Of a DNA stretch of 64,000 bases, positions 1 through 64,000 are shown piece after piece. Within the stretch, counting starts at the first letter, position 1; every line of letters begins with the position of its first letter. The stretch spans positions 192,677 through 256,676 of the forward strand of contig JAJCZX010000027.1 of assembly GCA_029262195.1 (NCBI GenBank), given 5' to 3'. The translations under genes and the position numbers were made by a program. This DNA is from Gemmatimonadota bacterium. Its GTDB lineage: Bacteria > Gemmatimonadota > Gemmatimonadetes > Gemmatimonadales > GWC2-71-9. The notes below the pieces were generated by a model, which had not been told where the DNA came from, did not search any database, and saw only the letters and a program-made list of their open reading frames with translations.

Positions 1-700
1 CTTCTTCTCCGAGGAGATGGCTTCCGTTCAACCGTACGTTATCAAGTGCCAGAGTAGTGGTGGAAGAACTCCGAAGTCCCATTTTGTCTTCGCGACGGCC
101 CGGCGTCAAACCTTCGGCATCCATCGGCACGAGGAACGCAGAAATGCCACCCGCTCCTTTCCTACCATCAGCGGTATCGGTCCGAACCATCATAAGGCAA
201 AAATCGGCGGTATCGCCGTTGGTAACCCACGCCTTTTCACCATTGATCACCCAATCGTCACCATCTTTGACAGCCTGAGCTTTAAGACCAGCCGCGTCAG
301 AACCCGCATCCGCTTCCGACAGAGAGAATGCAGCCAATTTCTCACCCCGGGCCATCGGCCTAAGCCACGCGTTCTTCTGCTCGTCGCTGCCATGGCTCAC
401 AAGGGCGTGTGCAGGCAGCGAATTGTGGACGCTCATGGATACGCTGATACCTGCGTCACCTGCCGCTATTTCTTCCAGCACCATAACATAAGTCAGCGTA
501 TCCAGCCCAAGTCCATCCCATTCCTCGGGGATCCTGAGACCGAAGAACCCCAATTCACCCAACTTCTTGTGCAACTCGACCGGGAATTCTTTATCGCTAT
601 CCCACTGAGCCGCAAACGGGGTAATCTCATTGCTCACAAATTCGCGAGCGAGAGCGACGAGTTCTTCCCGCTGTTGGTCCCGGGCGGTTCTGTCAGGCAT
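1..700 (-). CDS. Acyl-CoA dehydrogenase, C-terminal part cut off by the window edge
   Basis: Flavin-dependent acyl-CoA dehydrogenase that would oxidise an acyl-CoA to the trans-2-enoyl-CoA in fatty or amino acid breakdown. About 233 N-terminal residues are visible on the minus strand, starting [10 protein letters not shown]. They cover the all-helical N-terminal domain and most of the middle beta domain. The family signatures are clear: [11 protein letters not shown] around residue 125 (FAD/acyl contact) and a following [13 protein letters not shown]. The catalytic base in the C-terminal helical domain lies outside the window. The ATG at 700-698 overlaps the stop of the upstream hydroxyacyl-CoA dehydrogenase by 8 bases, so the two are translationally coupled. 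Substrate chain length cannot be told from this part; short-chain is a guess from the thiolase and dehydrogenase neighbours. Confidence 0.9.
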
Positions 701-1538
701 AATCGTAAAAACCCTTACCAGATTTGCGCCCCAATCGTCCGGCTGCAACCATTTTCTTTAACAGGGGGCAGGGGCGATACTTGTCATCTCCCAGGTCGTT
801 TTGCATTACGTTCAGAATAAAAAGACAGACATCGAGACCGATAAGATCGGCCAGCGCCAACGGCCCCATCGGATGGGCCATGCCCAGCTTCATGACCGTA
901 TCTATGGCCTCTGGCTCGGCGACACCTTCCATAACGCAGAAGATGGCCTCATTGATCATGGGCATCAGCACGCGGTTAGAAACGAATCCCGGGAAATCGT
1001 TGACCTCAACCGGCGTTTTACCCAGAGCCTTCGAAAGGGTCAGCACTTTTTCCGTGGTCCCATCACTGGTTTCGAGGCCCCGGACCACTTCGACCAGTTT
1101 CATCACTGGCACGGGATTCATGAAGTGCATGCCAATGACATTTTCGGGGCGGGTCACGCACCCGGCGATCTCGGTGATCGAAATCGAAGAAGTATTGCTG
1201 GCCAGAATCGTTTCCGGGCTAGAAAGTTCGGCGAGGTCCCTGAATAATTGGAATTTGACGTCCGGGTTTTCGGTAATTGCCTCTACAATGACGTCGGCGC
1301 CGTTGGCAGCCTGCAAATTCGTAGACCCTTCGATTCGCCCAATAGTCTCGTCACGATCAGCCTGGGTAATCTTCTCTTTTGCGACCTGTCGGTCGAGATT
1401 TTTGGTTACTGTCGCTATTCCTTTTTCCAGAAAATCTGCCGACGCATCGATAAGCGAGACCTGATGCCCCCCAGCCGCAAAGACATGAGCGATGCCGTTG
1501 CCCATCGTGCCAGCCCCAATAACCGCCACTTTTTCCAT
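693..1538 (-). CDS. hbd: 3-hydroxybutyryl-CoA (3-hydroxyacyl-CoA) dehydrogenase
   Basis: NAD(P)-dependent dehydrogenase interconverting 3-hydroxyacyl-CoA and 3-oxoacyl-CoA. The 281-residue length is that of single-domain-pair Hbd/PaaH/MmgB enzymes, not the large fused FadB. The dinucleotide motif GAGTMG sits at residues 8-13. The SNTSSISI segment near 114-121 and catalytic His138 in GMHFMNPVP are present, as is the C-terminal dimerisation domain with DFPGFVSNR. It lies between a CPBP protease gene (4-base gap) and an acyl-CoA dehydrogenase (8-base overlap), and shares the operon with a thiolase, so three core beta-oxidation or C4-pathway activities are co-transcribed. Function is secure; whether the flux is degradative or synthetic is not shown. 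Confidence 0.93.
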
Positions 1539-1542
1539 TTCT

Positions 1543-2433
1543 CTATACCTTCTTTTCTGAAATCCACTTTTGTGTGACCCACCAGAGGGCCACGATCATC
1601 ACAACCGAGGCAAGCGCCCCACCTTCGGGGCCGAAACCTCCACCCGTCAACCAGGCGGGTTCACCAGCCACGTAACTCAGCCCGGGGACGCCAAAATTGA
1701 TGCCGCTTACAGGCGCATCTACTAACGCCAGACCGGCGTTCCAACCGAAGTGTAATCCCCACGCCGCCGACAGTCCGCCGTGTGTGAAAAATACTGCGCT
1801 GAGCACCAGCGAAGCGAGCCCGATATTCAGCAGCCCCAGGCCGGTCACATCGGGATTAGCCAGGTGCAGCGCGCTGAAACCAAACGCCAACAGAACACTG
1901 GCTCGCAACGTCCCAACCAGGGCCGCCAGTTTCAGCAATGGGTAACCCCGAAACAGGAGTTCCTCCGCCAACGCAGCAAACGAGAGTCCGAGCAAAATCG
2001 GGCCCACCGTGGTGGAGTAGCCTGAAGACACCCCATCCCCGGCGATTCGCACAGCACCTGTCAGTAAGCCCAGCAGGACCACCGCACCGGCCATCACTCC
2101 TCCGAGGAATAGCCCTTTCAAAAACCAACGGCTACCCGGTCTTAATCGGGGCCAACCAGCGGTAGCAAGAGACCATCGGCCCTTCGCCACCATGACCCCG
2201 GTTATCGACCCTACCGCAAACAACACCGGGATCGCTCCGAAAAACAGATTCCCGACAGGGCCGGAAAAAAATTCGGAAACCAGAAACATCGCAGCAACAG
2301 ATAAGAAAATCAGTCCTATTGCCGCCACATAGAACCCGGCTACATCACGCAGGGTCCGACCTAACCCCGCATCTCCCAGAAAAGAAACGCGCCCCGTTAT
2401 AGGAGCGCGTTCGTTTTCGGAGCCAGCCTCCAA
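1543..2433 (-). CDS. CPBP family intramembrane metalloprotease
   Basis: Predicted polytopic membrane protease of the CPBP (CAAX protease and bacteriocin-processing, Abi) family, 296 residues with roughly eight hydrophobic segments. Catalytic motifs are complete: EE at 157-158 with Arg162 (EELLFRG), His190 ([10 protein letters not shown]) and His228 (GLHFGWN). No substrate can be read from the sequence. The gene is embedded in a lipid-metabolism run: its first 37 bases overlap the end of bioY and only 4 bases separate it from the hydroxyacyl-CoA dehydrogenase. A shorter start inside the first 20 residues is possible, since residues 1-20 are polar and lie mostly in the overlap. The neighbours do not explain its role. 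Confidence 0.88.
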
Positions 2434-2966
2434 ATGACCAGACCGGCAAACAAAAGCTTCAGTGCGTCACTGGCGAGGAACGGGAGCGAACCAATCCGCG
2501 CAGCGATCCCCAGATCACCACCCAGGACTGCAAGCTGAGCAACCCCACCCAGATGAATTACAAAAAGACTCAAGATCAGCCCGGCGGTCAAAAAACCAAC
2601 CGTACGTTTTTTGGCCATAAGTCCCATCAACGCCGCTGCTAGCGGGTAGGCCAGCAGATATCCTCCCGTCGGACCAAACAAACGAGCAACTCCAAGAACC
2701 CCACCGGGAGCAAAAACCGGTAATCCGGTCGCTCCTGCCACCAGATAGGTGATCAGGCTCGCCGCTCCCAATCTAGGTCCGAGAAGCCCCCCCACAATCA
2801 AAATTGCCGGAACGCCCAGCGTGAACGGGACCTGTGTTCCCGGGACAGGAACTGACGCCTGTGCGCCCAACGTGACGAGCAAAGCCCCCGCGATCACCGC
2901 TAGAATCCTGCGAGGTAGAACGTCAGATTGTGCATTTTCCGCTACAGCGGTATTCAAAGTGGCCAT
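2397..2966 (-). CDS. bioY: BioY family biotin transporter (ECF S component)
   Basis: Integral membrane substrate-binding subunit for biotin uptake, 189 residues, six predicted helices. The family signature is visible: GAQASVPVPGTQVPFTLG near residues 34-51 and FGPTGGYLLAYPLAA near 95-109. The ATG follows the thiolase stop codon with no spacer, and the 3' end overlaps the CPBP gene. No biotin synthesis gene or ECF A/T component (bioM/bioN) is in the window, so it either works alone, as some BioY proteins do, or uses shared ECF modules elsewhere. Co-transcription with acyl-CoA enzymes makes sense if a biotin-dependent acyl-CoA carboxylase is part of the same metabolism, but none is seen here. 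Confidence 0.92.
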   Translation of the reverse strand: MATLNTAVAENAQSDVLPRRILAVIAGALLVTLGAQASVPVPGTQVPFTLGVPAILIVGGLLGPRLGAASLITYLVAGATGLPVFAPGGVLGVARLFGPTGGYLLAYPLAAALMGLMAKKRTVGFLTAGLILSLFVIHLGGVAQLAVLGGDLGIAARIGSLPFLASDALKLLFAGLVIWRLAPKTNALL

Positions 2967-4151
2967 TTATTTCTTCTCCACACTTAGTGCAACTGCGTTT
3001 CCGCCTCCGAGGCAAAGCGTCGCAAGTCCGGTACTGAGCCCGCGATCTTCCAGTGCGTAAAGTAAGGTGGTGAGCACTCTGGCACCACTCGCACCGATGG
3101 GGTGCCCGAGAGCCACAGCGCCTCCATTTACGTTGACGCGGTCCCAGTCCCATCCCAGGGCGTTCCCGTCGGCTAGCGCCTGTACCGAGAACGCTTCATT
3201 CGCTTCGATCAACTCGTAGTTACCAATGTTAGTTCCCGCTTTTTTCATCAAGTTCTCGACGGCATTGATCGGTGCAAAGAAAAGATCTTTAGGTTCCCCA
3301 CCCCCCATCGCGGACTCGGTAACGTGAGCCAAAATCGTGAGTCCGTTGGCGTTCGCGAAAGCTTCCGACGTCACCACAAGTGCACTGGCTCCGTCGTTCA
3401 AGCCCGGGGCGTTGCCTGCGGTCACAGACCCTTCCTTTTGGAAAGCCGGGCGCAAGCCCGCCAGAGTATCGAGGCTTGTGTCAGCCCTGGGTGACTCATC
3501 TGTGTCAACCGTGGTGGTCCCCCTTCGCGTTTTGATTTCCACAGGGAGGATTTCCATTGCGAATTTGCCGCCTTCAATCGCAGCCACGGCCTTTGTATGA
3601 CTCCCAACCGCAAATTCGTCTTGTTGTTCTCTCGTCACTCCGGCCTTCGTAGCAGTGTATTCGGCGTGTCCACCCATGTGGCAGTCTCCAAAGGAACACC
3701 ACAGGCCATCGTGCAAAAGGCCATCTACCATTTGTTGGTTGCCGAACTTAACGCCCGCACGCATGCCGTTTACGTAGAATCGGGCGTTGGACATTGACTC
3801 CATACCTCCGGCCACAATGCACCGGGCGTCTCCTGTGCGAATTGCCTGGGCTGCCAGCATGACCGCCCGGAGCCCTGAACCGCAAACCATGTTTATCGTC
3901 AGGGCCGGCACTTCACCGGGTACTCCGGCTGCTATCGCCGCCTGACGCGCTGGCGCCTGCCCCAGTCCACCCTGCAGCACGTTACCCATAATTACTTCAT
4001 CAATCGCGTCTCCGTCGATTCCAGCCCGACGAACCGCCTCGCCAATCACCAACCCACCCATCTCAGTCGCTTCTAAACTGCCGAGCCCACCGAGGAACTT
4101 CCCGATCGGCGTTCTTGTGGCACTGACAATTACCGGTGTTTTATCTGACAT
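2967..4151 (-). CDS. Acetyl-CoA C-acetyltransferase (thiolase)
   Basis: Thiolase II-type enzyme joining two acetyl-CoA to acetoacetyl-CoA, or the reverse thiolysis. At 394 residues it matches the family length. The acyl-accepting Cys90 lies in NMVCGSGLRA; the catalytic His350 in GHPIGASGAR and Cys380 in CLGGGNA complete the active site. It is the first gene of the minus-strand fatty-acid run (thiolase, bioY, CPBP protease, hydroxyacyl-CoA dehydrogenase, acyl-CoA dehydrogenase). A 56-base gap separates it from thrS upstream, enough for a weak promoter or simple read-through. A lone thiolase next to a lone Hbd-type dehydrogenase suits C4 metabolism as well as beta-oxidation. Confidence 0.94.
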   Translation of the reverse strand: MSDKTPVIVSATRTPIGKFLGGLGSLEATEMGGLVIGEAVRRAGIDGDAIDEVIMGNVLQGGLGQAPARQAAIAAGVPGEVPALTINMVCGSGLRAVMLAAQAIRTGDARCIVAGGMESMSNARFYVNGMRAGVKFGNQQMVDGLLHDGLWCSFGDCHMGGHAEYTATKAGVTREQQDEFAVGSHTKAVAAIEGGKFAMEILPVEIKTRRGTTTVDTDESPRADTSLDTLAGLRPAFQKEGSVTAGNAPGLNDGASALVVTSEAFANANGLTILAHVTESAMGGGEPKDLFFAPINAVENLMKKAGTNIGNYELIEANEAFSVQALADGNALGWDWDRVNVNGGAVALGHPIGASGARVLTTLLYALEDRGLSTGLATLCLGGGNAVALSVEKK

Positions 4152-4207
4152 TTATATCTAAATCCCTTAATCGCTCAAAGCGTAGTTTCGAACTTCTAAC
4201 CTCTGAC

Positions 4208-6145
4208 TTACAGCTTTTTCGTTCTGATCTCATCTAGCAGCCGCTGCCCGAACTCGTCCTGCCCCATTATCTCCTGTTTCTTCCCCTGCCCCCTCTGTCG
4301 AACGGCCACCTTGTTTTCGTCTATTTCGCGCTGTCCGAGCACTGCCATGTACGGGACCTTCATCACCTCCGCATCTCGAATGCGATAGTTGAGCGTGTCG
4401 TTTCGATCATCGACCGAAGATCGTAGCCCAAGAGCTTTGTAGCGTTCATTAAGTTCGCGCGCCACCTCGGCCTGAGTTTCGGAAATGGGCACGATTCGCA
4501 CGTGCTCTGGCGACATCCAGAGTGGAAACGCGCCGGCGTAGTGCTCAATCAACATCCCCACGAACCGCTCCATGGTCCCGAAAATCGCACGGTGAATCAT
4601 CACCGGTCGATGGGGTTTATTGTCCGCTCCCACGTACTCCAACTCGAAGCGATCCGGCAGTTGATAGTCGAGTTGAATGGTGGCACCCTGCCATTCACGA
4701 CCGATCGCGTCCCTCATCTTGATGTCTATTTTGGGTCCGTAGAAAGCGCCACCACCCTCGTCTACCTTGTAGTCGAGGCCTTTACGTTTAAGAGCTGCCT
4801 CCAACGCATTCTCTGCGATATCCCACTTTTCGTCCGAGCCGATCTTCTTCTCGGGGCGCGTCGAGAAGTCCAGCCGGTATTCCAACCCGAAAGTCTCGGA
4901 AATCACGAAGTCTACAAGCTCCAGCATCTGGAAGATCTCATCTTCGATCTGGTCTTCCCGGCAGAACACGTGGGCGTCATCCATGGTAAGCATGCGCACC
5001 CGGAGCATCCCGTGAAGCGTGCCCGACAGCTCGTTCCGGTAAACGTTGGCAATCTCTGCCAGCCGGATTGGCAAATCACGATAGGATCGCTGGCCCGTCG
5101 CAAAAATTAGCGTGTGCATCGGACAATTCATCGGCTTGACCCGATAGGCCACATCCTGAGCGTCTCCGCGGGCTGCGGCCATCTGCGGGTACTGATTGTC
5201 CTCGTAAAGTGGGAGGTGGCCCGAGCGCAGAAACAGTTTCTCGCGGGTCACATGCGGTGTGTATACCAACTCATATCCGCGTCGGCGGACCTCGTCCTCG
5301 ATAAACCGGCGCAATTCGAACTGGATGGTCGCTCCACGGGGATGCCAGAAGACCAGCCCCGGTCCGACGTCTTCCTGTATGCTAAACAGGTCAAGCGCCT
5401 TGCCGATTACCCGGTGGTCCCGTTTCTTGGCCTCTTCGATTCGCTCCAGGTAAGCATTGAGGTCCTTTTTATTGAACCATGCCGTGCCGTAGATCCTCTG
5501 GAGCATCTGGCGGTTTTCGTCCCCGCGCCAGTACGCGCCGGCGCCGTGCATCAATTTGAAGTGCTTGATCCTGGATGTGTCGGGCACGTGCGGCCCCCTG
5601 CACAGATCGACAAACGGTCCATCTGTGTAAACCGAGATCGTCTCTTCGTCGCTGAGTTCGGAGAGTCGCTCCAATTTGAGCGGATCGCCTTCGAACAAAC
5701 CCTCTGCCCTGGAGCGGTCAACTTCTTCGCGCACAAAAGGATGGGCCGCCTTCACGACATCCATCATCCGCTTTTCGATCGCCTCGAGATCTTCGGGGGT
5801 GAACGGCTTGTCCACTTCGAAATCGTAGTAGAAACCGTCTTCAATTGAAGGCCCGAAACCGATGCCGGCACCCGGATAGAGTTCCCTCACGGCAGTGGCC
5901 AGAACGTGGGCGGTGGAATGCCGCAAAACGTCGAGCGCCCCATCGCTTTTGTCGGTGAGGATCTCGAATTGGGCGTCAGAGTTGATCGGACGGTTGATGT
6001 CCCAGACTTCGCCGTCGACTCTTGCCGCGACAGCCGCCTGGGCCAGTCTTTCTCCGATTCCTGCAGCTACGTCATGTCCCGAACTACCAGATGCAACTTC
6101 CCGAACGGAGCCGTCGGGTAGTGTAAGATTTATATTTTTGGCCAT
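4208..6145 (-). CDS. thrS: Threonyl-tRNA synthetase
   Basis: Class II aminoacyl-tRNA synthetase charging tRNA-Thr, 645 residues, full length. Domains in order: TGS domain (about 1-65), editing domain with the HSTAHVLATAV zinc-site motif (about 75-225), class II catalytic core with KPMNCPMHTLIF and the RNELSG segment (about 245-540), and a C-terminal anticodon-binding domain with VRIVPISE. The start at 6145 gives the expected TGS N-terminus. Transcription diverges from the BON-protein gene across about 90 bases. Reading on the minus strand, TACAAT and TATAAG hexamers near 6192-6204 are plausible -10 elements. No T-box or other leader structure was recognised. Confidence 0.97.
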   Translation of the reverse strand: MAKNINLTLPDGSVREVASGSSGHDVAAGIGERLAQAAVAARVDGEVWDINRPINSDAQFEILTDKSDGALDVLRHSTAHVLATAVRELYPGAGIGFGPSIEDGFYYDFEVDKPFTPEDLEAIEKRMMDVVKAAHPFVREEVDRSRAEGLFEGDPLKLERLSELSDEETISVYTDGPFVDLCRGPHVPDTSRIKHFKLMHGAGAYWRGDENRQMLQRIYGTAWFNKKDLNAYLERIEEAKKRDHRVIGKALDLFSIQEDVGPGLVFWHPRGATIQFELRRFIEDEVRRRGYELVYTPHVTREKLFLRSGHLPLYEDNQYPQMAAARGDAQDVAYRVKPMNCPMHTLIFATGQRSYRDLPIRLAEIANVYRNELSGTLHGMLRVRMLTMDDAHVFCREDQIEDEIFQMLELVDFVISETFGLEYRLDFSTRPEKKIGSDEKWDIAENALEAALKRKGLDYKVDEGGGAFYGPKIDIKMRDAIGREWQGATIQLDYQLPDRFELEYVGADNKPHRPVMIHRAIFGTMERFVGMLIEHYAGAFPLWMSPEHVRIVPISETQAEVARELNERYKALGLRSSVDDRNDTLNYRIRDAEVMKVPYMAVLGQREIDENKVAVRQRGQGKKQEIMGQDEFGQRLLDEIRTKKL

Positions 6146-6235
6146 CTTGAGGAGTCGTTTTCGCTTGCCTGTCTTAAATGTGGATAAGCCCTTATAATTG
6201 TAGCACCTGCATTTACTTGTAGCTACGGAGGAATT

Positions 6236-6667
6236 CTGGTCAGAAAACTAGTTCAGGAGCGCGATACGTGGGGAGTCACCCTCGCGGCGACCATTGGGGC
6301 GCTCGTCGGTGTGGCCACCGGCTTCTTCATCGGTGAATTGACGGGCCAGGTCGATATCGAGAAGGTCCGCAAAACAGTCAGAGGTATCGGATCCAGGACG
6401 CGAGACGACATCGATCCCGACGAACTCCAACGTGAAGTAACCGAAGTGTTGGATGCCAATCCTGCCACCAGACGGATGGGAGTCACCGCCGTAGCCATTG
6501 GCAACGGCGTCGTTGAACTAAAAGGAACCGCTCAGGACGAATCCGAACGCGAACTGGCAGCCAACCTGGTCAGAAACAACACATCCGCCCCCGTGGTGAT
6601 CAACCGCATTCTTATTGAAGGGATTGAGGTACCGCACGGTGAATCGGTATCCCTCGTTCAGCATTAA
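6236..6667 (+). CDS. BON-domain membrane-anchored protein; start codon unclear
   Basis: Small protein with one N-terminal membrane segment (TWGVTLAATIGALVGVATGF) and a C-terminal BON domain of about 70 residues, a fold linked to phospholipid or periplasmic surface binding, as in OsmY. The in-frame GTG at 6311 would cut through the membrane helix. A good Shine-Dalgarno GGAGG lies at 6227-6231, and the frame is open upstream to a TAA at 6185, but there is no ATG, GTG or TTG before 6311. I place the start at CTG 6236, 4 bases after the Shine-Dalgarno; ATT 6233 is an alternative. It lies 33 bases before valS on the same strand. Function beyond envelope association is unknown. Confidence 0.6.
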   Translation: MVRKLVQERDTWGVTLAATIGALVGVATGFFIGELTGQVDIEKVRKTVRGIGSRTRDDIDPDELQREVTEVLDANPATRRMGVTAVAIGNGVVELKGTAQDESERELAANLVRNNTSAPVVINRILIEGIEVPHGESVSLVQH

Positions 6668-6700
6668 TAAGACTCACCCCTTCGAACAGCCACAAAAATA

Positions 6701-9373
6701 ATGACCGTTGTAAAACTAGCCCCCCAGTATGACCCTGCTTCTATTGAATCCGACATATACGCCAGCTGGGAAAAAGCAGGAATTTTCGGCGCCGCCAACG
6801 ACTCTGAGGCCGAACCGTATGTGATTCTGATTCCGCCCCCAAACGTGACAGCAATGCTGCACATGGGACACGGGCTAAACAATACGCTTCAGGACCTTTT
6901 GATCCGGTTTGAACGGATGAGGGGGCGCAATGCCCTCTGGCTTCCCGGAACCGACCACGCAGGTATTGCCACTCAAAACGTTGTCGAACGGGCCCTTGAG
7001 GCGGAGGGATCGAAGAAGGAAGACCTCGGCAGAGAGGATTTCATAAAACGTGTCTGGGAGCACGTGCATCAGACCGAGGCAACTATCCTGGGACAACTGA
7101 AGTCGCTGGGTTGTTCCTGCGACTGGTCGCGCGTGTGGTTCACGCTGGACGAAGGTCTTTCCAATGCGGTCAAAGAAGTGTTTGTCCGGCTTTACGAGAA
7201 AGGCCTTATCTATCGCGGGAAATACATCATCAACTGGTGTCCCCGGTGCCTGACAGCCCTTTCCAATGAAGAGTCTGAAAAGACCGAACGGGACAGCCAT
7301 CTCTGGCACCTCAGATACCCCATCGCGGACGTTCAGGGTGACGATGCGACCGAACTGATCGTCGCCACGACGCGGCCCGAAACGATGCTTGGGGACACCG
7401 GCGTCGCCGTGCACCCCTCGGACGAACGCTACAAATCAGTTGTCGGTAAATCCGTCAAACTTCCAATCACCGGTCGTTTGATACCGATAATAGCCGACCA
7501 CGGAGTGGATCCAGGGTTCGGAACCGGTGCAGTAAAGGTCACGCCGGCACACGACCCGCTGGATTTCGAGATCGGAAAACGGGCCGACCTCGAGTTTATC
7601 AACGTCATGAACGACGATGGCACCATGAACGACCTGGTACCCGAAGACTATCGGGGCCTGACCCGGGACGAGGCTCGTAAGAGGGTCGTAGCGGACCTGA
7701 AGGATGCAGGTAATCTCGCTAAGATCGAAGACCATCGCCATGCGGTGGGACATTGTTACCGCTGTCACACCGTCGTCGAACCACGTTTGAGCGATCAGTG
7801 GTTCGTTAAAATGAAACCTCTAGCGGATCCAGCGCTTAAGGCCTACAAAGATGGAGAGATCAAATTCGTCCCGGAACGGAGAGGAGATGACTACGAACGC
7901 TGGCTGGTAGACATCCGTGACTGGTGCATTTCTCGTCAATTGTGGTGGGGACACAGGATCCCGGCCTGGCATTGCAACTCCGAAACCTGCGGCCACATAA
8001 CCGTAGCGCGCGAGGGTCCGGGCGGTTGCGAGAAATGCTCCGGCGAAGTCACGCAGGATTCAGACGTCCTGGACACGTGGTTTTCGTCCTGGCTGTTGCC
8101 GTTTTCTGCTATCGGCTGGCCCGAAGAGACCGCCGATCTTTCGACCTTCTACCCGGGACACACACTCGTCACCGGAGCGGACATTATTTTCTTCTGGGTT
8201 GCCCGGATGATTATGGCCGGAATCGAGTTTACCGGAGAGGTCCCGTTCAAAACCGTGTTTTTCAACGGAATCGTCAGAGACGCTCAGAATCGCAAAATGT
8301 CGAAGTCGCTGGGCAACGGTATCGACCCGCTGGAGGTTGTCAATCTATACGGAGCCGACGCGCTGCGATTCACGGCCATTACCGGAAGCGCAATCGGCAC
8401 AGATGTTTTGCTGGACCACAAAGATCTTGAAACCACCTTCGCGGTGGGACGCAATTTTGCGAACAAAGTCTGGAACGTTGGACGCCTGATTCTTTCACAC
8501 CTTGACGACACCGTTCAGGACCTTGATTCGCAGCGCAGCAACCTGGTCCTTGCCGACCGGTGGATTATCTCACGAACTGAACGAACGGTCGACCTGGTTA
8601 CCGACTATTTAGAGAAATACCGCGTCAACGATGCCGCCACAGCCGTCTATCAATTTGTATGGAGCGAATTGGCCGACTGGTATGTCGAGCAGGCCAAGTC
8701 GAGGCTCTACGGAGATGTTGACGGTGGCGAGACCGCGCGCGCCGTGTTGTTCTATACGCTCAAGACAGCGTTGAAACTGCTTCACCCGTTGATGCCATTC
8801 CTTTCGGAGGAGTTGTGGAGGCACCTGCCTGTCGCACAGGAAAAACTGTTGGCCGCCAGTTCATGGCCTACGGGCAATCCCGCAAACATTGACGAAGAGG
8901 CGGAAAAAGATTTTTCTCTGGTCAAGGAGTTGGTCACTGCGGTCAGAACAGCGCGAGCAGAGTACAACGTCCCACCCTCAAACGAGGTTACGGTCGTGCT
9001 TCAAGCCGCTTCTGATCGGGCGACTCGGGCCTGCGATGCAGAGCTGACGATGATTAAGCGCCTCGCAAAGATCGGCCAACTCGAAATAGGCGCCGAACCA
9101 CATGGTGTTGGCTCACACGCCGTGCTAACCGACGGAAGCGGCGTGTTTACAGCCCTCGGAGAGGCCATCGATGTGGAGCGGGAGTGCAAAAGACTTGGCG
9201 CAGAAGTCGACCGATTTGACGGCCTGCTCAAGGGACTCAGGAAGAAACTGGGAAATGAACAGTTCATTTCCCGGGCACCTGCAGAGGTTGTCCAGAATGA
9301 ACGCGAAAAGGAGAAATCGTGGAGCGAGCAACGCGATGCGGTAGCGGCAAAGCTGCAAGCATTGGGTTGCTAA
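6701..9373 (+). CDS. valS: Valyl-tRNA synthetase
   Basis: Class I aminoacyl-tRNA synthetase for valine, 890 residues. The HIGH-type motif appears as HMGH in AMLHMGHGLNN, the KMSKS loop as RKMSKSLGNG, and the CP1 editing insertion contains the TTRPETMLGDT and GTGAVKVTPAHD motifs. The C-terminus carries the coiled-coil arm typical of ValRS (about the last 65 residues, starting ECKRLGAEVDRF). Zinc-ribbon-type cysteine pairs (CPRC, CYRCH, CEKC) are also present. The 3' end overlaps the next gene, an Ig-like lipoprotein, by 55 bases in another frame. Identification is secure. Confidence 0.97.
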   Translation: MTVVKLAPQYDPASIESDIYASWEKAGIFGAANDSEAEPYVILIPPPNVTAMLHMGHGLNNTLQDLLIRFERMRGRNALWLPGTDHAGIATQNVVERALEAEGSKKEDLGREDFIKRVWEHVHQTEATILGQLKSLGCSCDWSRVWFTLDEGLSNAVKEVFVRLYEKGLIYRGKYIINWCPRCLTALSNEESEKTERDSHLWHLRYPIADVQGDDATELIVATTRPETMLGDTGVAVHPSDERYKSVVGKSVKLPITGRLIPIIADHGVDPGFGTGAVKVTPAHDPLDFEIGKRADLEFINVMNDDGTMNDLVPEDYRGLTRDEARKRVVADLKDAGNLAKIEDHRHAVGHCYRCHTVVEPRLSDQWFVKMKPLADPALKAYKDGEIKFVPERRGDDYERWLVDIRDWCISRQLWWGHRIPAWHCNSETCGHITVAREGPGGCEKCSGEVTQDSDVLDTWFSSWLLPFSAIGWPEETADLSTFYPGHTLVTGADIIFFWVARMIMAGIEFTGEVPFKTVFFNGIVRDAQNRKMSKSLGNGIDPLEVVNLYGADALRFTAITGSAIGTDVLLDHKDLETTFAVGRNFANKVWNVGRLILSHLDDTVQDLDSQRSNLVLADRWIISRTERTVDLVTDYLEKYRVNDAATAVYQFVWSELADWYVEQAKSRLYGDVDGGETARAVLFYTLKTALKLLHPLMPFLSEELWRHLPVAQEKLLAASSWPTGNPANIDEEAEKDFSLVKELVTAVRTARAEYNVPPSNEVTVVLQAASDRATRACDAELTMIKRLAKIGQLEIGAEPHGVGSHAVLTDGSGVFTALGEAIDVERECKRLGAEVDRFDGLLKGLRKKLGNEQFISRAPAEVVQNEREKEKSWSEQRDAVAAKLQALGC

Positions 9374-10677
9374 CCCTGGGTCTCACCGGCTGTGCGTCGG
9401 TGCAGAATCCACCGGGAGGTCCACCTGATTTCACGCCGCCCACCCTGCTGGGAATCACGCCAGATTCTGGCACGATCAATCCCGAGTTCAGGGGGGAAGT
9501 GAAGTTCCAGTTCGACGAGGTGCTCAACGAGGGAGCGGGCAACACCCTCGCCAGTTTTTTCCATCTGTCTCCTCGTCCGGAAGATCTCCGGGTTAGATGG
9601 CACCGAAAATCTATCGGTGTTGAACCCGAGGGAGGTTGGTTGCCCAATACGGTTTATCAGCTGAAACTCGATTCAGGGCTCATGGACCTGAGGAACAACC
9701 GCTTCAGTGAAGAAAGAACTGTGATCTTTACCACAGGGGGGGAGATCCCGAACACACTACTCTCCGGCGTAGTAATTGACTGGGAAGGTGGGCGACCTGC
9801 CGTCAACGCCGTAATCGAAGCTGTTCATTCGGGCGATTCGCTGATCTATACCGGTAGAACCGACTCGGTAGGAGAGTTCAGCCTGTCAGCCGTGCCGATC
9901 GGTGAATACACAATCTTCGCTGTCCTGGACGGGAATAACAACGGCATGTTTGATCGCAGGGAGTCCTTCGATTCGGCGGTTGTTTCGCTCGACAGTATTG
10001 CCGACGGAGAATTCTGGGTCACGCCTCATGACACGGTCGGGCCGCGTATCACGACGCTCACTCCCATAGACTCGACTACGTTCTCAATACAGTTCAACCA
10101 GAGCCTCCTCCCCGGGTTCCCTTCGCCCTCCGACGTCGTTGTGTCTCTCCTCCCCGACTCGACGCTAATTCAGGTTGCATCGGTGCAAATCAAATCAGTT
10201 TTTGATTCCCTTTCCGCAAGGCTGCGAGCGACTGCAGACTCACTTCGCCGCGATTCCCTGGCTGCCCTCGACACCACTGCAGTCGACAGCATACCTCCAA
10301 ACGATACGCTCCCGCCCCGGGGTGACCCACCGCGCAGACCGGGAGCGACTCCAACCGACACAACAACAAGCCTGGAGCCAGCTGACAGCACGCGGGCTCA
10401 GAGACTATTGGGTACTCGCCCGACGCTGGAAAACAGCTGGGTGGTAGTTGTTACCCAACCCATGCCGCCCGGGTCGCGGTACGTGGTGACGGCCAATCCG
10501 GTTAATCTCATCGGTGCCACGGGGGAAACAACTTCGGTTCTGATCGTCCCAGAACCTCCTGAACCTGAGCCGATCGATTCGACGACAGTGGATTCACTGG
10601 CTTTGCCCGCCGATTCGCTTGTGGTTGATTCCCTTCAGGCCGCCCCCGTTCCAGTCGAACCGGACTCTTCGTCATGA
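9319..10677 (+). CDS. Ig-like domain lipoprotein
   Basis: Secreted lipoprotein of 452 residues. The N-terminal signal peptide ends in a good lipobox, LTGC (Cys25), followed by the NPPGGPPDFTPP segment that opens many Ig-like (SbsA-type) surface lipoproteins of Bacteroidota and Gemmatimonadota. An Ig-like domain covers roughly residues 35-135, a carboxypeptidase-regulatory-like beta domain about 140-215 (including DGNNNGMFDRRESF), and the C-terminal half is rich in Pro, Asp, Ser and Thr and probably extended. The GTG at 9319 is preceded by AAGGAG at 7-base spacing and is the only start giving a complete signal peptide, which is why the gene overlaps valS. Its stop overlaps selA by 4 bases (ATGA). 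Role unknown. Confidence 0.82.
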   Translation: MERATRCGSGKAASIGLLTLGLTGCASVQNPPGGPPDFTPPTLLGITPDSGTINPEFRGEVKFQFDEVLNEGAGNTLASFFHLSPRPEDLRVRWHRKSIGVEPEGGWLPNTVYQLKLDSGLMDLRNNRFSEERTVIFTTGGEIPNTLLSGVVIDWEGGRPAVNAVIEAVHSGDSLIYTGRTDSVGEFSLSAVPIGEYTIFAVLDGNNNGMFDRRESFDSAVVSLDSIADGEFWVTPHDTVGPRITTLTPIDSTTFSIQFNQSLLPGFPSPSDVVVSLLPDSTLIQVASVQIKSVFDSLSARLRATADSLRRDSLAALDTTAVDSIPPNDTLPPRGDPPRRPGATPTDTTTSLEPADSTRAQRLLGTRPTLENSWVVVVTQPMPPGSRYVVTANPVNLIGATGETTSVLIVPEPPEPEPIDSTTVDSLALPADSLVVDSLQAAPVPVEPDSSS

Positions 10678-11996
10678 CAGACATGCGCCAGAAGATCCCG
10701 TCGGTAAACGCCCTTCTCGAAAGCGCGGAAGCTGCGGGTTTGTTTGAAGAAATTCCCAGGCAGGTCATCACAAGTTCCATTAGATCCACTCTTGACGCCG
10801 CGCGGGTATGGGGCGGGACCGAACCGGAAGGAGGCTGGCTGGCAGCGGTTGAGCGGGACGCACATCAATGGCGGAAGACATCACTGCGAAAGGTCATTAA
10901 CGCTACCGGCGTCGTTCTGCACACCAACCTGGGTCGGGCTCCGGTAAGTGAAAGGGCAAAGCAGGCGGTCCTCGATTCACTCGAGTACAGCACTTTGGAG
11001 TTGGACATCGAAAACGGGCGACGTGGTTCCAGACAATCCCACCTCAAGGAACTCCTCAAAGAAATAACGGGAGCCGAAGACGCGCTGGTTACCGTGAACG
11101 CCGCGTCAGCGTTGTTGCTCGCCATCAACTCCATCGCAGCTGATCGCGACACGATAATCTCCAGAGGTGAATTGGTTGAAATCGGCGGTTCGTTCAGATT
11201 GCCGGAAATCATCAACAAGAGCACCAGCAACCTCGTCGAGGTCGGCACCACAAATCGAACTCACCTCAAGGACTACGTCCTGGCCATCGGCGACGATACG
11301 CGGTGCATACTCAAAGTCCATCGATCCAATTTCATACAAAAGGGGTTCGTTACCGAAGTCGACATCAATGAACTGGCGGCGTTGTCGTCGGATGGAGTCG
11401 AAGTAATCCACGACGTGGGAAGCGGTCTGCTTCTGAGCCTCGACAACTTCGGTTTGACAGGTGAACCCCTGGTCCAGGACAGCGTGGCCGCGGGTGCCAC
11501 CACGATTTTTTCGGGAGACAAACTGTTGGGGGGACCGCAGGCCGGAATAATCGTAGGAAAAAAAACAACAATCAGCGCGATCGCCACCAATCCCATGGCT
11601 CGCGCAGTGCGTCCGGATAAGGCCACCATCGCGGCTCTGGAGGCCACGCTTTCGGCATACCGCGATCAGTCTACAGCGCTGCGGGAAATTCCGGTGCTTT
11701 CGATGTTGACAGCCAGTCCCGACGAGATTGCGCAGCGAGCGCAACGACTCGCCGAGTTACTCCCCGGCGCGTCCACTATGCCGGGGGCTTCATCGGTGGG
11801 CGGAGGATCGTTCCCCGAAAGCTCGCTACCGACGACTCTCGTTGCCATAAACCCGGGGTCGTGCGAGGAAATGATGCGCATCTTGAGGGACAATCACCCC
11901 CCCATAATCGCCCGCGTTCTTGACGACCGAATCGTGTTTGATGTGCGTACCATGAAGGACGACGAATTCGATCAACTGGCAGCCGTTTGCAGTTAG
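10674..11996 (+). CDS. selA: L-seryl-tRNA(Sec) selenium transferase
   Basis: PLP enzyme converting seryl-tRNA(Sec) to selenocysteinyl-tRNA(Sec) with selenophosphate. The 440-residue protein has the N-terminal tRNA-binding domain (IPSVNALLES onward), the INATGVVLHTNLGRAP signature near residues 78-93, and the PLP lysine Lys283 in FSGDKLLGGPQAG. This architecture separates true SelA from the shorter SelA-like aldolase/ammonia-lyase relatives, which lack the N-terminal domain. It is translationally coupled to the upstream Ig-like lipoprotein (ATGA overlap). The usual partner selB does not follow, and no selD, selC or obvious selenoprotein was seen in the window, so the rest of the pathway must be elsewhere if functional. 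Confidence 0.95.
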   Translation: MTDMRQKIPSVNALLESAEAAGLFEEIPRQVITSSIRSTLDAARVWGGTEPEGGWLAAVERDAHQWRKTSLRKVINATGVVLHTNLGRAPVSERAKQAVLDSLEYSTLELDIENGRRGSRQSHLKELLKEITGAEDALVTVNAASALLLAINSIAADRDTIISRGELVEIGGSFRLPEIINKSTSNLVEVGTTNRTHLKDYVLAIGDDTRCILKVHRSNFIQKGFVTEVDINELAALSSDGVEVIHDVGSGLLLSLDNFGLTGEPLVQDSVAAGATTIFSGDKLLGGPQAGIIVGKKTTISAIATNPMARAVRPDKATIAALEATLSAYRDQSTALREIPVLSMLTASPDEIAQRAQRLAELLPGASTMPGASSVGGGSFPESSLPTTLVAINPGSCEEMMRILRDNHPPIIARVLDDRIVFDVRTMKDDEFDQLAAVCS

Positions 11997-12057
11997 CTAC
12001 CGCTGCCGTGGTGGCTGACTACCTTTAGGACGAACCCCCAAACATCGGAGAGATTCC

Positions 12058-13371
12058 TTGGCGCCGTCAATCAGAACGACCTCAGTCGCAGGCATTGTGC
12101 TGGCCGCTGTCGGGTGCTCGTCGTCGACCGGGTACCGACAGGTTGCCCTGCGCCCACAAACCTCGGATCGGGAAGTCACGGAGTTTTCCCAGATACGGCC
12201 TTCAGGGCGCGGACTTGAAATCGGAGATCGGGTCCGGGGCGAACTGACCTCTGAGGACTATATCTGGGAAGCCGATGGATCTCACATCCAACGTTGGGAA
12301 CTCCCCGTAGGCAGCAACCAGGAAGTAACCGTCGACCTTATCTCGGAAGAACTCGATACCTATTTGTGGGTTCGTGGGCCCGGGACACAACTTCAGGACG
12401 ACGATGGTGCCGGTGGGTGTAACTCGCGGATAACCTTCAGGTCCACGACCAACACTGACTATCAGATCTTTGTCAATACGATCTTTTCGGACGTTACGGG
12501 ATCGTTTGAATTGGAAGCCTATACGGGCGAACCTCATCCGATTGAAACTGGCGCCTGTTCGGGCGGAGGAGAAGCCACTGAATCGTGCGCCGATGCGGCC
12601 AGTACAGTGAACACAGGAGAGAGGTTTCTCGCCCGCGGACGTACCGTTTCAGGAACGTTGGACGAAAGAGACTTTCCCTGCTCCGACGGTTCTTTTCTCG
12701 ACGGATGGACTCTCTCCGGTAACCGTGGAGAGACACTTACCATCGATCTGATGTCGGACGATTTCGACACCTACCTTTATCTGGCCGGCCCCGGGCAATT
12801 CGCCACGATGACCGACGACGATTCGGGCGGAGCTTGCAACTCACGAATCGAAGTACAATTCCCGATAGCTGGTGAATACACCGTGGCCGCAAGTTCATTC
12901 AACCCAGCAGCCAGCGGTGCCTATAACATCAGAGTCTCGGACAACTCGGGACCACCGAGGACGGGTGAATGCCCCGGAGGCGGCATCGAAGACCCTCTGT
13001 GGAGCGCGGCCATTATCAATGAACTACCCATCGACGGCAGGACCATCGAGGTAAACGAATCAAAAGACGGTTTTCTCTCGGACGAGTACGGGACCACAAG
13101 TAACGGAGCATATCGACAGGCGTGGAGGCTGGAAGGTGAGCCGGGTCTTTTTGTTTCGATCGACCTTGAGTCTGATCTGTTCGATACTTTTCTCGTTGCG
13201 TACAGCACCGAATTCGGGGTCGAGACCAATGACGACGCCGGCGGGGGAATCGACTCAAGAATCTCGGTCGCGGTTCCTGAGGATGGCGAATTGATAATCG
13301 TCGTTAGCAGTTTCGAGGCGGGACGAACCGGGGAATTTATACTTTCAGTTGAAGAGCGGGAAAGGAAATAG
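12058..13371 (+). CDS. Lipoprotein with three PPC-like beta repeats
   Basis: Secreted protein of 437 residues starting at TTG 12058, with GGAG upstream at 7 bases. A hydrophobic signal ends in AAVGC, a reasonable though not perfect lipobox. Three repeats of about 115-120 residues follow (roughly 50-165, 180-295, 315-432). Each runs from a G-x-L start through a Trp-rich strand, a VDL/IDL-S-x-x-x-DT-(Y/F)-L core, and a DD-x-GGG-x-(N/D)SR-I turn to a closing aromatic strand. This is the pattern of pre-peptidase C-terminal (PPC) domains, which usually accompany secreted peptidases; here they stand alone. The DD-GG-SR turn suggests calcium binding, by inference. It lies between selA and purN, whose functions give no hint. 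Confidence 0.75.
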   Translation: MAPSIRTTSVAGIVLAAVGCSSSTGYRQVALRPQTSDREVTEFSQIRPSGRGLEIGDRVRGELTSEDYIWEADGSHIQRWELPVGSNQEVTVDLISEELDTYLWVRGPGTQLQDDDGAGGCNSRITFRSTTNTDYQIFVNTIFSDVTGSFELEAYTGEPHPIETGACSGGGEATESCADAASTVNTGERFLARGRTVSGTLDERDFPCSDGSFLDGWTLSGNRGETLTIDLMSDDFDTYLYLAGPGQFATMTDDDSGGACNSRIEVQFPIAGEYTVAASSFNPAASGAYNIRVSDNSGPPRTGECPGGGIEDPLWSAAIINELPIDGRTIEVNESKDGFLSDEYGTTSNGAYRQAWRLEGEPGLFVSIDLESDLFDTFLVAYSTEFGVETNDDAGGGIDSRISVAVPEDGELIIVVSSFEAGRTGEFILSVEERERK

Positions 13372-13376
13372 TTGCA

Positions 13377-14012
13377 ATGCGGGTCGGTGTACTGGCTTCC
13401 GGGGGCGGAACCAATCTACAGTCCTTGATAAACGGCGCGGCAGATGACTACGCGATCGTTCTCGCGGCAAGCGACCGCCCCGACGCGGGAGCCCTGAACC
13501 GCGCCCGATCAGTAAACATTGCTACGGCTACGATCCTCGACCCCGCAGATGGATCTGCGCTAATTGCACTCCTGGATAGTCATGCCGTAGATCTTGTCGT
13601 ACTGGCCGGGTATCTAAAGCTGGTGCCTGCGGATGTCGTGCGCCACTTCGAGGGGAGGATCATCAATATCCACCCTGCTCTTCTGCCCGCCTTCGGCGGC
13701 AAGGGAATGTACGGCGCGCGAGTGCACAAAGCTGTCATAGCGACCGGCGTTGGCCTTTCTGGACCAACTGTTCACCTGGTGAATGAAGAATTCGACCGAG
13801 GCCCCATTCTTGCCCAGTGGCCCGTTCCGGTTCTGGCAGGCGATAGCGCCGAAGATATTCAGAAAAGGGTGCTGGCAGTAGAATTGAAGCTCTTACCGGA
13901 AGTCGTACGCCAGGCGGCACGCGCCGGAAAACCGGTGCCGCTGCGATCCCCTCAGCCCTCATTTGGCACCGCCAGTACCACAGTTGTAGACCTTGAAAGT
14001 GCGAAAAAGTAG
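13377..14012 (+). CDS. purN: Phosphoribosylglycinamide formyltransferase
   Basis: Folate-dependent GAR transformylase, the third step of de novo purine synthesis, 211 residues. The N-terminal LASGGGTNLQSL loop binds the phosphate of GAR. The catalytic triad appears in order: Asn and His in INIHPALLPAF, and Asp in EEFDRGPILAQ. The GGKGMYG variant of the loop after the His is typical of part of the PurN family. It starts 5 bases after the upstream stop, with AAAGGAAA as ribosome binding site, and is followed 47 bases later by purH, so the two purine genes form a pair. Identification is secure. Confidence 0.95.
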   Translation: MRVGVLASGGGTNLQSLINGAADDYAIVLAASDRPDAGALNRARSVNIATATILDPADGSALIALLDSHAVDLVVLAGYLKLVPADVVRHFEGRIINIHPALLPAFGGKGMYGARVHKAVIATGVGLSGPTVHLVNEEFDRGPILAQWPVPVLAGDSAEDIQKRVLAVELKLLPEVVRQAARAGKPVPLRSPQPSFGTASTTVVDLESAKK

Positions 14013-14059
14013 TACCATCGAAATAATCGAGAACTTTTAGACTACCTGGAGCATTGAAG

Positions 14060-15589
14060 ATGCCGCGCGCATTGATCTCTGTATCTGATAAAGCTGGAAT
14101 AGTTGATTTTGCTAAAAACCTGACCGACATGGGATGGGAAATAATCTCGACCGGAGGTACTGCCGCCGCCCTGAGAGAAGCCAACCTGAACGTTATCGGA
14201 ATTGAGAGCGTTACGGGTTTCCCCGAGGTAATGGACGGCCGGGTAAAGACGCTCCACCCGGCGGTACACGGAGGGTTGCTGGCGCGGAGAGACACGGACT
14301 CACACATGGCGGCCCTTGAGGAACACGGTTTCGAACCGATCGACCTCGTGGCCGTCAATCTCTACCCCTTCAAACAAACAGTAGCCAGGCCCAACGTCAC
14401 CAGGGAAGCGGCTATCGAACAAATTGATATTGGCGGTCCGTCGATGTTGCGCTCGGCTGCGAAAAACCACGCAAGTGTCACAGTCGTTGTTGATCCCGCC
14501 GACTACGACGTGGTTATTGAACAACTCAAGACCGGGGCGGTGAACAACGAACTCCGTAAATCCCTTGCCAAAAAGGTCTTCCAGCACACGGCCGAGTACG
14601 ACGCGACAATCGCAGCCTACCTGTCACGCTCCGAAGGCGAGTTTCCCGAAGTACTCGACGTTCGATTGGACAAGCAACAGAGCCTCCGCTACGGGGAAAA
14701 CCCTGACCAGAGCGCGGCACTGTATGTTGTGCCGGGTGCTCCCGGGATTGGCGACCTCAGACAACTTCACGGCAAGGAACTCTCGTACAACAATTTGCTC
14801 GATGTTGACGGGGCTCTGCTGGCAATTTCGCCGTGGCGAGACCGCGTAGCCTGCGCGGTTATCAAACACACCACACCCTGCGGACTGGCCCTCTCTGACT
14901 CGGCCGCAGAGGCGTTCACCAGGGCACGAGCCACCGACCCCACATCTGCTTTCGGTTCGGTCGTTTCTCTAAATACCGCATGCGATCTCTCCGCAGCCGA
15001 GGTGATGTCGGATCTCTTCATGGAGGTCATCATCGCGCCCAGGTTTAACCCCGACGCACTCGAGGTCTTACAGAAGAAAAAGAACCTGCGCATAATCGAG
15101 TATCCGGTCGGACAGGGCACGGACCAGTTTGACATGAAGTCCCTGGCCGGTGCCGTACTGTTGCAAAAACGGTTTGAGTTTGACCCCGATGAGACTAACT
15201 GGCAGGTTGCCACCAAACGCGGGCCGAGTGATCAGGAGTGGGCGGATTTGCGGTTTGCGTGGGCCGCCGTCGCTACCGTAAAATCCAATGCGATCCTTCT
15301 CGCGAAGAACAATGCCGCCATCGGGATTGGTGCGGGACAAATGAGCCGGGTGGATGCTTCACATCTTGCAGCCCACAAGGCGAATGCAGCCGGACACGAT
15401 ACGAAGGGGGCAGCACTGGCGTCAGACGCGTTTTTCCCGTTCGCCGACGGCATCGAAGAAGCGGCGAAGGTTGGCGTGACGGCAATCATCCAACCGGGAG
15501 GATCCGTACGGGATGCTGAAGTTATCGAAACGGCGGACGCCCATGGGATCGCAATGGTAATGACGGGGAAACGCCAATTCAGACATTAG
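14060..15589 (+). CDS. purH: Bifunctional AICAR transformylase / IMP cyclohydrolase
   Basis: Catalyses the last two steps of IMP synthesis: formylation of AICAR and ring closure. The N-terminal MGS-like cyclohydrolase domain (about 1-195) has the STGGTAAAL and KTLHPAVHGGLLARR motifs; the transformylase domain carries the catalytic Lys-His pair in IKHTTPCG and the DPTSAFGS segment. I chose ATG 14060 (509 residues) because GGAG at 14048-14051 sits 8 bases upstream. A TTG two codons earlier at 14054 is the alternative. The 3' end probably overlaps the following DUF2723 gene, whose N-terminus appears to start inside purH. Confidence 0.96.
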   Translation: MPRALISVSDKAGIVDFAKNLTDMGWEIISTGGTAAALREANLNVIGIESVTGFPEVMDGRVKTLHPAVHGGLLARRDTDSHMAALEEHGFEPIDLVAVNLYPFKQTVARPNVTREAAIEQIDIGGPSMLRSAAKNHASVTVVVDPADYDVVIEQLKTGAVNNELRKSLAKKVFQHTAEYDATIAAYLSRSEGEFPEVLDVRLDKQQSLRYGENPDQSAALYVVPGAPGIGDLRQLHGKELSYNNLLDVDGALLAISPWRDRVACAVIKHTTPCGLALSDSAAEAFTRARATDPTSAFGSVVSLNTACDLSAAEVMSDLFMEVIIAPRFNPDALEVLQKKKNLRIIEYPVGQGTDQFDMKSLAGAVLLQKRFEFDPDETNWQVATKRGPSDQEWADLRFAWAAVATVKSNAILLAKNNAAIGIGAGQMSRVDASHLAAHKANAAGHDTKGAALASDAFFPFADGIEEAAKVGVTAIIQPGGSVRDAEVIETADAHGIAMVMTGKRQFRH

Positions 15590-17706
15590 ACACGCCCGCT
15601 AAAACCGAAGAGGCTCCGCCGTACGGGTTTGCGACTTTCGTCGGGGCCACGGTGTTAGTCCTTTACGTTTTTACTATCGCGCCCACCACGCAGTTCTGGG
15701 ATACATCAGAGTACATCGCGGCTGCGAAAGTCCTGGGCATTCCTCATCCGCCGGGCAACCCGCTGTTCGTATTGCTCGCCCATGTTTGGGGCGAATTCCC
15801 GATCGTTTCACATTATGCTCTACGAATAAACCTGTTTTCCGCAGTGTGCAGCGCCACGGCCAGTGGATTGCTCTTCCTCGTTGCTGAACGTTTTCTCAGA
15901 CCTATCGTTCCCGAAAAAATGCCGAGGTACCTCACTGCATTTGCGGGAATCTTCGTAGGCGCTACCAGTTACACGGTTTGGAACCAGTCGGTGGTGAATG
16001 CAAAAGTTTACACGCTGAGCCTCCTGTCTATAGCGCTGGTACTCTGGCTGACAGTGCGCCAGGCCGATCTACCTCAGGAGGGCCAGCGAAAAAAGGTCGT
16101 GGTTCTCATAGCTTATCTGGTTGGTCTGGGGGCTACCAATCACCTCATGGCACTTTTGATCGCTCCCGCAGTAGTTGTTTACCTGCTGTGGTCCGATGCG
16201 CGGATACTCCGGGATCCGCGATTCCTCGGGGCGGTGGTGCTGGCGACAACAGCGGGCCTCAGTGTTTTTCTGTTCCTCAAAGTCAGGGCTCCCCTTTTCC
16301 CGCCAATTAACGAAGGCGAGCCCAGCAGCTGGTCGGCATGGTGGGACGTCATCATGCGGGAACAGTATCAAAAACCGTCGGTCGCCGAGCGTCAGGCAGA
16401 TTTGGGTTCCCAACTCGCCAACTACTGGCAGTACTTCACATGGCAGTTCGCCAACGATTGGCCTGCCAGGATTCGTACTCCAGTGGCCGGCTTCTTTACC
16501 GCAATCGGACTCTTCGGCGCCTGGCGCCTGTTGCGAACCGACCGCCGTGCAGGGGTCGCGATGCTGGCGACAGTGTTCACTTTAACTATCGCACTCGTTT
16601 TCTACCTCAACTTCAAATACGGTTACTCAATTCAACCCGGGGAAGACCTCGCCAGGGAAGTTCGAGAGAGAGATTACTTTTTCGTCGGATCTTTTCAACT
16701 CTGGGGGGTGTGGGTCGCTGTTGGAATGGGCGCGATGATGGCGGCGGCATCGAGACTGCTGGGTAGCACGTCAAACACGCGAATGTCGGGAGTTTCTCTG
16801 ATCGTCCTTTCAGTCTGTTTCATCCCGCTGCTCGGCAACAAACTTTCGGCGCCCCGGGCTGGCGAGACACTGGCAAGAGATTTCGCCAGCGATCTCTTGA
16901 ATTCGGTCGAGCCGTACTCAATCCTCATCACCGCCGGAGACAACGACCTTTTCCCCCTGTGGTACGCACAGGAAGTAGAAGGAATCCGCCGAGACGTTTT
17001 GATCGCCAACCTTTCCTTGCTCAACACCATCTGGCACCTGCGCCAGTTGCAGCGGCGTGAGGTATACCCTTACCTGCCGCAGAGCGACGGCGACCTATGG
17101 TCAGACACCGATTGGGAGCCACCCTTCGACCCACCATTTGCTCTCACGGTGGACGAGATGGATTCAATCCCTGCGGGGTTGCGGGTCGAACAAAGGTCGG
17201 GGGTCAACGTCGAGGACATCCAGATCGTCCTGAACCCCGGTATTGTGATGCGCTCCGATCTGGCCGTTATCCAACTGATTGAGGACAACCTGGGACGTCG
17301 CCCGATTTATTTTGCGATGACCACCGGCGGATATCCGGACGCCAGGGGGCTCACACCGTATCTCGCAAGCTACGGATTGGCCCGCAAACTTCTTCCTACG
17401 AGGATCGAACCTTCGCCAACGCAAGTTTTTTCCAGATCAGTAGGATGGATCGATCTCGAAAAAGCTGAACCACTTGCTTTTGAGATTTACCACCCCGAAA
17501 GCGCTTCCCGGGATAGGCCACTCGGTTGGACGGACAGACCGTCGTCGACTGTGGTGGCTGTGTACGGTCTCTTATACGGTGAATTAGCGCGAATCCTCTC
17601 TCAACGCCCCGACGCGGCAGACTCGACTTCTATTTCCAGCGTTAGGGCTAGGAGGGCACAACAAGTCGCCGAGGGAGCGGTAAGAAACCTGAACTTCCAG
17701 AGGTAA
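15577..17706 (+). CDS. DUF2723 multi-pass membrane protein, putative glycosyltransferase
   Basis: Large polytopic membrane protein with about ten helices and a C-terminal soluble part. The family hallmark FWDTSEYIAAAKVLG followed by PHPPGNPLF lies just after the first helix. DUF2723 includes animal TMEM260, described as a protein O-mannosyltransferase; a GT-C-like sugar transfer role in bacteria is an inference. The first canonical in-frame start is GTG 15652, but that cuts the first helix (FATFVGATVLVLYVF), and the family normally begins before it. The frame is open upstream to a TGA at 15517 with no ATG, GTG or TTG; ATT 15577, 7-8 bases after a GGGGA, is my best start and overlaps purH by 13 bases. 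With GTG the protein would be 684 residues. Confidence 0.7.
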   Translation: MQTLDTPAKTEEAPPYGFATFVGATVLVLYVFTIAPTTQFWDTSEYIAAAKVLGIPHPPGNPLFVLLAHVWGEFPIVSHYALRINLFSAVCSATASGLLFLVAERFLRPIVPEKMPRYLTAFAGIFVGATSYTVWNQSVVNAKVYTLSLLSIALVLWLTVRQADLPQEGQRKKVVVLIAYLVGLGATNHLMALLIAPAVVVYLLWSDARILRDPRFLGAVVLATTAGLSVFLFLKVRAPLFPPINEGEPSSWSAWWDVIMREQYQKPSVAERQADLGSQLANYWQYFTWQFANDWPARIRTPVAGFFTAIGLFGAWRLLRTDRRAGVAMLATVFTLTIALVFYLNFKYGYSIQPGEDLAREVRERDYFFVGSFQLWGVWVAVGMGAMMAAASRLLGSTSNTRMSGVSLIVLSVCFIPLLGNKLSAPRAGETLARDFASDLLNSVEPYSILITAGDNDLFPLWYAQEVEGIRRDVLIANLSLLNTIWHLRQLQRREVYPYLPQSDGDLWSDTDWEPPFDPPFALTVDEMDSIPAGLRVEQRSGVNVEDIQIVLNPGIVMRSDLAVIQLIEDNLGRRPIYFAMTTGGYPDARGLTPYLASYGLARKLLPTRIEPSPTQVFSRSVGWIDLEKAEPLAFEIYHPESASRDRPLGWTDRPSSTVVAVYGLLYGELARILSQRPDAADSTSISSVRARRAQQVAEGAVRNLNFQR

Positions 17707-17800
17707 CGGCCCTGGCAAAAGGGACCTTTCGACTTTTCCGGTTTTCGGTCCCATAATTGTAAATGAAGCTCTCCCATCTAACCTCTAACATGTGACTTTC

Positions 17801-19708
17801 ATGATCCCATCAAAGGTCGTCCTGCTCGCTGCATCAGTCACCTATTTAGCCGGTGGAAGCCTTGAGGCTCAAAATCCGCGCTCCGATTCGTCTCCCTTTA
17901 GAGCCCTCGACATGCGGGCCGCCAGTGTTTATCGGACGGCCAGCGGTAGGCCCGGACACGCCTACTGGCAACAGAGAGTCGACTACACGATCGAAGCTCA
18001 GTTGGACCCAACGACGCACCGGATCAACGGAACCGAAGTTGTCCACTACGTTAACAATTCTCCCGATGCTCTCCCTTACCTGTGGATGCACCTCGATCAG
18101 AACATTTGTTCCCCCACAGGGGTCAACGCCAAGTTGGATCAACCGCCCCTCGTTTTCCTGGGCTCGGCGTTCGACTTTTCCTGCCAGGGATTCCCCGGCG
18201 GCGTCACTGTAGAAGCGGTGGAGATGGCCGACAGACCGCTCACCCACAGCGTGTTTGGGGCCACGATGCGTGTAGATCTTCCACAGCCTTTAGCCCCGGG
18301 AGCGGAGATGGAATTCGAAGTGCAATGGCATTTCACAATCCCGACCAACGGTGCAGCGCGCATGGGGCGTGACGGATCACTCTACGAAATCGCCCAATGG
18401 TACCCAAGAATGGCCGTCTACGACGACCTTCGTGGTTGGAATAACGAGCCCTACATCGGTGCGGGAGAATTCTACCTTGAATACGGGAGTTTCGATGTTT
18501 CAATCACAATTCCCTCAGAATTTATTGTCACCGCTACTGGAACGCTACAAAACCCGGGAGACGTCCTAACCGACCGCCAGCGTGAAAGACTTTCCCGCGC
18601 TATTAGGTCCGCAGCACCGATCGAAATCATAGCTCTTGAGGAAGCTGGAGATGTCGACCAGACGCGACCGGTGGGCTCTGGTAACCTGACCTGGCGGTTC
18701 GCGGCCGACAGCGTGAGAGATTTCGCTTTCGCGGCCGGTCCCGATCTTCGCTGGGACGCCGCCTCCTGGGACGGAATTCTGATTCAGACATTCTACCGAC
18801 CTGAAGCCATCCGCTGGGAAGAGGCCATCGACATGTCGATCCAATCGATTCGACATTTTAGCGAAAAATGGTATCGCTACCCCTACCCCCATGCGACAAC
18901 CGTCGAGGGACCCGTGGAGGGAATGGAGTATCCCATGCTCACGTTTGTGCCGGACGCGTCGCGTGAAGATCTGCAATGGGTCCTGTCGCACGAATTCGGG
19001 CACGAGTGGTTTCCAATGATCGTAGGAAGTAACGAGCGGTTTTATCCGTGGATGGACGAAGGATTCAACACATTTATGGATCGCATCGGTGCGGCGGAGT
19101 ACTTCGAAGGCACGGTCTACGGCGATACGATCGAGAACCACGCGTTGAATCTTTACGAGGCAAACGCAATCCCCGGACAGGAGCAACCGCTAATTACACG
19201 CCCGGTCGAGGTTGAAAACCTTTTCTGGACCGCTTACCAGAAGCCCGCGCTCATGTTGCAACTGCTTCGCAACCGGGTGCTCGGACCTGAACGTTTCGAC
19301 GATGCATTCAGAGAGTACATAAAAACCTGGGCATTTAAACACCCGGACCCTGCCGATTTTTTCAGGATAATGCGAGATCGCTCGGGCATGGACCTCGATT
19401 GGTTCTGGAGGGATTGGGTCTACACTACCGCTCGCCTGGACCAGGCGGTGGTGGAGGTCAGCACGCACCCTGACGGCGGGACCCGCATCGTTCTTGAAAA
19501 CAGGGGCGATATGGTCATGCCAGCCGAGTTGAAGGTCACCTTTTCAAACGGCAATATCCAGACGATCCCACTACCCGTTGAAATGTGGAACCAGGGACCG
19601 GTATTCACCTATCATCTGACGTCCCTTCAGGCGGTCCGGTCTGTGGAGCTTGATCCCGACCAGGCACTCCCGGATATCGATCGAACAAACAACAGCAAGG
19701 ACATTTAG
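17801..19708 (+). CDS. M1 family (gluzincin) metallopeptidase, secreted
   Basis: Zinc aminopeptidase-like protein of 635 residues with a Sec signal peptide (cleavage near SLEAQ). The M1 fold is recognised by EGPVEGMEYPMLTF, the counterpart of the exopeptidase GAMEN loop, and by the zinc site SHEFGHEW followed by WMDEGFNTFMD, whose Glu is the third ligand. The catalytic domain occupies roughly residues 330-560; an N-terminal beta domain precedes and a beta-rich C-terminal domain follows. The variant GMEYP loop is common in bacterial M1 relatives, so strict aminopeptidase activity is likely but unproven. I chose ATG 17801 over the in-frame GTG at 17792. A CATAAT at 17750-17755 is a possible -10 element. 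Confidence 0.88.
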   Translation: MIPSKVVLLAASVTYLAGGSLEAQNPRSDSSPFRALDMRAASVYRTASGRPGHAYWQQRVDYTIEAQLDPTTHRINGTEVVHYVNNSPDALPYLWMHLDQNICSPTGVNAKLDQPPLVFLGSAFDFSCQGFPGGVTVEAVEMADRPLTHSVFGATMRVDLPQPLAPGAEMEFEVQWHFTIPTNGAARMGRDGSLYEIAQWYPRMAVYDDLRGWNNEPYIGAGEFYLEYGSFDVSITIPSEFIVTATGTLQNPGDVLTDRQRERLSRAIRSAAPIEIIALEEAGDVDQTRPVGSGNLTWRFAADSVRDFAFAAGPDLRWDAASWDGILIQTFYRPEAIRWEEAIDMSIQSIRHFSEKWYRYPYPHATTVEGPVEGMEYPMLTFVPDASREDLQWVLSHEFGHEWFPMIVGSNERFYPWMDEGFNTFMDRIGAAEYFEGTVYGDTIENHALNLYEANAIPGQEQPLITRPVEVENLFWTAYQKPALMLQLLRNRVLGPERFDDAFREYIKTWAFKHPDPADFFRIMRDRSGMDLDWFWRDWVYTTARLDQAVVEVSTHPDGGTRIVLENRGDMVMPAELKVTFSNGNIQTIPLPVEMWNQGPVFTYHLTSLQAVRSVELDPDQALPDIDRTNNSKDI

Positions 19709-19756
19709 GGAAGAGGCCCGCGAAAGCCTCCTCCCCGGCGCTGCAGCTGGGGTACC

Positions 19757-20926
19757 TTATGGCAGTGCGGTATACGAACTGCCCATGATTAGCTGATTCA
19801 GAGAATCGTGGGGCCCGTCGGCATTGCTGAAGTTCATCGGTAGCGAATTAGTCCGACCGAACGAAGTCGTTCCAGCCTTGAACAGAGCTATATGCAAATG
19901 AGGTGTACCGCCCGTTGCTCCCGAATTACCGCTAAGTCCCACCGTATCGCCCGGAAAAACAGAGTCGCCAACGGCAACCCGTGCCGTGCCTTGCATAAGA
20001 TGCGTGTAACGGACGATGGTGCCGTCCGAGTGGGTCACCCACACGGTATTCTCTTGCCCGGATACGTTGCCAGAGTCAGGGAAGTTGTTCTGTACTGACC
20101 TTACGATGCCCGTTCTCGATGCGGTGATCGCCTCTCCCATGGGCGTATCAAAGTCATAGGCGAACCAGTTGTTATGCCCTCCATTGGGAAAGCAGTTGCC
20201 CTGCCTCACCATAAAGGTCCGACCGACAGTATAGGGGAGAACATATTCCGATAGAGCCGGGTCGCCGAAATCCGTTTTGCATTGGATTTCACCGTTCAGC
20301 GATTTGACGTTAACACTCACCAGCAAGGAGTCGGTGAACTGGCCGTCGGATGCCACAACCTTGATAATTGACGAAGCCGCACCCCTGGGAGGGGTACCGG
20401 TCACAGTGTCCCCACTGGCGGAAGCCCAGAACGGCAACCCGGAGAGAGCGATCGTCGGCGCACCTCCGTCGGCATCAACGGCCGTTGCAACATACGAAAA
20501 CCCTAGCAGTTCTTCAGCGTTGGCCCTCGCCGCTGAAGTGATCAGCGGCGGATAATTGGCAGGCATTCGCACCTCAACTGCCACTTCGAGGGTGTCGGCA
20601 AGTTTCCCGTCAGAAGCGATTACCGTAAAGCTGGTCGACGATTCGCCAATCTGCGGCCTGCCAGAAACAGTGTCGCCGGAAAGGCTCAACCAGGCAGGAA
20701 GGATCGGAATTCTGAGAGTTACAGGATCCTGGTCTGGATCACTGGCCGCCATCACATACACCACCTCAAACAACTCTTCAGCGACCACCGACGCCGCAGA
20801 TGTCACGTTGGGGGGATTGTTGGAGGCGCCATTCGGCGTACCTGGAACTTCGGTTACGTTGGTTTCCCCGCCACACGCCACCACACCAAAGGCACCAACC
20901 ACGCCAAGAATAATTGGTTTCAACAT
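19757..20926 (-). CDS. M23 family metallopeptidase lipoprotein with Ig-like repeats
   Basis: Predicted lipoprotein of 389 residues with lipobox VVAC at residues 15-18. Two cadherin/putative-Ig repeats of about 85 residues follow, each running from PPxVTSAA-type starts through LSGDTVSG or ASGDTVTG to a VxASDGxxxDS end. The C-terminal LytM/M23 zinc domain carries HNNWFAYDFD (first ligands), YTHLMQG and the closing HLHIA. Such enzymes cut peptidoglycan cross-bridges or act as non-catalytic amidase activators; here the ligand set looks complete. It converges on the M1 peptidase gene. The divergence-free upstream region (20927-21054) is AT-richer than its surroundings and likely holds the promoter; GAAAGGA precedes the start. 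Confidence 0.87.
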   Translation of the reverse strand: MLKPIILGVVGAFGVVACGGETNVTEVPGTPNGASNNPPNVTSAASVVAEELFEVVYVMAASDPDQDPVTLRIPILPAWLSLSGDTVSGRPQIGESSTSFTVIASDGKLADTLEVAVEVRMPANYPPLITSAARANAEELLGFSYVATAVDADGGAPTIALSGLPFWASASGDTVTGTPPRGAASSIIKVVASDGQFTDSLLVSVNVKSLNGEIQCKTDFGDPALSEYVLPYTVGRTFMVRQGNCFPNGGHNNWFAYDFDTPMGEAITASRTGIVRSVQNNFPDSGNVSGQENTVWVTHSDGTIVRYTHLMQGTARVAVGDSVFPGDTVGLSGNSGATGGTPHLHIALFKAGTTSFGRTNSLPMNFSNADGPHDSLNQLIMGSSYTALP

Positions 20927-21054
20927 CGCCGCTCTGTCCTTTCAGTGTCTGTCATTACGGACTAATACCATGTTATACATGACAATGTTTCACATGCTAC
21001 ATGCGACGACGGCTCGCTCGATCCAAATACCCGAGACTTATGTTTTTGGTCGAC

Positions 21055-23742
21055 TCACTCCCGGCCCAGAATCTCCGCGATTCCGGCCGTCAACGTCCGC
21101 CGGGCCGGCAGATGAATCGCCCAGAAAGTGGCGAATCCGACCAGCCCGATTCCCAGCACGAACACGCCGGGGTCAAAAGGAGAGGTCTCATAAAGAACGT
21201 CCTGGATCGCCGGCGACAGCGCTGCAGCAGAGAATAGGCCCAACACCATGCCGACGAGAGCCGGGACCGCTGCGACCCCTACAGTATCGAACCAAATCGC
21301 GAGGCGCGGAGCACCGAGGGCAGTTTTGAGAGCCAATTCCCGAGACCTTAGGGCTATTGATCCGGCAACAACACCGTAGACGGAGATCAGAGCAACACAC
21401 ACCGCTATCACTGCGAAGAAGCCCAGCAAATCTGCCAGCAGGCGGGTCGGTCCCTCCTCGCCACGGAGCGCCTGCGTTAAACGCTGCCCGTCAAAGACCG
21501 TAACTTCACGTGAGATCCCTCGCATCCAATCCGTCACCGCAGCAACGGACAAAGGCATCCCGGGATCCTCGCGGATTACCACGGCACCCTCGGTGACGGG
21601 GTATTGGAACAGGGATAAATAGACATCCCCCGAGTGAAGATCAGGCCGGAACCACCTCCCGTTCGAACGAACGGGATCCACCACGCCCACAATGCGCCAA
21701 CTGCGTCCCCCGTTTTGATCAAGATGAATAGACTTCCCCACCGCCTCAACTCCCGGCCACAGTTCCTCCGCAAGACGTGTATCAATAACCGCGACATCAT
21801 CCGCGCCCGTAGTGTCCCCGGATTCTATCAATCGACCTGCTCGTAGTGTTATTCCTACGGCTTCAACCGCGCCGGGAGAAACCACTTTTTTTGCGGCTGT
21901 GCAGCATCTCTCCGAAGCTCCCCGCTCCGCCCATCCTACGACCACGTGCCAGGCCGAGTTCCCGGGAGTGTTGGGAGCCCAGACACCGGCGCCGACGACT
22001 CCAGATATCCCGGCGTTCACGAAAGCCTGAAGTTCTGCGGAAAACCGGTGCACGGCCCGCCCCGCCGGTTGCTCGTTGGAACGATCTTCAGAGTCGTCAA
22101 AATCGAGCCGCATCGTCACGAGGTGATCAGTCTCAAAGCCCAGATCAGCCTCCGACAATCTATCGAGGCTCCTCACGACCAATCCTGCCAGCAGGATCAA
22201 CATCGTGGCAAAAACGGCATGCAATCCTACTAGCAATTTTTTCCATGCGCCGGGCGACCGAGCCGTCGCCGTCCTCTCCCCTCCACAAACGACATCCACC
22301 CTGCACCGCAAACCAGAGATGACGGCAAACGCTCCAATCAGTGACAGGTTTATCACGAAAACACCCGCTACTGCCCAGAGGGGAGGTACCGCGTCTGCCA
22401 GGATCATGAAACTGGGTACCGGGAGCGAGTAATGTGTACTAACCGCCGCGAGCACAGCCCCAACTCCCAGATAGGCAACAACCGTGGATGCGGTAGTCAG
22501 AGCCATTGCCTCAAAAAAGGCCTGTCTGGCCAGGGAGCCCCGAGATGCGCCAAGGGCCAATCTTACTGCCAGCGTCGAACGGTTTCTGAACGAGTTGAAC
22601 TCGGTCAAAGACGCAACGTTAAAACCGCACAACAGAAGGAGTGTGAAGGCTCCGATTGAAAGCACGCGAGCAGGTTGCCACAATGGTGCCAGAATCGTTT
22701 CGCCTGCGGAAAGCAGCTGGTAGCCACGTTCGCCCAGGGCTCCTGTCAACTCTCCAGCCAGTCCAGCCGCAACGCGATCGGCTTCCCTGCGGGCTGTTTC
22801 AAGGGTCACTCCCTCATTCAATACAGCCAGACCTATGTACTGCCTGATAGTTCTTGCCGAATAGAGCTCGCCGTCAAGCAAAGACGAAGCGAGTCCCACC
22901 GGCATCCAAAGCCTATGCGGGACCCCAACGCTGGCGATGTCATCAAATCCTTTGGGTAGTACGGCAGCCACCTCCAACACGAGCCCACCAATATTGACGT
23001 CATCTCCGACGACCGAGCTGTCTCCACCCATTTCACGGTTCCAGTAAGCGTAGCTCAGTGCAACAACGTTTTGTGACTCCGCCGCTTCGAAGGACTCCAG
23101 GCTGCCGAGGAACGGTCGCGCGGAGTGAATTTCAAAGTATTCTGGAGTTACGAAGGCAGCTCTTTGCCTGGTAGGCAGTCCCTGAAAAACGGTCACGCTC
23201 CTGGACCAGGTGAAGCCCGCCACCCGTTCGAACGAACTCGACGCGCGGGACAACTCGTCCAATTCAGACAGTGATAGCGCCTGGTTGAGCCAGTTTCGTT
23301 CCGGAACTGTACCCCGTACCAAAACCAGGCGTTCGGCATCTTCGAAGGGAAGCCCGTTGTGGATAGTCGAAACGATCGCAGCAACGGTAAGTGCCGATAT
23401 CGCACCGACTGTGAGAATGACGGTCGCGAATAGACGAGGCAACGGTGCCCGAAGCAATGATACGAAGAAACCCCTGAACTCCGCGCGAATCTGATGCCAT
23501 GCGCTGAACGAACGGATCCGACCAGCTAAGCCAGAAACGAGCACATCCAGAATTGAACGCCACAGAAGTAAGCCCAGGGCGCCCGCACCGTCCGCTTCCA
23601 TGGTCGCATGCGCGATTCGAGAAAACGCTGCGCGCATTTCCGGACCATAGTCGTCCCTCACATCCGGGGAAAATGCTCGGGTACTTAGTTGAAACAACCG
23701 TCCGGCAAGGACAACCAGCACAGACTTGCGACGGATTCGCAC
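21055..23742 (-). CDS. ADOP-type FtsX/MacB-like permease
   Basis: Large permease of 895 residues of the 'acidobacterial duplicated orphan permease' class: an N-terminal prefix domain (about 1-80, with a helix), then two repeats of MacB-like periplasmic core plus FtsX permease domain (roughly 90-480 and 500-890). Typical segments include the NVASLTEFNSFRNR and SRELALKTALGAP motifs after membrane helices. No ABC ATPase is adjacent, as usual for this class. It begins one base after the stop of a PadR regulator and is surely controlled by it. The transported substrate is unknown; drug or peptide efflux is only an analogy with MacB. Confidence 0.88.
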   Translation of the reverse strand: MRIRRKSVLVVLAGRLFQLSTRAFSPDVRDDYGPEMRAAFSRIAHATMEADGAGALGLLLWRSILDVLVSGLAGRIRSFSAWHQIRAEFRGFFVSLLRAPLPRLFATVILTVGAISALTVAAIVSTIHNGLPFEDAERLVLVRGTVPERNWLNQALSLSELDELSRASSSFERVAGFTWSRSVTVFQGLPTRQRAAFVTPEYFEIHSARPFLGSLESFEAAESQNVVALSYAYWNREMGGDSSVVGDDVNIGGLVLEVAAVLPKGFDDIASVGVPHRLWMPVGLASSLLDGELYSARTIRQYIGLAVLNEGVTLETARREADRVAAGLAGELTGALGERGYQLLSAGETILAPLWQPARVLSIGAFTLLLLCGFNVASLTEFNSFRNRSTLAVRLALGASRGSLARQAFFEAMALTTASTVVAYLGVGAVLAAVSTHYSLPVPSFMILADAVPPLWAVAGVFVINLSLIGAFAVISGLRCRVDVVCGGERTATARSPGAWKKLLVGLHAVFATMLILLAGLVVRSLDRLSEADLGFETDHLVTMRLDFDDSEDRSNEQPAGRAVHRFSAELQAFVNAGISGVVGAGVWAPNTPGNSAWHVVVGWAERGASERCCTAAKKVVSPGAVEAVGITLRAGRLIESGDTTGADDVAVIDTRLAEELWPGVEAVGKSIHLDQNGGRSWRIVGVVDPVRSNGRWFRPDLHSGDVYLSLFQYPVTEGAVVIREDPGMPLSVAAVTDWMRGISREVTVFDGQRLTQALRGEEGPTRLLADLLGFFAVIAVCVALISVYGVVAGSIALRSRELALKTALGAPRLAIWFDTVGVAAVPALVGMVLGLFSAAALSPAIQDVLYETSPFDPGVFVLGIGLVGFATFWAIHLPARRTLTAGIAEILGRE

Positions 23743-23743
23743 G

Positions 23744-24109
23744 TCAGGCTTCGCCTTTAACCTGTTTGGGGAGTACGAGCGCTTTCTCCTTTGCCAACTC
23801 CACCACCGTCATCATCCGGTCAACCTCGGCCCTGGCGATCTTGCGTCCCTTCTGTGTAATACTGTAGTATCGACGCCGCGATTGGACCTTCGCCTTACCA
23901 GGGGATTCCTCAATCAACCCGGCGACCACCATCCTTTGGATCGTACTGTATAGCGAACCCGGCAGCAGTGAAATCGTACCATTGGTCCTCTCTGCGACAT
24001 CTTTCATTATGTCATATCCGTGGCGCTTCTTGTCGCCCAGCGCAAGGAGGATGTAAAGCACGGGCGGGCTCAGGGGAAGTTCGTCGTCTGTTCGCTTGAT
24101 TTTGGCCAT
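23744..24109 (-). CDS. PadR family transcriptional regulator
   Basis: Winged-helix regulator of 121 residues. The DNA-binding domain spans about residues 10-95 with the family pattern YILLALGDKKRHGYDI, then GSLYSTIQRMVVAGLIEE for recognition helix and wing, and RRYYSITQKGRKIA. A short C-terminal helix follows, as in the small PadR-s2 class. It is immediately upstream of the orphan permease gene and would repress or gate it in response to an unknown ligand. A direct TTATC-AT-TTATC repeat (24144-24156 on the complement) and an AATATA patch lie in the 155-base gap to the divergent radical SAM gene and may be its operator. Confidence 0.92.
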   Translation of the reverse strand: MAKIKRTDDELPLSPPVLYILLALGDKKRHGYDIMKDVAERTNGTISLLPGSLYSTIQRMVVAGLIEESPGKAKVQSRRRYYSITQKGRKIARAEVDRMMTVVELAKEKALVLPKQVKGEA

Positions 24110-24133
24110 ATGGGACTCACGGGAAGTTTACGA

Positions 24134-24156
24134 AATATACTTCGATAAATGATAAA
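24134..24156. promoter_or_regulatory. AT-rich promoter/operator candidate between padR and the radical SAM gene
   Basis: In the 155-base divergent gap, AATATAC (24134-24140) and GATAAATGATAAA (24144-24156) form the only AT-rich patch in a GC-rich context. Read on the minus strand it gives TTATC repeated 7 bases apart, followed by TATATT, a fair -10 for padR. A PadR operator here could control both directions. Assigned by composition and position only. Confidence 0.35.
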
Positions 24157-24264
24157 CGTTCCGTATAAGTGCTCCAACCGGATCACACCTGGTTTGACCG
24201 CCGCAAAGGAACTCTCGGAAGACGCTCCCTGTTGGGAAGTTAGGATTCCTCTATCTTCCAGACC

Positions 24265-25731
24265 ATGCCAAAAACCAGACCCTACAAATTTTATGACACC
24301 GCCGTCTCCATCTGCTCAAAATGTTACCGCAGAGCCGACGCCAAAATCGTTTTCGAAGACGGCGGAGTGTGGATGTTGAAGAGGTGTTCCGAACACGGGC
24401 GCGAAAGGGTCCTGCTTGCTGACGACATCCAATATTACAAACGGGCACGCGAGGTTTTTGTAAAAACTCCTGAGCAGGTGCAGAAGTACAACACACCAAC
24501 CCGTTACGGATGTCCTTATGACTGCGGGATATGCCCCGACCACGAACAGCACGGCTGCAACCTGATCGTTGAAATAACTGACAACTGCAACCTTAGATGC
24601 CCCACCTGTTATGCAGCCAGCGGACCCGAGAGGACCAACCACCGCCCACTCGAACAAATCGAGCGAATGTTGGACCTTGCCGTCCAGAACGAAGGTGAAC
24701 CCAGCGTGGTTCAACTTTCGGGAGGCGAACCAACCTTACATCCGCAGTTCTTCGAGATCGTGGATGCGGCCCGAGCCCGACCTATCAAACATCTAATGGT
24801 CAACACAAACGGAATTCGGATTGCCAACGAGCCGGATTTCGCAGCCCGTCTGGGCGACCTTGGCGAAGATTTCGAAGTGTACCTTCAGTTTGATTCTTTC
24901 AAACGCGAGGCTTCCCTGAACCTCCGCGGAGCCGACCTGGTGGAGACCAAGAAAAAAGCCCTCGAGCATTTGAACGAAAACAATGTCTCAACGACGCTGG
25001 TTTGCGTTGTGCGCCGCGACCTCAACGACGACGAATTAGGCGATATCATCGAATTCGCGAGGAAACAACCCTGCGTACGCGGAGTTACCTTCCAACCGAT
25101 TCAGGCGGCCGGCAGGCTCGACAATTTCGAAGACGGATACAACCTCAAACGTGACCGCCTTACACTCACCGAGGTGCGCAGGAAGATCCTTGAGCAACAC
25201 GATGCCTTTGCTCCAGAGGACATCATTCCGGTCCCCTGTCATGCCGACAGCGTCTCCATGGCATACGCACTCAAAATCGATAACGATCTGGTTCCGCTTA
25301 CCGGATTAATAGACCCTCAACTCCTAATCGAGGGCGGCCGCAACACAATTGGCTACGAATATGAAGACAATATCCAGGGCAAAATATTCGATCTTTTTTC
25401 GACCGCTCATTCACCAGTATCCCAATTCGGAGCTGTGGGCGGATTGCTCGGGGCAGCGCGGGCGACCCGTTCACTTTCAAAACTCACCTATAAGGACGTG
25501 TTCCGAGTTTTGATCGTGCAGTTCATCGATGCGCACTCCTTTGACCTCAGATCGATTAAAAAAACCTGTGTTCACATCGTGCATCCCGACGGCAAGCGAG
25601 CCATCCCGTTCGACACCTACAACATGCTGTATCGAGACGACCTCGAGACCGAGTTGCTGGGCGAAATACGACTGGAACGCGAATCAGGGCTGTACGCACC
25701 TGCTCCACCAGACGCTTCAACAGTATTGTGA
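24265..25731 (+). CDS. Tes-like radical SAM protein with auxiliary Fe-S and rubredoxin-like sites
   Basis: Radical SAM enzyme of 488 residues. Cysteines fall in three groups. A rubredoxin-like CSKC (17, 20) with CSEH (41, 44) opens the protein. CPYDCGIC and a further Cys (83, 87, 90, 98) suggest an auxiliary cluster. The SAM-cluster motif CNLRCPTC (108, 112, 115) is followed by SGGEPTLHP. A late PCHADS motif (about 328) also matches. This arrangement is what I know of the archaeal tetraether synthase Tes family, which couples lipid tails through sp3 carbons; homologues have been noted in bacteria. It overlaps the DUF547 gene by 4 bases (GTGA), which in turn overlaps a methyltransferase. Lipid coupling is an inference from family; the substrate is not shown. 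Confidence 0.85.
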   Translation: MPKTRPYKFYDTAVSICSKCYRRADAKIVFEDGGVWMLKRCSEHGRERVLLADDIQYYKRAREVFVKTPEQVQKYNTPTRYGCPYDCGICPDHEQHGCNLIVEITDNCNLRCPTCYAASGPERTNHRPLEQIERMLDLAVQNEGEPSVVQLSGGEPTLHPQFFEIVDAARARPIKHLMVNTNGIRIANEPDFAARLGDLGEDFEVYLQFDSFKREASLNLRGADLVETKKKALEHLNENNVSTTLVCVVRRDLNDDELGDIIEFARKQPCVRGVTFQPIQAAGRLDNFEDGYNLKRDRLTLTEVRRKILEQHDAFAPEDIIPVPCHADSVSMAYALKIDNDLVPLTGLIDPQLLIEGGRNTIGYEYEDNIQGKIFDLFSTAHSPVSQFGAVGGLLGAARATRSLSKLTYKDVFRVLIVQFIDAHSFDLRSIKKTCVHIVHPDGKRAIPFDTYNMLYRDDLETELLGEIRLERESGLYAPAPPDASTVL

Positions 25732-26612
25732 ACATCGTAGCTCCAGTAGCGATCGGTTTCCTGGCCTTTCTAATCGCAGCATGGGTCGTCTGGAAGTGGA
25801 ATACTAGAAAAACGCAGGTCAGGATCGACGCGCCGATCCCAGACGACTTCCCAAGCGAGGGGTTTTCTCACGAGGCCTTTGAACGACTCCTCTCCCGTTT
25901 TACCAGTAACGGTCGAATTGACTATGAGCGCTGGCACCGCGAAATCGACGCGCGACGGGAGTTGGATTCCTACCTCGCCGCCGTGGCCAGGTTCGGTCCC
26001 GACACAACTCCCGAGCGCTTCGACCGAGACCAGGATGCCCTCGCCTACTGGATGTACGCGTATAACGCACTCGTGATACGAACGATCCTACAACGCTGGC
26101 CTCTGAAAAGCGTTACCGATCTCAAAGCGCCAATCGAAATTATCAAAGGACTCGGTTTTTTTTACAACCTGGAATTCGCCGTGGACGGCCACTGGTACAC
26201 TCTGTACGCAATTGAACACGAACGCGTCACAGGCCTTGGGCGGGATCCGCGAGTGCATTTCGTTCTCAACTGTGGAAGCGAAGCCTGCCCTGCCGTCCGC
26301 CCCGAGTTACCAACGGGCGATGCCCTTGAGCCGTTTCTGGAGCAGGCAGCCAGAGACTTTATTGCCAACCCGAAGAATGTCAGCGTTGATCGCGACACGA
26401 AGACCATTCGTCTGTCGGCAATATTCAAATGGTATAAAAAAGATTTCGTTGGCGACCTGCAACGACGCGGGCTTCCCTCAGGTCGCGGAGTAATCGCCTA
26501 CGTAGAGTCGATGGTGAGCCCCGAACTTGCCGCCCAACTGGCGGACTCTCGAGACTTCAAAATCGCCTTCGTTGACTACGATTGGCGGGTGAACGTTGCC
26601 GAAACAGAGTGA
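25728..26612 (+). CDS. DUF547 domain protein with N-terminal membrane anchor
   Basis: Protein of 294 residues beginning with a single hydrophobic helix (IVAPVAIGFLAFLIAAWVVW) and then the DUF547 domain (about 45-285). DUF547 is a thiol-peptidase-like fold of unknown activity. The family core is visible: AYWMYAYNALVIRTILQ, the NLEFAVDGHWYTLYAIEHE strand pair, and FVLNCGSEACP with conserved Cys. It starts by GTG within the radical SAM stop (GTGA) and ends in a GTGA overlap with the methyltransferase, so the three are strictly coupled. The anchor suggests work at the cytoplasmic membrane, matching a lipid-directed radical SAM neighbour. No function is claimed. Confidence 0.82.
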   Translation: MNIVAPVAIGFLAFLIAAWVVWKWNTRKTQVRIDAPIPDDFPSEGFSHEAFERLLSRFTSNGRIDYERWHREIDARRELDSYLAAVARFGPDTTPERFDRDQDALAYWMYAYNALVIRTILQRWPLKSVTDLKAPIEIIKGLGFFYNLEFAVDGHWYTLYAIEHERVTGLGRDPRVHFVLNCGSEACPAVRPELPTGDALEPFLEQAARDFIANPKNVSVDRDTKTIRLSAIFKWYKKDFVGDLQRRGLPSGRGVIAYVESMVSPELAAQLADSRDFKIAFVDYDWRVNVAETE

Positions 26613-27421
26613 CGACTCAACCGATCCGACACAGCAACAATTTGTCAAATGTTAACCCGACGGTTGCATGCTGCGCCGAGTTTTATGCGCTGCCAATAGT
26701 TTCGCTGCTACTGGGAGAGTCTTTTCATCCCGGAGGAATCGGTCTCACACGTAAAATGGCAGAGGCGGCGTTCATTGGGAGGAACACCAGGGTACTGGAC
26801 GTCGCCTGCGGCCGCGGAACCTCGGCCCGAGTTGTAACGGCGGACTTCGGCGCTACAGTAACGGGAATCGACTATGCTGTGTCGAACCTCAAACACGCAC
26901 AATCTGCTTCAAGCGCAGCCGGAGACCCGCGATTCGTTGCCGGTCTGTCCCTCGCCCTTCCTCTGACGAAGGATTCCTTCGATGTCGTGACATGTGAATG
27001 CGCATTGTGCACGTTCGACAACAAAACAGCGGCTCTTGAAGAGATACACAGAGTCCTGAAACCCGGCGGGCGGCTGGCACTGTCTGACCTGGTAGTAAAC
27101 AAACCGATTCCGGAGTCCCTTGTCGGCGTGTTTGCGCGGGCCATTTGCGTGGCGGGGGCTTTACCCCAAGCAGAATACGAAGTGCTGCTGGCAGAAAACG
27201 GATTCATCAATACCAGAACCACGGATCAATCATCGGCGTTGATTCAAATGATAAACACGATAGAAAAAAGATTGGCCGTAATCCAGAGGGTCGGCGGCAC
27301 AACGAATGCGGAGTTGGGGAAGGGATTCGAAAACTCTACTCAAACTTTGGTGGCCGCGCGTGAATTCGTGCGGACCGGCGGGCTCGGCTACCGGGTATTT
27401 GTGTCTCGGAAAACCCGATGA
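26609..27421 (+). CDS. Class I SAM-dependent methyltransferase
   Basis: Methyltransferase of 270 residues; I chose GTG 26609 because it gives a 4-base GTGA overlap with the DUF547 stop, the same junction type as upstream. The Rossmann motif I is LDVACGRGTSA, followed by GIDYAVSNLKHA (acidic residue binding the SAM ribose) and a typical LKPGGRLALSDL. A Cys-Cys pair near residue 19 precedes FYALPIVSLLLGESFHPGG. Cysteine pairs of this kind occur in arsenite-methyltransferase-like proteins, but also in uncharacterised relatives, so an arsenic link is only a possibility. The radical SAM and DUF547 neighbours make methylation of a lipid or of the radical SAM product equally plausible. Confidence 0.82.
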   Translation: MTTQPIRHSNNLSNVNPTVACCAEFYALPIVSLLLGESFHPGGIGLTRKMAEAAFIGRNTRVLDVACGRGTSARVVTADFGATVTGIDYAVSNLKHAQSASSAAGDPRFVAGLSLALPLTKDSFDVVTCECALCTFDNKTAALEEIHRVLKPGGRLALSDLVVNKPIPESLVGVFARAICVAGALPQAEYEVLLAENGFINTRTTDQSSALIQMINTIEKRLAVIQRVGGTTNAELGKGFENSTQTLVAAREFVRTGGLGYRVFVSRKTR

Positions 27422-27442
27422 AATTGCCCTAAGCTCTGCCGA

Positions 27443-29185
27443 CTATCGGGGGTTGTCCTCACCGTTAACGAGGGCTTCCCAGCGAGGGTGTTCCCTGAGC
27501 GGCGCCCAGATGGGGTCAACCCGCAGTGTAGCCACAGACAACCATGATGGCCTGGACAGAACCTCCTCTACAACCTCAAAAGCCTTCTCAACCTCGCCGA
27601 TCTCAGCAAGAACTTCGGCATAACGCACCATCACGGCCGGGCCCGAGTAGGCATCAGACTCAACCACCGGCCTGAGGGCGACTCGTTCCGCAAGATCCCT
27701 GGCCTCATCGTGCATTCCAAGTTTCGCAAAGACGTAGGCGAGAGCCATTCTTCCCGAACCCAGGTCATCGGGGCCGATAGGAGCAAGTTCCGTCCACCCT
27801 CTGTTTTCAGCCACCTGCAACGCCAACCTGTAACGCTCCTGGGCTCGATCCAGCCTGCCAGAATGGGAGAATACCGCGGCCGTATTGAGGTAGAACCAAA
27901 ATTGGTCGACCCCGGAAGCGACTACGTCGAAACGCTCAACCTGCGGGGCCAGCTCCTCGGCCAGAACGCGACTCAACGTGGGGGATATCAAAAGCAGCTC
28001 GGGGCGGAATGCTCTCCACTCCTGGAGCACTTCAAGAGCGGCGTTCGGATCTCCATCCCGCGCAATCTGCAATAGAGCCTTCAACCGCTGGGAGTGATAC
28101 GGCTCCGGCACCAGGGCAATGCTGCGGTCGTGATAACGCTCTGCTTCATCGTATCGGCGCAACTGCTGGAGGGTGGAACCAAGGGCGAACATCAATTCGA
28201 AATTCTGGGGCGCCAATTCAGAGGCACGAATAAACATGTCCGCCGCTCGTTCCCAGTTACCGCTACGGCGCAGCACAAAACCCAGGGCCATAAGGATCAT
28301 CGGATCGTTCGGGCGCAACCGATCGGCTTTCTCAAGATGACCAAGAGCAGAGGGAAAATCCCGCCAACCATAGTAACTAAGGTAGCCGCGGGCCAACCAC
28401 GTATGCGGCGATTCAGGGGCCAGCGTTGCGGCCCGTTCAAGATCATCTCTGGCAAGCGGCAACTGGTCGGCCTCACCGAATTCGAAGTAGAGGGTCAACC
28501 TTGCGATCGAAAGCCTGGCCCAGGCAGCCGCAAAATTAGAATCCAGCTCCACGGCCCTCGTAAAACTGCCGACGGCCGCTTCGAGATCTGCATGAAGTAG
28601 GCTCCGGCTGACGTAGATAACCCCTTCGCGGTAGGCGTCGGCTGCCTCTTCGATGGTGGTTTCCGCATGCTCATCCTCTCGGGCGGTTTCCAGACCACTG
28701 GGTGAGGCCGCCGAAGCAACTGCCATAAAGACCACTCCGACGGTCACTCCCACCCCGGCGAACAGAGACAGAATTTTCCAACGAGGTCGGGGTGACGGCG
28801 AAAAACTCGGCTCATCCGGAACTTCCGTGTCAGCACGCATGATCGAAACAGGAGCGACAAATCGATACCCCCGCCTGGGGGCAGTCTGAATGAACTGTGA
28901 GTTTCGGAAACTGTCGCCAAGCGCCTGACGAATTTCGTGGATGCAAAAGTTGAGGCCCTTGTCCATCTCAACGAACGAACCACCCCAGATGTGGTCGTAT
29001 ATTTCTTCGCGGCTGACCAGACGGTTGGCATTCATCGCGAGATATTTCAAGACTTCAAAGGGCTGGCGCTGGATCTTGACCCGGACCCCGGAACGGGTAA
29101 GGCTCTCTCTGTGCAAATCCATCTCGAAGAGCCCGAAGCGAATCATTTCAACGTCAGGAATCGTTGCCGAGTCGGTCTGGTTCAT
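27443..29185 (-). CDS. wHTH-TPR transmembrane transcriptional regulator
   Basis: One-component regulator. The OmpR/CadC-type winged helix covers roughly the first 100 residues (FEVLKYLAMNANRLVSREEI, then IHEIRQALGD and a closing RRGYRFVAP). A single membrane helix follows (LFAVGVTVG-like stretch near 145-165) and then about 400 residues of TPR repeats, including SALGHLEKADRLRPNDP. I start at ATG 29185 (MNQTDSATIP), which removes about 43 residues of unlikely N-terminal extension; the winged helix normally begins about 10-20 residues into such proteins. It faces a beta-lactamase-like lipoprotein gene across a long intergenic region and converges on the methyltransferase gene. The signal sensed by the TPR part is unknown. 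Confidence 0.83.
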   Translation of the reverse strand: MNQTDSATIPDVEMIRFGLFEMDLHRESLTRSGVRVKIQRQPFEVLKYLAMNANRLVSREEIYDHIWGGSFVEMDKGLNFCIHEIRQALGDSFRNSQFIQTAPRRGYRFVAPVSIMRADTEVPDEPSFSPSPRPRWKILSLFAGVGVTVGVVFMAVASAASPSGLETAREDEHAETTIEEAADAYREGVIYVSRSLLHADLEAAVGSFTRAVELDSNFAAAWARLSIARLTLYFEFGEADQLPLARDDLERAATLAPESPHTWLARGYLSYYGWRDFPSALGHLEKADRLRPNDPMILMALGFVLRRSGNWERAADMFIRASELAPQNFELMFALGSTLQQLRRYDEAERYHDRSIALVPEPYHSQRLKALLQIARDGDPNAALEVLQEWRAFRPELLLISPTLSRVLAEELAPQVERFDVVASGVDQFWFYLNTAAVFSHSGRLDRAQERYRLALQVAENRGWTELAPIGPDDLGSGRMALAYVFAKLGMHDEARDLAERVALRPVVESDAYSGPAVMVRYAEVLAEIGEVEKAFEVVEEVLSRPSWLSVATLRVDPIWAPLREHPRWEALVNGEDNPR

Positions 29186-29573
29186 TTTCTCAACTTGTAG
29201 GGCCGTTTTTTGCCACAATCGCTCCTGGAACGGGGCTCGCCAGGTCAGAGGGCGACAATGGACTGTCGAATTCAACATTCCCAGGGCGAAGAATGTTCCA
29301 CAATTCAGCCTCAAACCGCACCGACGCTCGAAAGCCTCGTTGCCATCACCATCTGGACCGCGGCTACCAACGCACTGTTTTTTTACGATATTAGTTACAT
29401 GATAAGTTGTAATGCTGCATTAGGTTAGGGAATTCGGCGCCGGCTAATTTCCTCCTATCACCCCAGCTGGAACTTCCTTATCGCCCCCCGTTTTAGAGGT
29501 AGAGCCATTCCGGCCGAGCGGTGAGGAACCACGTGATCGCAGTAACCCAGGAATCAGCGAGTCTCATAAAACA
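29186..29573. other. 388-base divergent intergenic region
   Basis: Lies between the start of the wHTH-TPR regulator and the serine hydrolase. No convincing coding frame was seen. The middle is AT-rich (about 29379-29415: a T7 run, then ACGATATTAG) and holds the inverted repeat described separately. GGTTAGGG and a C-rich stretch follow toward the hydrolase start. Two divergent promoters would fit here. Confidence 0.5.
29395..29412. promoter_or_regulatory. Inverted repeat TTACA-N8-TGTAA, operator candidate
   Basis: TTACATGATAAGTTGTAA is a 5+5 inverted repeat with an 8-base centre, inside the only AT-rich patch of the divergent region. Such a site could bind the dimeric winged-helix regulator encoded next door. 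Assigned by symmetry and context only. Confidence 0.4.
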
Positions 29574-31232
29574 ATGAAACATCCCTCGATAGCACTTACA
29601 ACCATGTTGCTCGTACAGGCGTGTAGTTCTACCCCAATCGCGCCGCCTGAGGACAACACGGGCGCTCCGACTTCGTTGGTGATTACTTCCAACGTTGACA
29701 CCGTTGAGTCCATCGGGGAGCGGATTGACCTTTCTGCCACCGCCACCGACGCCGCCGGGGGAACGGTCGAAGGGACCGTTTCGTGGGTCTCAGGAGATCC
29801 GCGCATCGCTCTCATCACTCAGACAGGGCGACTGACATCGGTCAACAACGGCACCACCGTTTTAATCGCCCAGCTGGACCTTCTGCGCGACACGATTGAG
29901 ATCGTAATCGCCCAAAAGCCCACGTCCGTTACAATCGAATCCGTTTCAGACACGGCTCGGTCCATAGGAATCCGCCAGCGAATGAGGGCAACAGTTAGGG
30001 ACGCTCAAGGGGTCGGCATCGCGACCGAACGCGCGAAACCCACCTGGAGCACATCCGATCCCACTGTTGCACGGATTGATGAACCCGGCAAAGTATTACC
30101 CACTGGTCGAGGAACGGCCGACGTCATAGTTACGGCCGGTGACGCCGTGGGAACCCACCCGTTAACCGTTTTCCCCTCAATCTCCGTCGAAATCGACACT
30201 GCGCTGGCCGAGCGAATGCAATGGGCATTGGAAGACTCTACGGTAAGTCGCCGTCTAAGAAGTGTGACGGCATCGGTGACCATAGGAGACAAAGTCTGGA
30301 CCGGTGTTTCGGGTCGTTCGAACGACCTGGCAGAAGCCAAGCCGGACATGCTGTATGGATGGGCGAGTGTCACCAAAACAGCGGTTGGTGCCGCGACAAT
30401 GTTGTTGGTCGAAGACGGCGCATTGTCCCTTAGCGACAACGTCGGGACCTGGTTTTCAGACCTGCCCAATATCCCCACGACCGTAACGGTCCGACAGCTG
30501 TTGCAACACACCACGGGGATTTTTGATTACGTGATCCACCCCAACCTTACGACGAGTCGAAATGCCGATACTCAGCGCGTATGGACACCACGGGAAATAA
30601 TCGAAAACTTCGTCACAACCCCGATTTTCACACCGGGCGAACGATTCAGTTACTCGAACACCAACTTCATCGTTCTCGGAATGATCATAGAAGAAGTTAC
30701 CTCCAAAACTGTAGCACAGGTCATGAGGGAAAGACTCTGGGTCCCAAACCAATTGAACGCCATGTTCTTGCTCGGTCAGGAATCCTCATCGGGCACCATC
30801 GCAACCGGATGGTCGGATATCTCCGGTACCGGCACGCTTCAGGACTTCGCCATTTTTTTCGGACCCGCCACTCATTCCCTGAGATGGACAGCCGGCGGCA
30901 TTTTTGCTACCGCAACAGACATGGCGCTGTGGGGTCGGGCTCTTTATACGGCGAAAGCGGTGACACAGGGCTCGCTGGACGAAATGAACACGTTTATCGA
31001 CCCTATGGCAGGTTCGACGGTCTGGACTGGAGCCGGCTTGGGAACGTTGAGGTATCAATTTGGCAATAAGACAACGTGGGGACACGCTGGCGCGATATCT
31101 GGATTTTCGTCGCTGATGATCTATTCACCGGACGACGACGTGTCAATTGCGGTTGCCATCAACCAGGACGCGGGCAGTCACAATTTCGCACACTTTAGAA
31201 TTACCGAGGCTTTGCTGAACCTCGCTCGATAA
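29574..31232 (+). CDS. Class C beta-lactamase-like serine hydrolase lipoprotein with two BIG2-type domains
   Basis: Secreted hydrolase of 552 residues. Signal peptide with a VQAC lipobox (Cys17), then two bacterial Ig-like (BIG2) repeats of about 85 residues (roughly 30-112 and 115-200; VSWVSGDPRIALI and PTWSTSDPTVARI mark the shared strands). The penicillin-binding-protein fold follows at about 210-550. Active-site motifs are SVTK (Ser and Lys of SxxK) in GWASVTKTAVG, YSN in RFSYSNTN, and HAG in TWGHAGAISG, with QLLQHTTGI as a family marker. These enzymes are often esterases or D-peptide hydrolases rather than true lactamases. ATG 29574 is the only good start. It is divergent from the regulator gene, which may control it. 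Confidence 0.87.
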   Translation: MKHPSIALTTMLLVQACSSTPIAPPEDNTGAPTSLVITSNVDTVESIGERIDLSATATDAAGGTVEGTVSWVSGDPRIALITQTGRLTSVNNGTTVLIAQLDLLRDTIEIVIAQKPTSVTIESVSDTARSIGIRQRMRATVRDAQGVGIATERAKPTWSTSDPTVARIDEPGKVLPTGRGTADVIVTAGDAVGTHPLTVFPSISVEIDTALAERMQWALEDSTVSRRLRSVTASVTIGDKVWTGVSGRSNDLAEAKPDMLYGWASVTKTAVGAATMLLVEDGALSLSDNVGTWFSDLPNIPTTVTVRQLLQHTTGIFDYVIHPNLTTSRNADTQRVWTPREIIENFVTTPIFTPGERFSYSNTNFIVLGMIIEEVTSKTVAQVMRERLWVPNQLNAMFLLGQESSSGTIATGWSDISGTGTLQDFAIFFGPATHSLRWTAGGIFATATDMALWGRALYTAKAVTQGSLDEMNTFIDPMAGSTVWTGAGLGTLRYQFGNKTTWGHAGAISGFSSLMIYSPDDDVSIAVAINQDAGSHNFAHFRITEALLNLAR

Positions 31233-31256
31233 CAGACTCAGGGTTTCGGCAGGCTC

Positions 31257-32534
31257 TCAGACCTTCTCGAGCGCCTGCTCCAGGTCAGCCAGAATGTCCT
31301 CGTAGTGCTCAACGCCAACGGACAACCTCACCAGGGATGGAGTAATCCCCATCCTGAGTTGATCTTCAGGAGCAATATCCGAATGAGTCATCGAGGCCGG
31401 GTGTTCGGCCAGGCACTCAGTACCGCCGAGACTAACCGCCAACTTGGCCAACACCATCGCGTTCAAGAACCGGAAAGCCTCGGCTTCGCCCCCTGACAAC
31501 TCGAACGCCACAAGCGACCCCGGGCCCACACACTGTTTTCTGTAGGTTTCAAACATGGGATGGTTTTCGCCCATAGTGCCCAGATAGTAGACATTCTTTA
31601 CCTTAGGATGGTTCTCCAGATAATCCGCCACATACCGCGCGTTTTTCATCTGCGCGGTCATCCTCATCTTGAGGGTTTCGAGGCTTCGCAGTAGCAACCA
31701 ACTGGTATAGGGGGCCGCCATATTGCCCATAAAAGTCCGATGCAATTTGATCTGGGACATGACCTCAGTACTTCCGATAGCGGCCCCGGCGATCAAGTCG
31801 CTGTGACCTCCGATGAATTTGGTTGCCGAGTACAAAACCAGATCGGCGCCTTGCTTTAACGGATGCTGCCAGAGTGGCCCGAGGAACGTGTTGTCCACCA
31901 TCACAACGGGGGTTTTCTCTCCCGCAGACAACTTCTTCACCAGATCGCCAATCCCCGCTATATCCACAAGCTGATTGGTAGGATTGGACGGGGTTTCCAT
32001 AAGCACAGCCGCCACCGGCCGATTGGCGATTCGTTCCCGCAGCAATTCCTCCAGATCAGCAGCCGGTACACCGGACGGGAATGAAACCGATGCGATTCCA
32101 AACTGCGGCAAAATGATGTTTACGAAATAATCTGAGCCTCCATATATCGGCTCCGAATGCACTACAACGTCGCCCGGACGGGCGAAAGCCAACAGGCTTG
32201 TTGAAATTGCGGCCATCCCCGACTCGAAAGCGGCGGCCTCTTCACCACCATCCCACAGGGTCAACCTATCCTCAAGGACTTCAAGATCCGGATTGTTGAG
32301 CCTGCTGTAGATTAGGCCCATTTCCTCTTTGGGGTCCCTATCTCGCAGGCCGTAGGCAATTTCAAAGAAGGCCTTTCCATCCTCTGCCTTTTCAAACACG
32401 AAGGTTGAATTCTGGAAGATGGGAAGTTTGATCGCGCCCTGCGAAAGCTCGGGTTTGTACCCGTAGCTCATCATGAGGCTTTCCGGTCTCATCTCACGAC
32501 CGGCGAGATAGGCATCAGCTTTTTTTCCGGCCAT
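31257..32534 (-). CDS. PLP-dependent trans-sulfuration family enzyme (cystathionine gamma-synthase-like)
   Basis: Cys/Met metabolism PLP enzyme of 425 residues from ATG 32534, where GGAG lies 5 bases upstream; longer in-frame starts would add a basic tail unlike the family. The PLP lysine is in [13 protein letters not shown], the phosphate-binding ESGMAAIST loop and PSNPT motif are present, and [17 protein letters not shown] gives the contact with the neighbouring subunit. The opening [19 protein letters not shown] matches a subgroup annotated as cystathionine gamma-synthase family, whose substrate is often uncertain (gamma-synthase, beta-lyase or methionine gamma-lyase). It stands alone, convergent with the serine hydrolase and divergent from a membrane protein. 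Confidence 0.88.
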
Positions 32535-32674
32535 TCTGCTCCGTTTCCACCCAAACCTCCAAAAAACGGGTTTGGTGGGTAGTTTTAAACGTTTGAAACT
32601 CCTGGGTCGTCTTAATAGTACAAGTTTGTGTAATAAGGATCGTTCAAATTTGTACCAATGGAACTTTATAAGCC

Positions 32675-33688
32675 GTGGAACCGACTTCCGATTTGAACCA
32701 AGGCAGACGGCGGGCAACTAATCACCAATTGAGCACCGGGCTCTGGGTAGCGGCCAGATACACGGCGTTGGGGGTAGCCGTTGTCGTGGTCGTTGGGTTG
32801 TTCATTAAACCTCAACTATCCCTTGTCGCTCTGCTGGACATCATTGTTCCGATTGTGCCCGCGGCGCTTTTGCTCAATCCATTGATTTGGCGAAACGTTT
32901 GTCCGTTGGCCACCGCCAACATGATTTCCAACCGTATTGGCCCACGACGCAGACCTGACCAGAACAGCGTGCGCAAGATGATGGTTCTGGGCATAGTCCT
33001 GTTTTTCGTCCTGGTACCGGCGCGCCGTTTTCTTTTCAACGAAAACGCGATAGTCCTTTCTAGCACGATAATCGCATTGATTTTGGTAAGCTTAGCGCTG
33101 GGCGCTTATTACGACATGAAATCGGGTTTCTGTAATTCGTTTTGCCCCGTTTTACCTGTAGAGCGGTTTTACGGATTCAGTCCGTTGGTCAAGGTGTCGA
33201 ACCAACGCTGCGTTCCAAGATGCACCGGCTGCGCGCCAGCGTGCATTGACCTTGGACCTGAGAAGGCTCCCCGACAGGCCCTCGGAAATGCCAGGAAAGG
33301 CAATTTCTGGACCTTCACACCGTTCGGTGTCTTCGCATTGGCGTTTCCGGGTTTCATTCTGGGGTACAACTCCGTGACGAACGGGCCACTGGCCGACGCA
33401 GTTAATATCTACGCGGTGATCCTTGGCTATTCCGCCGCAGCCGCCGTTTTGTTCGGTACTCTGGCGATAGTTTTCAAACTCCCGTTCGGTCGCATGCTGC
33501 CCGTCCTCACTGCTGTTGCGGCGGTCGCATACTACTGGTTCGCTGCTCCGACGATGATCGGAGCTTTTGGTCTCGACCAACTTGCCGGAGTAACTTTCCG
33601 GTGGGCAATTTTCGCGTTCATAGGTGTATGGCTTGTGATTGCAGTTCGCCGTTCTTCAAACATGGTTCCACAACCGCGTACCGCCTGA
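32675..33688 (+). CDS. NapH/NosR-like membrane protein with a single cysteine cluster
   Basis: Membrane protein of 337 residues with about eight helices. Cysteine motifs resemble the polyferredoxin-type NapH/NosR/RdxA group: NVCPLATANM near residue 75, CNSFCPV near 150, and a soluble loop CVPRCTGCAPAC (spacing Cx3Cx2Cx3C) near 178, which could hold one [4Fe-4S] cluster. Only one such cluster is present instead of the usual two ferredoxin-like sets, so this is a reduced or divergent member. A role in membrane electron transfer is plausible. It starts at GTG 32675, divergent from the trans-sulfuration gene over about 140 bases, and is followed at 19 bases by the DUF5916 gene. Confidence 0.6.
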   Translation: MEPTSDLNQGRRRATNHQLSTGLWVAARYTALGVAVVVVVGLFIKPQLSLVALLDIIVPIVPAALLLNPLIWRNVCPLATANMISNRIGPRRRPDQNSVRKMMVLGIVLFFVLVPARRFLFNENAIVLSSTIIALILVSLALGAYYDMKSGFCNSFCPVLPVERFYGFSPLVKVSNQRCVPRCTGCAPACIDLGPEKAPRQALGNARKGNFWTFTPFGVFALAFPGFILGYNSVTNGPLADAVNIYAVILGYSAAAAVLFGTLAIVFKLPFGRMLPVLTAVAAVAYYWFAAPTMIGAFGLDQLAGVTFRWAIFAFIGVWLVIAVRRSSNMVPQPRTA

Positions 33689-33707
33689 CCCTTTTCCCGA
33701 AAGAAAA

Positions 33708-36047
33708 ATGCGCTCAACTGATACTCGCTGCCGCGAAACGAGTAGCACCACCACCACATTCCGGTTGTTTATTGCTCTCTACGTGTTCCTGTCGCCGTTC
33801 GGCACATCCGCAGCTTTCTCTCAGGATCCGATCGAACTATCTAGAATCTCAGGGCCCATATTACTCGATGGTCGAATTGAAGAGACTGCCTGGAGTGACA
33901 TAACTCCCGTGCCATTGACGATGTTCGAACCATTTTTTCAGGGCGAATCAACTGTCAGAACAGAAATACGGGTTGGCTACGACGACGACTTCATCTACGT
34001 GTCCGGCAGGATGTTCGACGATGGCCCCTCCACAAGATTGGTTACATCTCTCCAAAGGGATGGGCTTGGGAACGATGATTTGATCATGATCGAACTGGAC
34101 ACCTTCAACGACAACGAAAACGGCGTGATGTTTGCGACCAACCCCGCGGGAGTCCGTTGGGACGCCTCGGTGGCGAACGACGCGCAGGGCTTTTTCGGCG
34201 GTGGTGTCAGTAACTCATGGAACACGTTCTGGGATGCCGCGGTGACCCAGACCGAAGAAGGTTGGTTTGCGGAAATGCGGATCCCATTTTCGAGCCTTCG
34301 GTTCCAAAATTCCGGTGACCGGGTTGAGATGGGCCTGAAAGTTTTTCGGCAGTACGCGCAAGAATCCGAGACCTTAAGCTATCCGTTGACGCGAACTGAG
34401 TGGAATCAGGGACTTTTCCGCCCATCGCGGTACCAGGATGTTGTGATGCGGGGAGTTAAAAACAAGAAACCGGTTTACGTGACGCCCTACGCTCTGGGTG
34501 GGGTCGACCGCACACCAGAATTGAATCCGACAGCCACGCAGTACAACGGAGTAAACGACGGAAACTTTGAAGCGGGTATCGACCTGAAGTATGGCCTGAC
34601 CTCCAACCTCACACTCGATCTCACTGCAAACACCGATTTCGCACAGGTTGAGGCTGACAATCAGCAGGTTAACCTCACGCGGTTCTCTCTTTTCTTCCCG
34701 GAAAAGAGACAATTTTTTCTTGAGCGGGGCGGGATTTTCAATTTCTCTTTGAACGATTTTGCACGTGTATTCCATTCACGGAGAATCGGAATCGGTCAGC
34801 GAGGGGAGTCAGTCCGAATACTCGGTGGAGCACGGGTTGTAGGTCGAGCCGGCCCGTGGGATGTCGGAGTGATCAACATGCAAACCGCCGGGGATGCAAC
34901 CACCGGACGACCGTCGTTCAATAACGGAGTCTACCGCCTCCGGAGACGCGTTTTCAATGAGGTTTCATCTATAGGCGCCATTGCCACAACTAAGATCGGC
35001 GAAGACGGTACATACAATATGGTTTGGGGGGCTGACGCCATCGTACGATTGACCGGCGACACCTACATGGAAATAACCGCAGCTCAAAGTAGCGACGGCG
35101 GATTCGTCGACTGTTCGGACGGCCAGCGTTCCACTACTGGAAGTTGCGCTCCGGGATCGACAATTGTTAGTCAGCCCGACTTCGACTTTGCCAACTCATC
35201 TCGCGTGCGTTTCACCATTAACCGTCGTTCGTCACAGGGACTGGGCTACGGCACCTGGATAACCCGATCGGGAATTAACTTCAACCCGGAACTCGGATTC
35301 ATCCAACGCTCCAACTTCACCCGCGGCGAATTGATGGTCAACTACGGCCACTTCTCCGGTTCAGAATCGTCTCTTCGGTTTGTTCAGCCCATGCTGTTCG
35401 GCACGATCTTCTGGAGAAACGACGATAAGACAATTGAGTCGGGCCAGGTGTGGAACAACTATTCCTTCGGGTTTAAGTCAGGAGCAAGTGGCGGCCTCGC
35501 CATCCGTTACGACTTCGACGATCTCCGGAGAGGATTCAGCCTCTCTTCGGATGCCGGAGTGCCGGCAGGCCGACACAAATGGGCTACTGTCGGGCTGAAT
35601 GTTAATTCACCGCAAGGAAACAGAGTTACCTACTTCGCCAACGGACTGGTCGGTGGATTCTACGACGGGACCCAGGTGTCTTTGGGAGGCGGCCCAGCAT
35701 GGACCGTTTCACCACACCTCCAACTGAGCGGGAACTACACCTACAACCGAGTCGAATTCGATAACCGGGCCGAACTCTTCACCTCTCACCTTGCCAGGGT
35801 AAGAGTCCAGGGAGCAATAAATAGCTCGCTAACCGGAAGTGCGTTTCTGCAATATTCGTCTGCCGCCGACATCGTGTCGGCTAACTTCAGGATTCGCTAT
35901 CATTTCAGCGAAGGACGCGACCTGTTTATAGTTCTCAACGAATCGCTCGATACTGATCGACAACCGTTAACCCCGCTGCTACCCAGAGAACCTCTGGCAC
36001 AACGCCAGACGTTGATCGTGAAGTACTCGTATACGTTTGTGAATTAA
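33708..36047 (+). CDS. DUF5916 outer-membrane protein with CBM9-like N-terminal domain
   Basis: Secreted protein of 779 residues from ATG 33708, giving a signal peptide that ends near TSAAFSQ; the in-frame ATG at 33639 would add a polar tail overlapping the upstream gene. Residues about 30-215 form a carbohydrate-binding family 9-like domain (PILLDGRIEETAW, then VRVGYDDDFIYVS-like strands and the MIELDTFNDNENG turn). The rest is the DUF5916 beta-barrel-like region (YGLTSNLTLDLTANTDFAQVEADNQQ region), ending in alternating aromatic residues SYTFVN as outer-membrane barrels do. Function unknown; the family is abundant in Gemmatimonadota and Bacteroidota. A strong terminator lies 75 bases after the stop. 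Confidence 0.82.
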   Translation: MRSTDTRCRETSSTTTTFRLFIALYVFLSPFGTSAAFSQDPIELSRISGPILLDGRIEETAWSDITPVPLTMFEPFFQGESTVRTEIRVGYDDDFIYVSGRMFDDGPSTRLVTSLQRDGLGNDDLIMIELDTFNDNENGVMFATNPAGVRWDASVANDAQGFFGGGVSNSWNTFWDAAVTQTEEGWFAEMRIPFSSLRFQNSGDRVEMGLKVFRQYAQESETLSYPLTRTEWNQGLFRPSRYQDVVMRGVKNKKPVYVTPYALGGVDRTPELNPTATQYNGVNDGNFEAGIDLKYGLTSNLTLDLTANTDFAQVEADNQQVNLTRFSLFFPEKRQFFLERGGIFNFSLNDFARVFHSRRIGIGQRGESVRILGGARVVGRAGPWDVGVINMQTAGDATTGRPSFNNGVYRLRRRVFNEVSSIGAIATTKIGEDGTYNMVWGADAIVRLTGDTYMEITAAQSSDGGFVDCSDGQRSTTGSCAPGSTIVSQPDFDFANSSRVRFTINRRSSQGLGYGTWITRSGINFNPELGFIQRSNFTRGELMVNYGHFSGSESSLRFVQPMLFGTIFWRNDDKTIESGQVWNNYSFGFKSGASGGLAIRYDFDDLRRGFSLSSDAGVPAGRHKWATVGLNVNSPQGNRVTYFANGLVGGFYDGTQVSLGGGPAWTVSPHLQLSGNYTYNRVEFDNRAELFTSHLARVRVQGAINSSLTGSAFLQYSSAADIVSANFRIRYHFSEGRDLFIVLNESLDTDRQPLTPLLPREPLAQRQTLIVKYSYTFVN

Positions 36048-36121
36048 AAGAGTGGCACGGGGGCACAGGGGCTTGGCCGCACAGACCTCTCCCTGCTCCC
36101 CGCTCCCTCCTCCCATAACGG

Positions 36122-36159
36122 AATTGGGCCCCTCGCAAAAGCGAGGAGCCCAATTTTTT
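36122..36159 (+). terminator. Rho-independent terminator after the DUF5916 gene
   Basis: AATTGGGC, one C-A mismatch, then CCTCGC pair through an AAAA loop with GCGAGG and GCCCAATT, giving 14 base pairs with one mismatch, followed by T6 on the plus strand. The T run exists only in the plus direction, so it serves the DUF5916 transcript; the convergent TonB receptor gene ends at 36207. Confidence 0.9.
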
Positions 36160-36206
36160 CTAATGTGGCCGGAAGGCCTCCCGTGCTCCCAAGCCACAGT
36201 CTCCCG

Positions 36207-39200
36207 CTAGAACTTATACCTCGCGCCAACCTGGAACTCCCTGGGATTACCTAATCCTGAACGCAGGGTACCGTCGAAGTTGAACAGAAGGCTGGTTGCC
36301 GCTGGATCGCGGAAGTTGTCAGAATTGGTAACGTTGAAGATGTCGACGATCAACTCGACCTGACGGTCTCCAAAGAAGAACGGTTTCGAGAATTTTATAT
36401 CCCAGGAGAAAAACGCATTGTCCTTACGGATGGTATTTCTCTGGATGATCGAACCGTCAGCGCAAACGCGATCAGCCGGCGACCCCGCACGGGATCCGGC
36501 GGGAGCTGCGAACGGATTCGCGGCGGTCGGTCCGCAACTCACCGACGTCGGCTGTGCCGAGTAGTACGACACCCTGTTGTTGACGAAGAAGTCGCCCGGG
36601 AGACGGGCCATCAACCAGCCGTTAACACGGTGACGCTGGTCTCTATCACTTGAACCAAACTCCGGTGCAAGGTTGTCAGCGGCGGCGTAACGGAAGGAAA
36701 ACGGATCGCGTTCATTATCGTCATCCGACTTGTCATAGGACAACGTGTAGTTGATCTGGAAATTGAGATCCGGATCATTGGTACGCTGCAGGCCGAAGGT
36801 AATGCCGTTGTAACGCGACTTGGCGGTGCTTTCGACGGTTGTAAGCGTACCGATTCCATTACCGCCTGCCAGACTACCCGCCCACGGGCTGCCAAAGGCC
36901 GCATCATTGCGATTAATAAACCGCGTCAGGTTGTCCGTCGAGGCATGGGTGTAAGTCACCGACCCGGTGATCCCGTTCGAGATCAACCTTTCGTACGCCA
37001 CCGTGGCACTGATGGTACGCGGGTTGGAGAAGTTCTCATCCATGACGAAAACATCAGGATTGAACGGTGCGCCAGCTGGCGGAGTGAGCAGCTGATCGTA
37101 ATCTGGCGGCGCTCCCAATACTCCGGTCAAAGCGCTGTTCCTGAATATGGTCTGACCGACCGAGCCATTCGTGCTTCGGATACTGGCAAGGTTTAGTCCG
37201 GGAATCCGAGAGTAGTAAATACCGCCGTTAGCCCTGAAAACCTGTTCGCCGGTCCCGCCGGGGTCGAACACGATACCGAGTCTGGGTTGGATCATCCCGT
37301 AATCCGATTTGATCGTCCCGTCGGACGGGAACCTCTGTCCCATAGATGTGGTCCCGATCAACGGAGAGAAGAACACATCTGCCGGCGCGGTGATCGGATC
37401 AGGTTGGATCTGAGCTTCCCAGCGCACGCCATAGTTGAGAGTCAAACTCGGCGATGCCTGCCAACTATCCTGCACGTAAAACGCCAGTTCGTTTTGCGCA
37501 ATTGACTGCGTCCCAGCGTCGTTGACAGAACGGCCATCCACGCCCGCAAACTGGAGATACAACTCAACCGGACCAACGATGCTTGATCCCGGGCAGGCGC
37601 CCGTCGTGTTGCTGGTCCCGTCGGCACATTCCACGTACTGATTGCCAAACGTCGCATAGTTGATGAACCCGTCCACGGAACTGAAGATGAAGCGTCCGTT
37701 CGCGAAGCCAATAAAGGTTTGCACGGTTTCAGTCCTGTTCCACTCACCACCAATTTTGAACAGGTGATCGCCCGAAGCGATCGTCACATTGTTGAGTACC
37801 TGGACGCGGGTGTCATGATCTTCTACCGGAATAAAAAACGGCATTCCCCACCGGAAACCACTGCCGAAATCTGCGCCGGTATCCGGGAACGGTCTTCCGT
37901 TCGGGAACGTCGGACCCTCATAGGGCCGCGGACGATCTTCGCGGGAGTATTGGAATCTAAGTTCGTTTGTAACGTTAGAGCCGAGTACTGACGAGAGGGC
38001 TCCGTTAACCGCATGCGAACGGTCCTTCTCCCGAGCGTTGGAGCTACGCCCCCAGACATCAACGTCGAAAGTCCCGTTGTTTTGCTCGGACCATGAATGG
38101 TTGTATTTCAGGGACAGGTTGTTGTTCGGGCTCAGGCGGAAATCAAACTTCGCCATAAACGCCCTTGCGTCATTGGTGCGATCAATCGGCCCGAAGTCGT
38201 TGGCGAGTGCGCCACCAAAGGCCGTTTGCAGGAAAGCCTCAAGCGTAGCATCACCACGATTTGGATCTGTCTGCCGCGTGTCGTTGAACTCCTGCTGGTC
38301 GTAGGCCAGAAAGAAAAACGCTTTGTCGCGCACGATCGGACCGCCAAGCGTAACTCCGAACTGATGTTGCGAAAAATCAGGAGTTAACTCGGTTCGTAAA
38401 CCAGCATCATCTTCATGGAACGGGTTGGCCGACAATGCGTCGAATTTACCGAAGTAATGAGCAGATCCGCTCATTGTATTCGTCCCTGATTTGGTGATGA
38501 CGTTAACGAAGCCACCGCTGGAGCGACCGAACTCGGCATTGGCACCCTGAGCAACGACAACGATTTCGTCCACCGCATCGAGGTTGAACGTGAACGCGGC
38601 ACGCTGTCCACCCCGCTGCTCGCCGAAGAACGGATTATTGAAGTCCGCACCATCAACCGAAACGTTGTTGTGAATGCCCAGCTGACCCGCGATGCTCAAT
38701 TCGTCGCCGTCGGGACCCTGTGTGATAGCAACTCCGGGAGTCAGCAACGTGAGGTTCAAGAAATTGCGACCGTTGTTGGGCAACCCGTCCACCGCTTCTT
38801 CGGGAAGGCGAGTGGAGCTCTCACTTCTCGACCCGTCCACAACTGGCTCCTCGGCGGCAACCACAATTGCCTGAAGCGCAACAGCGCTACCCAGGGTTAG
38901 AGTGAGGTTTTGCGTCTGCCCAACCCGAAGCCGAATCCCCGTCTGTCGAGTCTCCTGGAAGCCCACCGCCCGGGCCGTGACATCGTATTCACCCAGAGGA
39001 AGCAGTGACGCAGCAAAAACCCCATCGGCATTAGTCGACAGGGTTCTTTCAAAATTGGTACGGGTCTCTTTTAAAATGATTCGGGCCGATGCCACGGGGC
39101 TGCCATCTGAGCTAACAACTGAGCCCCTGATGATTCCTGTGGTCGATTGGGCCTGTCCCGCCAGGGTCGCCGGCAGGGCAAGGCCCACCATAAACAACCC

Positions 39201-39227
39201 AAAGGCGGCGCGTCGAATGAATCTCAT
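36207..39227 (-). CDS. TonB-dependent receptor with carboxypeptidase-regulatory-like domain (Oar-like)
   Basis: Outer-membrane receptor of 1,006 residues. ATG 39227 has GGAGG 7 bases upstream and gives a clean signal peptide (LFMVGLALPATLAGQAQ); longer frames lack a binding site. Domains: carboxypeptidase-regulatory-like (about 30-110, with GSVVSSDGSPVASA and YDVTARAVGFQE), plug (about 125-240, with DGADFNNPFFGEQ), then a beta-barrel ending in the typical aromatic GARYKF. This class (Oar-like) imports or exports large or hydrophobic substrates; the ligand is unknown. A perfect CRP-type palindrome lies about 65 bases upstream of the start. No TonB/ExbBD gene is in the window. Confidence 0.92.
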   Translation of the reverse strand: MRFIRRAAFGLFMVGLALPATLAGQAQSTTGIIRGSVVSSDGSPVASARIILKETRTNFERTLSTNADGVFAASLLPLGEYDVTARAVGFQETRQTGIRLRVGQTQNLTLTLGSAVALQAIVVAAEEPVVDGSRSESSTRLPEEAVDGLPNNGRNFLNLTLLTPGVAITQGPDGDELSIAGQLGIHNNVSVDGADFNNPFFGEQRGGQRAAFTFNLDAVDEIVVVAQGANAEFGRSSGGFVNVITKSGTNTMSGSAHYFGKFDALSANPFHEDDAGLRTELTPDFSQHQFGVTLGGPIVRDKAFFFLAYDQQEFNDTRQTDPNRGDATLEAFLQTAFGGALANDFGPIDRTNDARAFMAKFDFRLSPNNNLSLKYNHSWSEQNNGTFDVDVWGRSSNAREKDRSHAVNGALSSVLGSNVTNELRFQYSREDRPRPYEGPTFPNGRPFPDTGADFGSGFRWGMPFFIPVEDHDTRVQVLNNVTIASGDHLFKIGGEWNRTETVQTFIGFANGRFIFSSVDGFINYATFGNQYVECADGTSNTTGACPGSSIVGPVELYLQFAGVDGRSVNDAGTQSIAQNELAFYVQDSWQASPSLTLNYGVRWEAQIQPDPITAPADVFFSPLIGTTSMGQRFPSDGTIKSDYGMIQPRLGIVFDPGGTGEQVFRANGGIYYSRIPGLNLASIRSTNGSVGQTIFRNSALTGVLGAPPDYDQLLTPPAGAPFNPDVFVMDENFSNPRTISATVAYERLISNGITGSVTYTHASTDNLTRFINRNDAAFGSPWAGSLAGGNGIGTLTTVESTAKSRYNGITFGLQRTNDPDLNFQINYTLSYDKSDDDNERDPFSFRYAAADNLAPEFGSSDRDQRHRVNGWLMARLPGDFFVNNRVSYYSAQPTSVSCGPTAANPFAAPAGSRAGSPADRVCADGSIIQRNTIRKDNAFFSWDIKFSKPFFFGDRQVELIVDIFNVTNSDNFRDPAATSLLFNFDGTLRSGLGNPREFQVGARYKF

Positions 39228-39284
39228 CGCGTTCCTCCAGAACAAGGGTTCGAAAGCCAAGGTGTGTTCCAACCTGAGACAAGG

Positions 39285-39300
39285 TGTGACACGGGTCACA
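39285..39300. promoter_or_regulatory. Perfect CRP-type palindrome TGTGA-N6-TCACA
   Basis: TGTGACACGGGTCACA, symmetric over 7+7 bases if one base is added on each side, lies 65 bases (centre) upstream of the TonB receptor start. It matches the E. coli CRP consensus halves exactly. A second CAAGGTGTG element 22 bases away (39258-39266, repeated at 39280-39288) adds a two-helical-turn direct repeat. A CRP/FNR-family protein is the likely binder, but none is encoded here. Confidence 0.6.
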
Positions 39301-39404
39301 CAACGTCAAGAAGGGCGGGAAACGAATATCGGACCCATCAAACCGGAGCAAGGCAGGCCACAAGATTTTCCATTTTTCGGGGGACCGATTACTTTTGTAG
39401 CCCT

Positions 39405-39488
39405 GGAGGGCTAGTCCTAATTGGTAAGGCAGCGGTCTTGAAAACCGCCGCGCTAACGCGCTTCGGGGTTCGAGTCCCCGGCCCTCCG
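39405..39488 (+). tRNA. tRNA-Ser (anticodon UGA)
   Basis: An 84-base cloverleaf: acceptor GGAGGGC paired with GCCCTCC and discriminator G; anticodon stem GCGGT/ACCGC with loop CTTGAAA, so anticodon TGA; a long variable arm (CGCGCTAACGCGC) typical of class II tRNAs; T arm CGGGG-TTCGAGT-CCCCG. The CCA end is not encoded. It reads UCN serine codons, mainly UCA. No integrase or attachment-site duplication was noticed next to it. Confidence 0.96.
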
Positions 39489-39836
39489 TCGTTACACATC
39501 AACAACTTACGAGCCCACTCCCCTGGAGGAGCTTTTGTGAGTTCTGGTCGTATGGATGTAGCTTCGCGACATCACTGAACCGTGCGTATGGCGACCGTGA
39601 GCCCCGCAGTGACGTTGGTCGCAGCGTGGAATAGCCACGGGCCCACGATCAATCCTGAGGTAATGCGCGTACCCAGCCCACAAAGGTTGCGCCGGCGGCC
39701 GTTCTAATCTCCATCAGGCTTTCAATGGCCAGCGGACCGGCATGCAGTCCGCGCCGGAGATGGGATGCTCCCCGTAGCGCGGACCGCCTGACCGGTTAGC
39801 GAGACGGTCCGACATGGTCGGCCGGCTCAAACGGTC
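39489..39836. other. 348-base intergenic region with a possible CPBP remnant
   Basis: No intact gene. On the minus strand, 39658-39572 reads as a short open stretch containing GPWLFHAATNVTAGL and ending in TGA, resembling the last motif (H-x-x-x-N) of CPBP membrane proteases. A neighbouring frame just upstream reads FVGWVRAL. This may be a decayed CPBP gene tail. Close to the amidohydrolase stop there is a CGGACCG/CGGTCCG inverted repeat (39780-39811) without a T run. Confidence 0.3.
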
Positions 39837-41225
39837 CTACAACACGATAGGAGCCAGCTGCCTGATCTTCGTCATGTACTTCTCGAAGAAGTGCTTCTGG
39901 ATGTCGTTCATATCCAATTCACGTCCCTGGATGTAGGCCTGCTCGATATCGCTGGTCATGTCTATCGGTGTGCCGGTGGTGATCAACAACGTGGCCTGCT
40001 TGCCTGGTTCAAGCGATCCGATTCGGTCGTCCAGGCCCAGAAACTCGGCTGCGTTGATCGTAACCGCCTTGATTGCCTCTTCCTCAGGTAGCCCAAAGGC
40101 CACGGCTACGCCCGCTTCATACGGAAGACGATCGGTGTTGAGCGCGCTCGACCCACCGGAGATTGCGAACCTCACACCCGCCTCGTACAGATCCGCAGCC
40201 CGCCGATAGGCCACGTCATATCCTTCGTGGGCCCGGCCCGGCGCAGCCATCGTCGAAGTCAAAATCACGGGAATCTCTTCTGCCGCGAGGCGATCGGCGA
40301 CATGGATCGCGTCACTTCCGCCGCGAATGACCAGCCGGACTCCTTCCTCGGTGGCCCAGGTGATGGCGTCATTGATCTGCGCCGCACCGTCGGCGGCCAC
40401 GACCACCGGGATGTCTCCGTTGATAGCGGGGATCATCGCATCGTAGCGTGAGTTGGAGTTGATCTCCTCGCCGGCCTCAACTGCATCCCGATAAGCGCGA
40501 GCTTCCGCGAAAAAGTCCTTGAGCTGCTGCACTCGCTCACCATAGGTCGGTTGGTCATCCCCATTCTGTCCGCCCCCCCCGAAGCCTCGTCGGCGCGGGT
40601 TGGGGTTGGGCCAGTTCACGTTCAGCGCTGCAGCACTCTCAATGGACATCTCCTCCCAGGTCCAACCCTCAAGAGCCAGCGCCGAGGACATCCCCGAGAT
40701 GAGCCCTCCGGCCGGCGTTGTCAGAGCCGTGAGCACCCCGGCCGAGCGAGTAGTCCCGATATGGCGACTTTCGGCATTCACACCCAACTCGGCTCTGATG
40801 TTCGGATTAAAGTCACCGACCTCCCGCACATCGTTCGACATAGCAACGGCACCGATCTCCGAGATCCCCACAGTCGTGTAGGCATCGATCAAGCCCGGGT
40901 AAATATGCTTGCCGCTGACGTTGACTACACGGGCCCCCGGCGGAATCGGCACATCGGCGCCGACCGCCGTGATCACCCCGTTGTCGAAGACGATGGTGCC
41001 GTTTTCTATCACGCCGTTGGTAACGGTATGGATCGTCGCCCCCTGAAGGGCCACCGCCACCGCCTGGCGCGGCACCGTCATTCTCACCTGGGCGGCCGAT
41101 GTGCTCGGCACCACCACGAAGGCGAGGGCCAGCACTGCACCAATTAATGTGATCAATCGAGGCGCTTCTCGCAGTCTGGGTCCTGTTAAGATCATGATGC
41201 CTCGTGCGTTGGTTGTCTTAGTCAT
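39837..41225 (-). CDS. Amidohydrolase-family protein lacking metal ligands (probable pseudo-enzyme)
   Basis: Secreted protein of 462 residues with an N-terminal hydrophobic signal (LITLIGAVLALAFVVVPSTSAAQ). The imidazolonepropionase-like amidohydrolase fold is clear from the N-terminal beta sandwich (GATIHTVTNGVIENGTIV) and the closing NAAEFLGLDDRIGSLEPGK. The metal ligands are missing: the usual D-x-H-x-H after PGLIDA reads AYTT, the late His-rich strands have AADGA and TSTMA, and the catalytic Asp position reads SGGSS. It starts at ATG 41225, overlapping the upstream amidohydrolase by 8 bases with AAGGAG 8 bases before. It probably works as a partner of the larger protein encoded upstream rather than alone. 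Confidence 0.85.
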   Translation of the reverse strand: MTKTTNARGIMILTGPRLREAPRLITLIGAVLALAFVVVPSTSAAQVRMTVPRQAVAVALQGATIHTVTNGVIENGTIVFDNGVITAVGADVPIPPGARVVNVSGKHIYPGLIDAYTTVGISEIGAVAMSNDVREVGDFNPNIRAELGVNAESRHIGTTRSAGVLTALTTPAGGLISGMSSALALEGWTWEEMSIESAAALNVNWPNPNPRRRGFGGGGQNGDDQPTYGERVQQLKDFFAEARAYRDAVEAGEEINSNSRYDAMIPAINGDIPVVVAADGAAQINDAITWATEEGVRLVIRGGSDAIHVADRLAAEEIPVILTSTMAAPGRAHEGYDVAYRRAADLYEAGVRFAISGGSSALNTDRLPYEAGVAVAFGLPEEEAIKAVTINAAEFLGLDDRIGSLEPGKQATLLITTGTPIDMTSDIEQAYIQGRELDMNDIQKHFFEKYMTKIRQLAPIVL

Positions 41226-44200
41226 TGCTTGCATCTCCTTCGCCCCGTGACCGGCCGTTCCCGCCTTCTTCACTGGCCGAGAGCACCGCCTGAATTAGTT
41301 GTTGACGTTCGCTCTGGATTTGCTCGCGCAGCGCTGCGTCTTCCTCGAGCGAGAAGTAACGCCTCCCGTCGATCCATGTTTGCTCGGCCCGCGTGAATTG
41401 CGAAAGCGGATTCCCGCTCCAGATCACGAAGTCCGCATCCTTTCCAGGTTCCAACGAACCGACACGGTCGTCGATGGCGAGGACTCGGGCCGCGTTAATG
41501 GTAACGGTCGTGAGGGCCTGCTCCTCAGTGAGCCCGGTGCGCAAAAGCTTACCGGCCTCCCAGTTCATCCGACTGGCAATTTGCGCGTTGTCCGAGTGCA
41601 ACGATACGGTCACACCCGCCTCCATCAAAACCCGAGCATTGTACTTCGTGGCGTCGTAGGCTTCTATCTTGAATGCGCCCCAGTCACTCCAAACCGCCGC
41701 AGCCACGCCTGCCTCGGCAAGTTCCGGAGCTATCTTGTACGCCTCAACCGCGTGCTGAAGAACCTGAACCCTGAAGCCAAACTCTTCGGCCAGCCGTACC
41801 AGAGCGAGGTAACCGTCGGCCCGATAACCGTGGGACGAGATCAATAATTCCTGGTTCAGGATGTCGAGAATGGCTTCCATGCGGAGGTCGCGGCGGGGTG
41901 GCAAACCTTCGGAATTCTCCTCCCAGCGTTGCCACTCCCGCTCGTAGTCACGCGCTGCCATAAAGTGATCGCGGATGATGGATTGAGTTCCCATTCGTGT
42001 ATCCGGATAGCGACCCTCAAAGCAACAACGCTTCGGGTTCTCACCCATAGCGAACTTCACCAACCGGGGGGCGTTCTCAAATTTAAGTTCTTCGGGAAGG
42101 CCGCCCCAGCGCATCTTCACGATGGTGCCCTCACCCCCGATGGGGTTGGCAGAGCCGTGCTTGATCATGGCCGTGGTGAGGCCACCCGCGAGCTGCCGGT
42201 ACATCCAGATATTGTTGTGCGTAATCACGTCCCCCATCTGTACTTCGGGGACTATGGTAGCGCCGGTCTCGTTCACGCTGCTCACACCGGAATGGATATG
42301 CGGGTCGATCATTCCGGGAGTGACATGCTTTCCTGTCCCATCGACCTCCACCGCGCCTCCCGGTGCATTGAGGTCCATACCAACTGCTACGATCTGCCCG
42401 TCACGGACCAGAAGGTCAGCATTCTCCAGGCGGCCCTGCTCTCCCTGGGTCCAGACCGTCGCGTTGCGAACGATCACAGCGTCGGGCTGGTCGGGCATAG
42501 AACTCACCCCGTACTCCATCATGGGACGGATAAAGGGCAGGTCAAGTTCCGGCACCGAAGTGGCCACGGTGCTCACGCTGTCGCCCTCGAACGCTTCAGA
42601 ACGCGAACCCCGGAAGGACGGACTAGCACCGTTGGGGAGGGAAGACCAGCCGAAGAAGTTGTCACCGCTGACTGAACCAGCGAGCAGTGCCATGCCTTCG
42701 AATCCGAGGAATTCGCCATCGAAGCTAATCTCGATTCGGCCCGTTTCGGCCACAACGGAGGCCGATGAAATATCGATTCGTACATCTTCTTCCACTCGTC
42801 CACCGGCAGAGACATCGATGTAACCTTTCAGCCGGTTCAGCGTCCCCTCAAGCCGAAACTGCGCTTCGAACCCCCCTCTATCGGCGGAAGAAATGGTCCA
42901 GGTCCCCCGCGGGTCGATCTGAGCAGCCCGGGTGGCGGCGTAGGCGACTCCGTGCACCCACACCTCGCGTACCGAAGCCTCTTCCGTGAAGAGATCGCCC
43001 TCACTAACCACGAGGTTGGCGACCTTGCCCTCCTCAATAGTCCCATGGGTGCGATCGATCCCGAGCCACCTTGCCGGAACAGTCGTAAGAGCAGCCAGCG
43101 CGATCTCGGACGAAAGCCCGCGCGCCACCGAGGTGCGCAGGTTTGGAAGAAATTCGTTGACGGAACTCAAACCGTCAGTGGTGATCGCAAAGTCGACTCC
43201 GGCGTCGGCTAGTGTCGCCGGGTTGGTCGGTGCGAGGTACCAGTGCCTCAGTTCGGCGAGCGAGGCGTTCAACGCCGACTCAGGGTCATCCACGTCGGGG
43301 GCGTCCGGGAAATTTATCGGTACGATAAGAGGATCAGTGCGGCCCTGGAGGACGTCGACAATTCGGTACTCCTGGCCGCTACCGCGGAACCAGGGTGTGA
43401 GATCAAAATCCGATGCAACGCGGTGGCCGCGAAGGTAGTCCTCTTCGCTACGAGCCTCGAAGACTACGGGCTGCTGCCCCTGGATTACACTTTCGAGGGC
43501 TCCGAGGGCCGCGCTCGTCTCAGGTGGCAGGAACGCCCGACCGCTCGCCTCATAGGTCTCCCAGGCGCGCTGGTACCAGTCTGCATCCATAAAGGTCTGC
43601 TTCATGAGAGCGATCACACCCATCGCTGAATTGGGATAGGTATTGCCCAACTCAACCGACCGTTGGAAGCCGATCGATTGGGCCAGATCGGGACGGAGCA
43701 CGCGGTCACGGACACCAGCGTCTCCAAGATTCACGACCGAGGCCGTGCCGCGGAAGACGCCTTGCTTGGGAACCACTAACGCCGTTGCGAACCCCTGAGA
43801 CCGAATCGCCTTACGCCGCTCCTCGCTGTCCGAGAGGTTGTCAGTTGTGCTGAACCATGCACGCACCTGCGGATTCCAGTGTGTCGGTCCAACGTCACCA
43901 CCTTCAGGAACAGAATCCATGCCGAGATCGGCATGGGCATCGATGAAACCGGGGTAAACGGTGCGACCAGTCAGATCCCAGACGCGGGCGCCGGCAGGCG
44001 CTCCCTGGTTTCGGCCGACGGACTGAATCAGCCCGTTCCGAATCACAATCGTGGCGTTTTCGATAACTTGACCCGGAGCCGTAACGACCCGTGCGTTCAC
44101 AAGGACATGGTATCCCGTTCCGTTGGCCCGCATACCCGTAACGGGCTCGGTGCGGCTGGCCTGCTGGGCGTTGAGCCCCGTGGCCAGGAAAAATGTCAAG

Positions 44201-44226
44201 CATAACGCGGACAGTTTATATCTCAC
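41218..44226 (-). CDS. Double-domain amidohydrolase, secreted
   Basis: Protein of 1,002 residues with two amidohydrolase-like halves. GTG 44226 is chosen because GGGAG lies 6 bases upstream and the signal peptide (LSALCLTFFLATGLNAQ) follows at once. The first half (about 25-440) has GFIDAHADLG, so the HxH pair is reduced to one His, though ITTDGL keeps an Asp. The second half (about 620-990) is intact: DPHIHSG, SSHGYRADG, LQHAVEAYK and SLHSDN supply the metal ligands and catalytic Asp. Between them lies an insert of beta structure (about 450-600). Close relatives act as secreted peptidase- or dipeptidase-like hydrolases; the substrate here is unknown. It is translationally coupled to the ligand-less amidohydrolase downstream. 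Confidence 0.88.
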   Translation of the reverse strand: MRYKLSALCLTFFLATGLNAQQASRTEPVTGMRANGTGYHVLVNARVVTAPGQVIENATIVIRNGLIQSVGRNQGAPAGARVWDLTGRTVYPGFIDAHADLGMDSVPEGGDVGPTHWNPQVRAWFSTTDNLSDSEERRKAIRSQGFATALVVPKQGVFRGTASVVNLGDAGVRDRVLRPDLAQSIGFQRSVELGNTYPNSAMGVIALMKQTFMDADWYQRAWETYEASGRAFLPPETSAALGALESVIQGQQPVVFEARSEEDYLRGHRVASDFDLTPWFRGSGQEYRIVDVLQGRTDPLIVPINFPDAPDVDDPESALNASLAELRHWYLAPTNPATLADAGVDFAITTDGLSSVNEFLPNLRTSVARGLSSEIALAALTTVPARWLGIDRTHGTIEEGKVANLVVSEGDLFTEEASVREVWVHGVAYAATRAAQIDPRGTWTISSADRGGFEAQFRLEGTLNRLKGYIDVSAGGRVEEDVRIDISSASVVAETGRIEISFDGEFLGFEGMALLAGSVSGDNFFGWSSLPNGASPSFRGSRSEAFEGDSVSTVATSVPELDLPFIRPMMEYGVSSMPDQPDAVIVRNATVWTQGEQGRLENADLLVRDGQIVAVGMDLNAPGGAVEVDGTGKHVTPGMIDPHIHSGVSSVNETGATIVPEVQMGDVITHNNIWMYRQLAGGLTTAMIKHGSANPIGGEGTIVKMRWGGLPEELKFENAPRLVKFAMGENPKRCCFEGRYPDTRMGTQSIIRDHFMAARDYEREWQRWEENSEGLPPRRDLRMEAILDILNQELLISSHGYRADGYLALVRLAEEFGFRVQVLQHAVEAYKIAPELAEAGVAAAVWSDWGAFKIEAYDATKYNARVLMEAGVTVSLHSDNAQIASRMNWEAGKLLRTGLTEEQALTTVTINAARVLAIDDRVGSLEPGKDADFVIWSGNPLSQFTRAEQTWIDGRRYFSLEEDAALREQIQSERQQLIQAVLSASEEGGNGRSRGEGDASND

Positions 44227-44764
44227 GTAATTCTCCCGAGGATGAAAAAAGTAAACCAATGGCTGGCCTCGAACCTACCGAAGGTACCAGCTTTTTCGCC
44301 AACGCGGAATAAGGATGCATTGCGACTCCCGGGTGCAAGAATCTGACTTTTGGATTCAAGGGGGAGGCCCCGCCGACGCCTTCTTCGCCTCTGATAACCA
44401 GACAGCCAAGGAACTCGTCATGCAACTCGCGCGACGCATGGGCTTCATGCCGCGCGACCTCGGACCTCTCCGTAACGCTCCGGCGTTTGGAAATCCATGT
44501 CGGACTCACCGTCTCAATCCTCCCCTTGTACTCGAAGGGTGTCCTCAAGTACCATCGGCCGCCTGGACTGGACCCCTTCTTCTCGGCATACTTCGGCAAG
44601 GCACAAAACAACGCACGTCATTTCAATAGTACGGACGATGCCTATGAGTTTATGCGCGCAAACGGACTCTGAGCGGCGAAACAGACGCCCCGGTCGGTGA
44701 GCGGCCGTTCACTATGCTATCCCTGCAATAGGAGGTCAGTGAAAACGATGGGCAAGGAACTAAG
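44227..44764. other. Intergenic region holding a decayed gene
   Basis: No intact gene is seen over 538 bases. The central part contains the frameshifted remnant listed separately. The rest (44227-44310 and 44673-44764) shows no recognisable feature beyond CAAGGAACTAAG, the ribosome binding site of the next small gene. Confidence 0.4.
44315..44672 (+). pseudogene. Remnant of an F420/NADPH-dinucleotide-binding oxidoreductase-like gene
   Basis: The frame starting at 44315 reads ASDNQTAKELVMQLARRMGF followed by PRDLGPLRNA. This matches the end of the Rossmann domain in NADPH:F420 oxidoreductase/STEAP-like proteins, where a phrase like 'ELARxxGFxPxDxGPLxxA' closes the domain. The N-terminal GxGxxG part is missing and the frame breaks soon after. 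A second frame (44487-44672) then reads cleanly to a stop (FFSAYFGKAQNNARHF, ending RANGL) and may be the shifted continuation. I take it as a truncated, frameshifted pseudogene. The opposite-strand frame over the same bases has no recognisable content. Confidence 0.5.
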
Positions 44765-45112
44765 ATGACCCTCTTGAGACGCACTGGCGCCTTCTCTTTT
44801 CGTTCTCCGTTAACATTGACCGAGATGTTTGAAACATTGAATAGCTCCGGTCCCTGGCAATGGCGGAAGCGCGACAATGATTCATGGGGCGACTACATAT
44901 CATGCGGTGTACTGCCCAAACCAGGCTACGGAATTGTCAAGATCATCGAAGAAGACGCCACGTACGTACTTAACGTTCGTGTGACAGTCGAACCGGGCGA
45001 AGCAACCGACGTGGCCACCCAGTTTTCCGGCGTCCAGGCCATAGTCCTGAATACGATCTTTCCAAAAATCGAGGCCGATCAGATTGAACCTGCTGATCCG
45101 CTCGAGAGGTAG
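44765..45112 (+). CDS. Small hypothetical protein (PWQW/WGDYIS type)
   Basis: Protein of 115 residues, not assigned to a named family. AAGGAA lies 6 bases before ATG 44765. It contains a TLNSSGPWQW-x-x-RD motif, then SWGDYISCG and a beta-rich half (IVKIIEEDATYVLNV), a layout that I associate with small orphan proteins of variable genome regions. No signal peptide or membrane helix. An echo of its TLN-S-PWQW segment occurs about 1.1 kb downstream (45909-45945), suggesting local duplication and decay. It sits in an accessory stretch with a GNAT and a methyltransferase. Function unknown; an immunity- or adaptor-type role is conceivable but not supported. Confidence 0.55.
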   Translation: MTLLRRTGAFSFRSPLTLTEMFETLNSSGPWQWRKRDNDSWGDYISCGVLPKPGYGIVKIIEEDATYVLNVRVTVEPGEATDVATQFSGVQAIVLNTIFPKIEADQIEPADPLER

Positions 45113-45232
45113 GAGGACAGCAACGAAAACATGGTATGTGCGGTGCAACCGGGGAACGATACCGACACCGCTTTCCCGCGATCCCTGTCGCCGCCGCGAG
45201 GATCGTAGCGGTGGAAAAATGGTGAGGTATAA

Positions 45233-45778
45233 ATGATATTTCTATCGTCCAGAATTGATGTTGCCAGCATCGCACTCCTTCGCGAAGAGTTTCGAAATGA
45301 AGCGGGGTGCCAGATTGTTCGCGATTCCATCCTGCCCCGAGGACTTGCTGATTGCTATTGTTGCGCGGTCGATGGGCAGCAAGTAGGGTATGGTGGCGTT
45401 TGGAATCAGCATTTCCCGGGTCGAGTTATGGAATTCTATATCCGACCTCAGTTTAGGCACGCGACCCCTGAACTATTTCGCGCATTCGTGATTGCAAGTG
45501 GCGCAGTAGCCATTGAGGCCCAAACTAACATTCCTCTGTCTTACGCCCTCCTCCGAGCACATACGACCGAAGTCGAAAGGGAGAATGTTCTTTTTGGCGA
45601 CGGACCCACCACTGACCTGTCGTGCCCGCAGGTCACTTTTCGGGAGCGGGTAGCTGCTGATTTCGGGCCGGAAGGCGACTGGGTTCAAGGGATCCTATCG
45701 TGCATTGATTGGGGTGGGATGGAGTCCGTAGGCTACATTGTCTCAGGTCAATTGCCCGACACACTGTTAACAAAGTGA
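45233..45778 (+). CDS. GNAT-family N-acetyltransferase (putative)
   Basis: Protein of 181 residues, with GAGGT 4 bases before ATG 45233. The core CAVDGQQVGYGGVWN followed by VMEFYIRPQFR matches strands beta3-beta4 of GNAT acetyltransferases, where a V/I-x-x-x-Y-V-x-P-x-x-R segment binds acetyl-CoA. The later part is divergent and the pantetheine loop Q/R-x-x-G/A is not clear, so an inactive or unusual member is possible. Substrate unknown. It stands alone, 120 bases after the small orphan gene and about 180 bases before a methyltransferase, in a stretch where no gene shares an operon with its neighbour. Confidence 0.6.
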   Translation: MIFLSSRIDVASIALLREEFRNEAGCQIVRDSILPRGLADCYCCAVDGQQVGYGGVWNQHFPGRVMEFYIRPQFRHATPELFRAFVIASGAVAIEAQTNIPLSYALLRAHTTEVERENVLFGDGPTTDLSCPQVTFRERVAADFGPEGDWVQGILSCIDWGGMESVGYIVSGQLPDTLLTK

Positions 45779-45908
45779 TACTGACGCCGCCTTTGAAGGT
45801 GATTGGTTATAGATGTCGGTGAGTTGCCGAGGTACTTATGGTGTGAAGAACCTGGTGACGATAACGGCGCAGTGTGTTGCAATGACGTTAGGCATCAACC
45901 GAGGCAAA

Positions 45909-45945
45909 CGTTGAATTACTCCGATCCGTGGCAATGGGGAATACA
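45909..45945 (+). repeat. Degenerate partial copy of the 44.8 kb gene start
   Basis: TTGAATTACTCCGATCCG then TGGCAATGGGGAA resembles TTGAATAGCTCCGGTCCC then TGGCAATGGCGGAA at 44836-44868, about 80 percent identical over some 33 bases. Translated in the same relative frame both read TLN-x-S-x-PWQW. The copy soon meets a stop, so it looks like a decayed paralogue fragment. Confidence 0.5.
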
Positions 45946-45961
45946 GTGTTGTTAAGGAGCA

Positions 45962-46606
45962 ATGTTCGGAATGAACACTTCGTCTGAAGAAGAGGTCCGC
46001 GACTTATACGAGGAATCGGCGGACTGGTACGCCAAAATGATGGACACAGAGATCGATCTTCCCGTCTACCGTGACTCTTTGGGTCGGCTGTCGGAGCGCA
46101 TCGCCGGTATCCCGGGAGAGTTGATCGACACCTCGTGTGGCTCTGGACATATGTTGTCTTTATATAACGAGACTTTCGATTCCGAACGGCCGCTTTTGGG
46201 CATCGATCTATCGCCACGCATGGTCGGAATTGCAAGTTCAAGGCTCGGCCCGCGCGCAACGGTATTAATTGGGGACATGCGGGACTTGAGCGCTGTCGAG
46301 TCCAAATCCGCAGCGGCTGTTGTGAGTTTTTTTGCTGTCCACCACCTCGGGCCTCCCGACATTCCTTTCACCATTCAAGAATGGCACCGCGTCTTACGAT
46401 CAGGAGGCCAACTGCTAATTGCGGCGTGGGAAGGGGACGGCCCAATCGACTATGGTGACCAATCTGATGTGGTAGCGCTCAGATATGGGAGCGAGGACGT
46501 AGCCAATTGGGTTCGGAATGCGGGTTTCGTTGTAAACCGATGCTTGGTGCAATCGGTTGAGGACATGGAGATGGACGCGATCTATCTGGAGGGGACTAAA
46601 CCTTAG
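45962..46606 (+). CDS. Class I SAM-dependent methyltransferase
   Basis: Methyltransferase of 214 residues, or 211 if ATG 45971 is used; AAGGAG at 45954-45959 is 2 bases before the first ATG and 11 before the second, so neither start is ideal. Motif I is LIDTSCGSGHML (a Ser-Cys variant of the usual GxGxG loop), then GIDLSPRMVGIA with the ribose-binding Asp, DMRDL, and a VLRSGGQLLIAAW motif. The family is broad (small-molecule type 11); no substrate can be named. It has its own leader and no operon partner. Confidence 0.8.
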   Translation: MFGMNTSSEEEVRDLYEESADWYAKMMDTEIDLPVYRDSLGRLSERIAGIPGELIDTSCGSGHMLSLYNETFDSERPLLGIDLSPRMVGIASSRLGPRATVLIGDMRDLSAVESKSAAAVVSFFAVHHLGPPDIPFTIQEWHRVLRSGGQLLIAAWEGDGPIDYGDQSDVVALRYGSEDVANWVRNAGFVVNRCLVQSVEDMEMDAIYLEGTKP

Positions 46607-46675
46607 CTCAGGTGCGGGTCGGACCGCAACGCAGAGCAATCGGGAGGCCGCCGCGGAGGTCCGTTGACGTAGAAT

Positions 46676-46730
46676 CACGGTGAGGCACCGTGTAACTTTA
46701 CGGTGGTGATAACGCTGCTCCTTGCAGCGT
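46676..46730 (+). promoter_or_regulatory. Two tandem hairpins in the leader of the saccharopine-dehydrogenase-like gene
   Basis: CACGGTG-AGG-CACCGTG (46676-46692) is a perfect 7-base-pair stem with a 3-base loop; ACGCTGC-TCCTT-GCAGCGT (46712-46730) is a second perfect 7-base-pair stem with a 5-base loop. They end 23 bases before ATG 46754. No T run follows, so they are not simple terminators. They may be a leader structure, a protein binding site or recombination-site remnants. Confidence 0.45.
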
Positions 46731-46753
46731 GACGTGGAAAGCATGGTGAAGCA

Positions 46754-47836
46754 ATGCGGGTAGCAGTGATTGGAGCCACGGGACAGGCGGGACGTGTGGT
46801 CTGTCGCCTGTTGCAGGATGAAACCGGTATCGATGTGGTCGCCTGTGGCCGCAATGATAGTCGGCTAACAGCTTTGAAAGCCTCTCTCCCCGGCGGTGGA
46901 GAATCGGTAGGGACGGCGACTTTCAACCTTTCCGATCACACCAAGCTGGATTCGGTCCTCGAATCGGCAGATGTAGTGGTGGGAGCGACGAGTAGTTGGC
47001 GCGACGGCCCCCAAATCGCGGAGCGCGCGGCCAGGCACGGAACATCATATCTCGGCATTTACATGTCCACACCCGAAAAATGGAAACAGCTTCGGGCCCT
47101 CCACGACCTGTGCTTAAAGCACGATGTCGCGGTCGTGGACGATGGCGGAGTCCACCCGGGGATGCCCGGTGCGATGATCCGCTTCCTGAATGAAGAATCA
47201 CCGCTGGCGACCGCGTGGGTTGGCGGCAAGTTCGCAGTCAAATGGAGTGCCCTGGAGCTGGCTCCCGAGACGATACTCGACTTCGTGAGCGAACTTCGCT
47301 CAATGAACCCGACGCTCCGCGTTGATGGCGATTGGAAGAGGGGGTACCGACACGGGCGTCGTTTTGATTTCGCGGAGGGGCGTGGTCCAACACCTTGCGT
47401 ACCGATGTGTCTTGAGGAGATCCGTGAAGTAGTCAAGGACTTGCCCGAGCTGAGATCCACGGGCTTTTTCATCGCCGGCTTTGGTCCAATCGTGGATTAC
47501 GTGGTTATGCCGCTGGCGTTGGCACTGGGTCGTCTTAGTCCGAGCACGGCCGCACGGTTGGTCTGGATGGGCCTCCGAAGATTTGCCTCTTCGGAAGAGT
47601 CCGTCGTCCTGGTTTTGGAAGCCACCAATCAGGACGGGCGAGATATTCAGTTGCGTGTGTCACATCATGACGCATACGCCATGACGGCAATTCCAGCCGT
47701 CGCTGCGGTGAAGCAAATGTTCTCGGCGGAGCGACCGGGCGTATGGACACAGGCTGCGTTCGTGAAGCCACTACCCTTTCTGAAAGACACTCAGCAAATG
47801 GGGATCAGCGTTGAACTAGACGGGCATGCCCTTTGA
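46754..47836 (+). CDS. Saccharopine dehydrogenase-like NAD(P)-binding oxidoreductase
   Basis: Protein of 360 residues with an N-terminal Rossmann fold: VAVIGATGQAGRVVC is the GxxGxxG motif and ADVVVGATSSW the strand before the active-site pocket. The middle part (GGVHPGMPGAMIRFL) matches the saccharopine dehydrogenase/trans-enoyl reductase-like group. The rest of the pocket is not diagnostic. Substrate unknown. ATG 46754 has only a weak GGTGAAG ribosome binding site. It is preceded by two hairpins and converges on an SDR gene with no obvious terminator between them. Confidence 0.78.
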   Translation: MRVAVIGATGQAGRVVCRLLQDETGIDVVACGRNDSRLTALKASLPGGGESVGTATFNLSDHTKLDSVLESADVVVGATSSWRDGPQIAERAARHGTSYLGIYMSTPEKWKQLRALHDLCLKHDVAVVDDGGVHPGMPGAMIRFLNEESPLATAWVGGKFAVKWSALELAPETILDFVSELRSMNPTLRVDGDWKRGYRHGRRFDFAEGRGPTPCVPMCLEEIREVVKDLPELRSTGFFIAGFGPIVDYVVMPLALALGRLSPSTAARLVWMGLRRFASSEESVVLVLEATNQDGRDIQLRVSHHDAYAMTAIPAVAAVKQMFSAERPGVWTQAAFVKPLPFLKDTQQMGISVELDGHAL

Positions 47837-47913
47837 CGATCGATCGCAAGCGCACAGACCAGGGTCGACTGTCATCCGGAAAAACAGTGAACCGCCTAAC
47901 CCTCACCGGAGTG

Positions 47914-48822
47914 TCACGCCGTTGCACCAATGAACCCCCTGGTCAGTTCTTCGCTAACATCCCAGAGCCTTCCCGCATCCTCCCTGTTGGTAGCGGCGGG
48001 ACTCGTCCCGACCTTTACTGGATAACCGCGCATCTCTTTAATTCCGTGCGGTCCGTAGTATTCGCCACCCTTGATGCCGGGGTCCGTCGCGGCGCGCAGA
48101 GTCGGCAAGGCGCCCTGTTCCGGTTTCATCGCGAACACCCTATTGCCAATTCTAGCAAGCAAAGAGTTGCGTTGCAGGTCCGTGCCGGTCCAGCCCGGAT
48201 GCGCGGCGGTGGCGATGGTATCGACCTTCGCGTTTTCGAAACGCCGTTGCAATTCAAACGTGAACAACAGATTGGCCAACTTGCTCTGACCGTACGCAGG
48301 CCAGGGACTATACCCACGATCCGCAAAATTGAGATCGGCAAAGTCGATCTCGCCCATCCGATGGGCGGCGCTGGACACGGTTACGACCCGGGCACCTTTG
48401 GTGCCGTGAAGCTTTTCCAGTAGCAGGTTGGTCAACGCGAAGTGTCCGATGTGGTTGACCCCGAACTGCAATTCAAAACCCTGCTTGGTTTTACTCTCCG
48501 GTGGTACCATAACTCCGGCGTTGTTGATCAGAAGGTCGAGCCGTTGGTGTTTGCGGGCGAACTCTTCGGCGAAACCGTTCACTGAGACGAGGTCCGACAG
48601 ATCCAGTACGGCCAGATTTACGGTGCCTGCCGGTTTTTCCGACTTGATGCGTGCGACTGCAGTTTCGCCTTTACTGGAGCTGCGACACGCAAGCGTCACA
48701 TCGGCACCCTTTTTTGCCAACGCCCTCGCAGTTTCGAATCCAATGCCCGAATTGGCGCCAGTCACGAGTGCTACTCTTCCAGTCTGATCGGGGATATCAC
48801 GGGATGTCCATTTAATCTTCAT
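47914..48822 (-). CDS. Short-chain dehydrogenase/reductase (retinol-dehydrogenase-like)
   Basis: Classical SDR of 302 residues. The cofactor motif GANSGIGFETARAL lies near residues 21-34, followed by LACRS, whose Arg points to NADP preference; NNAGVM and the catalytic Ser (VSSAAH) and Tyr-Lys (YGQSKLANLL) are present. The overall layout (WTSRDIPDQTGRVALVTG opening, GTDLQRNSLL late) is that of the widespread light-dependent protochlorophyllide-reductase/retinol-dehydrogenase-like subgroup, whose bacterial substrates are mostly unknown. ATG 48822 has GAGG 6 bases upstream. Confidence 0.9.
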   Translation of the reverse strand: MKIKWTSRDIPDQTGRVALVTGANSGIGFETARALAKKGADVTLACRSSSKGETAVARIKSEKPAGTVNLAVLDLSDLVSVNGFAEEFARKHQRLDLLINNAGVMVPPESKTKQGFELQFGVNHIGHFALTNLLLEKLHGTKGARVVTVSSAAHRMGEIDFADLNFADRGYSPWPAYGQSKLANLLFTFELQRRFENAKVDTIATAAHPGWTGTDLQRNSLLARIGNRVFAMKPEQGALPTLRAATDPGIKGGEYYGPHGIKEMRGYPVKVGTSPAATNREDAGRLWDVSEELTRGFIGATA

Positions 48823-49164
48823 CGGTGGCCTCTTCGTTTGGCTTCATGTGTCGGCGAAACAGTAATGTTGTTTTGGTGTCCGCCGGTTCTGCGCAATGTT
48901 AAAACGGTGACTTCAGTACCGGCAACCCGAAATGTCTCATCCCCCCGGATTACAAGTATGGCTCCGTTGACAAACACCTTCATCCACCGACTCCGTGCCG
49001 CCTGGGACATGCCCGAACGGGAGATCAAGGAAAAAGCCCGCGATGTCGACGACTGGCGCGAAATGCGACAGGTGGACAACTCATCACTTGAACACCCACG
49101 GACCTGACGAAACTCCAGAGGTCAATTTGCACGCTATCATCCTCCGGGTACCTTTAATATCTAC
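48823..49164. other. 342-base intergenic region
   Basis: Between the SDR start and the end of corA. No family was recognised in any frame. A short plus-strand frame at 48960-49109 is listed separately as doubtful. A GCGCAATGTTAAAACGGTG patch and a CCCCCCGG run stand out but form no clear site. Confidence 0.4.
48960..49109 (+). CDS. Possible 49-residue protein
   Basis: Open frame ATG 48960 to TGA, 49 residues, highly charged and predicted helical in its second half (PEREIKEKARDVDDWREM). Third-codon positions are as GC-rich as in neighbouring genes, which is the only support for coding. No good ribosome binding site precedes it and I recognise no family. It may equally be chance. Confidence 0.25.
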
Positions 49165-50238
49165 CTAAAGCCATCCCCGCTTCCTAAAAAACCACAACAT
49201 TCCTCCAGCCAGACACCCCATCACGCCCAATACCACCGGATATCCCCATGGCGAACGTAACTCTGGCATCAGTTCAAAATTCATCCCGTAAACTCCGGCG
49301 ACAAACGTGATCGGAATGAATACCGAGGCGATGATGGTCAATACACGCATTACCTCGTTGGTTCGCATACCGACCGCCGACCGATGCGCTTCAAGAACCG
49401 CATTCAAAGAATCGCGCACGGTGTCAGCTCCTTCGACCACGTGAACTCCGTGCTCCTGCACATCCTGCAAGAAAGGTCGGACCGAATCAGCGATAAGAGT
49501 GGAATCGCAACGAACAAGATTGCCAAGCATGTCTCGGGCTGGGGCAGCAGCTCGTTTCAGAGTCGAAATGGCACGCCGCAGAGGCAAGGTTTCGGCCGCG
49601 ATGTCGGGCATGTTCTGATTCGTCTCCACCCGCTCTTCGAGGTTCACGATCCGATCCTCAACTGCAGCGAGTAATACGAAGCTTTGATCCACCAGAGAAT
49701 CCAGAAGCGCATAGAAAAGGTATGATGCATCGGCCCGGCGGATGCGCCCCCGGTTTGCTTCAATTCGCCCACGCACCGAGTCAAACGCTCCACCACACCT
49801 GCCCTCGCGAAAGGTCACGACAAGATGCTCCCTAAGGAGAAGAGACACCTGGGTTTCGCTAGTTGACAAGGGGTCCTCCGATCCCAGGGACACAAGCCGA
49901 ACAACCGCCAATAGATGGTCTTCCTGTTCCTCCAGCTTAGGTCTTTGAATAGGCGTTCCTATGTCTTCGACGAGAAGCGGATGAATTTCCAGCAGGTTTC
50001 CGAATTCATGCAGAAGGTTGGAATCCCACAGACCGTCGATGTTAATCCATGTTACCCGGTCAGGCTTCACTCGTTGAATAGCATCTGCCGGGGTCGCAAC
50101 GGCGTGCTTTTCGCACACAGTAGCAGAAAACTCAATCACCTCAATCGTGGGTGGGGCCTTGGGACGTTCGTCGGGGTCCGTAATGACTCCCGGCGATAGA
50201 CCACGCTTGCGGCTGAGAATATCAAACACGGAATGCAT
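49165..50238 (-). CDS. corA: CorA family magnesium/divalent cation transporter
   Basis: Pentameric inner-membrane Mg2+ channel of 357 residues. A long cytoplasmic funnel domain (about 1-295) is followed by two C-terminal helices; the signature GMN ends the first (FVAGVYGMNFELMPEL, near residue 322). The second helix ends in a short basic tail (FRKRGWL), as is typical. GGAAG lies 7 bases before ATG 50238. It is divergent from the formylglutamate amidohydrolase gene, whose cluster may need divalent cations only incidentally. Co or Ni transport is possible in this family. Confidence 0.94.
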   Translation of the reverse strand: MHSVFDILSRKRGLSPGVITDPDERPKAPPTIEVIEFSATVCEKHAVATPADAIQRVKPDRVTWINIDGLWDSNLLHEFGNLLEIHPLLVEDIGTPIQRPKLEEQEDHLLAVVRLVSLGSEDPLSTSETQVSLLLREHLVVTFREGRCGGAFDSVRGRIEANRGRIRRADASYLFYALLDSLVDQSFVLLAAVEDRIVNLEERVETNQNMPDIAAETLPLRRAISTLKRAAAPARDMLGNLVRCDSTLIADSVRPFLQDVQEHGVHVVEGADTVRDSLNAVLEAHRSAVGMRTNEVMRVLTIIASVFIPITFVAGVYGMNFELMPELRSPWGYPVVLGVMGCLAGGMLWFFRKRGWL

Positions 50239-50365
50239 GCGTTAACTTCCTAAAGAGATTCGGAAAGATGGAATGGGCACGAAACCACCACAAGGTCCGA
50301 TCTCCGCCGTGGGGTGCCGCCGCACCCCCACACAAGCGGTACCGGCACATTTGGAGCAAACTACG

Positions 50366-51163
50366 ATGTTGCTTGATAAGATCTGGTCAGAAGAAGTCAC
50401 GCCCGCCGAAAGCGACCTACCGGTAATCGCCTTTGCCATCCATGACGGTCATCTGTTGCGCGACGATGTCGTTCCCCACATGGCGCTCGGTGGCGACGAA
50501 AGACGCCGAGAGGAAGACCCTTTCACGGGCGACTGGACAACGATCGCCCCGACTCGCGTGGTTGGCCTCATGTCCCGATTTCAAGTGGACTTGAACCGGC
50601 CTCGGGAAAAATCGGTGTACTTGAAACCCGAAGACGCCTGGGGATTGCAGGTCTGGAAAAACGATCTACCGGATCCGGTCGCAACGAATTCCCTCAAGGA
50701 GTATGACGCTTTTTATAAACGATCCGAGGAAATCCTCTCAGCCTACCAAGAGAGGTTCGGAAAATTCGTTGTTTATGACCTCCACAGCTACAATCATCGG
50801 CGGGACGGGGCCACAGCACCGCCGGCAGATCCTGCTGGCAACCCACAGGTGAACGTTGGCACCGGTACCATGGATCGACAGCGGTGGGCACCCGTAATTG
50901 ATCGGTTTATAACCGACCTGGCGGCTGCGGACTTTCCCGGTGGCAACCTGGATGTCCGAGAAAACGTAAAATTTCAGGGCGGAAATTTTGGAAGATGGGC
51001 CCACTCCAGATTTCCGGAGTCGGCCTGCGTACTGTCAATCGAATTCAAAAAGTTTTTCATGGACGAATGGTCCGGGGACCCCGATCCAACCATGCTTGAT
51101 GCGATACCCCGCGCGCTGGAGTCCACTCTGGCCGGTGTATCCGAGGTGCTGGCGACACTTTGA
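50366..51163 (+). CDS. N-formylglutamate amidohydrolase-family protein
   Basis: Zinc-dependent hydrolase of 265 residues from ATG 50366 (GGAG about 10 bases upstream); a longer frame from 50273 would add a Pro/Arg-rich tail unlike the family. Recognisable parts are AFAIHDGHLLRDD near the start (catalytic His region), SRFQVDLNRP (Arg and Asp of the substrate site) and VVYDLHSYNHRR. The known reaction releases formate from N-formylglutamate, but in this conserved setting, with a QEGLA peptidase and a glutathione-synthetase-like ATP-grasp, the substrate may be another acyl-glutamate or gamma-glutamyl compound. Its stop overlaps the next gene by 4 bases (TTGA). Confidence 0.85.
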   Translation: MLLDKIWSEEVTPAESDLPVIAFAIHDGHLLRDDVVPHMALGGDERRREEDPFTGDWTTIAPTRVVGLMSRFQVDLNRPREKSVYLKPEDAWGLQVWKNDLPDPVATNSLKEYDAFYKRSEEILSAYQERFGKFVVYDLHSYNHRRDGATAPPADPAGNPQVNVGTGTMDRQRWAPVIDRFITDLAAADFPGGNLDVRENVKFQGGNFGRWAHSRFPESACVLSIEFKKFFMDEWSGDPDPTMLDAIPRALESTLAGVSEVLATL

Positions 51164-53085
51164 CCACGGGGACGGTAGCAAAACCGATTAATACCGAAGG
51201 CCTGGTCCGTACAGTGACCACCCGACTCGTGAACAATCAGCGAGTTCGGCGAAAACTGCCGTTGGGTGGACGGATACACATCGATCGGCAATTGCCTTTC
51301 ATATGCGTTTATCGGTTTCTCGGTAGCGAGCCCGACCCTGCCATTATGCGACTTGCTACGAGCGAGGCATCCTATTTGGTCGCATCGGGGATACGATCCC
51401 AACGCAACAGCGTTGACGCGCTCTTGCGAGCTTCAGCGGGAACCCTGAGCGATATTTTCGGTGGTTTCCTGATTGTCGAGATTTCCGAAGGAGAATTCAC
51501 GGACTTGAGCGATCCCGCCAAGGGCGACACCATCCCCTGCGCGTTTCGCGTCGTCGCATCCCGTGACCCTAAACTCGATCAACTTGTTGAAGAATTCGAG
51601 CAGGAACTGGGCCGTATAATCGTGCGAAACCGCCGGTCGATTATTCTGACAACACGAGGCAAACGAGTTAATCCTCGCGGTCTCGCTGAGCTGCCCACCG
51701 ACGTACAGGGCAACGGATCTGACGCTGACCGCCCGCTCGTGGTCGGAGTTGAGATCAACCCGATTCACCGAAATCCTGAGACCCGCGAGATCTACCCGGA
51801 CGTATTGCGAGTTCTTGAACGGCAACTCACGAGGGCGATGCGGCGGGTTTTCCACACCTTTGCACTCCGGCATACCAGTCATTGTCCCCGTCACTATCAC
51901 GGCCTCGGAAGGAGAGCCGTCGTCAAAGCAGTATGGGAAGTCGACAGGAAGCTCGACCGGGTCGGCGCCAATTTCGATTTCATTTTTCAGGTTACGCCCA
52001 TCAACCCGGAAAAAGTATGGCGGAAGTTTTCCCGACAGGGCTGCACAAAGCCTCCGGTTTTCAAATATCGACCGCTCACCTTCGATATAAGTCTCTTGAA
52101 ACGCGAACTTTATTCGATTCCCCTCGAGCGGCTCGAAGACCCCGCGCTGTTTAGGCTCTTCGCCGAGAAACAAACTGAACTGGACCGTATGATGACCATG
52201 CTGAGCGACATGGGGACGTCCCGGTTCGTCCACGGGAGCCTTCAGTTGTACGGAGATTTACAATCGTCCCAAATCGAAATGGCCCTCAGAATTCTTGAAT
52301 CCTTACCCCATCACAGCAGAGACGAATCGCGGGGCGGTTATACGAGGGTCGATGAATTTTCGCGGCTGGCACGCAGAGAGTTGGACAATTACGGTCGCCT
52401 CGTTCCTGAGATGGTCAACAAGTTCGAGGTGCGGAACGATGTCACGGGCTTAATGGTTTCTCGTGGTGTGTTATTGATCGGCAGTGAGATGCAGATACCC
52501 AGTTCTCGAGCTCAAGCGCTTTTACAACATGAAATCGGCACTCACATGGTTACTTTTTACAACGGCAAGGCTCAGCCATTCCAACAACTGCGAGCAGGGT
52601 TGTCCGGTTACGAACCGCTTCAGGAAGGCCTTGCGGTTTTCGCAGAGTATTTGGTTGGCGGGCTTTCACGACCACGTTTGCGGTTGTTGGCTGCGAGAGT
52701 CGTAGCAAGCAAGCTCATGGTGGACGGAGCGACTTTCATGGATACATTCAATGAATTGGCTCGAGAACATGGGTTCGCCCGGCGCACCGCCTTCATGATA
52801 GCAATGAGAATTTACCGCGGCGGAGGTTTGACGAAAGACGCTTCTTACCTCAAAGGGTTAACCGATCTTTTGGGTTTTTTGAAAAACGGCGGAAAAATCG
52901 ATTCTTTATTCGTCGGCAAAATTGCCGCTGAACATGTAGGCGTCATCGACGAACTCCGCTGGAGGGGTGTATTGCGGCCACCTCCGTTGAGACCGCGATA
53001 CCTGGACATGGAAGGGGCGACACAGCGACTAGAGATCGCCTCCAAAGGCGTGACCCCTGCCGAATTGCTTTCGGTACGAATTTAA
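51160..53085 (+). CDS. QEGLA/DUF1704 metallopeptidase (MATCAP-like)
   Basis: Protein of 641 residues of the 'flavohemoglobin expression-modulating QEGLA motif' family, related to eukaryotic MATCAP tyrosine carboxypeptidases. The zinc motif is HEIGTH at about 457-462, with the third ligand expected at Glu in LQEGLAVFAEY (QEGLA at 488-492). The N-terminal 150 residues and the middle part are specific to the bacterial long form. TTG 51160 lies inside the preceding stop, so translation is coupled. With an ATP-grasp ligase and an acyl-glutamate hydrolase in the same transcript, the likely job is removing a C-terminal residue from a tagged peptide or protein; this is inference. Confidence 0.87.
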   Translation: MTTGTVAKPINTEGLVRTVTTRLVNNQRVRRKLPLGGRIHIDRQLPFICVYRFLGSEPDPAIMRLATSEASYLVASGIRSQRNSVDALLRASAGTLSDIFGGFLIVEISEGEFTDLSDPAKGDTIPCAFRVVASRDPKLDQLVEEFEQELGRIIVRNRRSIILTTRGKRVNPRGLAELPTDVQGNGSDADRPLVVGVEINPIHRNPETREIYPDVLRVLERQLTRAMRRVFHTFALRHTSHCPRHYHGLGRRAVVKAVWEVDRKLDRVGANFDFIFQVTPINPEKVWRKFSRQGCTKPPVFKYRPLTFDISLLKRELYSIPLERLEDPALFRLFAEKQTELDRMMTMLSDMGTSRFVHGSLQLYGDLQSSQIEMALRILESLPHHSRDESRGGYTRVDEFSRLARRELDNYGRLVPEMVNKFEVRNDVTGLMVSRGVLLIGSEMQIPSSRAQALLQHEIGTHMVTFYNGKAQPFQQLRAGLSGYEPLQEGLAVFAEYLVGGLSRPRLRLLAARVVASKLMVDGATFMDTFNELAREHGFARRTAFMIAMRIYRGGGLTKDASYLKGLTDLLGFLKNGGKIDSLFVGKIAAEHVGVIDELRWRGVLRPPPLRPRYLDMEGATQRLEIASKGVTPAELLSVRI

Positions 53086-53120
53086 AGCCGGATCTAATTC
53101 CGGCAACAGAAAGGTTCCAG

Positions 53121-54167
53121 GTGCGCGTAGGTTTCATCGTCAACGACACCAAAACTGAACAAGCCGGTTTCACAACAACCAGGCTCGCCCAGGCTGCAGT
53201 GAACATGGGACATGAACCCTGGATAATGGGTGTCGGGGACCTCATGTTGGACGCCGAGGACCACGTGATTGCCAACGCGTGGTCGGTCCCGCGAAAAAAT
53301 TACAAGACCACCGAATCTTTTCTGAGTGATCTGCAAGGTCGAAATGGGATTTCTGAGCGCATCTGCGTCGACGACCTCGATGCTCTGATGTTGCGAAACG
53401 TGCCATCCGACGATGCAATTTCGAGGCCGTGGGCGGCATCGGTGGCAATAGAATTCGCGCGAATGGCAGCCAGGCGTGGGGTCGTCGTGGTCAACGATCC
53501 GGGGGGCCTGGCAAAGGCCGCCAGCAAAATGTACTTCCAGTTATTTCCGGAAGAGGTGCGCCCGAAGACACTAATTACCCGTGACCGCGCAGAGATAAAG
53601 TCTTTTGTAAAGGAGCTGGGTGGCAACGCCGTCTTGAAGCCACTCCAGGGATCTGGAGGGGCCAGCGTTTTTTTGGTGCGCCCGGGCGATGCTTCCAACC
53701 TCAACCAGATGATCGATGCGGTCAGCCGGGACGGATACGTTATCACGCAGGAATACCTGGCTGCGGCGGAGCAAGGCGACACGCGAATGTTTGTCATGAA
53801 CGGGCGACCGTTGCGAGTCAAAGGAAGATTCTGCGCCTTTCGAAGGGTGCGGACCGGCGGGGACATGAGATCGAATATTCACGCCGGAGGAAAACTCGCA
53901 CAGGCCAAAATAACCGACGCCGAACTCCGAATCGCCGAAATCGTGCGCCCCAAACTTGTCCAAGATGGAATGTTTTTGGTCGGGCTCGACATCGTGGGCG
54001 ACAAGCTTATGGAAATAAATGTTTTCAGCCCCGGTGGGCTTGGTAGTGCTCAAAAATTCGAGAATCTCAATTTCAGTCGCAACGTGATCGAGGCCATCGA
54101 CCGGAAAGTTCAATACATGAATTTTTACGTTCGCAATTTCGACAACGTGGACATGTGCACGCTCTAG
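53121..54167 (+). CDS. Glutathione-synthetase-like ATP-grasp ligase
   Basis: ATP-grasp enzyme of 348 residues, GTG start at 53121. The N-terminal substrate domain opens with RVGFIVNDTK; the ATP-binding domain has NAVLKPLQGSGGASVF (glycine-rich loop), then VITQEYL, and the metal-binding segment FLVGLDIVGDKLMEINVFSPGG matches the GshB-type D...E-x-N triad. True glutathione synthesis would need gamma-glutamylcysteine ligase, which is absent here. The conserved neighbourhood with the QEGLA peptidase suggests ligation of an amino acid or peptide to a glutamyl or similar acceptor. It begins 35 bases after the peptidase stop and closes the plus-strand cluster. Confidence 0.87.
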   Translation: MRVGFIVNDTKTEQAGFTTTRLAQAAVNMGHEPWIMGVGDLMLDAEDHVIANAWSVPRKNYKTTESFLSDLQGRNGISERICVDDLDALMLRNVPSDDAISRPWAASVAIEFARMAARRGVVVVNDPGGLAKAASKMYFQLFPEEVRPKTLITRDRAEIKSFVKELGGNAVLKPLQGSGGASVFLVRPGDASNLNQMIDAVSRDGYVITQEYLAAAEQGDTRMFVMNGRPLRVKGRFCAFRRVRTGGDMRSNIHAGGKLAQAKITDAELRIAEIVRPKLVQDGMFLVGLDIVGDKLMEINVFSPGGLGSAQKFENLNFSRNVIEAIDRKVQYMNFYVRNFDNVDMCTL

Positions 54168-54217
54168 CGCCGGGACGGGATCTTCCCAATTCCTGCCGCC
54201 ACGGCAAGCACCTGTAC

Positions 54218-54880
54218 TCAAATCGTCCGAGGTCGCACATCGCTTCTGTCCGGCGACTCGAAAACTTCTAGCGGTACGTATTGCTCCTGACCGGGGTCAT
54301 AAGCGAACACTTCACCAGACTCGAACCGATAGACCCATGCGTGCACATGGAGGTCTTTTCTTTCAAGCGCAGCCGCAACGGAGGGATGGGTTCTCAAATT
54401 TTCGAGTTGCACGAGGACGTTTTCTTCGATAGCTGCGGTGAGACGGGCAGACGACTCGGAAATGTGTTCGTAGTTGTCGCGAATGATCTGCACCGTCGGG
54501 CCAGCATGACTTAACCATTGTTTCATCGCGGGAAGATCAGCGAGGACATCAGCTTCCAATAGGCCGTTCATAGCGCCGCAATAGGAATGGCCGCAGATGA
54601 TTATGTCCTTGACTCCCAGAACCTTGACCGCAAACTCGATCGTAGCCGCCTCTCCACCGTTGCCTGCGCCGTGTGGCGGAACGATGTTGCCAGCGTTTCT
54701 CAGAATGAACAATTCCCCGGGCTCAGTCTGAGTCATGAGAGCCGGATCGATTCTCGAGTCGGAACAGGTGATAAAAAGAGCGAGAGGACGTTGTCCGTCC
54801 ACAAGGGTCTCAAAAAGCTCTCGCTTCGTCCCAAATATCTCGTGTTGGAATCGATGAATGCCCTTCACCAGTTTTTGCAT
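54218..54880 (-). CDS. Beta-class carbonic anhydrase
   Basis: Zinc enzyme interconverting CO2 and bicarbonate, 220 residues from ATG 54880, where the family N-terminus ([11 protein letters not shown]) begins and AAAGG lies about 8 bases upstream. The in-frame start at 54988 would add an unlikely 36-residue tail. Zinc ligands Cys39 (CSDSR, with Asp41 and Arg43), His98 and Cys101 (HSYCGAM) are complete, and NAGNIVPP follows as usual. It converges on the ATP-grasp gene and is divergent from the MscS gene. Confidence 0.95.
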
Positions 54881-55145
54881 ACCGCGGCCTTTCCAATAGC
54901 GGGGGGTTGGCCAACAATGTCCAAGCACGGAACTTTGACCGTGAATCCACCTTTTCTTGAAAATGCATTGGTGCGCGCACGTATCCAACCCTCGCGCCGT
55001 TTACTCCATTCAATAGTTCATCATTCCCATCATTCACCCCTCCCTCAGGTCCGCCTCCCTCCTCCCCAACTACCCGACTTCGGTCCTCAGCGATATGTTA
55101 GGTACTCGCCTACCCAGATCCGTGCCAGAGGAATTCTTCGGAAAA

Positions 55146-56357
55146 ATGTCAGCACAATTCGCAGATAGAATCGCCGCTTCCTTGCCCGGCGTCTTGATAT
55201 TGGGATCCTTGGCGTGCTTCGGTGGTGGGGACGACGCACCCACCAATACTCGCGACACAACCAACACCGCTGAAGCTGCGACGCAGGCACCCATCATCGA
55301 CACAGTACCTGCCATCGAAGCGGTGTTGCGCGACGCTACCGATCCCCCGTCTGACTCCGGACCAATCGAATTTCTACCGGTTTTGGATAGCCTGCGTCAG
55401 GAAATTGCTTCACTGCGAGCTGCGATCGCTGCGCAACTACCGGGAGACATACAAACAGACATTGCGGCCTCTGATTCCACTCCGGTAACCGCCGGGGAAT
55501 TGGTTGGACTGACCGGGGAGCAGGTACGCGAAACCGCTGACGGACTCAGGTACGTCGGGCTGCGAACCCTGTGGGCACTGATCTTACTTGTCTTCGCCTG
55601 GCTACTGGTGCGCCTTAGCGTGTGGCTGTTGGAAAGGTTTGCCGAGCGTACGGCCGCACGCAGACTCTTCTTCAAGAAGTTAATTCCTATTGTTCGACTG
55701 GTGATATGGTCTGGTATTGCCTACTACATCGTCACCGGAGTGTTCCAGGTGGATCGGTCCGGGTTAGTGGCAGCGACGGCGGCGCTCGGCGTTGGAATCG
55801 GCTTCGCGGCTCAGAGCGTACTCAAAAATTTCATCGGCGGACTGATTGTTATCTTCGATCAGCCTTTTCAGGTGGGTGACAAGATCAAAGTCGGTGGCAC
55901 CTATGGGGAAGTAGTCAACATCGGCATGCGCTCCACTCGCATCATTACACCGGACGACAACCTGGTAACAGTACCCAACGCTCAGGTCGTAGAAGAACAA
56001 GTGTCGAATGCGAACGCCGGCGCGCTGGAGTGCCAGACAGTAGTCGATCTCTACCTTCCGGGCTGGATTGATGTCTCCAAAGCTAAAGCGCTTGCCTTCG
56101 AAGCGGCCGCCAATTCCAAGTACGTCAGTCTAAACAAACCTATCGTCGTATTCGTTGCCGACGAATTTAAGGAGACCTTCCTCACCCATCTGATGGTGAA
56201 ATCCTACGTCATTGACACACGGCAGGAAGGAGCCCTGGCGAGTGACGTCACCGAACGGGCCAAAACGGCCTTCCTGCAACACGGATTACTCGGGTCGATG
56301 ACCGGACTCAGAGGGTTCCCGATACCGAATTCCAACACTGCGGACAAGAGCCCGTGA
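55146..56357 (+). CDS. MscS-type mechanosensitive channel with N-terminal extracytoplasmic extension
   Basis: Channel protein of 403 residues from ATG 55146; the frame runs back to an ATG at 55095 that has no ribosome binding site. A hydrophobic leader (LPGVLILGSLAC) is followed by an acidic, Thr/Asp-rich stretch of about 110 residues, then three helices and the MscS core with GVGIGFAAQSVLKNFIGG (pore helix) and FQVGDKIKVGGTYGEVV (beta domain). The SLAC box is a weak lipobox, so lipid modification is uncertain. It releases solutes or ions on membrane tension. Its stop overlaps the start of a giant NTPase gene (GTGATGA), so the two are made together. Confidence 0.87.
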   Translation: MSAQFADRIAASLPGVLILGSLACFGGGDDAPTNTRDTTNTAEAATQAPIIDTVPAIEAVLRDATDPPSDSGPIEFLPVLDSLRQEIASLRAAIAAQLPGDIQTDIAASDSTPVTAGELVGLTGEQVRETADGLRYVGLRTLWALILLVFAWLLVRLSVWLLERFAERTAARRLFFKKLIPIVRLVIWSGIAYYIVTGVFQVDRSGLVAATAALGVGIGFAAQSVLKNFIGGLIVIFDQPFQVGDKIKVGGTYGEVVNIGMRSTRIITPDDNLVTVPNAQVVEEQVSNANAGALECQTVVDLYLPGWIDVSKAKALAFEAAANSKYVSLNKPIVVFVADEFKETFLTHLMVKSYVIDTRQEGALASDVTERAKTAFLQHGLLGSMTGLRGFPIPNSNTADKSP

Positions 56358-59300
56358 TGACCCGCACCTATTCGTCTCGCGAAGAGTTGGACGCTAATCT
56401 TAGCAAAGTGCTCGGAGCATTAACTGAATTCGAAGCCGTTGTCGTCCGCGAACTGGACGGAGCCCCCCGTAGGCTCAACGCAGAATTGCTGGAGCCATTG
56501 AAGGCCACCGTTCAAAAGGCTGCCGAAACTCACTCTGAAGTTTTTTCGAAATATCTGCAAGCCAGTGACTCCGCCGACTCCGATTTTTCCGATCGTGCCG
56601 AGAAATACCGTAAAGCAGTAACCGCCAGCGTACTCAAGCCGTGCGAGGAATTTTTTGAAGCGACCCGGCCCGGCGAGACAATTGGTGCCACCTACGAAAA
56701 CGCCGTCGCGAAGCTAAACGATGTTGTGGACGAGGCGAGCAGCTCAACCGTCCTTCCGGAGGCACAGGATCTCTATTCGGCCAAGTCCGGCGATTCGATC
56801 GTTACCGTGCTTGGCAAACTCGGCATCCGGACTCGGCGCGGTCTGACCGGAAGCGTAGCTACGCTTTCAAATGTGGTGGGTGGCGTATTCGGTCGGGCTC
56901 CCCGCGCAATCCCGCCGGCGACAAGAACGGTGCCGCTGGCCTCGTTGATGGCGTACCACACCCATGTTCGAATCAATCCCGCGTTCGCGGACTCGCACGA
57001 GCAATATCAGCAGAACATCGGCCTGCTGACATCGAAAGTCGAGGACGCATTCACGGAATGGACCCACGGAACTCTTGAAGCTCGTTGGTTGCTCGACCGG
57101 CCGGGACTAAGGCCGCCACATCCGTTTGCGCCACCGGACGTACCGAGTGTACAAGCGAGTGAGAGATCGGAGGCAGAAGAGTCGCATCAGGATCCGGAAA
57201 AACCCAAAGACGAAGATGTCCCGCCCGACCCCGCGGCAGAGTTCGCCACCCTCGTTGAACACGGGAGAAACCTTCAAACCCGCCTGGAACTCGTGTTGCA
57301 ATTCGAGCATGAACTGATGGAAACGACCGATGCTCTGGCGGAGTCTTTCGAAACTTTGAAAAAAGATCTCGACACAGCCGGGACGTTCATGTTAAGCGAT
57401 CGCAAACGAGTGCTTAACAACCAAACAAACGGCAGAAACGTGTTTCGCGAGCGGACCGACCTGTGGGCCGAGTGGCACAAACAATGCCGAGATAAACTGG
57501 CCCTGCTTGTCCAGGTCATTCTCCTGCAGCAGGAACTTTCCAGGATCGAGGACGAGTTGCTCGACTCCGTCGCCCGTACAACACTCGATCCTATAATCTC
57601 GACGTTCGACCGGCTAAAAGGTGTGCTGCAGCACTGTGCAGAAGAAGCACGGCAAATAAACTCGACCACCAGCTCCCCGGAAAAGGCGAGTCAATACAGG
57701 ACGTTGGGCGAAAAAACGTCCCGGGATATGAAAGGCATTCTCGACGATATCCCCGGTATTGTCACTTCGGACCGAGCCCTCGCGTCACCCGGAACCAGGC
57801 AATGGGCGCGATTGCAGGAGCTTATCGAAGAGCTACCCGAAAGTTTCAGTATTCACTCCCAGAAAGAAGACCCGAGCACGCCGATCACCCCCGAAAAAAC
57901 ACCCCTGATTATCAGACTTCGCGACGTTACGAAGGTTGCCCTTGATCCCCCGTTTCCCGATCAACTCCGAAACTCTGCAGCTCCATTAAGACAACGCATC
58001 CCGTCCGTTTGGGCGGAAACGGAGCAAATCTTGCATATCATACAATACAACTTCGACGCCTACGCAGACGAGTTGGAGAGCGAAGAAGGCGAAGAGAACG
58101 CGACCGAATTGGTAAACGACGGGATCCGCCGCTCGGAGGAAACCCTCGACGAGTTAACGGAGTCGTTGAGGGAGCCGTGGGACACCTTCGCCTCCTCTGT
58201 ATTCGACACTTTTGAGGAAGATTGGGCGGATCTGCACCGCAGAGTAAGATCCAGGGCGGTCCTTGAAGAAAAACTGGTCGGAATCCGCACGCGCATCGAT
58301 CGTGAAATTGAAACGGGCTGGCGCACCGCGAAACTGTGGGGCACCCGTCGTTTCGAAATCGGTCGGCGCTGGGCGTTCCGCGGGAGAACCGTTGCCGAAC
58401 GACTGATCCAACGGGGCCGCACCGCTGTCAGCACCACAGGAGCAGGCGAACAGGAAGCCCATGAAGCCCTGGAATCCATCGTGGCCATCGACGCGATTGT
58501 GGACGAGTTACCCCTTGTTTACCGGCGACTTTTTTCCTTTGGCGCCCTCAGAGAACCATCCCTTTTCACCGGGAGAGATAAGAACGTTGAGAACATAAAA
58601 GCCCACTTTTCGGCGTGGCTAACCGGCGGTAACGCCGGCGTGGCAGTCTTGGCCGGATCCCCGGGGAGCGGGAGGACAAGCCTTCTCAACGTGCTCCCCT
58701 CCGCAGTGTTCGAAGATGCCGACGTCCGCAGTCTGCCGCTAGTAACGCGCATTCGGGATGAGACAGAGTTTGCGTCATTGTTGGCCGAAGCGCTGGAGAT
58801 TGAGTTACATCAAGCAGGCGGGCTCGACCAATTGGCCGATGAATTGTTAGCGCGGCGTGGGAAGAAGAAACCGCTGGTCTGCCTTGTGGACAACATCGAA
58901 CATTTGGTGCTGCGCGCCCCCGCCGGCCTCGAACTTTTCGAGCGCGTGTTAGCGTTCTTCTCTCGAACCGATGTCGAGATATTCTGGCTCAGTACCATCA
59001 CCGCAGCCGCATGGAAATTTGTTGAAACAACCGCCCCTGCCGCGGCAGCAAGCGTTACCGTGACTTCCTATGAGAAGCTCGACCGGCCAACTCTTGAACG
59101 GTTGGTAATCACCAGACACGAACGCAGCGGAATGCCTCTGACATTTGCACCACCGCAAGACCCATCCCCTTTGCTTCGCAGGCGCCTGGAAAAAGCATCC
59201 GACCCTGAGAAACGCGAGAACATTCTACGAGAGAACTTTTTCGACCAACTCCACAAGCTGTGCGGTTCAAGCGTTAAGCTTGCGTTCTTTTACTGGATCC

Positions 59301-59662
59301 AAAGCGCCGATTTTGGCGTTAAACCCGACACACTCACCGTGAATCCAATCGATCCGGTAGACTTCAGATTCCTCAATTCTCTGGACCTGCAGCAGGCATT
59401 TTCGCTCCACGCGTTTGTCATGCACAACACTCTAACGCTTCAGGATCACAATCGGATTCTGGCAGTTTCTGAAAGCACGGGTCGGATGACCCTGGAATCT
59501 CTGGTTAGACTCAAATTGTTGACCACCGTCACGACCAATGACAGGGGAGACGCCCAGGAAACTGCTGAGGTGACTATTTCGACTAACGACGAATATTCGA
59601 TCCGAAGGCTGGCCCTTTACCCGGTTTTCGAGTTGTTGAAACAACGCAACATCCTGAAATAA
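56354..59662 (+). CDS. Large coiled-coil P-loop NTPase of unknown family
   Basis: Protein of 1,102 residues, translationally coupled to the MscS channel. The first 730 residues are mostly alpha-helical and charged, with coiled-coil-like heptads (about 300-420 and 560-680) and a Gly/Ala-Arg turn near 165-190. An NTPase domain follows: Walker A GSPGSGRTS at 768-776, Walker B LVCLVDNIEH with Asp846, and a sensor-like FWLSTIT near 878. The last 150 residues (LRLLTTV-like strand, then EYSIRRLALYPVFELLKQ) look like a winged helix. This order (sensor, NTPase, winged helix) recalls STAND ATPases, but no named family was recognised. It may gate, assemble or sense the channel. Confidence 0.75.
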   Translation: MMTRTYSSREELDANLSKVLGALTEFEAVVVRELDGAPRRLNAELLEPLKATVQKAAETHSEVFSKYLQASDSADSDFSDRAEKYRKAVTASVLKPCEEFFEATRPGETIGATYENAVAKLNDVVDEASSSTVLPEAQDLYSAKSGDSIVTVLGKLGIRTRRGLTGSVATLSNVVGGVFGRAPRAIPPATRTVPLASLMAYHTHVRINPAFADSHEQYQQNIGLLTSKVEDAFTEWTHGTLEARWLLDRPGLRPPHPFAPPDVPSVQASERSEAEESHQDPEKPKDEDVPPDPAAEFATLVEHGRNLQTRLELVLQFEHELMETTDALAESFETLKKDLDTAGTFMLSDRKRVLNNQTNGRNVFRERTDLWAEWHKQCRDKLALLVQVILLQQELSRIEDELLDSVARTTLDPIISTFDRLKGVLQHCAEEARQINSTTSSPEKASQYRTLGEKTSRDMKGILDDIPGIVTSDRALASPGTRQWARLQELIEELPESFSIHSQKEDPSTPITPEKTPLIIRLRDVTKVALDPPFPDQLRNSAAPLRQRIPSVWAETEQILHIIQYNFDAYADELESEEGEENATELVNDGIRRSEETLDELTESLREPWDTFASSVFDTFEEDWADLHRRVRSRAVLEEKLVGIRTRIDREIETGWRTAKLWGTRRFEIGRRWAFRGRTVAERLIQRGRTAVSTTGAGEQEAHEALESIVAIDAIVDELPLVYRRLFSFGALREPSLFTGRDKNVENIKAHFSAWLTGGNAGVAVLAGSPGSGRTSLLNVLPSAVFEDADVRSLPLVTRIRDETEFASLLAEALEIELHQAGGLDQLADELLARRGKKKPLVCLVDNIEHLVLRAPAGLELFERVLAFFSRTDVEIFWLSTITAAAWKFVETTAPAAAASVTVTSYEKLDRPTLERLVITRHERSGMPLTFAPPQDPSPLLRRRLEKASDPEKRENILRENFFDQLHKLCGSSVKLAFFYWIQSADFGVKPDTLTVNPIDPVDFRFLNSLDLQQAFSLHAFVMHNTLTLQDHNRILAVSESTGRMTLESLVRLKLLTTVTTNDRGDAQETAEVTISTNDEYSIRRLALYPVFELLKQRNILK

Positions 59663-59918
59663 GTTCTAAGGTCGCCCTCGAACCGAATTCGCCTCCCTGC
59701 GATTCGCTTCACCTGGCAACCCAGCTCACACCTACAAAACAGGCAGCTCCACATCTGCCATTTTCGCAGAGACCTCCCGTGTCGTTTCGGCAAACTTCAC
59801 AGATTTTTTTGCCGGACTGACAGACTAAAATGGGCACGCCCGGTGCATACCGGCGTCGGCCGCGGGGGCAACAATGCCCTCGTTGACGCGTTTCACAATT
59901 TTTCGGAGGAACTAAGCA

Positions 59919-60374
59919 ATGATTCTGACAAGCTTTAGGCCATCCGTCAGACGGTGGGAGGCCACGATCAACAATTTCGACCGCATGCGCCATGAGATGG
60001 AGCATCTGGTGGACTCAATTGCCGGCGGGACATCCGGCCACCTTTTAGGGACGTTTCCCGCAACCAACATCACCCAAACCCCGGATTGTTTCCACATAAG
60101 GACGGAACTGCCGGGCGTGAAGATTTCGGATCTCGAAATATCTACGGTCGACCGCAAAGTGGCCGTACAGGGAAGGCGGGATGTGGAGCCAGAGGAAAAC
60201 GGTGTGAGCTATCATCGGCGCGAGAGAAAGCCGGTGGAATTCAACCGGAATATAGAGTTGCCTTCAGAATTCGACCGGGAAAAGGTAGAGGCGTCTTTGA
60301 CCAACGGCGTACTCACGATCACACTTCCCCGAGTCGAGGCAGCAAAACCCAGAACAATCCAGGTCTCTAACTAA
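59919..60374 (+). CDS. Hsp20 small heat-shock protein (first copy)
   Basis: Holdase chaperone of 151 residues with CGGAGGA 8 bases before ATG 59919. The alpha-crystallin domain (about 45-140) shows HIRTELPGVKISDLEIS, the RRDVEPEENGVSYHRRE loop, and a conserved ending LTNGVLTITLPRVE; the C-terminal KPRTIQVSN supplies the I-x-V dimer-groove motif. It lies about 250 bases after the NTPase gene and 39 bases before a second hsp20. The gap upstream contains TAAAAT near 59825 as a possible -10. No CIRCE element was seen. Confidence 0.92.
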   Translation: MILTSFRPSVRRWEATINNFDRMRHEMEHLVDSIAGGTSGHLLGTFPATNITQTPDCFHIRTELPGVKISDLEISTVDRKVAVQGRRDVEPEENGVSYHRRERKPVEFNRNIELPSEFDREKVEASLTNGVLTITLPRVEAAKPRTIQVSN

Positions 60375-60413
60375 CAATCACCCATCAACTCAACGGAAAA
60401 CATGGAGGTAACA

Positions 60414-60824
60414 ATGGCAAACGAAATGACCCATGCGATCCAGGGAGGAAACTCTGTGGAAGTGGGCGATCAATTCGAACAAACGCGGCCGGGTCCGTTT
60501 TTCACGCCGGCGGTAGATATTTTCGAAAAGGACGAAGCCATAACGCTTTTGGCAGATATGCCGGGAGTAAAGTCGGACGATTTAGAGATCGACCTACGGG
60601 AAAACATCCTGACCCTCAACGGCAGGTGCGAGAGCTTCGAGGTGGAAGGAGAAACCGACGTGGTCCGTGAATACGAAACCGGAACGTACCATCGGCGATT
60701 CACACTTTCCGACACAATCGATCAGGACAAAATAGAAGCGAAGTTGGTTGACGGAGTACTCCGCCTGGAACTCCCGAAGTCAGAAGAAACGCGCCCGAGA
60801 CAGATCCCGGTGATGTCCGAGTAA
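60414..60824 (+). CDS. Hsp20 small heat-shock protein (second copy)
   Basis: Holdase chaperone of 136 residues. The start is ATG 60414, with GGAGGT 5 bases upstream; the earlier ATG at 60402 overlaps that site and is rejected. The alpha-crystallin domain has AITLLADMPGVKSDDLEIDL, ENILTLNGR, YHRRFTL and VDGVLRLELPKSE, then RPRQIPV. It is only moderately similar to the first copy, so the two probably form mixed or distinct oligomers. It is followed about 100 bases later by an HtrA protease, completing a fold-or-degrade unit. Confidence 0.93.
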   Translation: MANEMTHAIQGGNSVEVGDQFEQTRPGPFFTPAVDIFEKDEAITLLADMPGVKSDDLEIDLRENILTLNGRCESFEVEGETDVVREYETGTYHRRFTLSDTIDQDKIEAKLVDGVLRLELPKSEETRPRQIPVMSE

Positions 60825-60921
60825 GAACCCCGTTGGGGGTCGGATTGACATGCCGGCCCCCAGCACGACGACGACTGAAAAATTTGCGAACAGGGTGTGA
60901 CAGTTAAGAAAGGAGATAGAA

Positions 60922-62412
60922 ATGAACGCCCGCAAAATCTTCACGCTTTTTAGCGTCGCCCTTTTTCCAGCATATTCTGGATGCACACCTGACGCGGAAG
61001 CATCCATCCAACATTTGACGATGCCCCCCGATCAGGCGGTATCGACATCCGTCACTGAAACCCCTGCCGACGATATGACAACCGCCTTATCGATGGCATT
61101 CCGTAGCGCCGCCCAAGGCGTACTGCCTTCTGTGGTGTACGTGTCAGTTGAACGGGATAGACCCACGAGTCGACTGGTGCCTCAAATTCCCCAAGGCTTT
61201 CGACCTTTCTTCCAGTTCCAAAACCCTGGAATCGAGCTTCCCCCCCAACGTAACACCGGTTCGGGGTTCGTTCTGGATTCTGACGGTCACGTAGTTACCA
61301 ATCACCACGTGGTGGCAAACGCCACCCGCGTGACCGTACGGATGCACGATGGTCGAGAATTGGACGCCAGCGTTGTCGGAGGCGACCCAACAACCGATGT
61401 AGCGGTTATCAAATTGGAAGAATTGCTGTCGGGTGTTTCTCAGGCCCATTTCGGCGATTCGGACGCCATTCAGATTGGAGATTGGGTCCTCGCCCTGGGT
61501 AACCCACTCGGCCTCGATTTCACAGTCACCGCTGGCATCGTCAGTGCCCGTGGCCGGAGGCTGAGCAACAACAACACCGCTCTCGAATCGTACATTCAAA
61601 CCGACGCAGCGATTAACCCAGGCAACTCAGGCGGTCCACTCATCGACCTGAGGGGGCGGGTAGTGGGCATCAACACGGCTATCGCAGGAGGCGGCAACAG
61701 ATTCGTCGGGTATGGGTTTGCGGTCCCCGCGACCCTGGCTCAACGAGTAGTTGAAGACCTTCTCCAATTCGGGTACGTGCGTCGACCCCGTATTGGTGCT
61801 CGGGTCAGCGATGTCAATGCCGCCGACGCCGAAGCCTATCAACTGAACGAGGTTAGAGGCGCGGAAATAAACGTCGTCGAACCCGACTCCCCGGCGGAGC
61901 GATCTGGACTCCTCATTGGCGATGTCGTGCTCGCGATTGACGATGAGCCAGTGCAAAACGCCAACGACTTGACCACCGCTCTTGCCGAACGGGACCCGGG
62001 AGACGAGGTAAGTCTGACCGTCGTGCGGGAGGGTACGAGGCGGGCCGTGGAGATTGAACTGGGCGAATTCCCGAGAGCTGAAGAAGACGGGAACAACGCA
62101 CGATCAAATACAGACTCCGCGGGTTTGTTGGGTCTTACCGTTGGCCGACTCTCCGCAGCCGAAATTGACAAACTTGAGCACAGGATCGAAGGCGGAGTAA
62201 TCGTAACAGACGTCCAGAGTTTCGGCCCCGCTGCAAACGCTGGCATCAGGAGAGGGCAAATCATTCTCAAGATCAACGGAGAACAAGTAAACACGCCAGC
62301 CGAATTCCGGTCGATCATCGGGGAAATCGAAAACGGTGAGGTTGTCTCGATCAGGCTGATAGATCAAGAATTGGGTGAAACGATCGTTAACTTCCGAACT
62401 CCCCGGAACTAA
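60922..62412 (+). CDS. HtrA/Deg-type serine protease with two PDZ domains
   Basis: Periplasmic protease/chaperone of 496 residues. A signal peptide ends in AYSGC, a poor lipobox that may still anchor it. The trypsin-like domain carries catalytic His129 (TNHHVV), Asp159 (TTDVAVI) and Ser236 (NPGNSGGPL). Two PDZ domains follow (about 290-385 and 400-490), each with a GLLIGDV- or GIRRGQI-type carboxylate loop. AAAGGAG lies 7 bases before ATG 60922. As the last gene of the run it degrades proteins that the two Hsp20 chaperones cannot hold. A perfect-stem terminator follows at once. Confidence 0.95.
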   Translation: MNARKIFTLFSVALFPAYSGCTPDAEASIQHLTMPPDQAVSTSVTETPADDMTTALSMAFRSAAQGVLPSVVYVSVERDRPTSRLVPQIPQGFRPFFQFQNPGIELPPQRNTGSGFVLDSDGHVVTNHHVVANATRVTVRMHDGRELDASVVGGDPTTDVAVIKLEELLSGVSQAHFGDSDAIQIGDWVLALGNPLGLDFTVTAGIVSARGRRLSNNNTALESYIQTDAAINPGNSGGPLIDLRGRVVGINTAIAGGGNRFVGYGFAVPATLAQRVVEDLLQFGYVRRPRIGARVSDVNAADAEAYQLNEVRGAEINVVEPDSPAERSGLLIGDVVLAIDDEPVQNANDLTTALAERDPGDEVSLTVVREGTRRAVEIELGEFPRAEEDGNNARSNTDSAGLLGLTVGRLSAAEIDKLEHRIEGGVIVTDVQSFGPAANAGIRRGQIILKINGEQVNTPAEFRSIIGEIENGEVVSIRLIDQELGETIVNFRTPRN

Positions 62413-62423
62413 CAAGGGAGGAT

Positions 62424-62457
62424 GGAGCAGGCCGCTCTGAACCGGCCTGCTCCTTTT
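62424..62457 (+). terminator. Rho-independent terminator after the HtrA gene
   Basis: GGAGCAGGCCG pairs perfectly (11 base pairs) with CGGCCTGCTCC through the loop CTCTGAAC, followed by T4. It ends the plus-strand chaperone/protease transcript 12 bases after the htrA stop. The peroxiredoxin gene converges from the other side at 62473. Confidence 0.92.
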
Positions 62458-62472
62458 GTAGGTCCGATCGTC

Positions 62473-63003
62473 CTACTTCCTCGCAAACGCCTCGACCGTC
62501 TCAATCGGCATATGTGAAGCCATAGTCCCGCCATAGCACACATCGCTGATCTTAAGATCCGGGCCAATCAGGAAATCCGCCGGCATCCGTGCGACCTCGC
62601 CTTCAATCTTCCCCGGCAAAAAACCCTTCGAAAACGCCTTCACCATTTTGGGACTGACCATTCCTGCCATGAAGCCCCCCATCGAAGTTTCAACGCCATA
62701 AGCGTCATACAGCGAATGGTTCGGGTCGCCGACTACAGGAAACGGTAAATCCTGCTTTCCCACACGCTTGCGAATCGACTCGTCCGACGACTCGAAAACG
62801 GCAACAAGGCTCAAACCCGCGTTCTCGAATTCTGCCGCGCGTAGCGACAGCTCATGCACGCGCAGATTACACAGTGGACAGGCAGCGTAGCGATAGAAGG
62901 CAAGGAACAGTTTTTTCCCCGAAAAATCTGAAAGCCGAACCGGCTGACCATGAATATCGGTAACGTCAAAATCGGGCGCTCTCTGGCCTGGTGTCAGTTT
63001 CAT
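62473..63003 (-). CDS. AhpC/TSA-like peroxiredoxin
   Basis: Thioredoxin-fold protein of 176 residues. PGQRAPDFDVTDIHGQPVRL opens the fold, and the active site reads RYAACPLCNLRVHEL: two cysteines in CPLC, where typical peroxiredoxins have a T-x-x-C peroxidatic site. The FESSDESIRKRV and VVGDPNHSLYDAYGVE segments match the AhpC/TSA group that includes Prx-like PRXL2 proteins. Peroxide or disulfide reduction is likely; a thiol-disulfide role is possible given the CxxC. Located in the cytoplasm, as no signal peptide is present. Confidence 0.82.
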   Translation of the reverse strand: MKLTPGQRAPDFDVTDIHGQPVRLSDFSGKKLFLAFYRYAACPLCNLRVHELSLRAAEFENAGLSLVAVFESSDESIRKRVGKQDLPFPVVGDPNHSLYDAYGVETSMGGFMAGMVSPKMVKAFSKGFLPGKIEGEVARMPADFLIGPDLKISDVCYGGTMASHMPIETVEAFARK

Positions 63004-63147
63004 CTTCGTTCAAAGGTTGAGTTGCCAGAGCAACAGAAACGCAGGTCTGGCGGTTCCCCTTTTCAAACGTCATGCACATCACCGGATTGTTTTACCCCGC
63101 GCCTGGATCGTACCCACTACTCCCCGCCACGATAAGTAGAACTGCCC

Positions 63148-63780
63148 CTAAACCACGTCGGCCAACCACCGGCCGCGTTGAATCACACCGGTCGACACCG
63201 CGAAGATCGAAACCGCCAACCAGACTAGTTGCAACCACTCAAAACCTGTGGGCGCGGACCCGGTCATCCACCCGACTGGAATTGATGAGAACAAACAGCC
63301 GCAAAACACAGCGATCGCGACTGCATTCGATTGGCGAGCTATCGACGCAAAGATGCCACCCGCTACCGCTCCGGCGACAAAAAGCATGCACAGAAACGCC
63401 AGCACTCCAAGGCCACCCAGAATCGGGTCGCCCGGAACGACGCCTTTTCCTATGTGCCGGATCTCAGCCAAATATGAAGCCGGGAGAATAGCGCTCAATG
63501 ACCCCGCGAGGACAGAAAAGACCAAACCGTAAGTGACCCAGCCGATAACAATAGCAACCAACGCCCGGCTTGCCGGGCCGTGCCAGACCCGCCAACGAAC
63601 CATCACGGGAATGCACCTTACAGTCTGGCCCCAGTACCAGGAATCAGCACTCTGCCTCGATTCGCGGGCGGCCAGCACATTGTGAGATTCGCTGAGGTCA
63701 CCAAGTACTGGTTCCCGCAACGGACGGGGCACAAAAAGCCACACGAGCCATCGAGCCAACGGCGGTGGAGCCACCTTCAT
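63148..63780 (-). CDS. Hypothetical membrane protein with a permease-prefix-like N-terminus
   Basis: Protein of 210 residues with about four hydrophobic segments. The first 45 residues (PPPLARWLVWLFVP, then REPVLGDLSESHN) match the N-terminal prefix of PadR-associated orphan permeases, but the long MacB/FtsX part is absent. The remaining helices do not match a family I recognise. Its start overlaps the stop of a PadR-type regulator by 4 bases. Either it is a stand-alone relative of these permease prefixes, or a truncated descendant. The regulator's position implies it is the regulated target. Confidence 0.6.
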   Translation of the reverse strand: MKVAPPPLARWLVWLFVPRPLREPVLGDLSESHNVLAARESRQSADSWYWGQTVRCIPVMVRWRVWHGPASRALVAIVIGWVTYGLVFSVLAGSLSAILPASYLAEIRHIGKGVVPGDPILGGLGVLAFLCMLFVAGAVAGGIFASIARQSNAVAIAVFCGCLFSSIPVGWMTGSAPTGFEWLQLVWLAVSIFAVSTGVIQRGRWLADVV

Positions 63781-64000
63781 AGTTGCATCCCCGGTATGAT
63801 ACCGTTCGTCATCTTCGCCAGCGTGTTCAAAGACGTTCTTAGAGCACTCCTGCCTTCGCCCTCCAGCCTAAAATATCGTTTGGCCCGACCTCCACGAGTG
63901 GGAGTGCTTGTACCGGTTCGCGAAGAAAGAAGGCCCTTCTTCTCCAAACGATATAGCGTCGTATACATCGCTCCAACCGAAACCTCCCTACCCGTGCGAC
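63777..64000 (-). CDS. PadR-family regulator, N-terminal part cut off by the window edge
   Basis: About 74 C-terminal residues are visible, reading out of the window end as GREVSVGAMYTTLYRLEKKG, the recognition helix and wing of PadR proteins, then RGGRAKRYFRLEGEGRSAL. The frame continues past position 64000, so the internal ATG at 63968 is not the start. It would regulate the membrane protein gene it overlaps (ATGA). A second PadR/target pair in the same window as the 24.1 kb one fits the suggested phylum. Confidence 0.85.
   Translation of the reverse strand, partial: RTGREVSVGAMYTTLYRLEKKGLLSSRTGTSTPTRGGRAKRYFRLEGEGRSALRTSLNTLAKMTNGIIPGMQL

Follow-up and report, generated by a model that had tools for sequence, protein, structure and literature searches.

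A radical SAM protein (rSAM), a DUF547 protein and a class I methyltransferase (MT) constitute a conserved three-component system whose subfamilies co-occur across distant bacteria, and the rSAM of this system is very probably not a tetraether-lipid synthase (Tes). The system was analyzed in a window of 64,000 nucleotides from a Gemmatimonadota genome, in which three genes on the forward strand encode a Tes/TrsS-superfamily radical SAM protein of 488 aa (24265-25731, ATG start), a DUF547 protein of 294 aa (25728-26612, GTG start) and a DVU_1556-like class I methyltransferase of 270 aa (26609-27421, GTG start), with the Pfam domains Radical_SAM, HMPTM zinc ribbon, DUF547 and Methyltransf_11. 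An earlier sequence-only reading of this DNA had described a three-gene operon with GTGA junctions, which was borne out: both overlaps measure 4 nt (25728-25731 between rSAM and DUF547, 26609-26612 between DUF547 and MT), and 4-nt overlaps occur at 17 of the 24 junctions checked in the clade of rSAM loci to which the window belongs (the window's two counted). Such overlaps suggest translational coupling only, and the further claim that the proteins are made in fixed proportion goes beyond this evidence. The operon is flanked on the left by a PadR regulator and a MacB/FtsX-type permease and on the right by a TPR regulator, all on the opposite strand and none conserved in relatives, and promoter and terminator scans gave results at chance level. 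Open-licence papers contained no characterization of the three-gene set, of the pair of Lgt-like and Tes-like proteins discussed below, of TrsM/DVU_1556 or of bacterial DUF547.

Scanning 84,980 species genomes for the rSAM yielded 80 loci. The window clade has 17 members, the window included. MT adjoins rSAM in all 17 readable members of this clade, and a DUF547 ortholog lies between the two in eight loci besides the window, whose hosts are Pseudomonadota MAGs, Planctomycetota, Shewanella canadensis, a Shewanella MAG and Ferrimonas marina. Seven Woeseiaceae-type loci have no adjacent DUF547, and at one locus (L047) the adjoining DUF547 is only a distant one. A DUF547 ortholog (40-53% identity) was present in each of the nine other carrier genomes tested, standing alone and unlinked from rSAM in six of them (five Woeseiaceae-type genomes and that of L047), where no conserved partner was detected beyond lineage synteny. 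The conserved synteny on which the sequence-only reading had staked its proposal was thus observed. A search of 295 further genomes from the window's phylum found no DUF547 ortholog (best match 113.5 bits, compared with 676 bits for the window's own protein), and neither further conserved neighbours in the window clade nor an arsenic gene conserved beside the bacterial trio were detected. The nearest rSAM to that of the window belongs to a Pseudomonadota MAG (73% identity). As none of the other sampled genomes of the phylum carries a window-clade rSAM, the trio probably reached this Gemmatimonadota genome by horizontal transfer.

With regard to family membership, the two top NCBIfam matches of rSAM both fell below their cut-offs, namely TrsS (NF045646; 308.8 bits, cut-off 490) and Tes (NF045702; 266 bits, cut-off 450). 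ArsS (TIGR04167), a profile that the sequence-only reading had also brought up, was rejected at 43.7 bits (cut-off 300), with a match confined to a portion of the radical SAM core. The closest solved relative in a PDB sequence search was Methanocaldococcus jannaschii Tes (PDB 7tol, E 2e-60), and an AlphaFold (AF2) model of rSAM (pLDDT 86) superimposed on 7tom/7tol with a TM of 0.78 over about 500 columns, other structures scoring far lower. The cysteine layout of Tes, which had been claimed for this protein, is indeed found in its N-terminal part: a rubredoxin-like Fe site (C17-X2-C20-X20-C41-X2-H44, CX2CX20CX2H as in Tes; 24313-24396, forward strand; zinc ribbon PF23545, 58 bits), an N-terminal auxiliary cluster motif (C83-X3-C87-X2-C90 with H93/H96 and C98; 24511-24558, forward strand) and the CX3CX2C radical SAM cluster (C108-X3-C112-X2-C115; 24586-24609, forward strand; PF04055, 94 bits). 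The ligands of all three sites were invariant in 82 close homologs, a set that takes in both the window clade and the sister clade.

The claimed layout fails in the C-terminal domain (25237-25620, forward strand), where the Tes cluster appears degenerate. According to Lloyd et al. (PMC9433317), Tes has a C-terminal [Fe4S4] cluster by the substrate with a labile Met439, and their data point to a carbon-sulfur intermediate at an Fe-S cluster; Met439 and Tyr459 are described there as completely conserved in archaeal homologs, 1000 of which are given for Tyr459. The ligands of this cluster were inferred from the cysteines common to M. jannaschii Tes and the bacterial Tes proteins above the 450-bit cut-off in six genomes of the window's phylum, which are the HxHC Cys, Cys455 and Cys470. 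In the window rSAM these positions are occupied by S329, T434 and D450, respectively, while Met439 is replaced by V418 and Tyr459 by I438 (Ile in 80 of the 82 homologs). None of the 82 homologs has Cys at 434 (T, S or A) or 450 (D or E), and a Tes segment of about 21 residues past the Pro-Val-Pro motif is missing from rSAM. C325 and C435 are kept and are invariant among the homologs, so a rebuilt C-terminal site is possible, in which Asp450, for instance, might serve as a ligand.

In two maximum-likelihood trees, which included bacterial Tes and no archaeal Tes or above-cut-off TrsS, the window rSAM was placed in a clade of rSAM-(DUF547)-MT loci (SH-aLRT 99; 99/93 in the second tree). This clade is nested among Lgt-associated rSAMs that form a broader clade, and a fully supported branch divided the window rSAM from bacterial Tes in both trees. 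Tes membership, as favored by the sequence-only reading, was therefore rejected on the sub-cut-off score, the position outside the Tes clade and the replacement of the inferred C-terminal ligands, Met439 and Tyr459. On the same grounds, a membrane-spanning lipid is an unlikely product, and the role of rSAM probably differs from lipid fusion.

A different partner was detected in the sister clade, where, together with its neighbours, an Lgt-like gene (PF01790) lies upstream of rSAM and is codirectional with it in 60 of the 64 Lgt-bearing loci, with no other conserved neighbours. The Lgt-like protein is without the His of the SFHGG motif of E. coli Lgt and has an invariant GRxGC compared with GRxGN of Lgt; such genes also occur near a more distant rSAM group (three loci). 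No MT ortholog was found in eight genomes of the Lgt type (best 57 bits, compared with 188 bits in Shewanella), and the Lgt-like protein and the DUF547-MT pair thus look like alternative partner sets of rSAM. The presence of an Lgt-like membrane protein in place of DUF547 and MT points to a lipid-linked step.

The best family for MT was DVU_1556 (NF045667), at 136.7 bits against a cut-off of 155, and canonical ArsM (NF008823) was rejected at 91 bits (cut-off 263). The N-terminal Cys-Cys pair noticed in the sequence-only reading is present as C21-C22, and alignment with four above-cut-off ArsM proteins matched C21/C22 to the N-terminal CC, C131 to the SNC Cys and C180 to the GCxAGA Cys, which are the established arsenite-thiolate positions of the ArsM family. 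These positions are invariant among the aligned bacterial MTs (L047 having been left out of this later alignment), and it is reasonable to infer from them that the acceptor of MT would be soft and thiol-bound. A canonical ArsM is encoded elsewhere in the same genome, on contig C10, where it and another radical SAM gene are set among unrelated genes; no ArsS above cut-off was found anywhere in the source genome. The suggestion that the operon could attach to an arsenic-lipid pathway gains a basis from the ArsM-type thiolate set, although the neighbours of the bacterial trio include no conserved arsenic gene.

The assignment of the second protein to DUF547 was upheld (PF04784; 58.2 bits, gathering cut-off 27). 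Its AF2 model had a pLDDT of 87, and no solved relative was found in PDB sequence and fold searches. The invariant residues are H177, C182, S184, C187-P188, D285-W286 and N289, among which H177, C182, S184, C187 and D285-W286 may be part of a Cys-based site. The proposed membrane anchor is plausible, in that a helix is predicted at residues 4-25 of the window protein (with an ambiguous charge pattern), three orthologs have lipobox-like N-termini and most others have a signal anchor; owing to these N-termini, DUF547 probably faces outward in bacteria.

More distant relatives of the system occur in haloarchaea. All four haloarchaeal homologs examined have MT and three also have DUF547, the latter on plasmids of Haloarcula halophila, Salinirubellus and Haloarcula sinaiiensis, where DUF547 is divergent from an overlapping rSAM-MT pair and the rSAMs share about 29-30% identity with that of the window; since these plasmids are mutually related, they represent one event. 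A redoxin or peroxiredoxin lies farther out on them and dihydrolipoyl dehydrogenase is among their neighbours, and in Halorarius the rSAM-MT pair adjoins an LMW phosphatase that resembles arsenate reductase (62.6 bits, cut-off 174). The haloarchaeal rSAMs have the C-terminal Cys and lack the N-terminal cluster Cys, and the MTs have the ECxLC and CLxG Cys and lack the N-terminal CC. No N-terminal hydrophobic stretch was seen in haloarchaeal DUF547; therefore, neither the complete thiolate set nor a membrane location is universal. In addition, core lipids differ between haloarchaea and bacteria, which weakens any idea that involves a specific lipid.

Based on these observations, a pathway may be tentatively proposed in which a C-H-activating rSAM acts without tail coupling, a soft acceptor is then methylated, and DUF547 works at the membrane. 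In this scheme, rSAM would cleave SAM and abstract hydrogen at an unactivated C-H position in a substrate that is hydrophobic or bound to the membrane; lacking the radical-parking cluster of Tes, it would not couple two lipid tails, and the carbon radical might instead be quenched via a carbon-heteroatom bond or a rearrangement. The ArsM-like MT would methylate the thiol-bound acceptor through C21/C22, C131 and C180 (arsenite being the best guess, followed by a thiol or selenol), and the anchored DUF547 protein, probably using Cys182/Cys187 and His177, would handle the product at the membrane. In our reading, the end of such a pathway would be a methylated, heteroatom-containing (possibly arsenic) product rather than a membrane-spanning lipid. 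The neighbours of redox and metalloid type that distant relatives have (redoxins, dihydrolipoyl dehydrogenase, a protein resembling arsenate reductase, CcdA and CobW) count in favor of this proposal, whereas the canonical ArsM encoded elsewhere and the absence of a conserved arsenic gene beside the bacterial trio count against it. A narrower version is improbable and follows the analogy with Tes, whose radical is made on phytanyl tails: here rSAM would generate the radical at the terminus of a fatty-acyl chain, MT would provide or finish a methylated arsenic group bound to that carbon, and DUF547 (or, in the sister clade, the Lgt-like protein) would handle the lipid. To our knowledge, the biosynthesis of arsenic fatty acids and hydrocarbons is so far unexplained, and this version, if true, would provide a route to them.

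About as likely as the proposed membrane-linked mechanism is a soluble pathway of metal(loid) or chalcogen metabolism, in which a TrsS/DVU_1556-type system would act on a small S, Se or metal(loid) metabolite or cofactor and no membrane lipid would be involved. It is favored by the top NCBIfam matches of rSAM and MT, by a distant MT that is fused to a CobW GTPase and adjoins a mercuric-reductase-like flavoprotein, by the redoxins and dihydrolipoyl dehydrogenase of haloarchaea and their DUF547 without a visible anchor, and by the presence of the trio in organisms of differing core lipids; however, both proteins score below the TrsS and DVU_1556 cut-offs, the window rSAM is without two Cys kept by TrsS-like relatives, bacterial DUF547 is probably membrane-anchored or a lipoprotein, and the partner in the sister clade is an Lgt-like membrane protein. 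That same Lgt-like partner, together with the full-length homology to M. jannaschii Tes, the matching fold and the proposal of bacterial Tes homologs as branched-GDGT synthases (Zeng et al., PMC8941075), would suit a bacterial Tes that couples fatty-acyl tails into membrane-spanning lipids for processing by DUF547 and MT. This is unlikely for the window rSAM, given its score, its tree position and the C-terminal replacements and missing segment described above, and Tes proteins above cut-off do occur in the phylum, in six genomes. Maturation of a peptide, pterin or other cofactor is likewise doubtful: cofactor and peptide pathways often feature an rSAM paired with an MT, and PF23545 bears the HMPTM name (MJ0619, now Tes, having formerly been named a hydroxymethylpterin methyltransferase), yet the neighbourhoods contain no conserved gene for a precursor peptide or pterin, and the overall similarity of rSAM is to a lipid enzyme.

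These findings bear on the use of bacterial and haloarchaeal Tes homologs to infer makers of membrane-spanning lipids, on which climate proxies are based (PMC8941075, PMC11868695). A large Tes-fold clade without the inferred radical-parking cluster and with other partners is now set apart from Tes, and Tes BLAST hits in genomes of this kind should thus not be taken as a sign of membrane-spanning-lipid production. Zeng et al. reported Tes homologs in haloarchaea without GDGT production (PMC8941075), an observation on which the four MT-linked haloarchaeal homologs examined here may bear. DUF547 also gains its first defined partnership, and the pathway is testable in cultured strains.

Compared with known systems, rSAM resembles Tes/GDGT-MAS (MJ0619, 7tol/7tom) in its fold, rubredoxin-like site and N-terminal auxiliary and SAM clusters, but shares only 27% structure-based identity with it, belongs to another clade and is partnered with DUF547 and MT; its likeness to ArsS is that of the radical SAM superfamily only. 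MT shares with ArsM the class I core and the three thiolate positions and differs from it by its low score, the additional Cys129 and Cys134 and its linkage to rSAM. The two-gene operon of Lgt-like protein and rSAM, which is apparently unnamed and occurs in Paenibacillus, Lysobacterales, Planctomycetota and other hosts, has a sister-clade rSAM of mostly 55-63% identity with T/S434 and D450 replacements as in the window, and differs in the diacylglyceryl-transferase-like PF01790 protein upstream, the absence of an adjacent DUF547 and an invariant CC at 396/397. The nearest named relative of the operon is TrsS with its DVU_1556 methyltransferase, the best-scoring families for rSAM and MT, whose pairing is kept in distant relatives; the operon differs from that system in its sub-cut-off scores, in having T and D where TrsS-like relatives keep the equivalents of Cys434 and Cys450, and in adding DUF547 as a third member.

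In the clade sister to that of the window, the Tes-fold radical SAM protein (rSAM) gene has an Lgt-like (PF01790) gene on its upstream side, in most cases directly adjoining (loci L033:6945-7745, L034:7154-7951 and about 60 among L058-L120). The Lgt catalytic His is missing from the encoded protein and GRxGC is invariant. Many Paenibacillus, Lysobacterales and Planctomycetota carry the pair as a two-gene operon, which is apparently new to the literature.

Within the window clade, the rSAM reading frame of a Planctomycetota MAG (L042:659-2089) contains an internal stop, reflecting either a sequencing error or a broken gene. At another locus, a second, distant DUF547 gene (29%; L047:12362-13168) adjoins the rSAM-methyltransferase pair, despite which the true ortholog sits elsewhere in that genome.

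On a Mycolicibacterium vanbaalenii plasmid (L184:1317-6357), an rSAM-methyltransferase pair adjoins CcdA, a disulfide oxidoreductase and a further rSAM, of the Rv1681 type. Directly upstream of a haloarchaeal pair lies an arsenate-reductase-like LMW phosphatase (L185:3476-3886), which scores below the arsenate reductase cut-offs. At a TrsS-like rSAM locus (L036:5871-9260, minus strand), a CobW/HypB GTPase domain is fused N-terminally to the DVU_1556-like methyltransferase, followed by a pyridine nucleotide-disulphide oxidoreductase.

In one family within the window's phylum, each of the six genomes sampled (L121-L126; G001, G003, G005, G007, G009, G011) carries rSAMs exceeding the cut-off for Tes, the tetraether-lipid synthase, and these are real candidates for a bacterial tetraether synthase.
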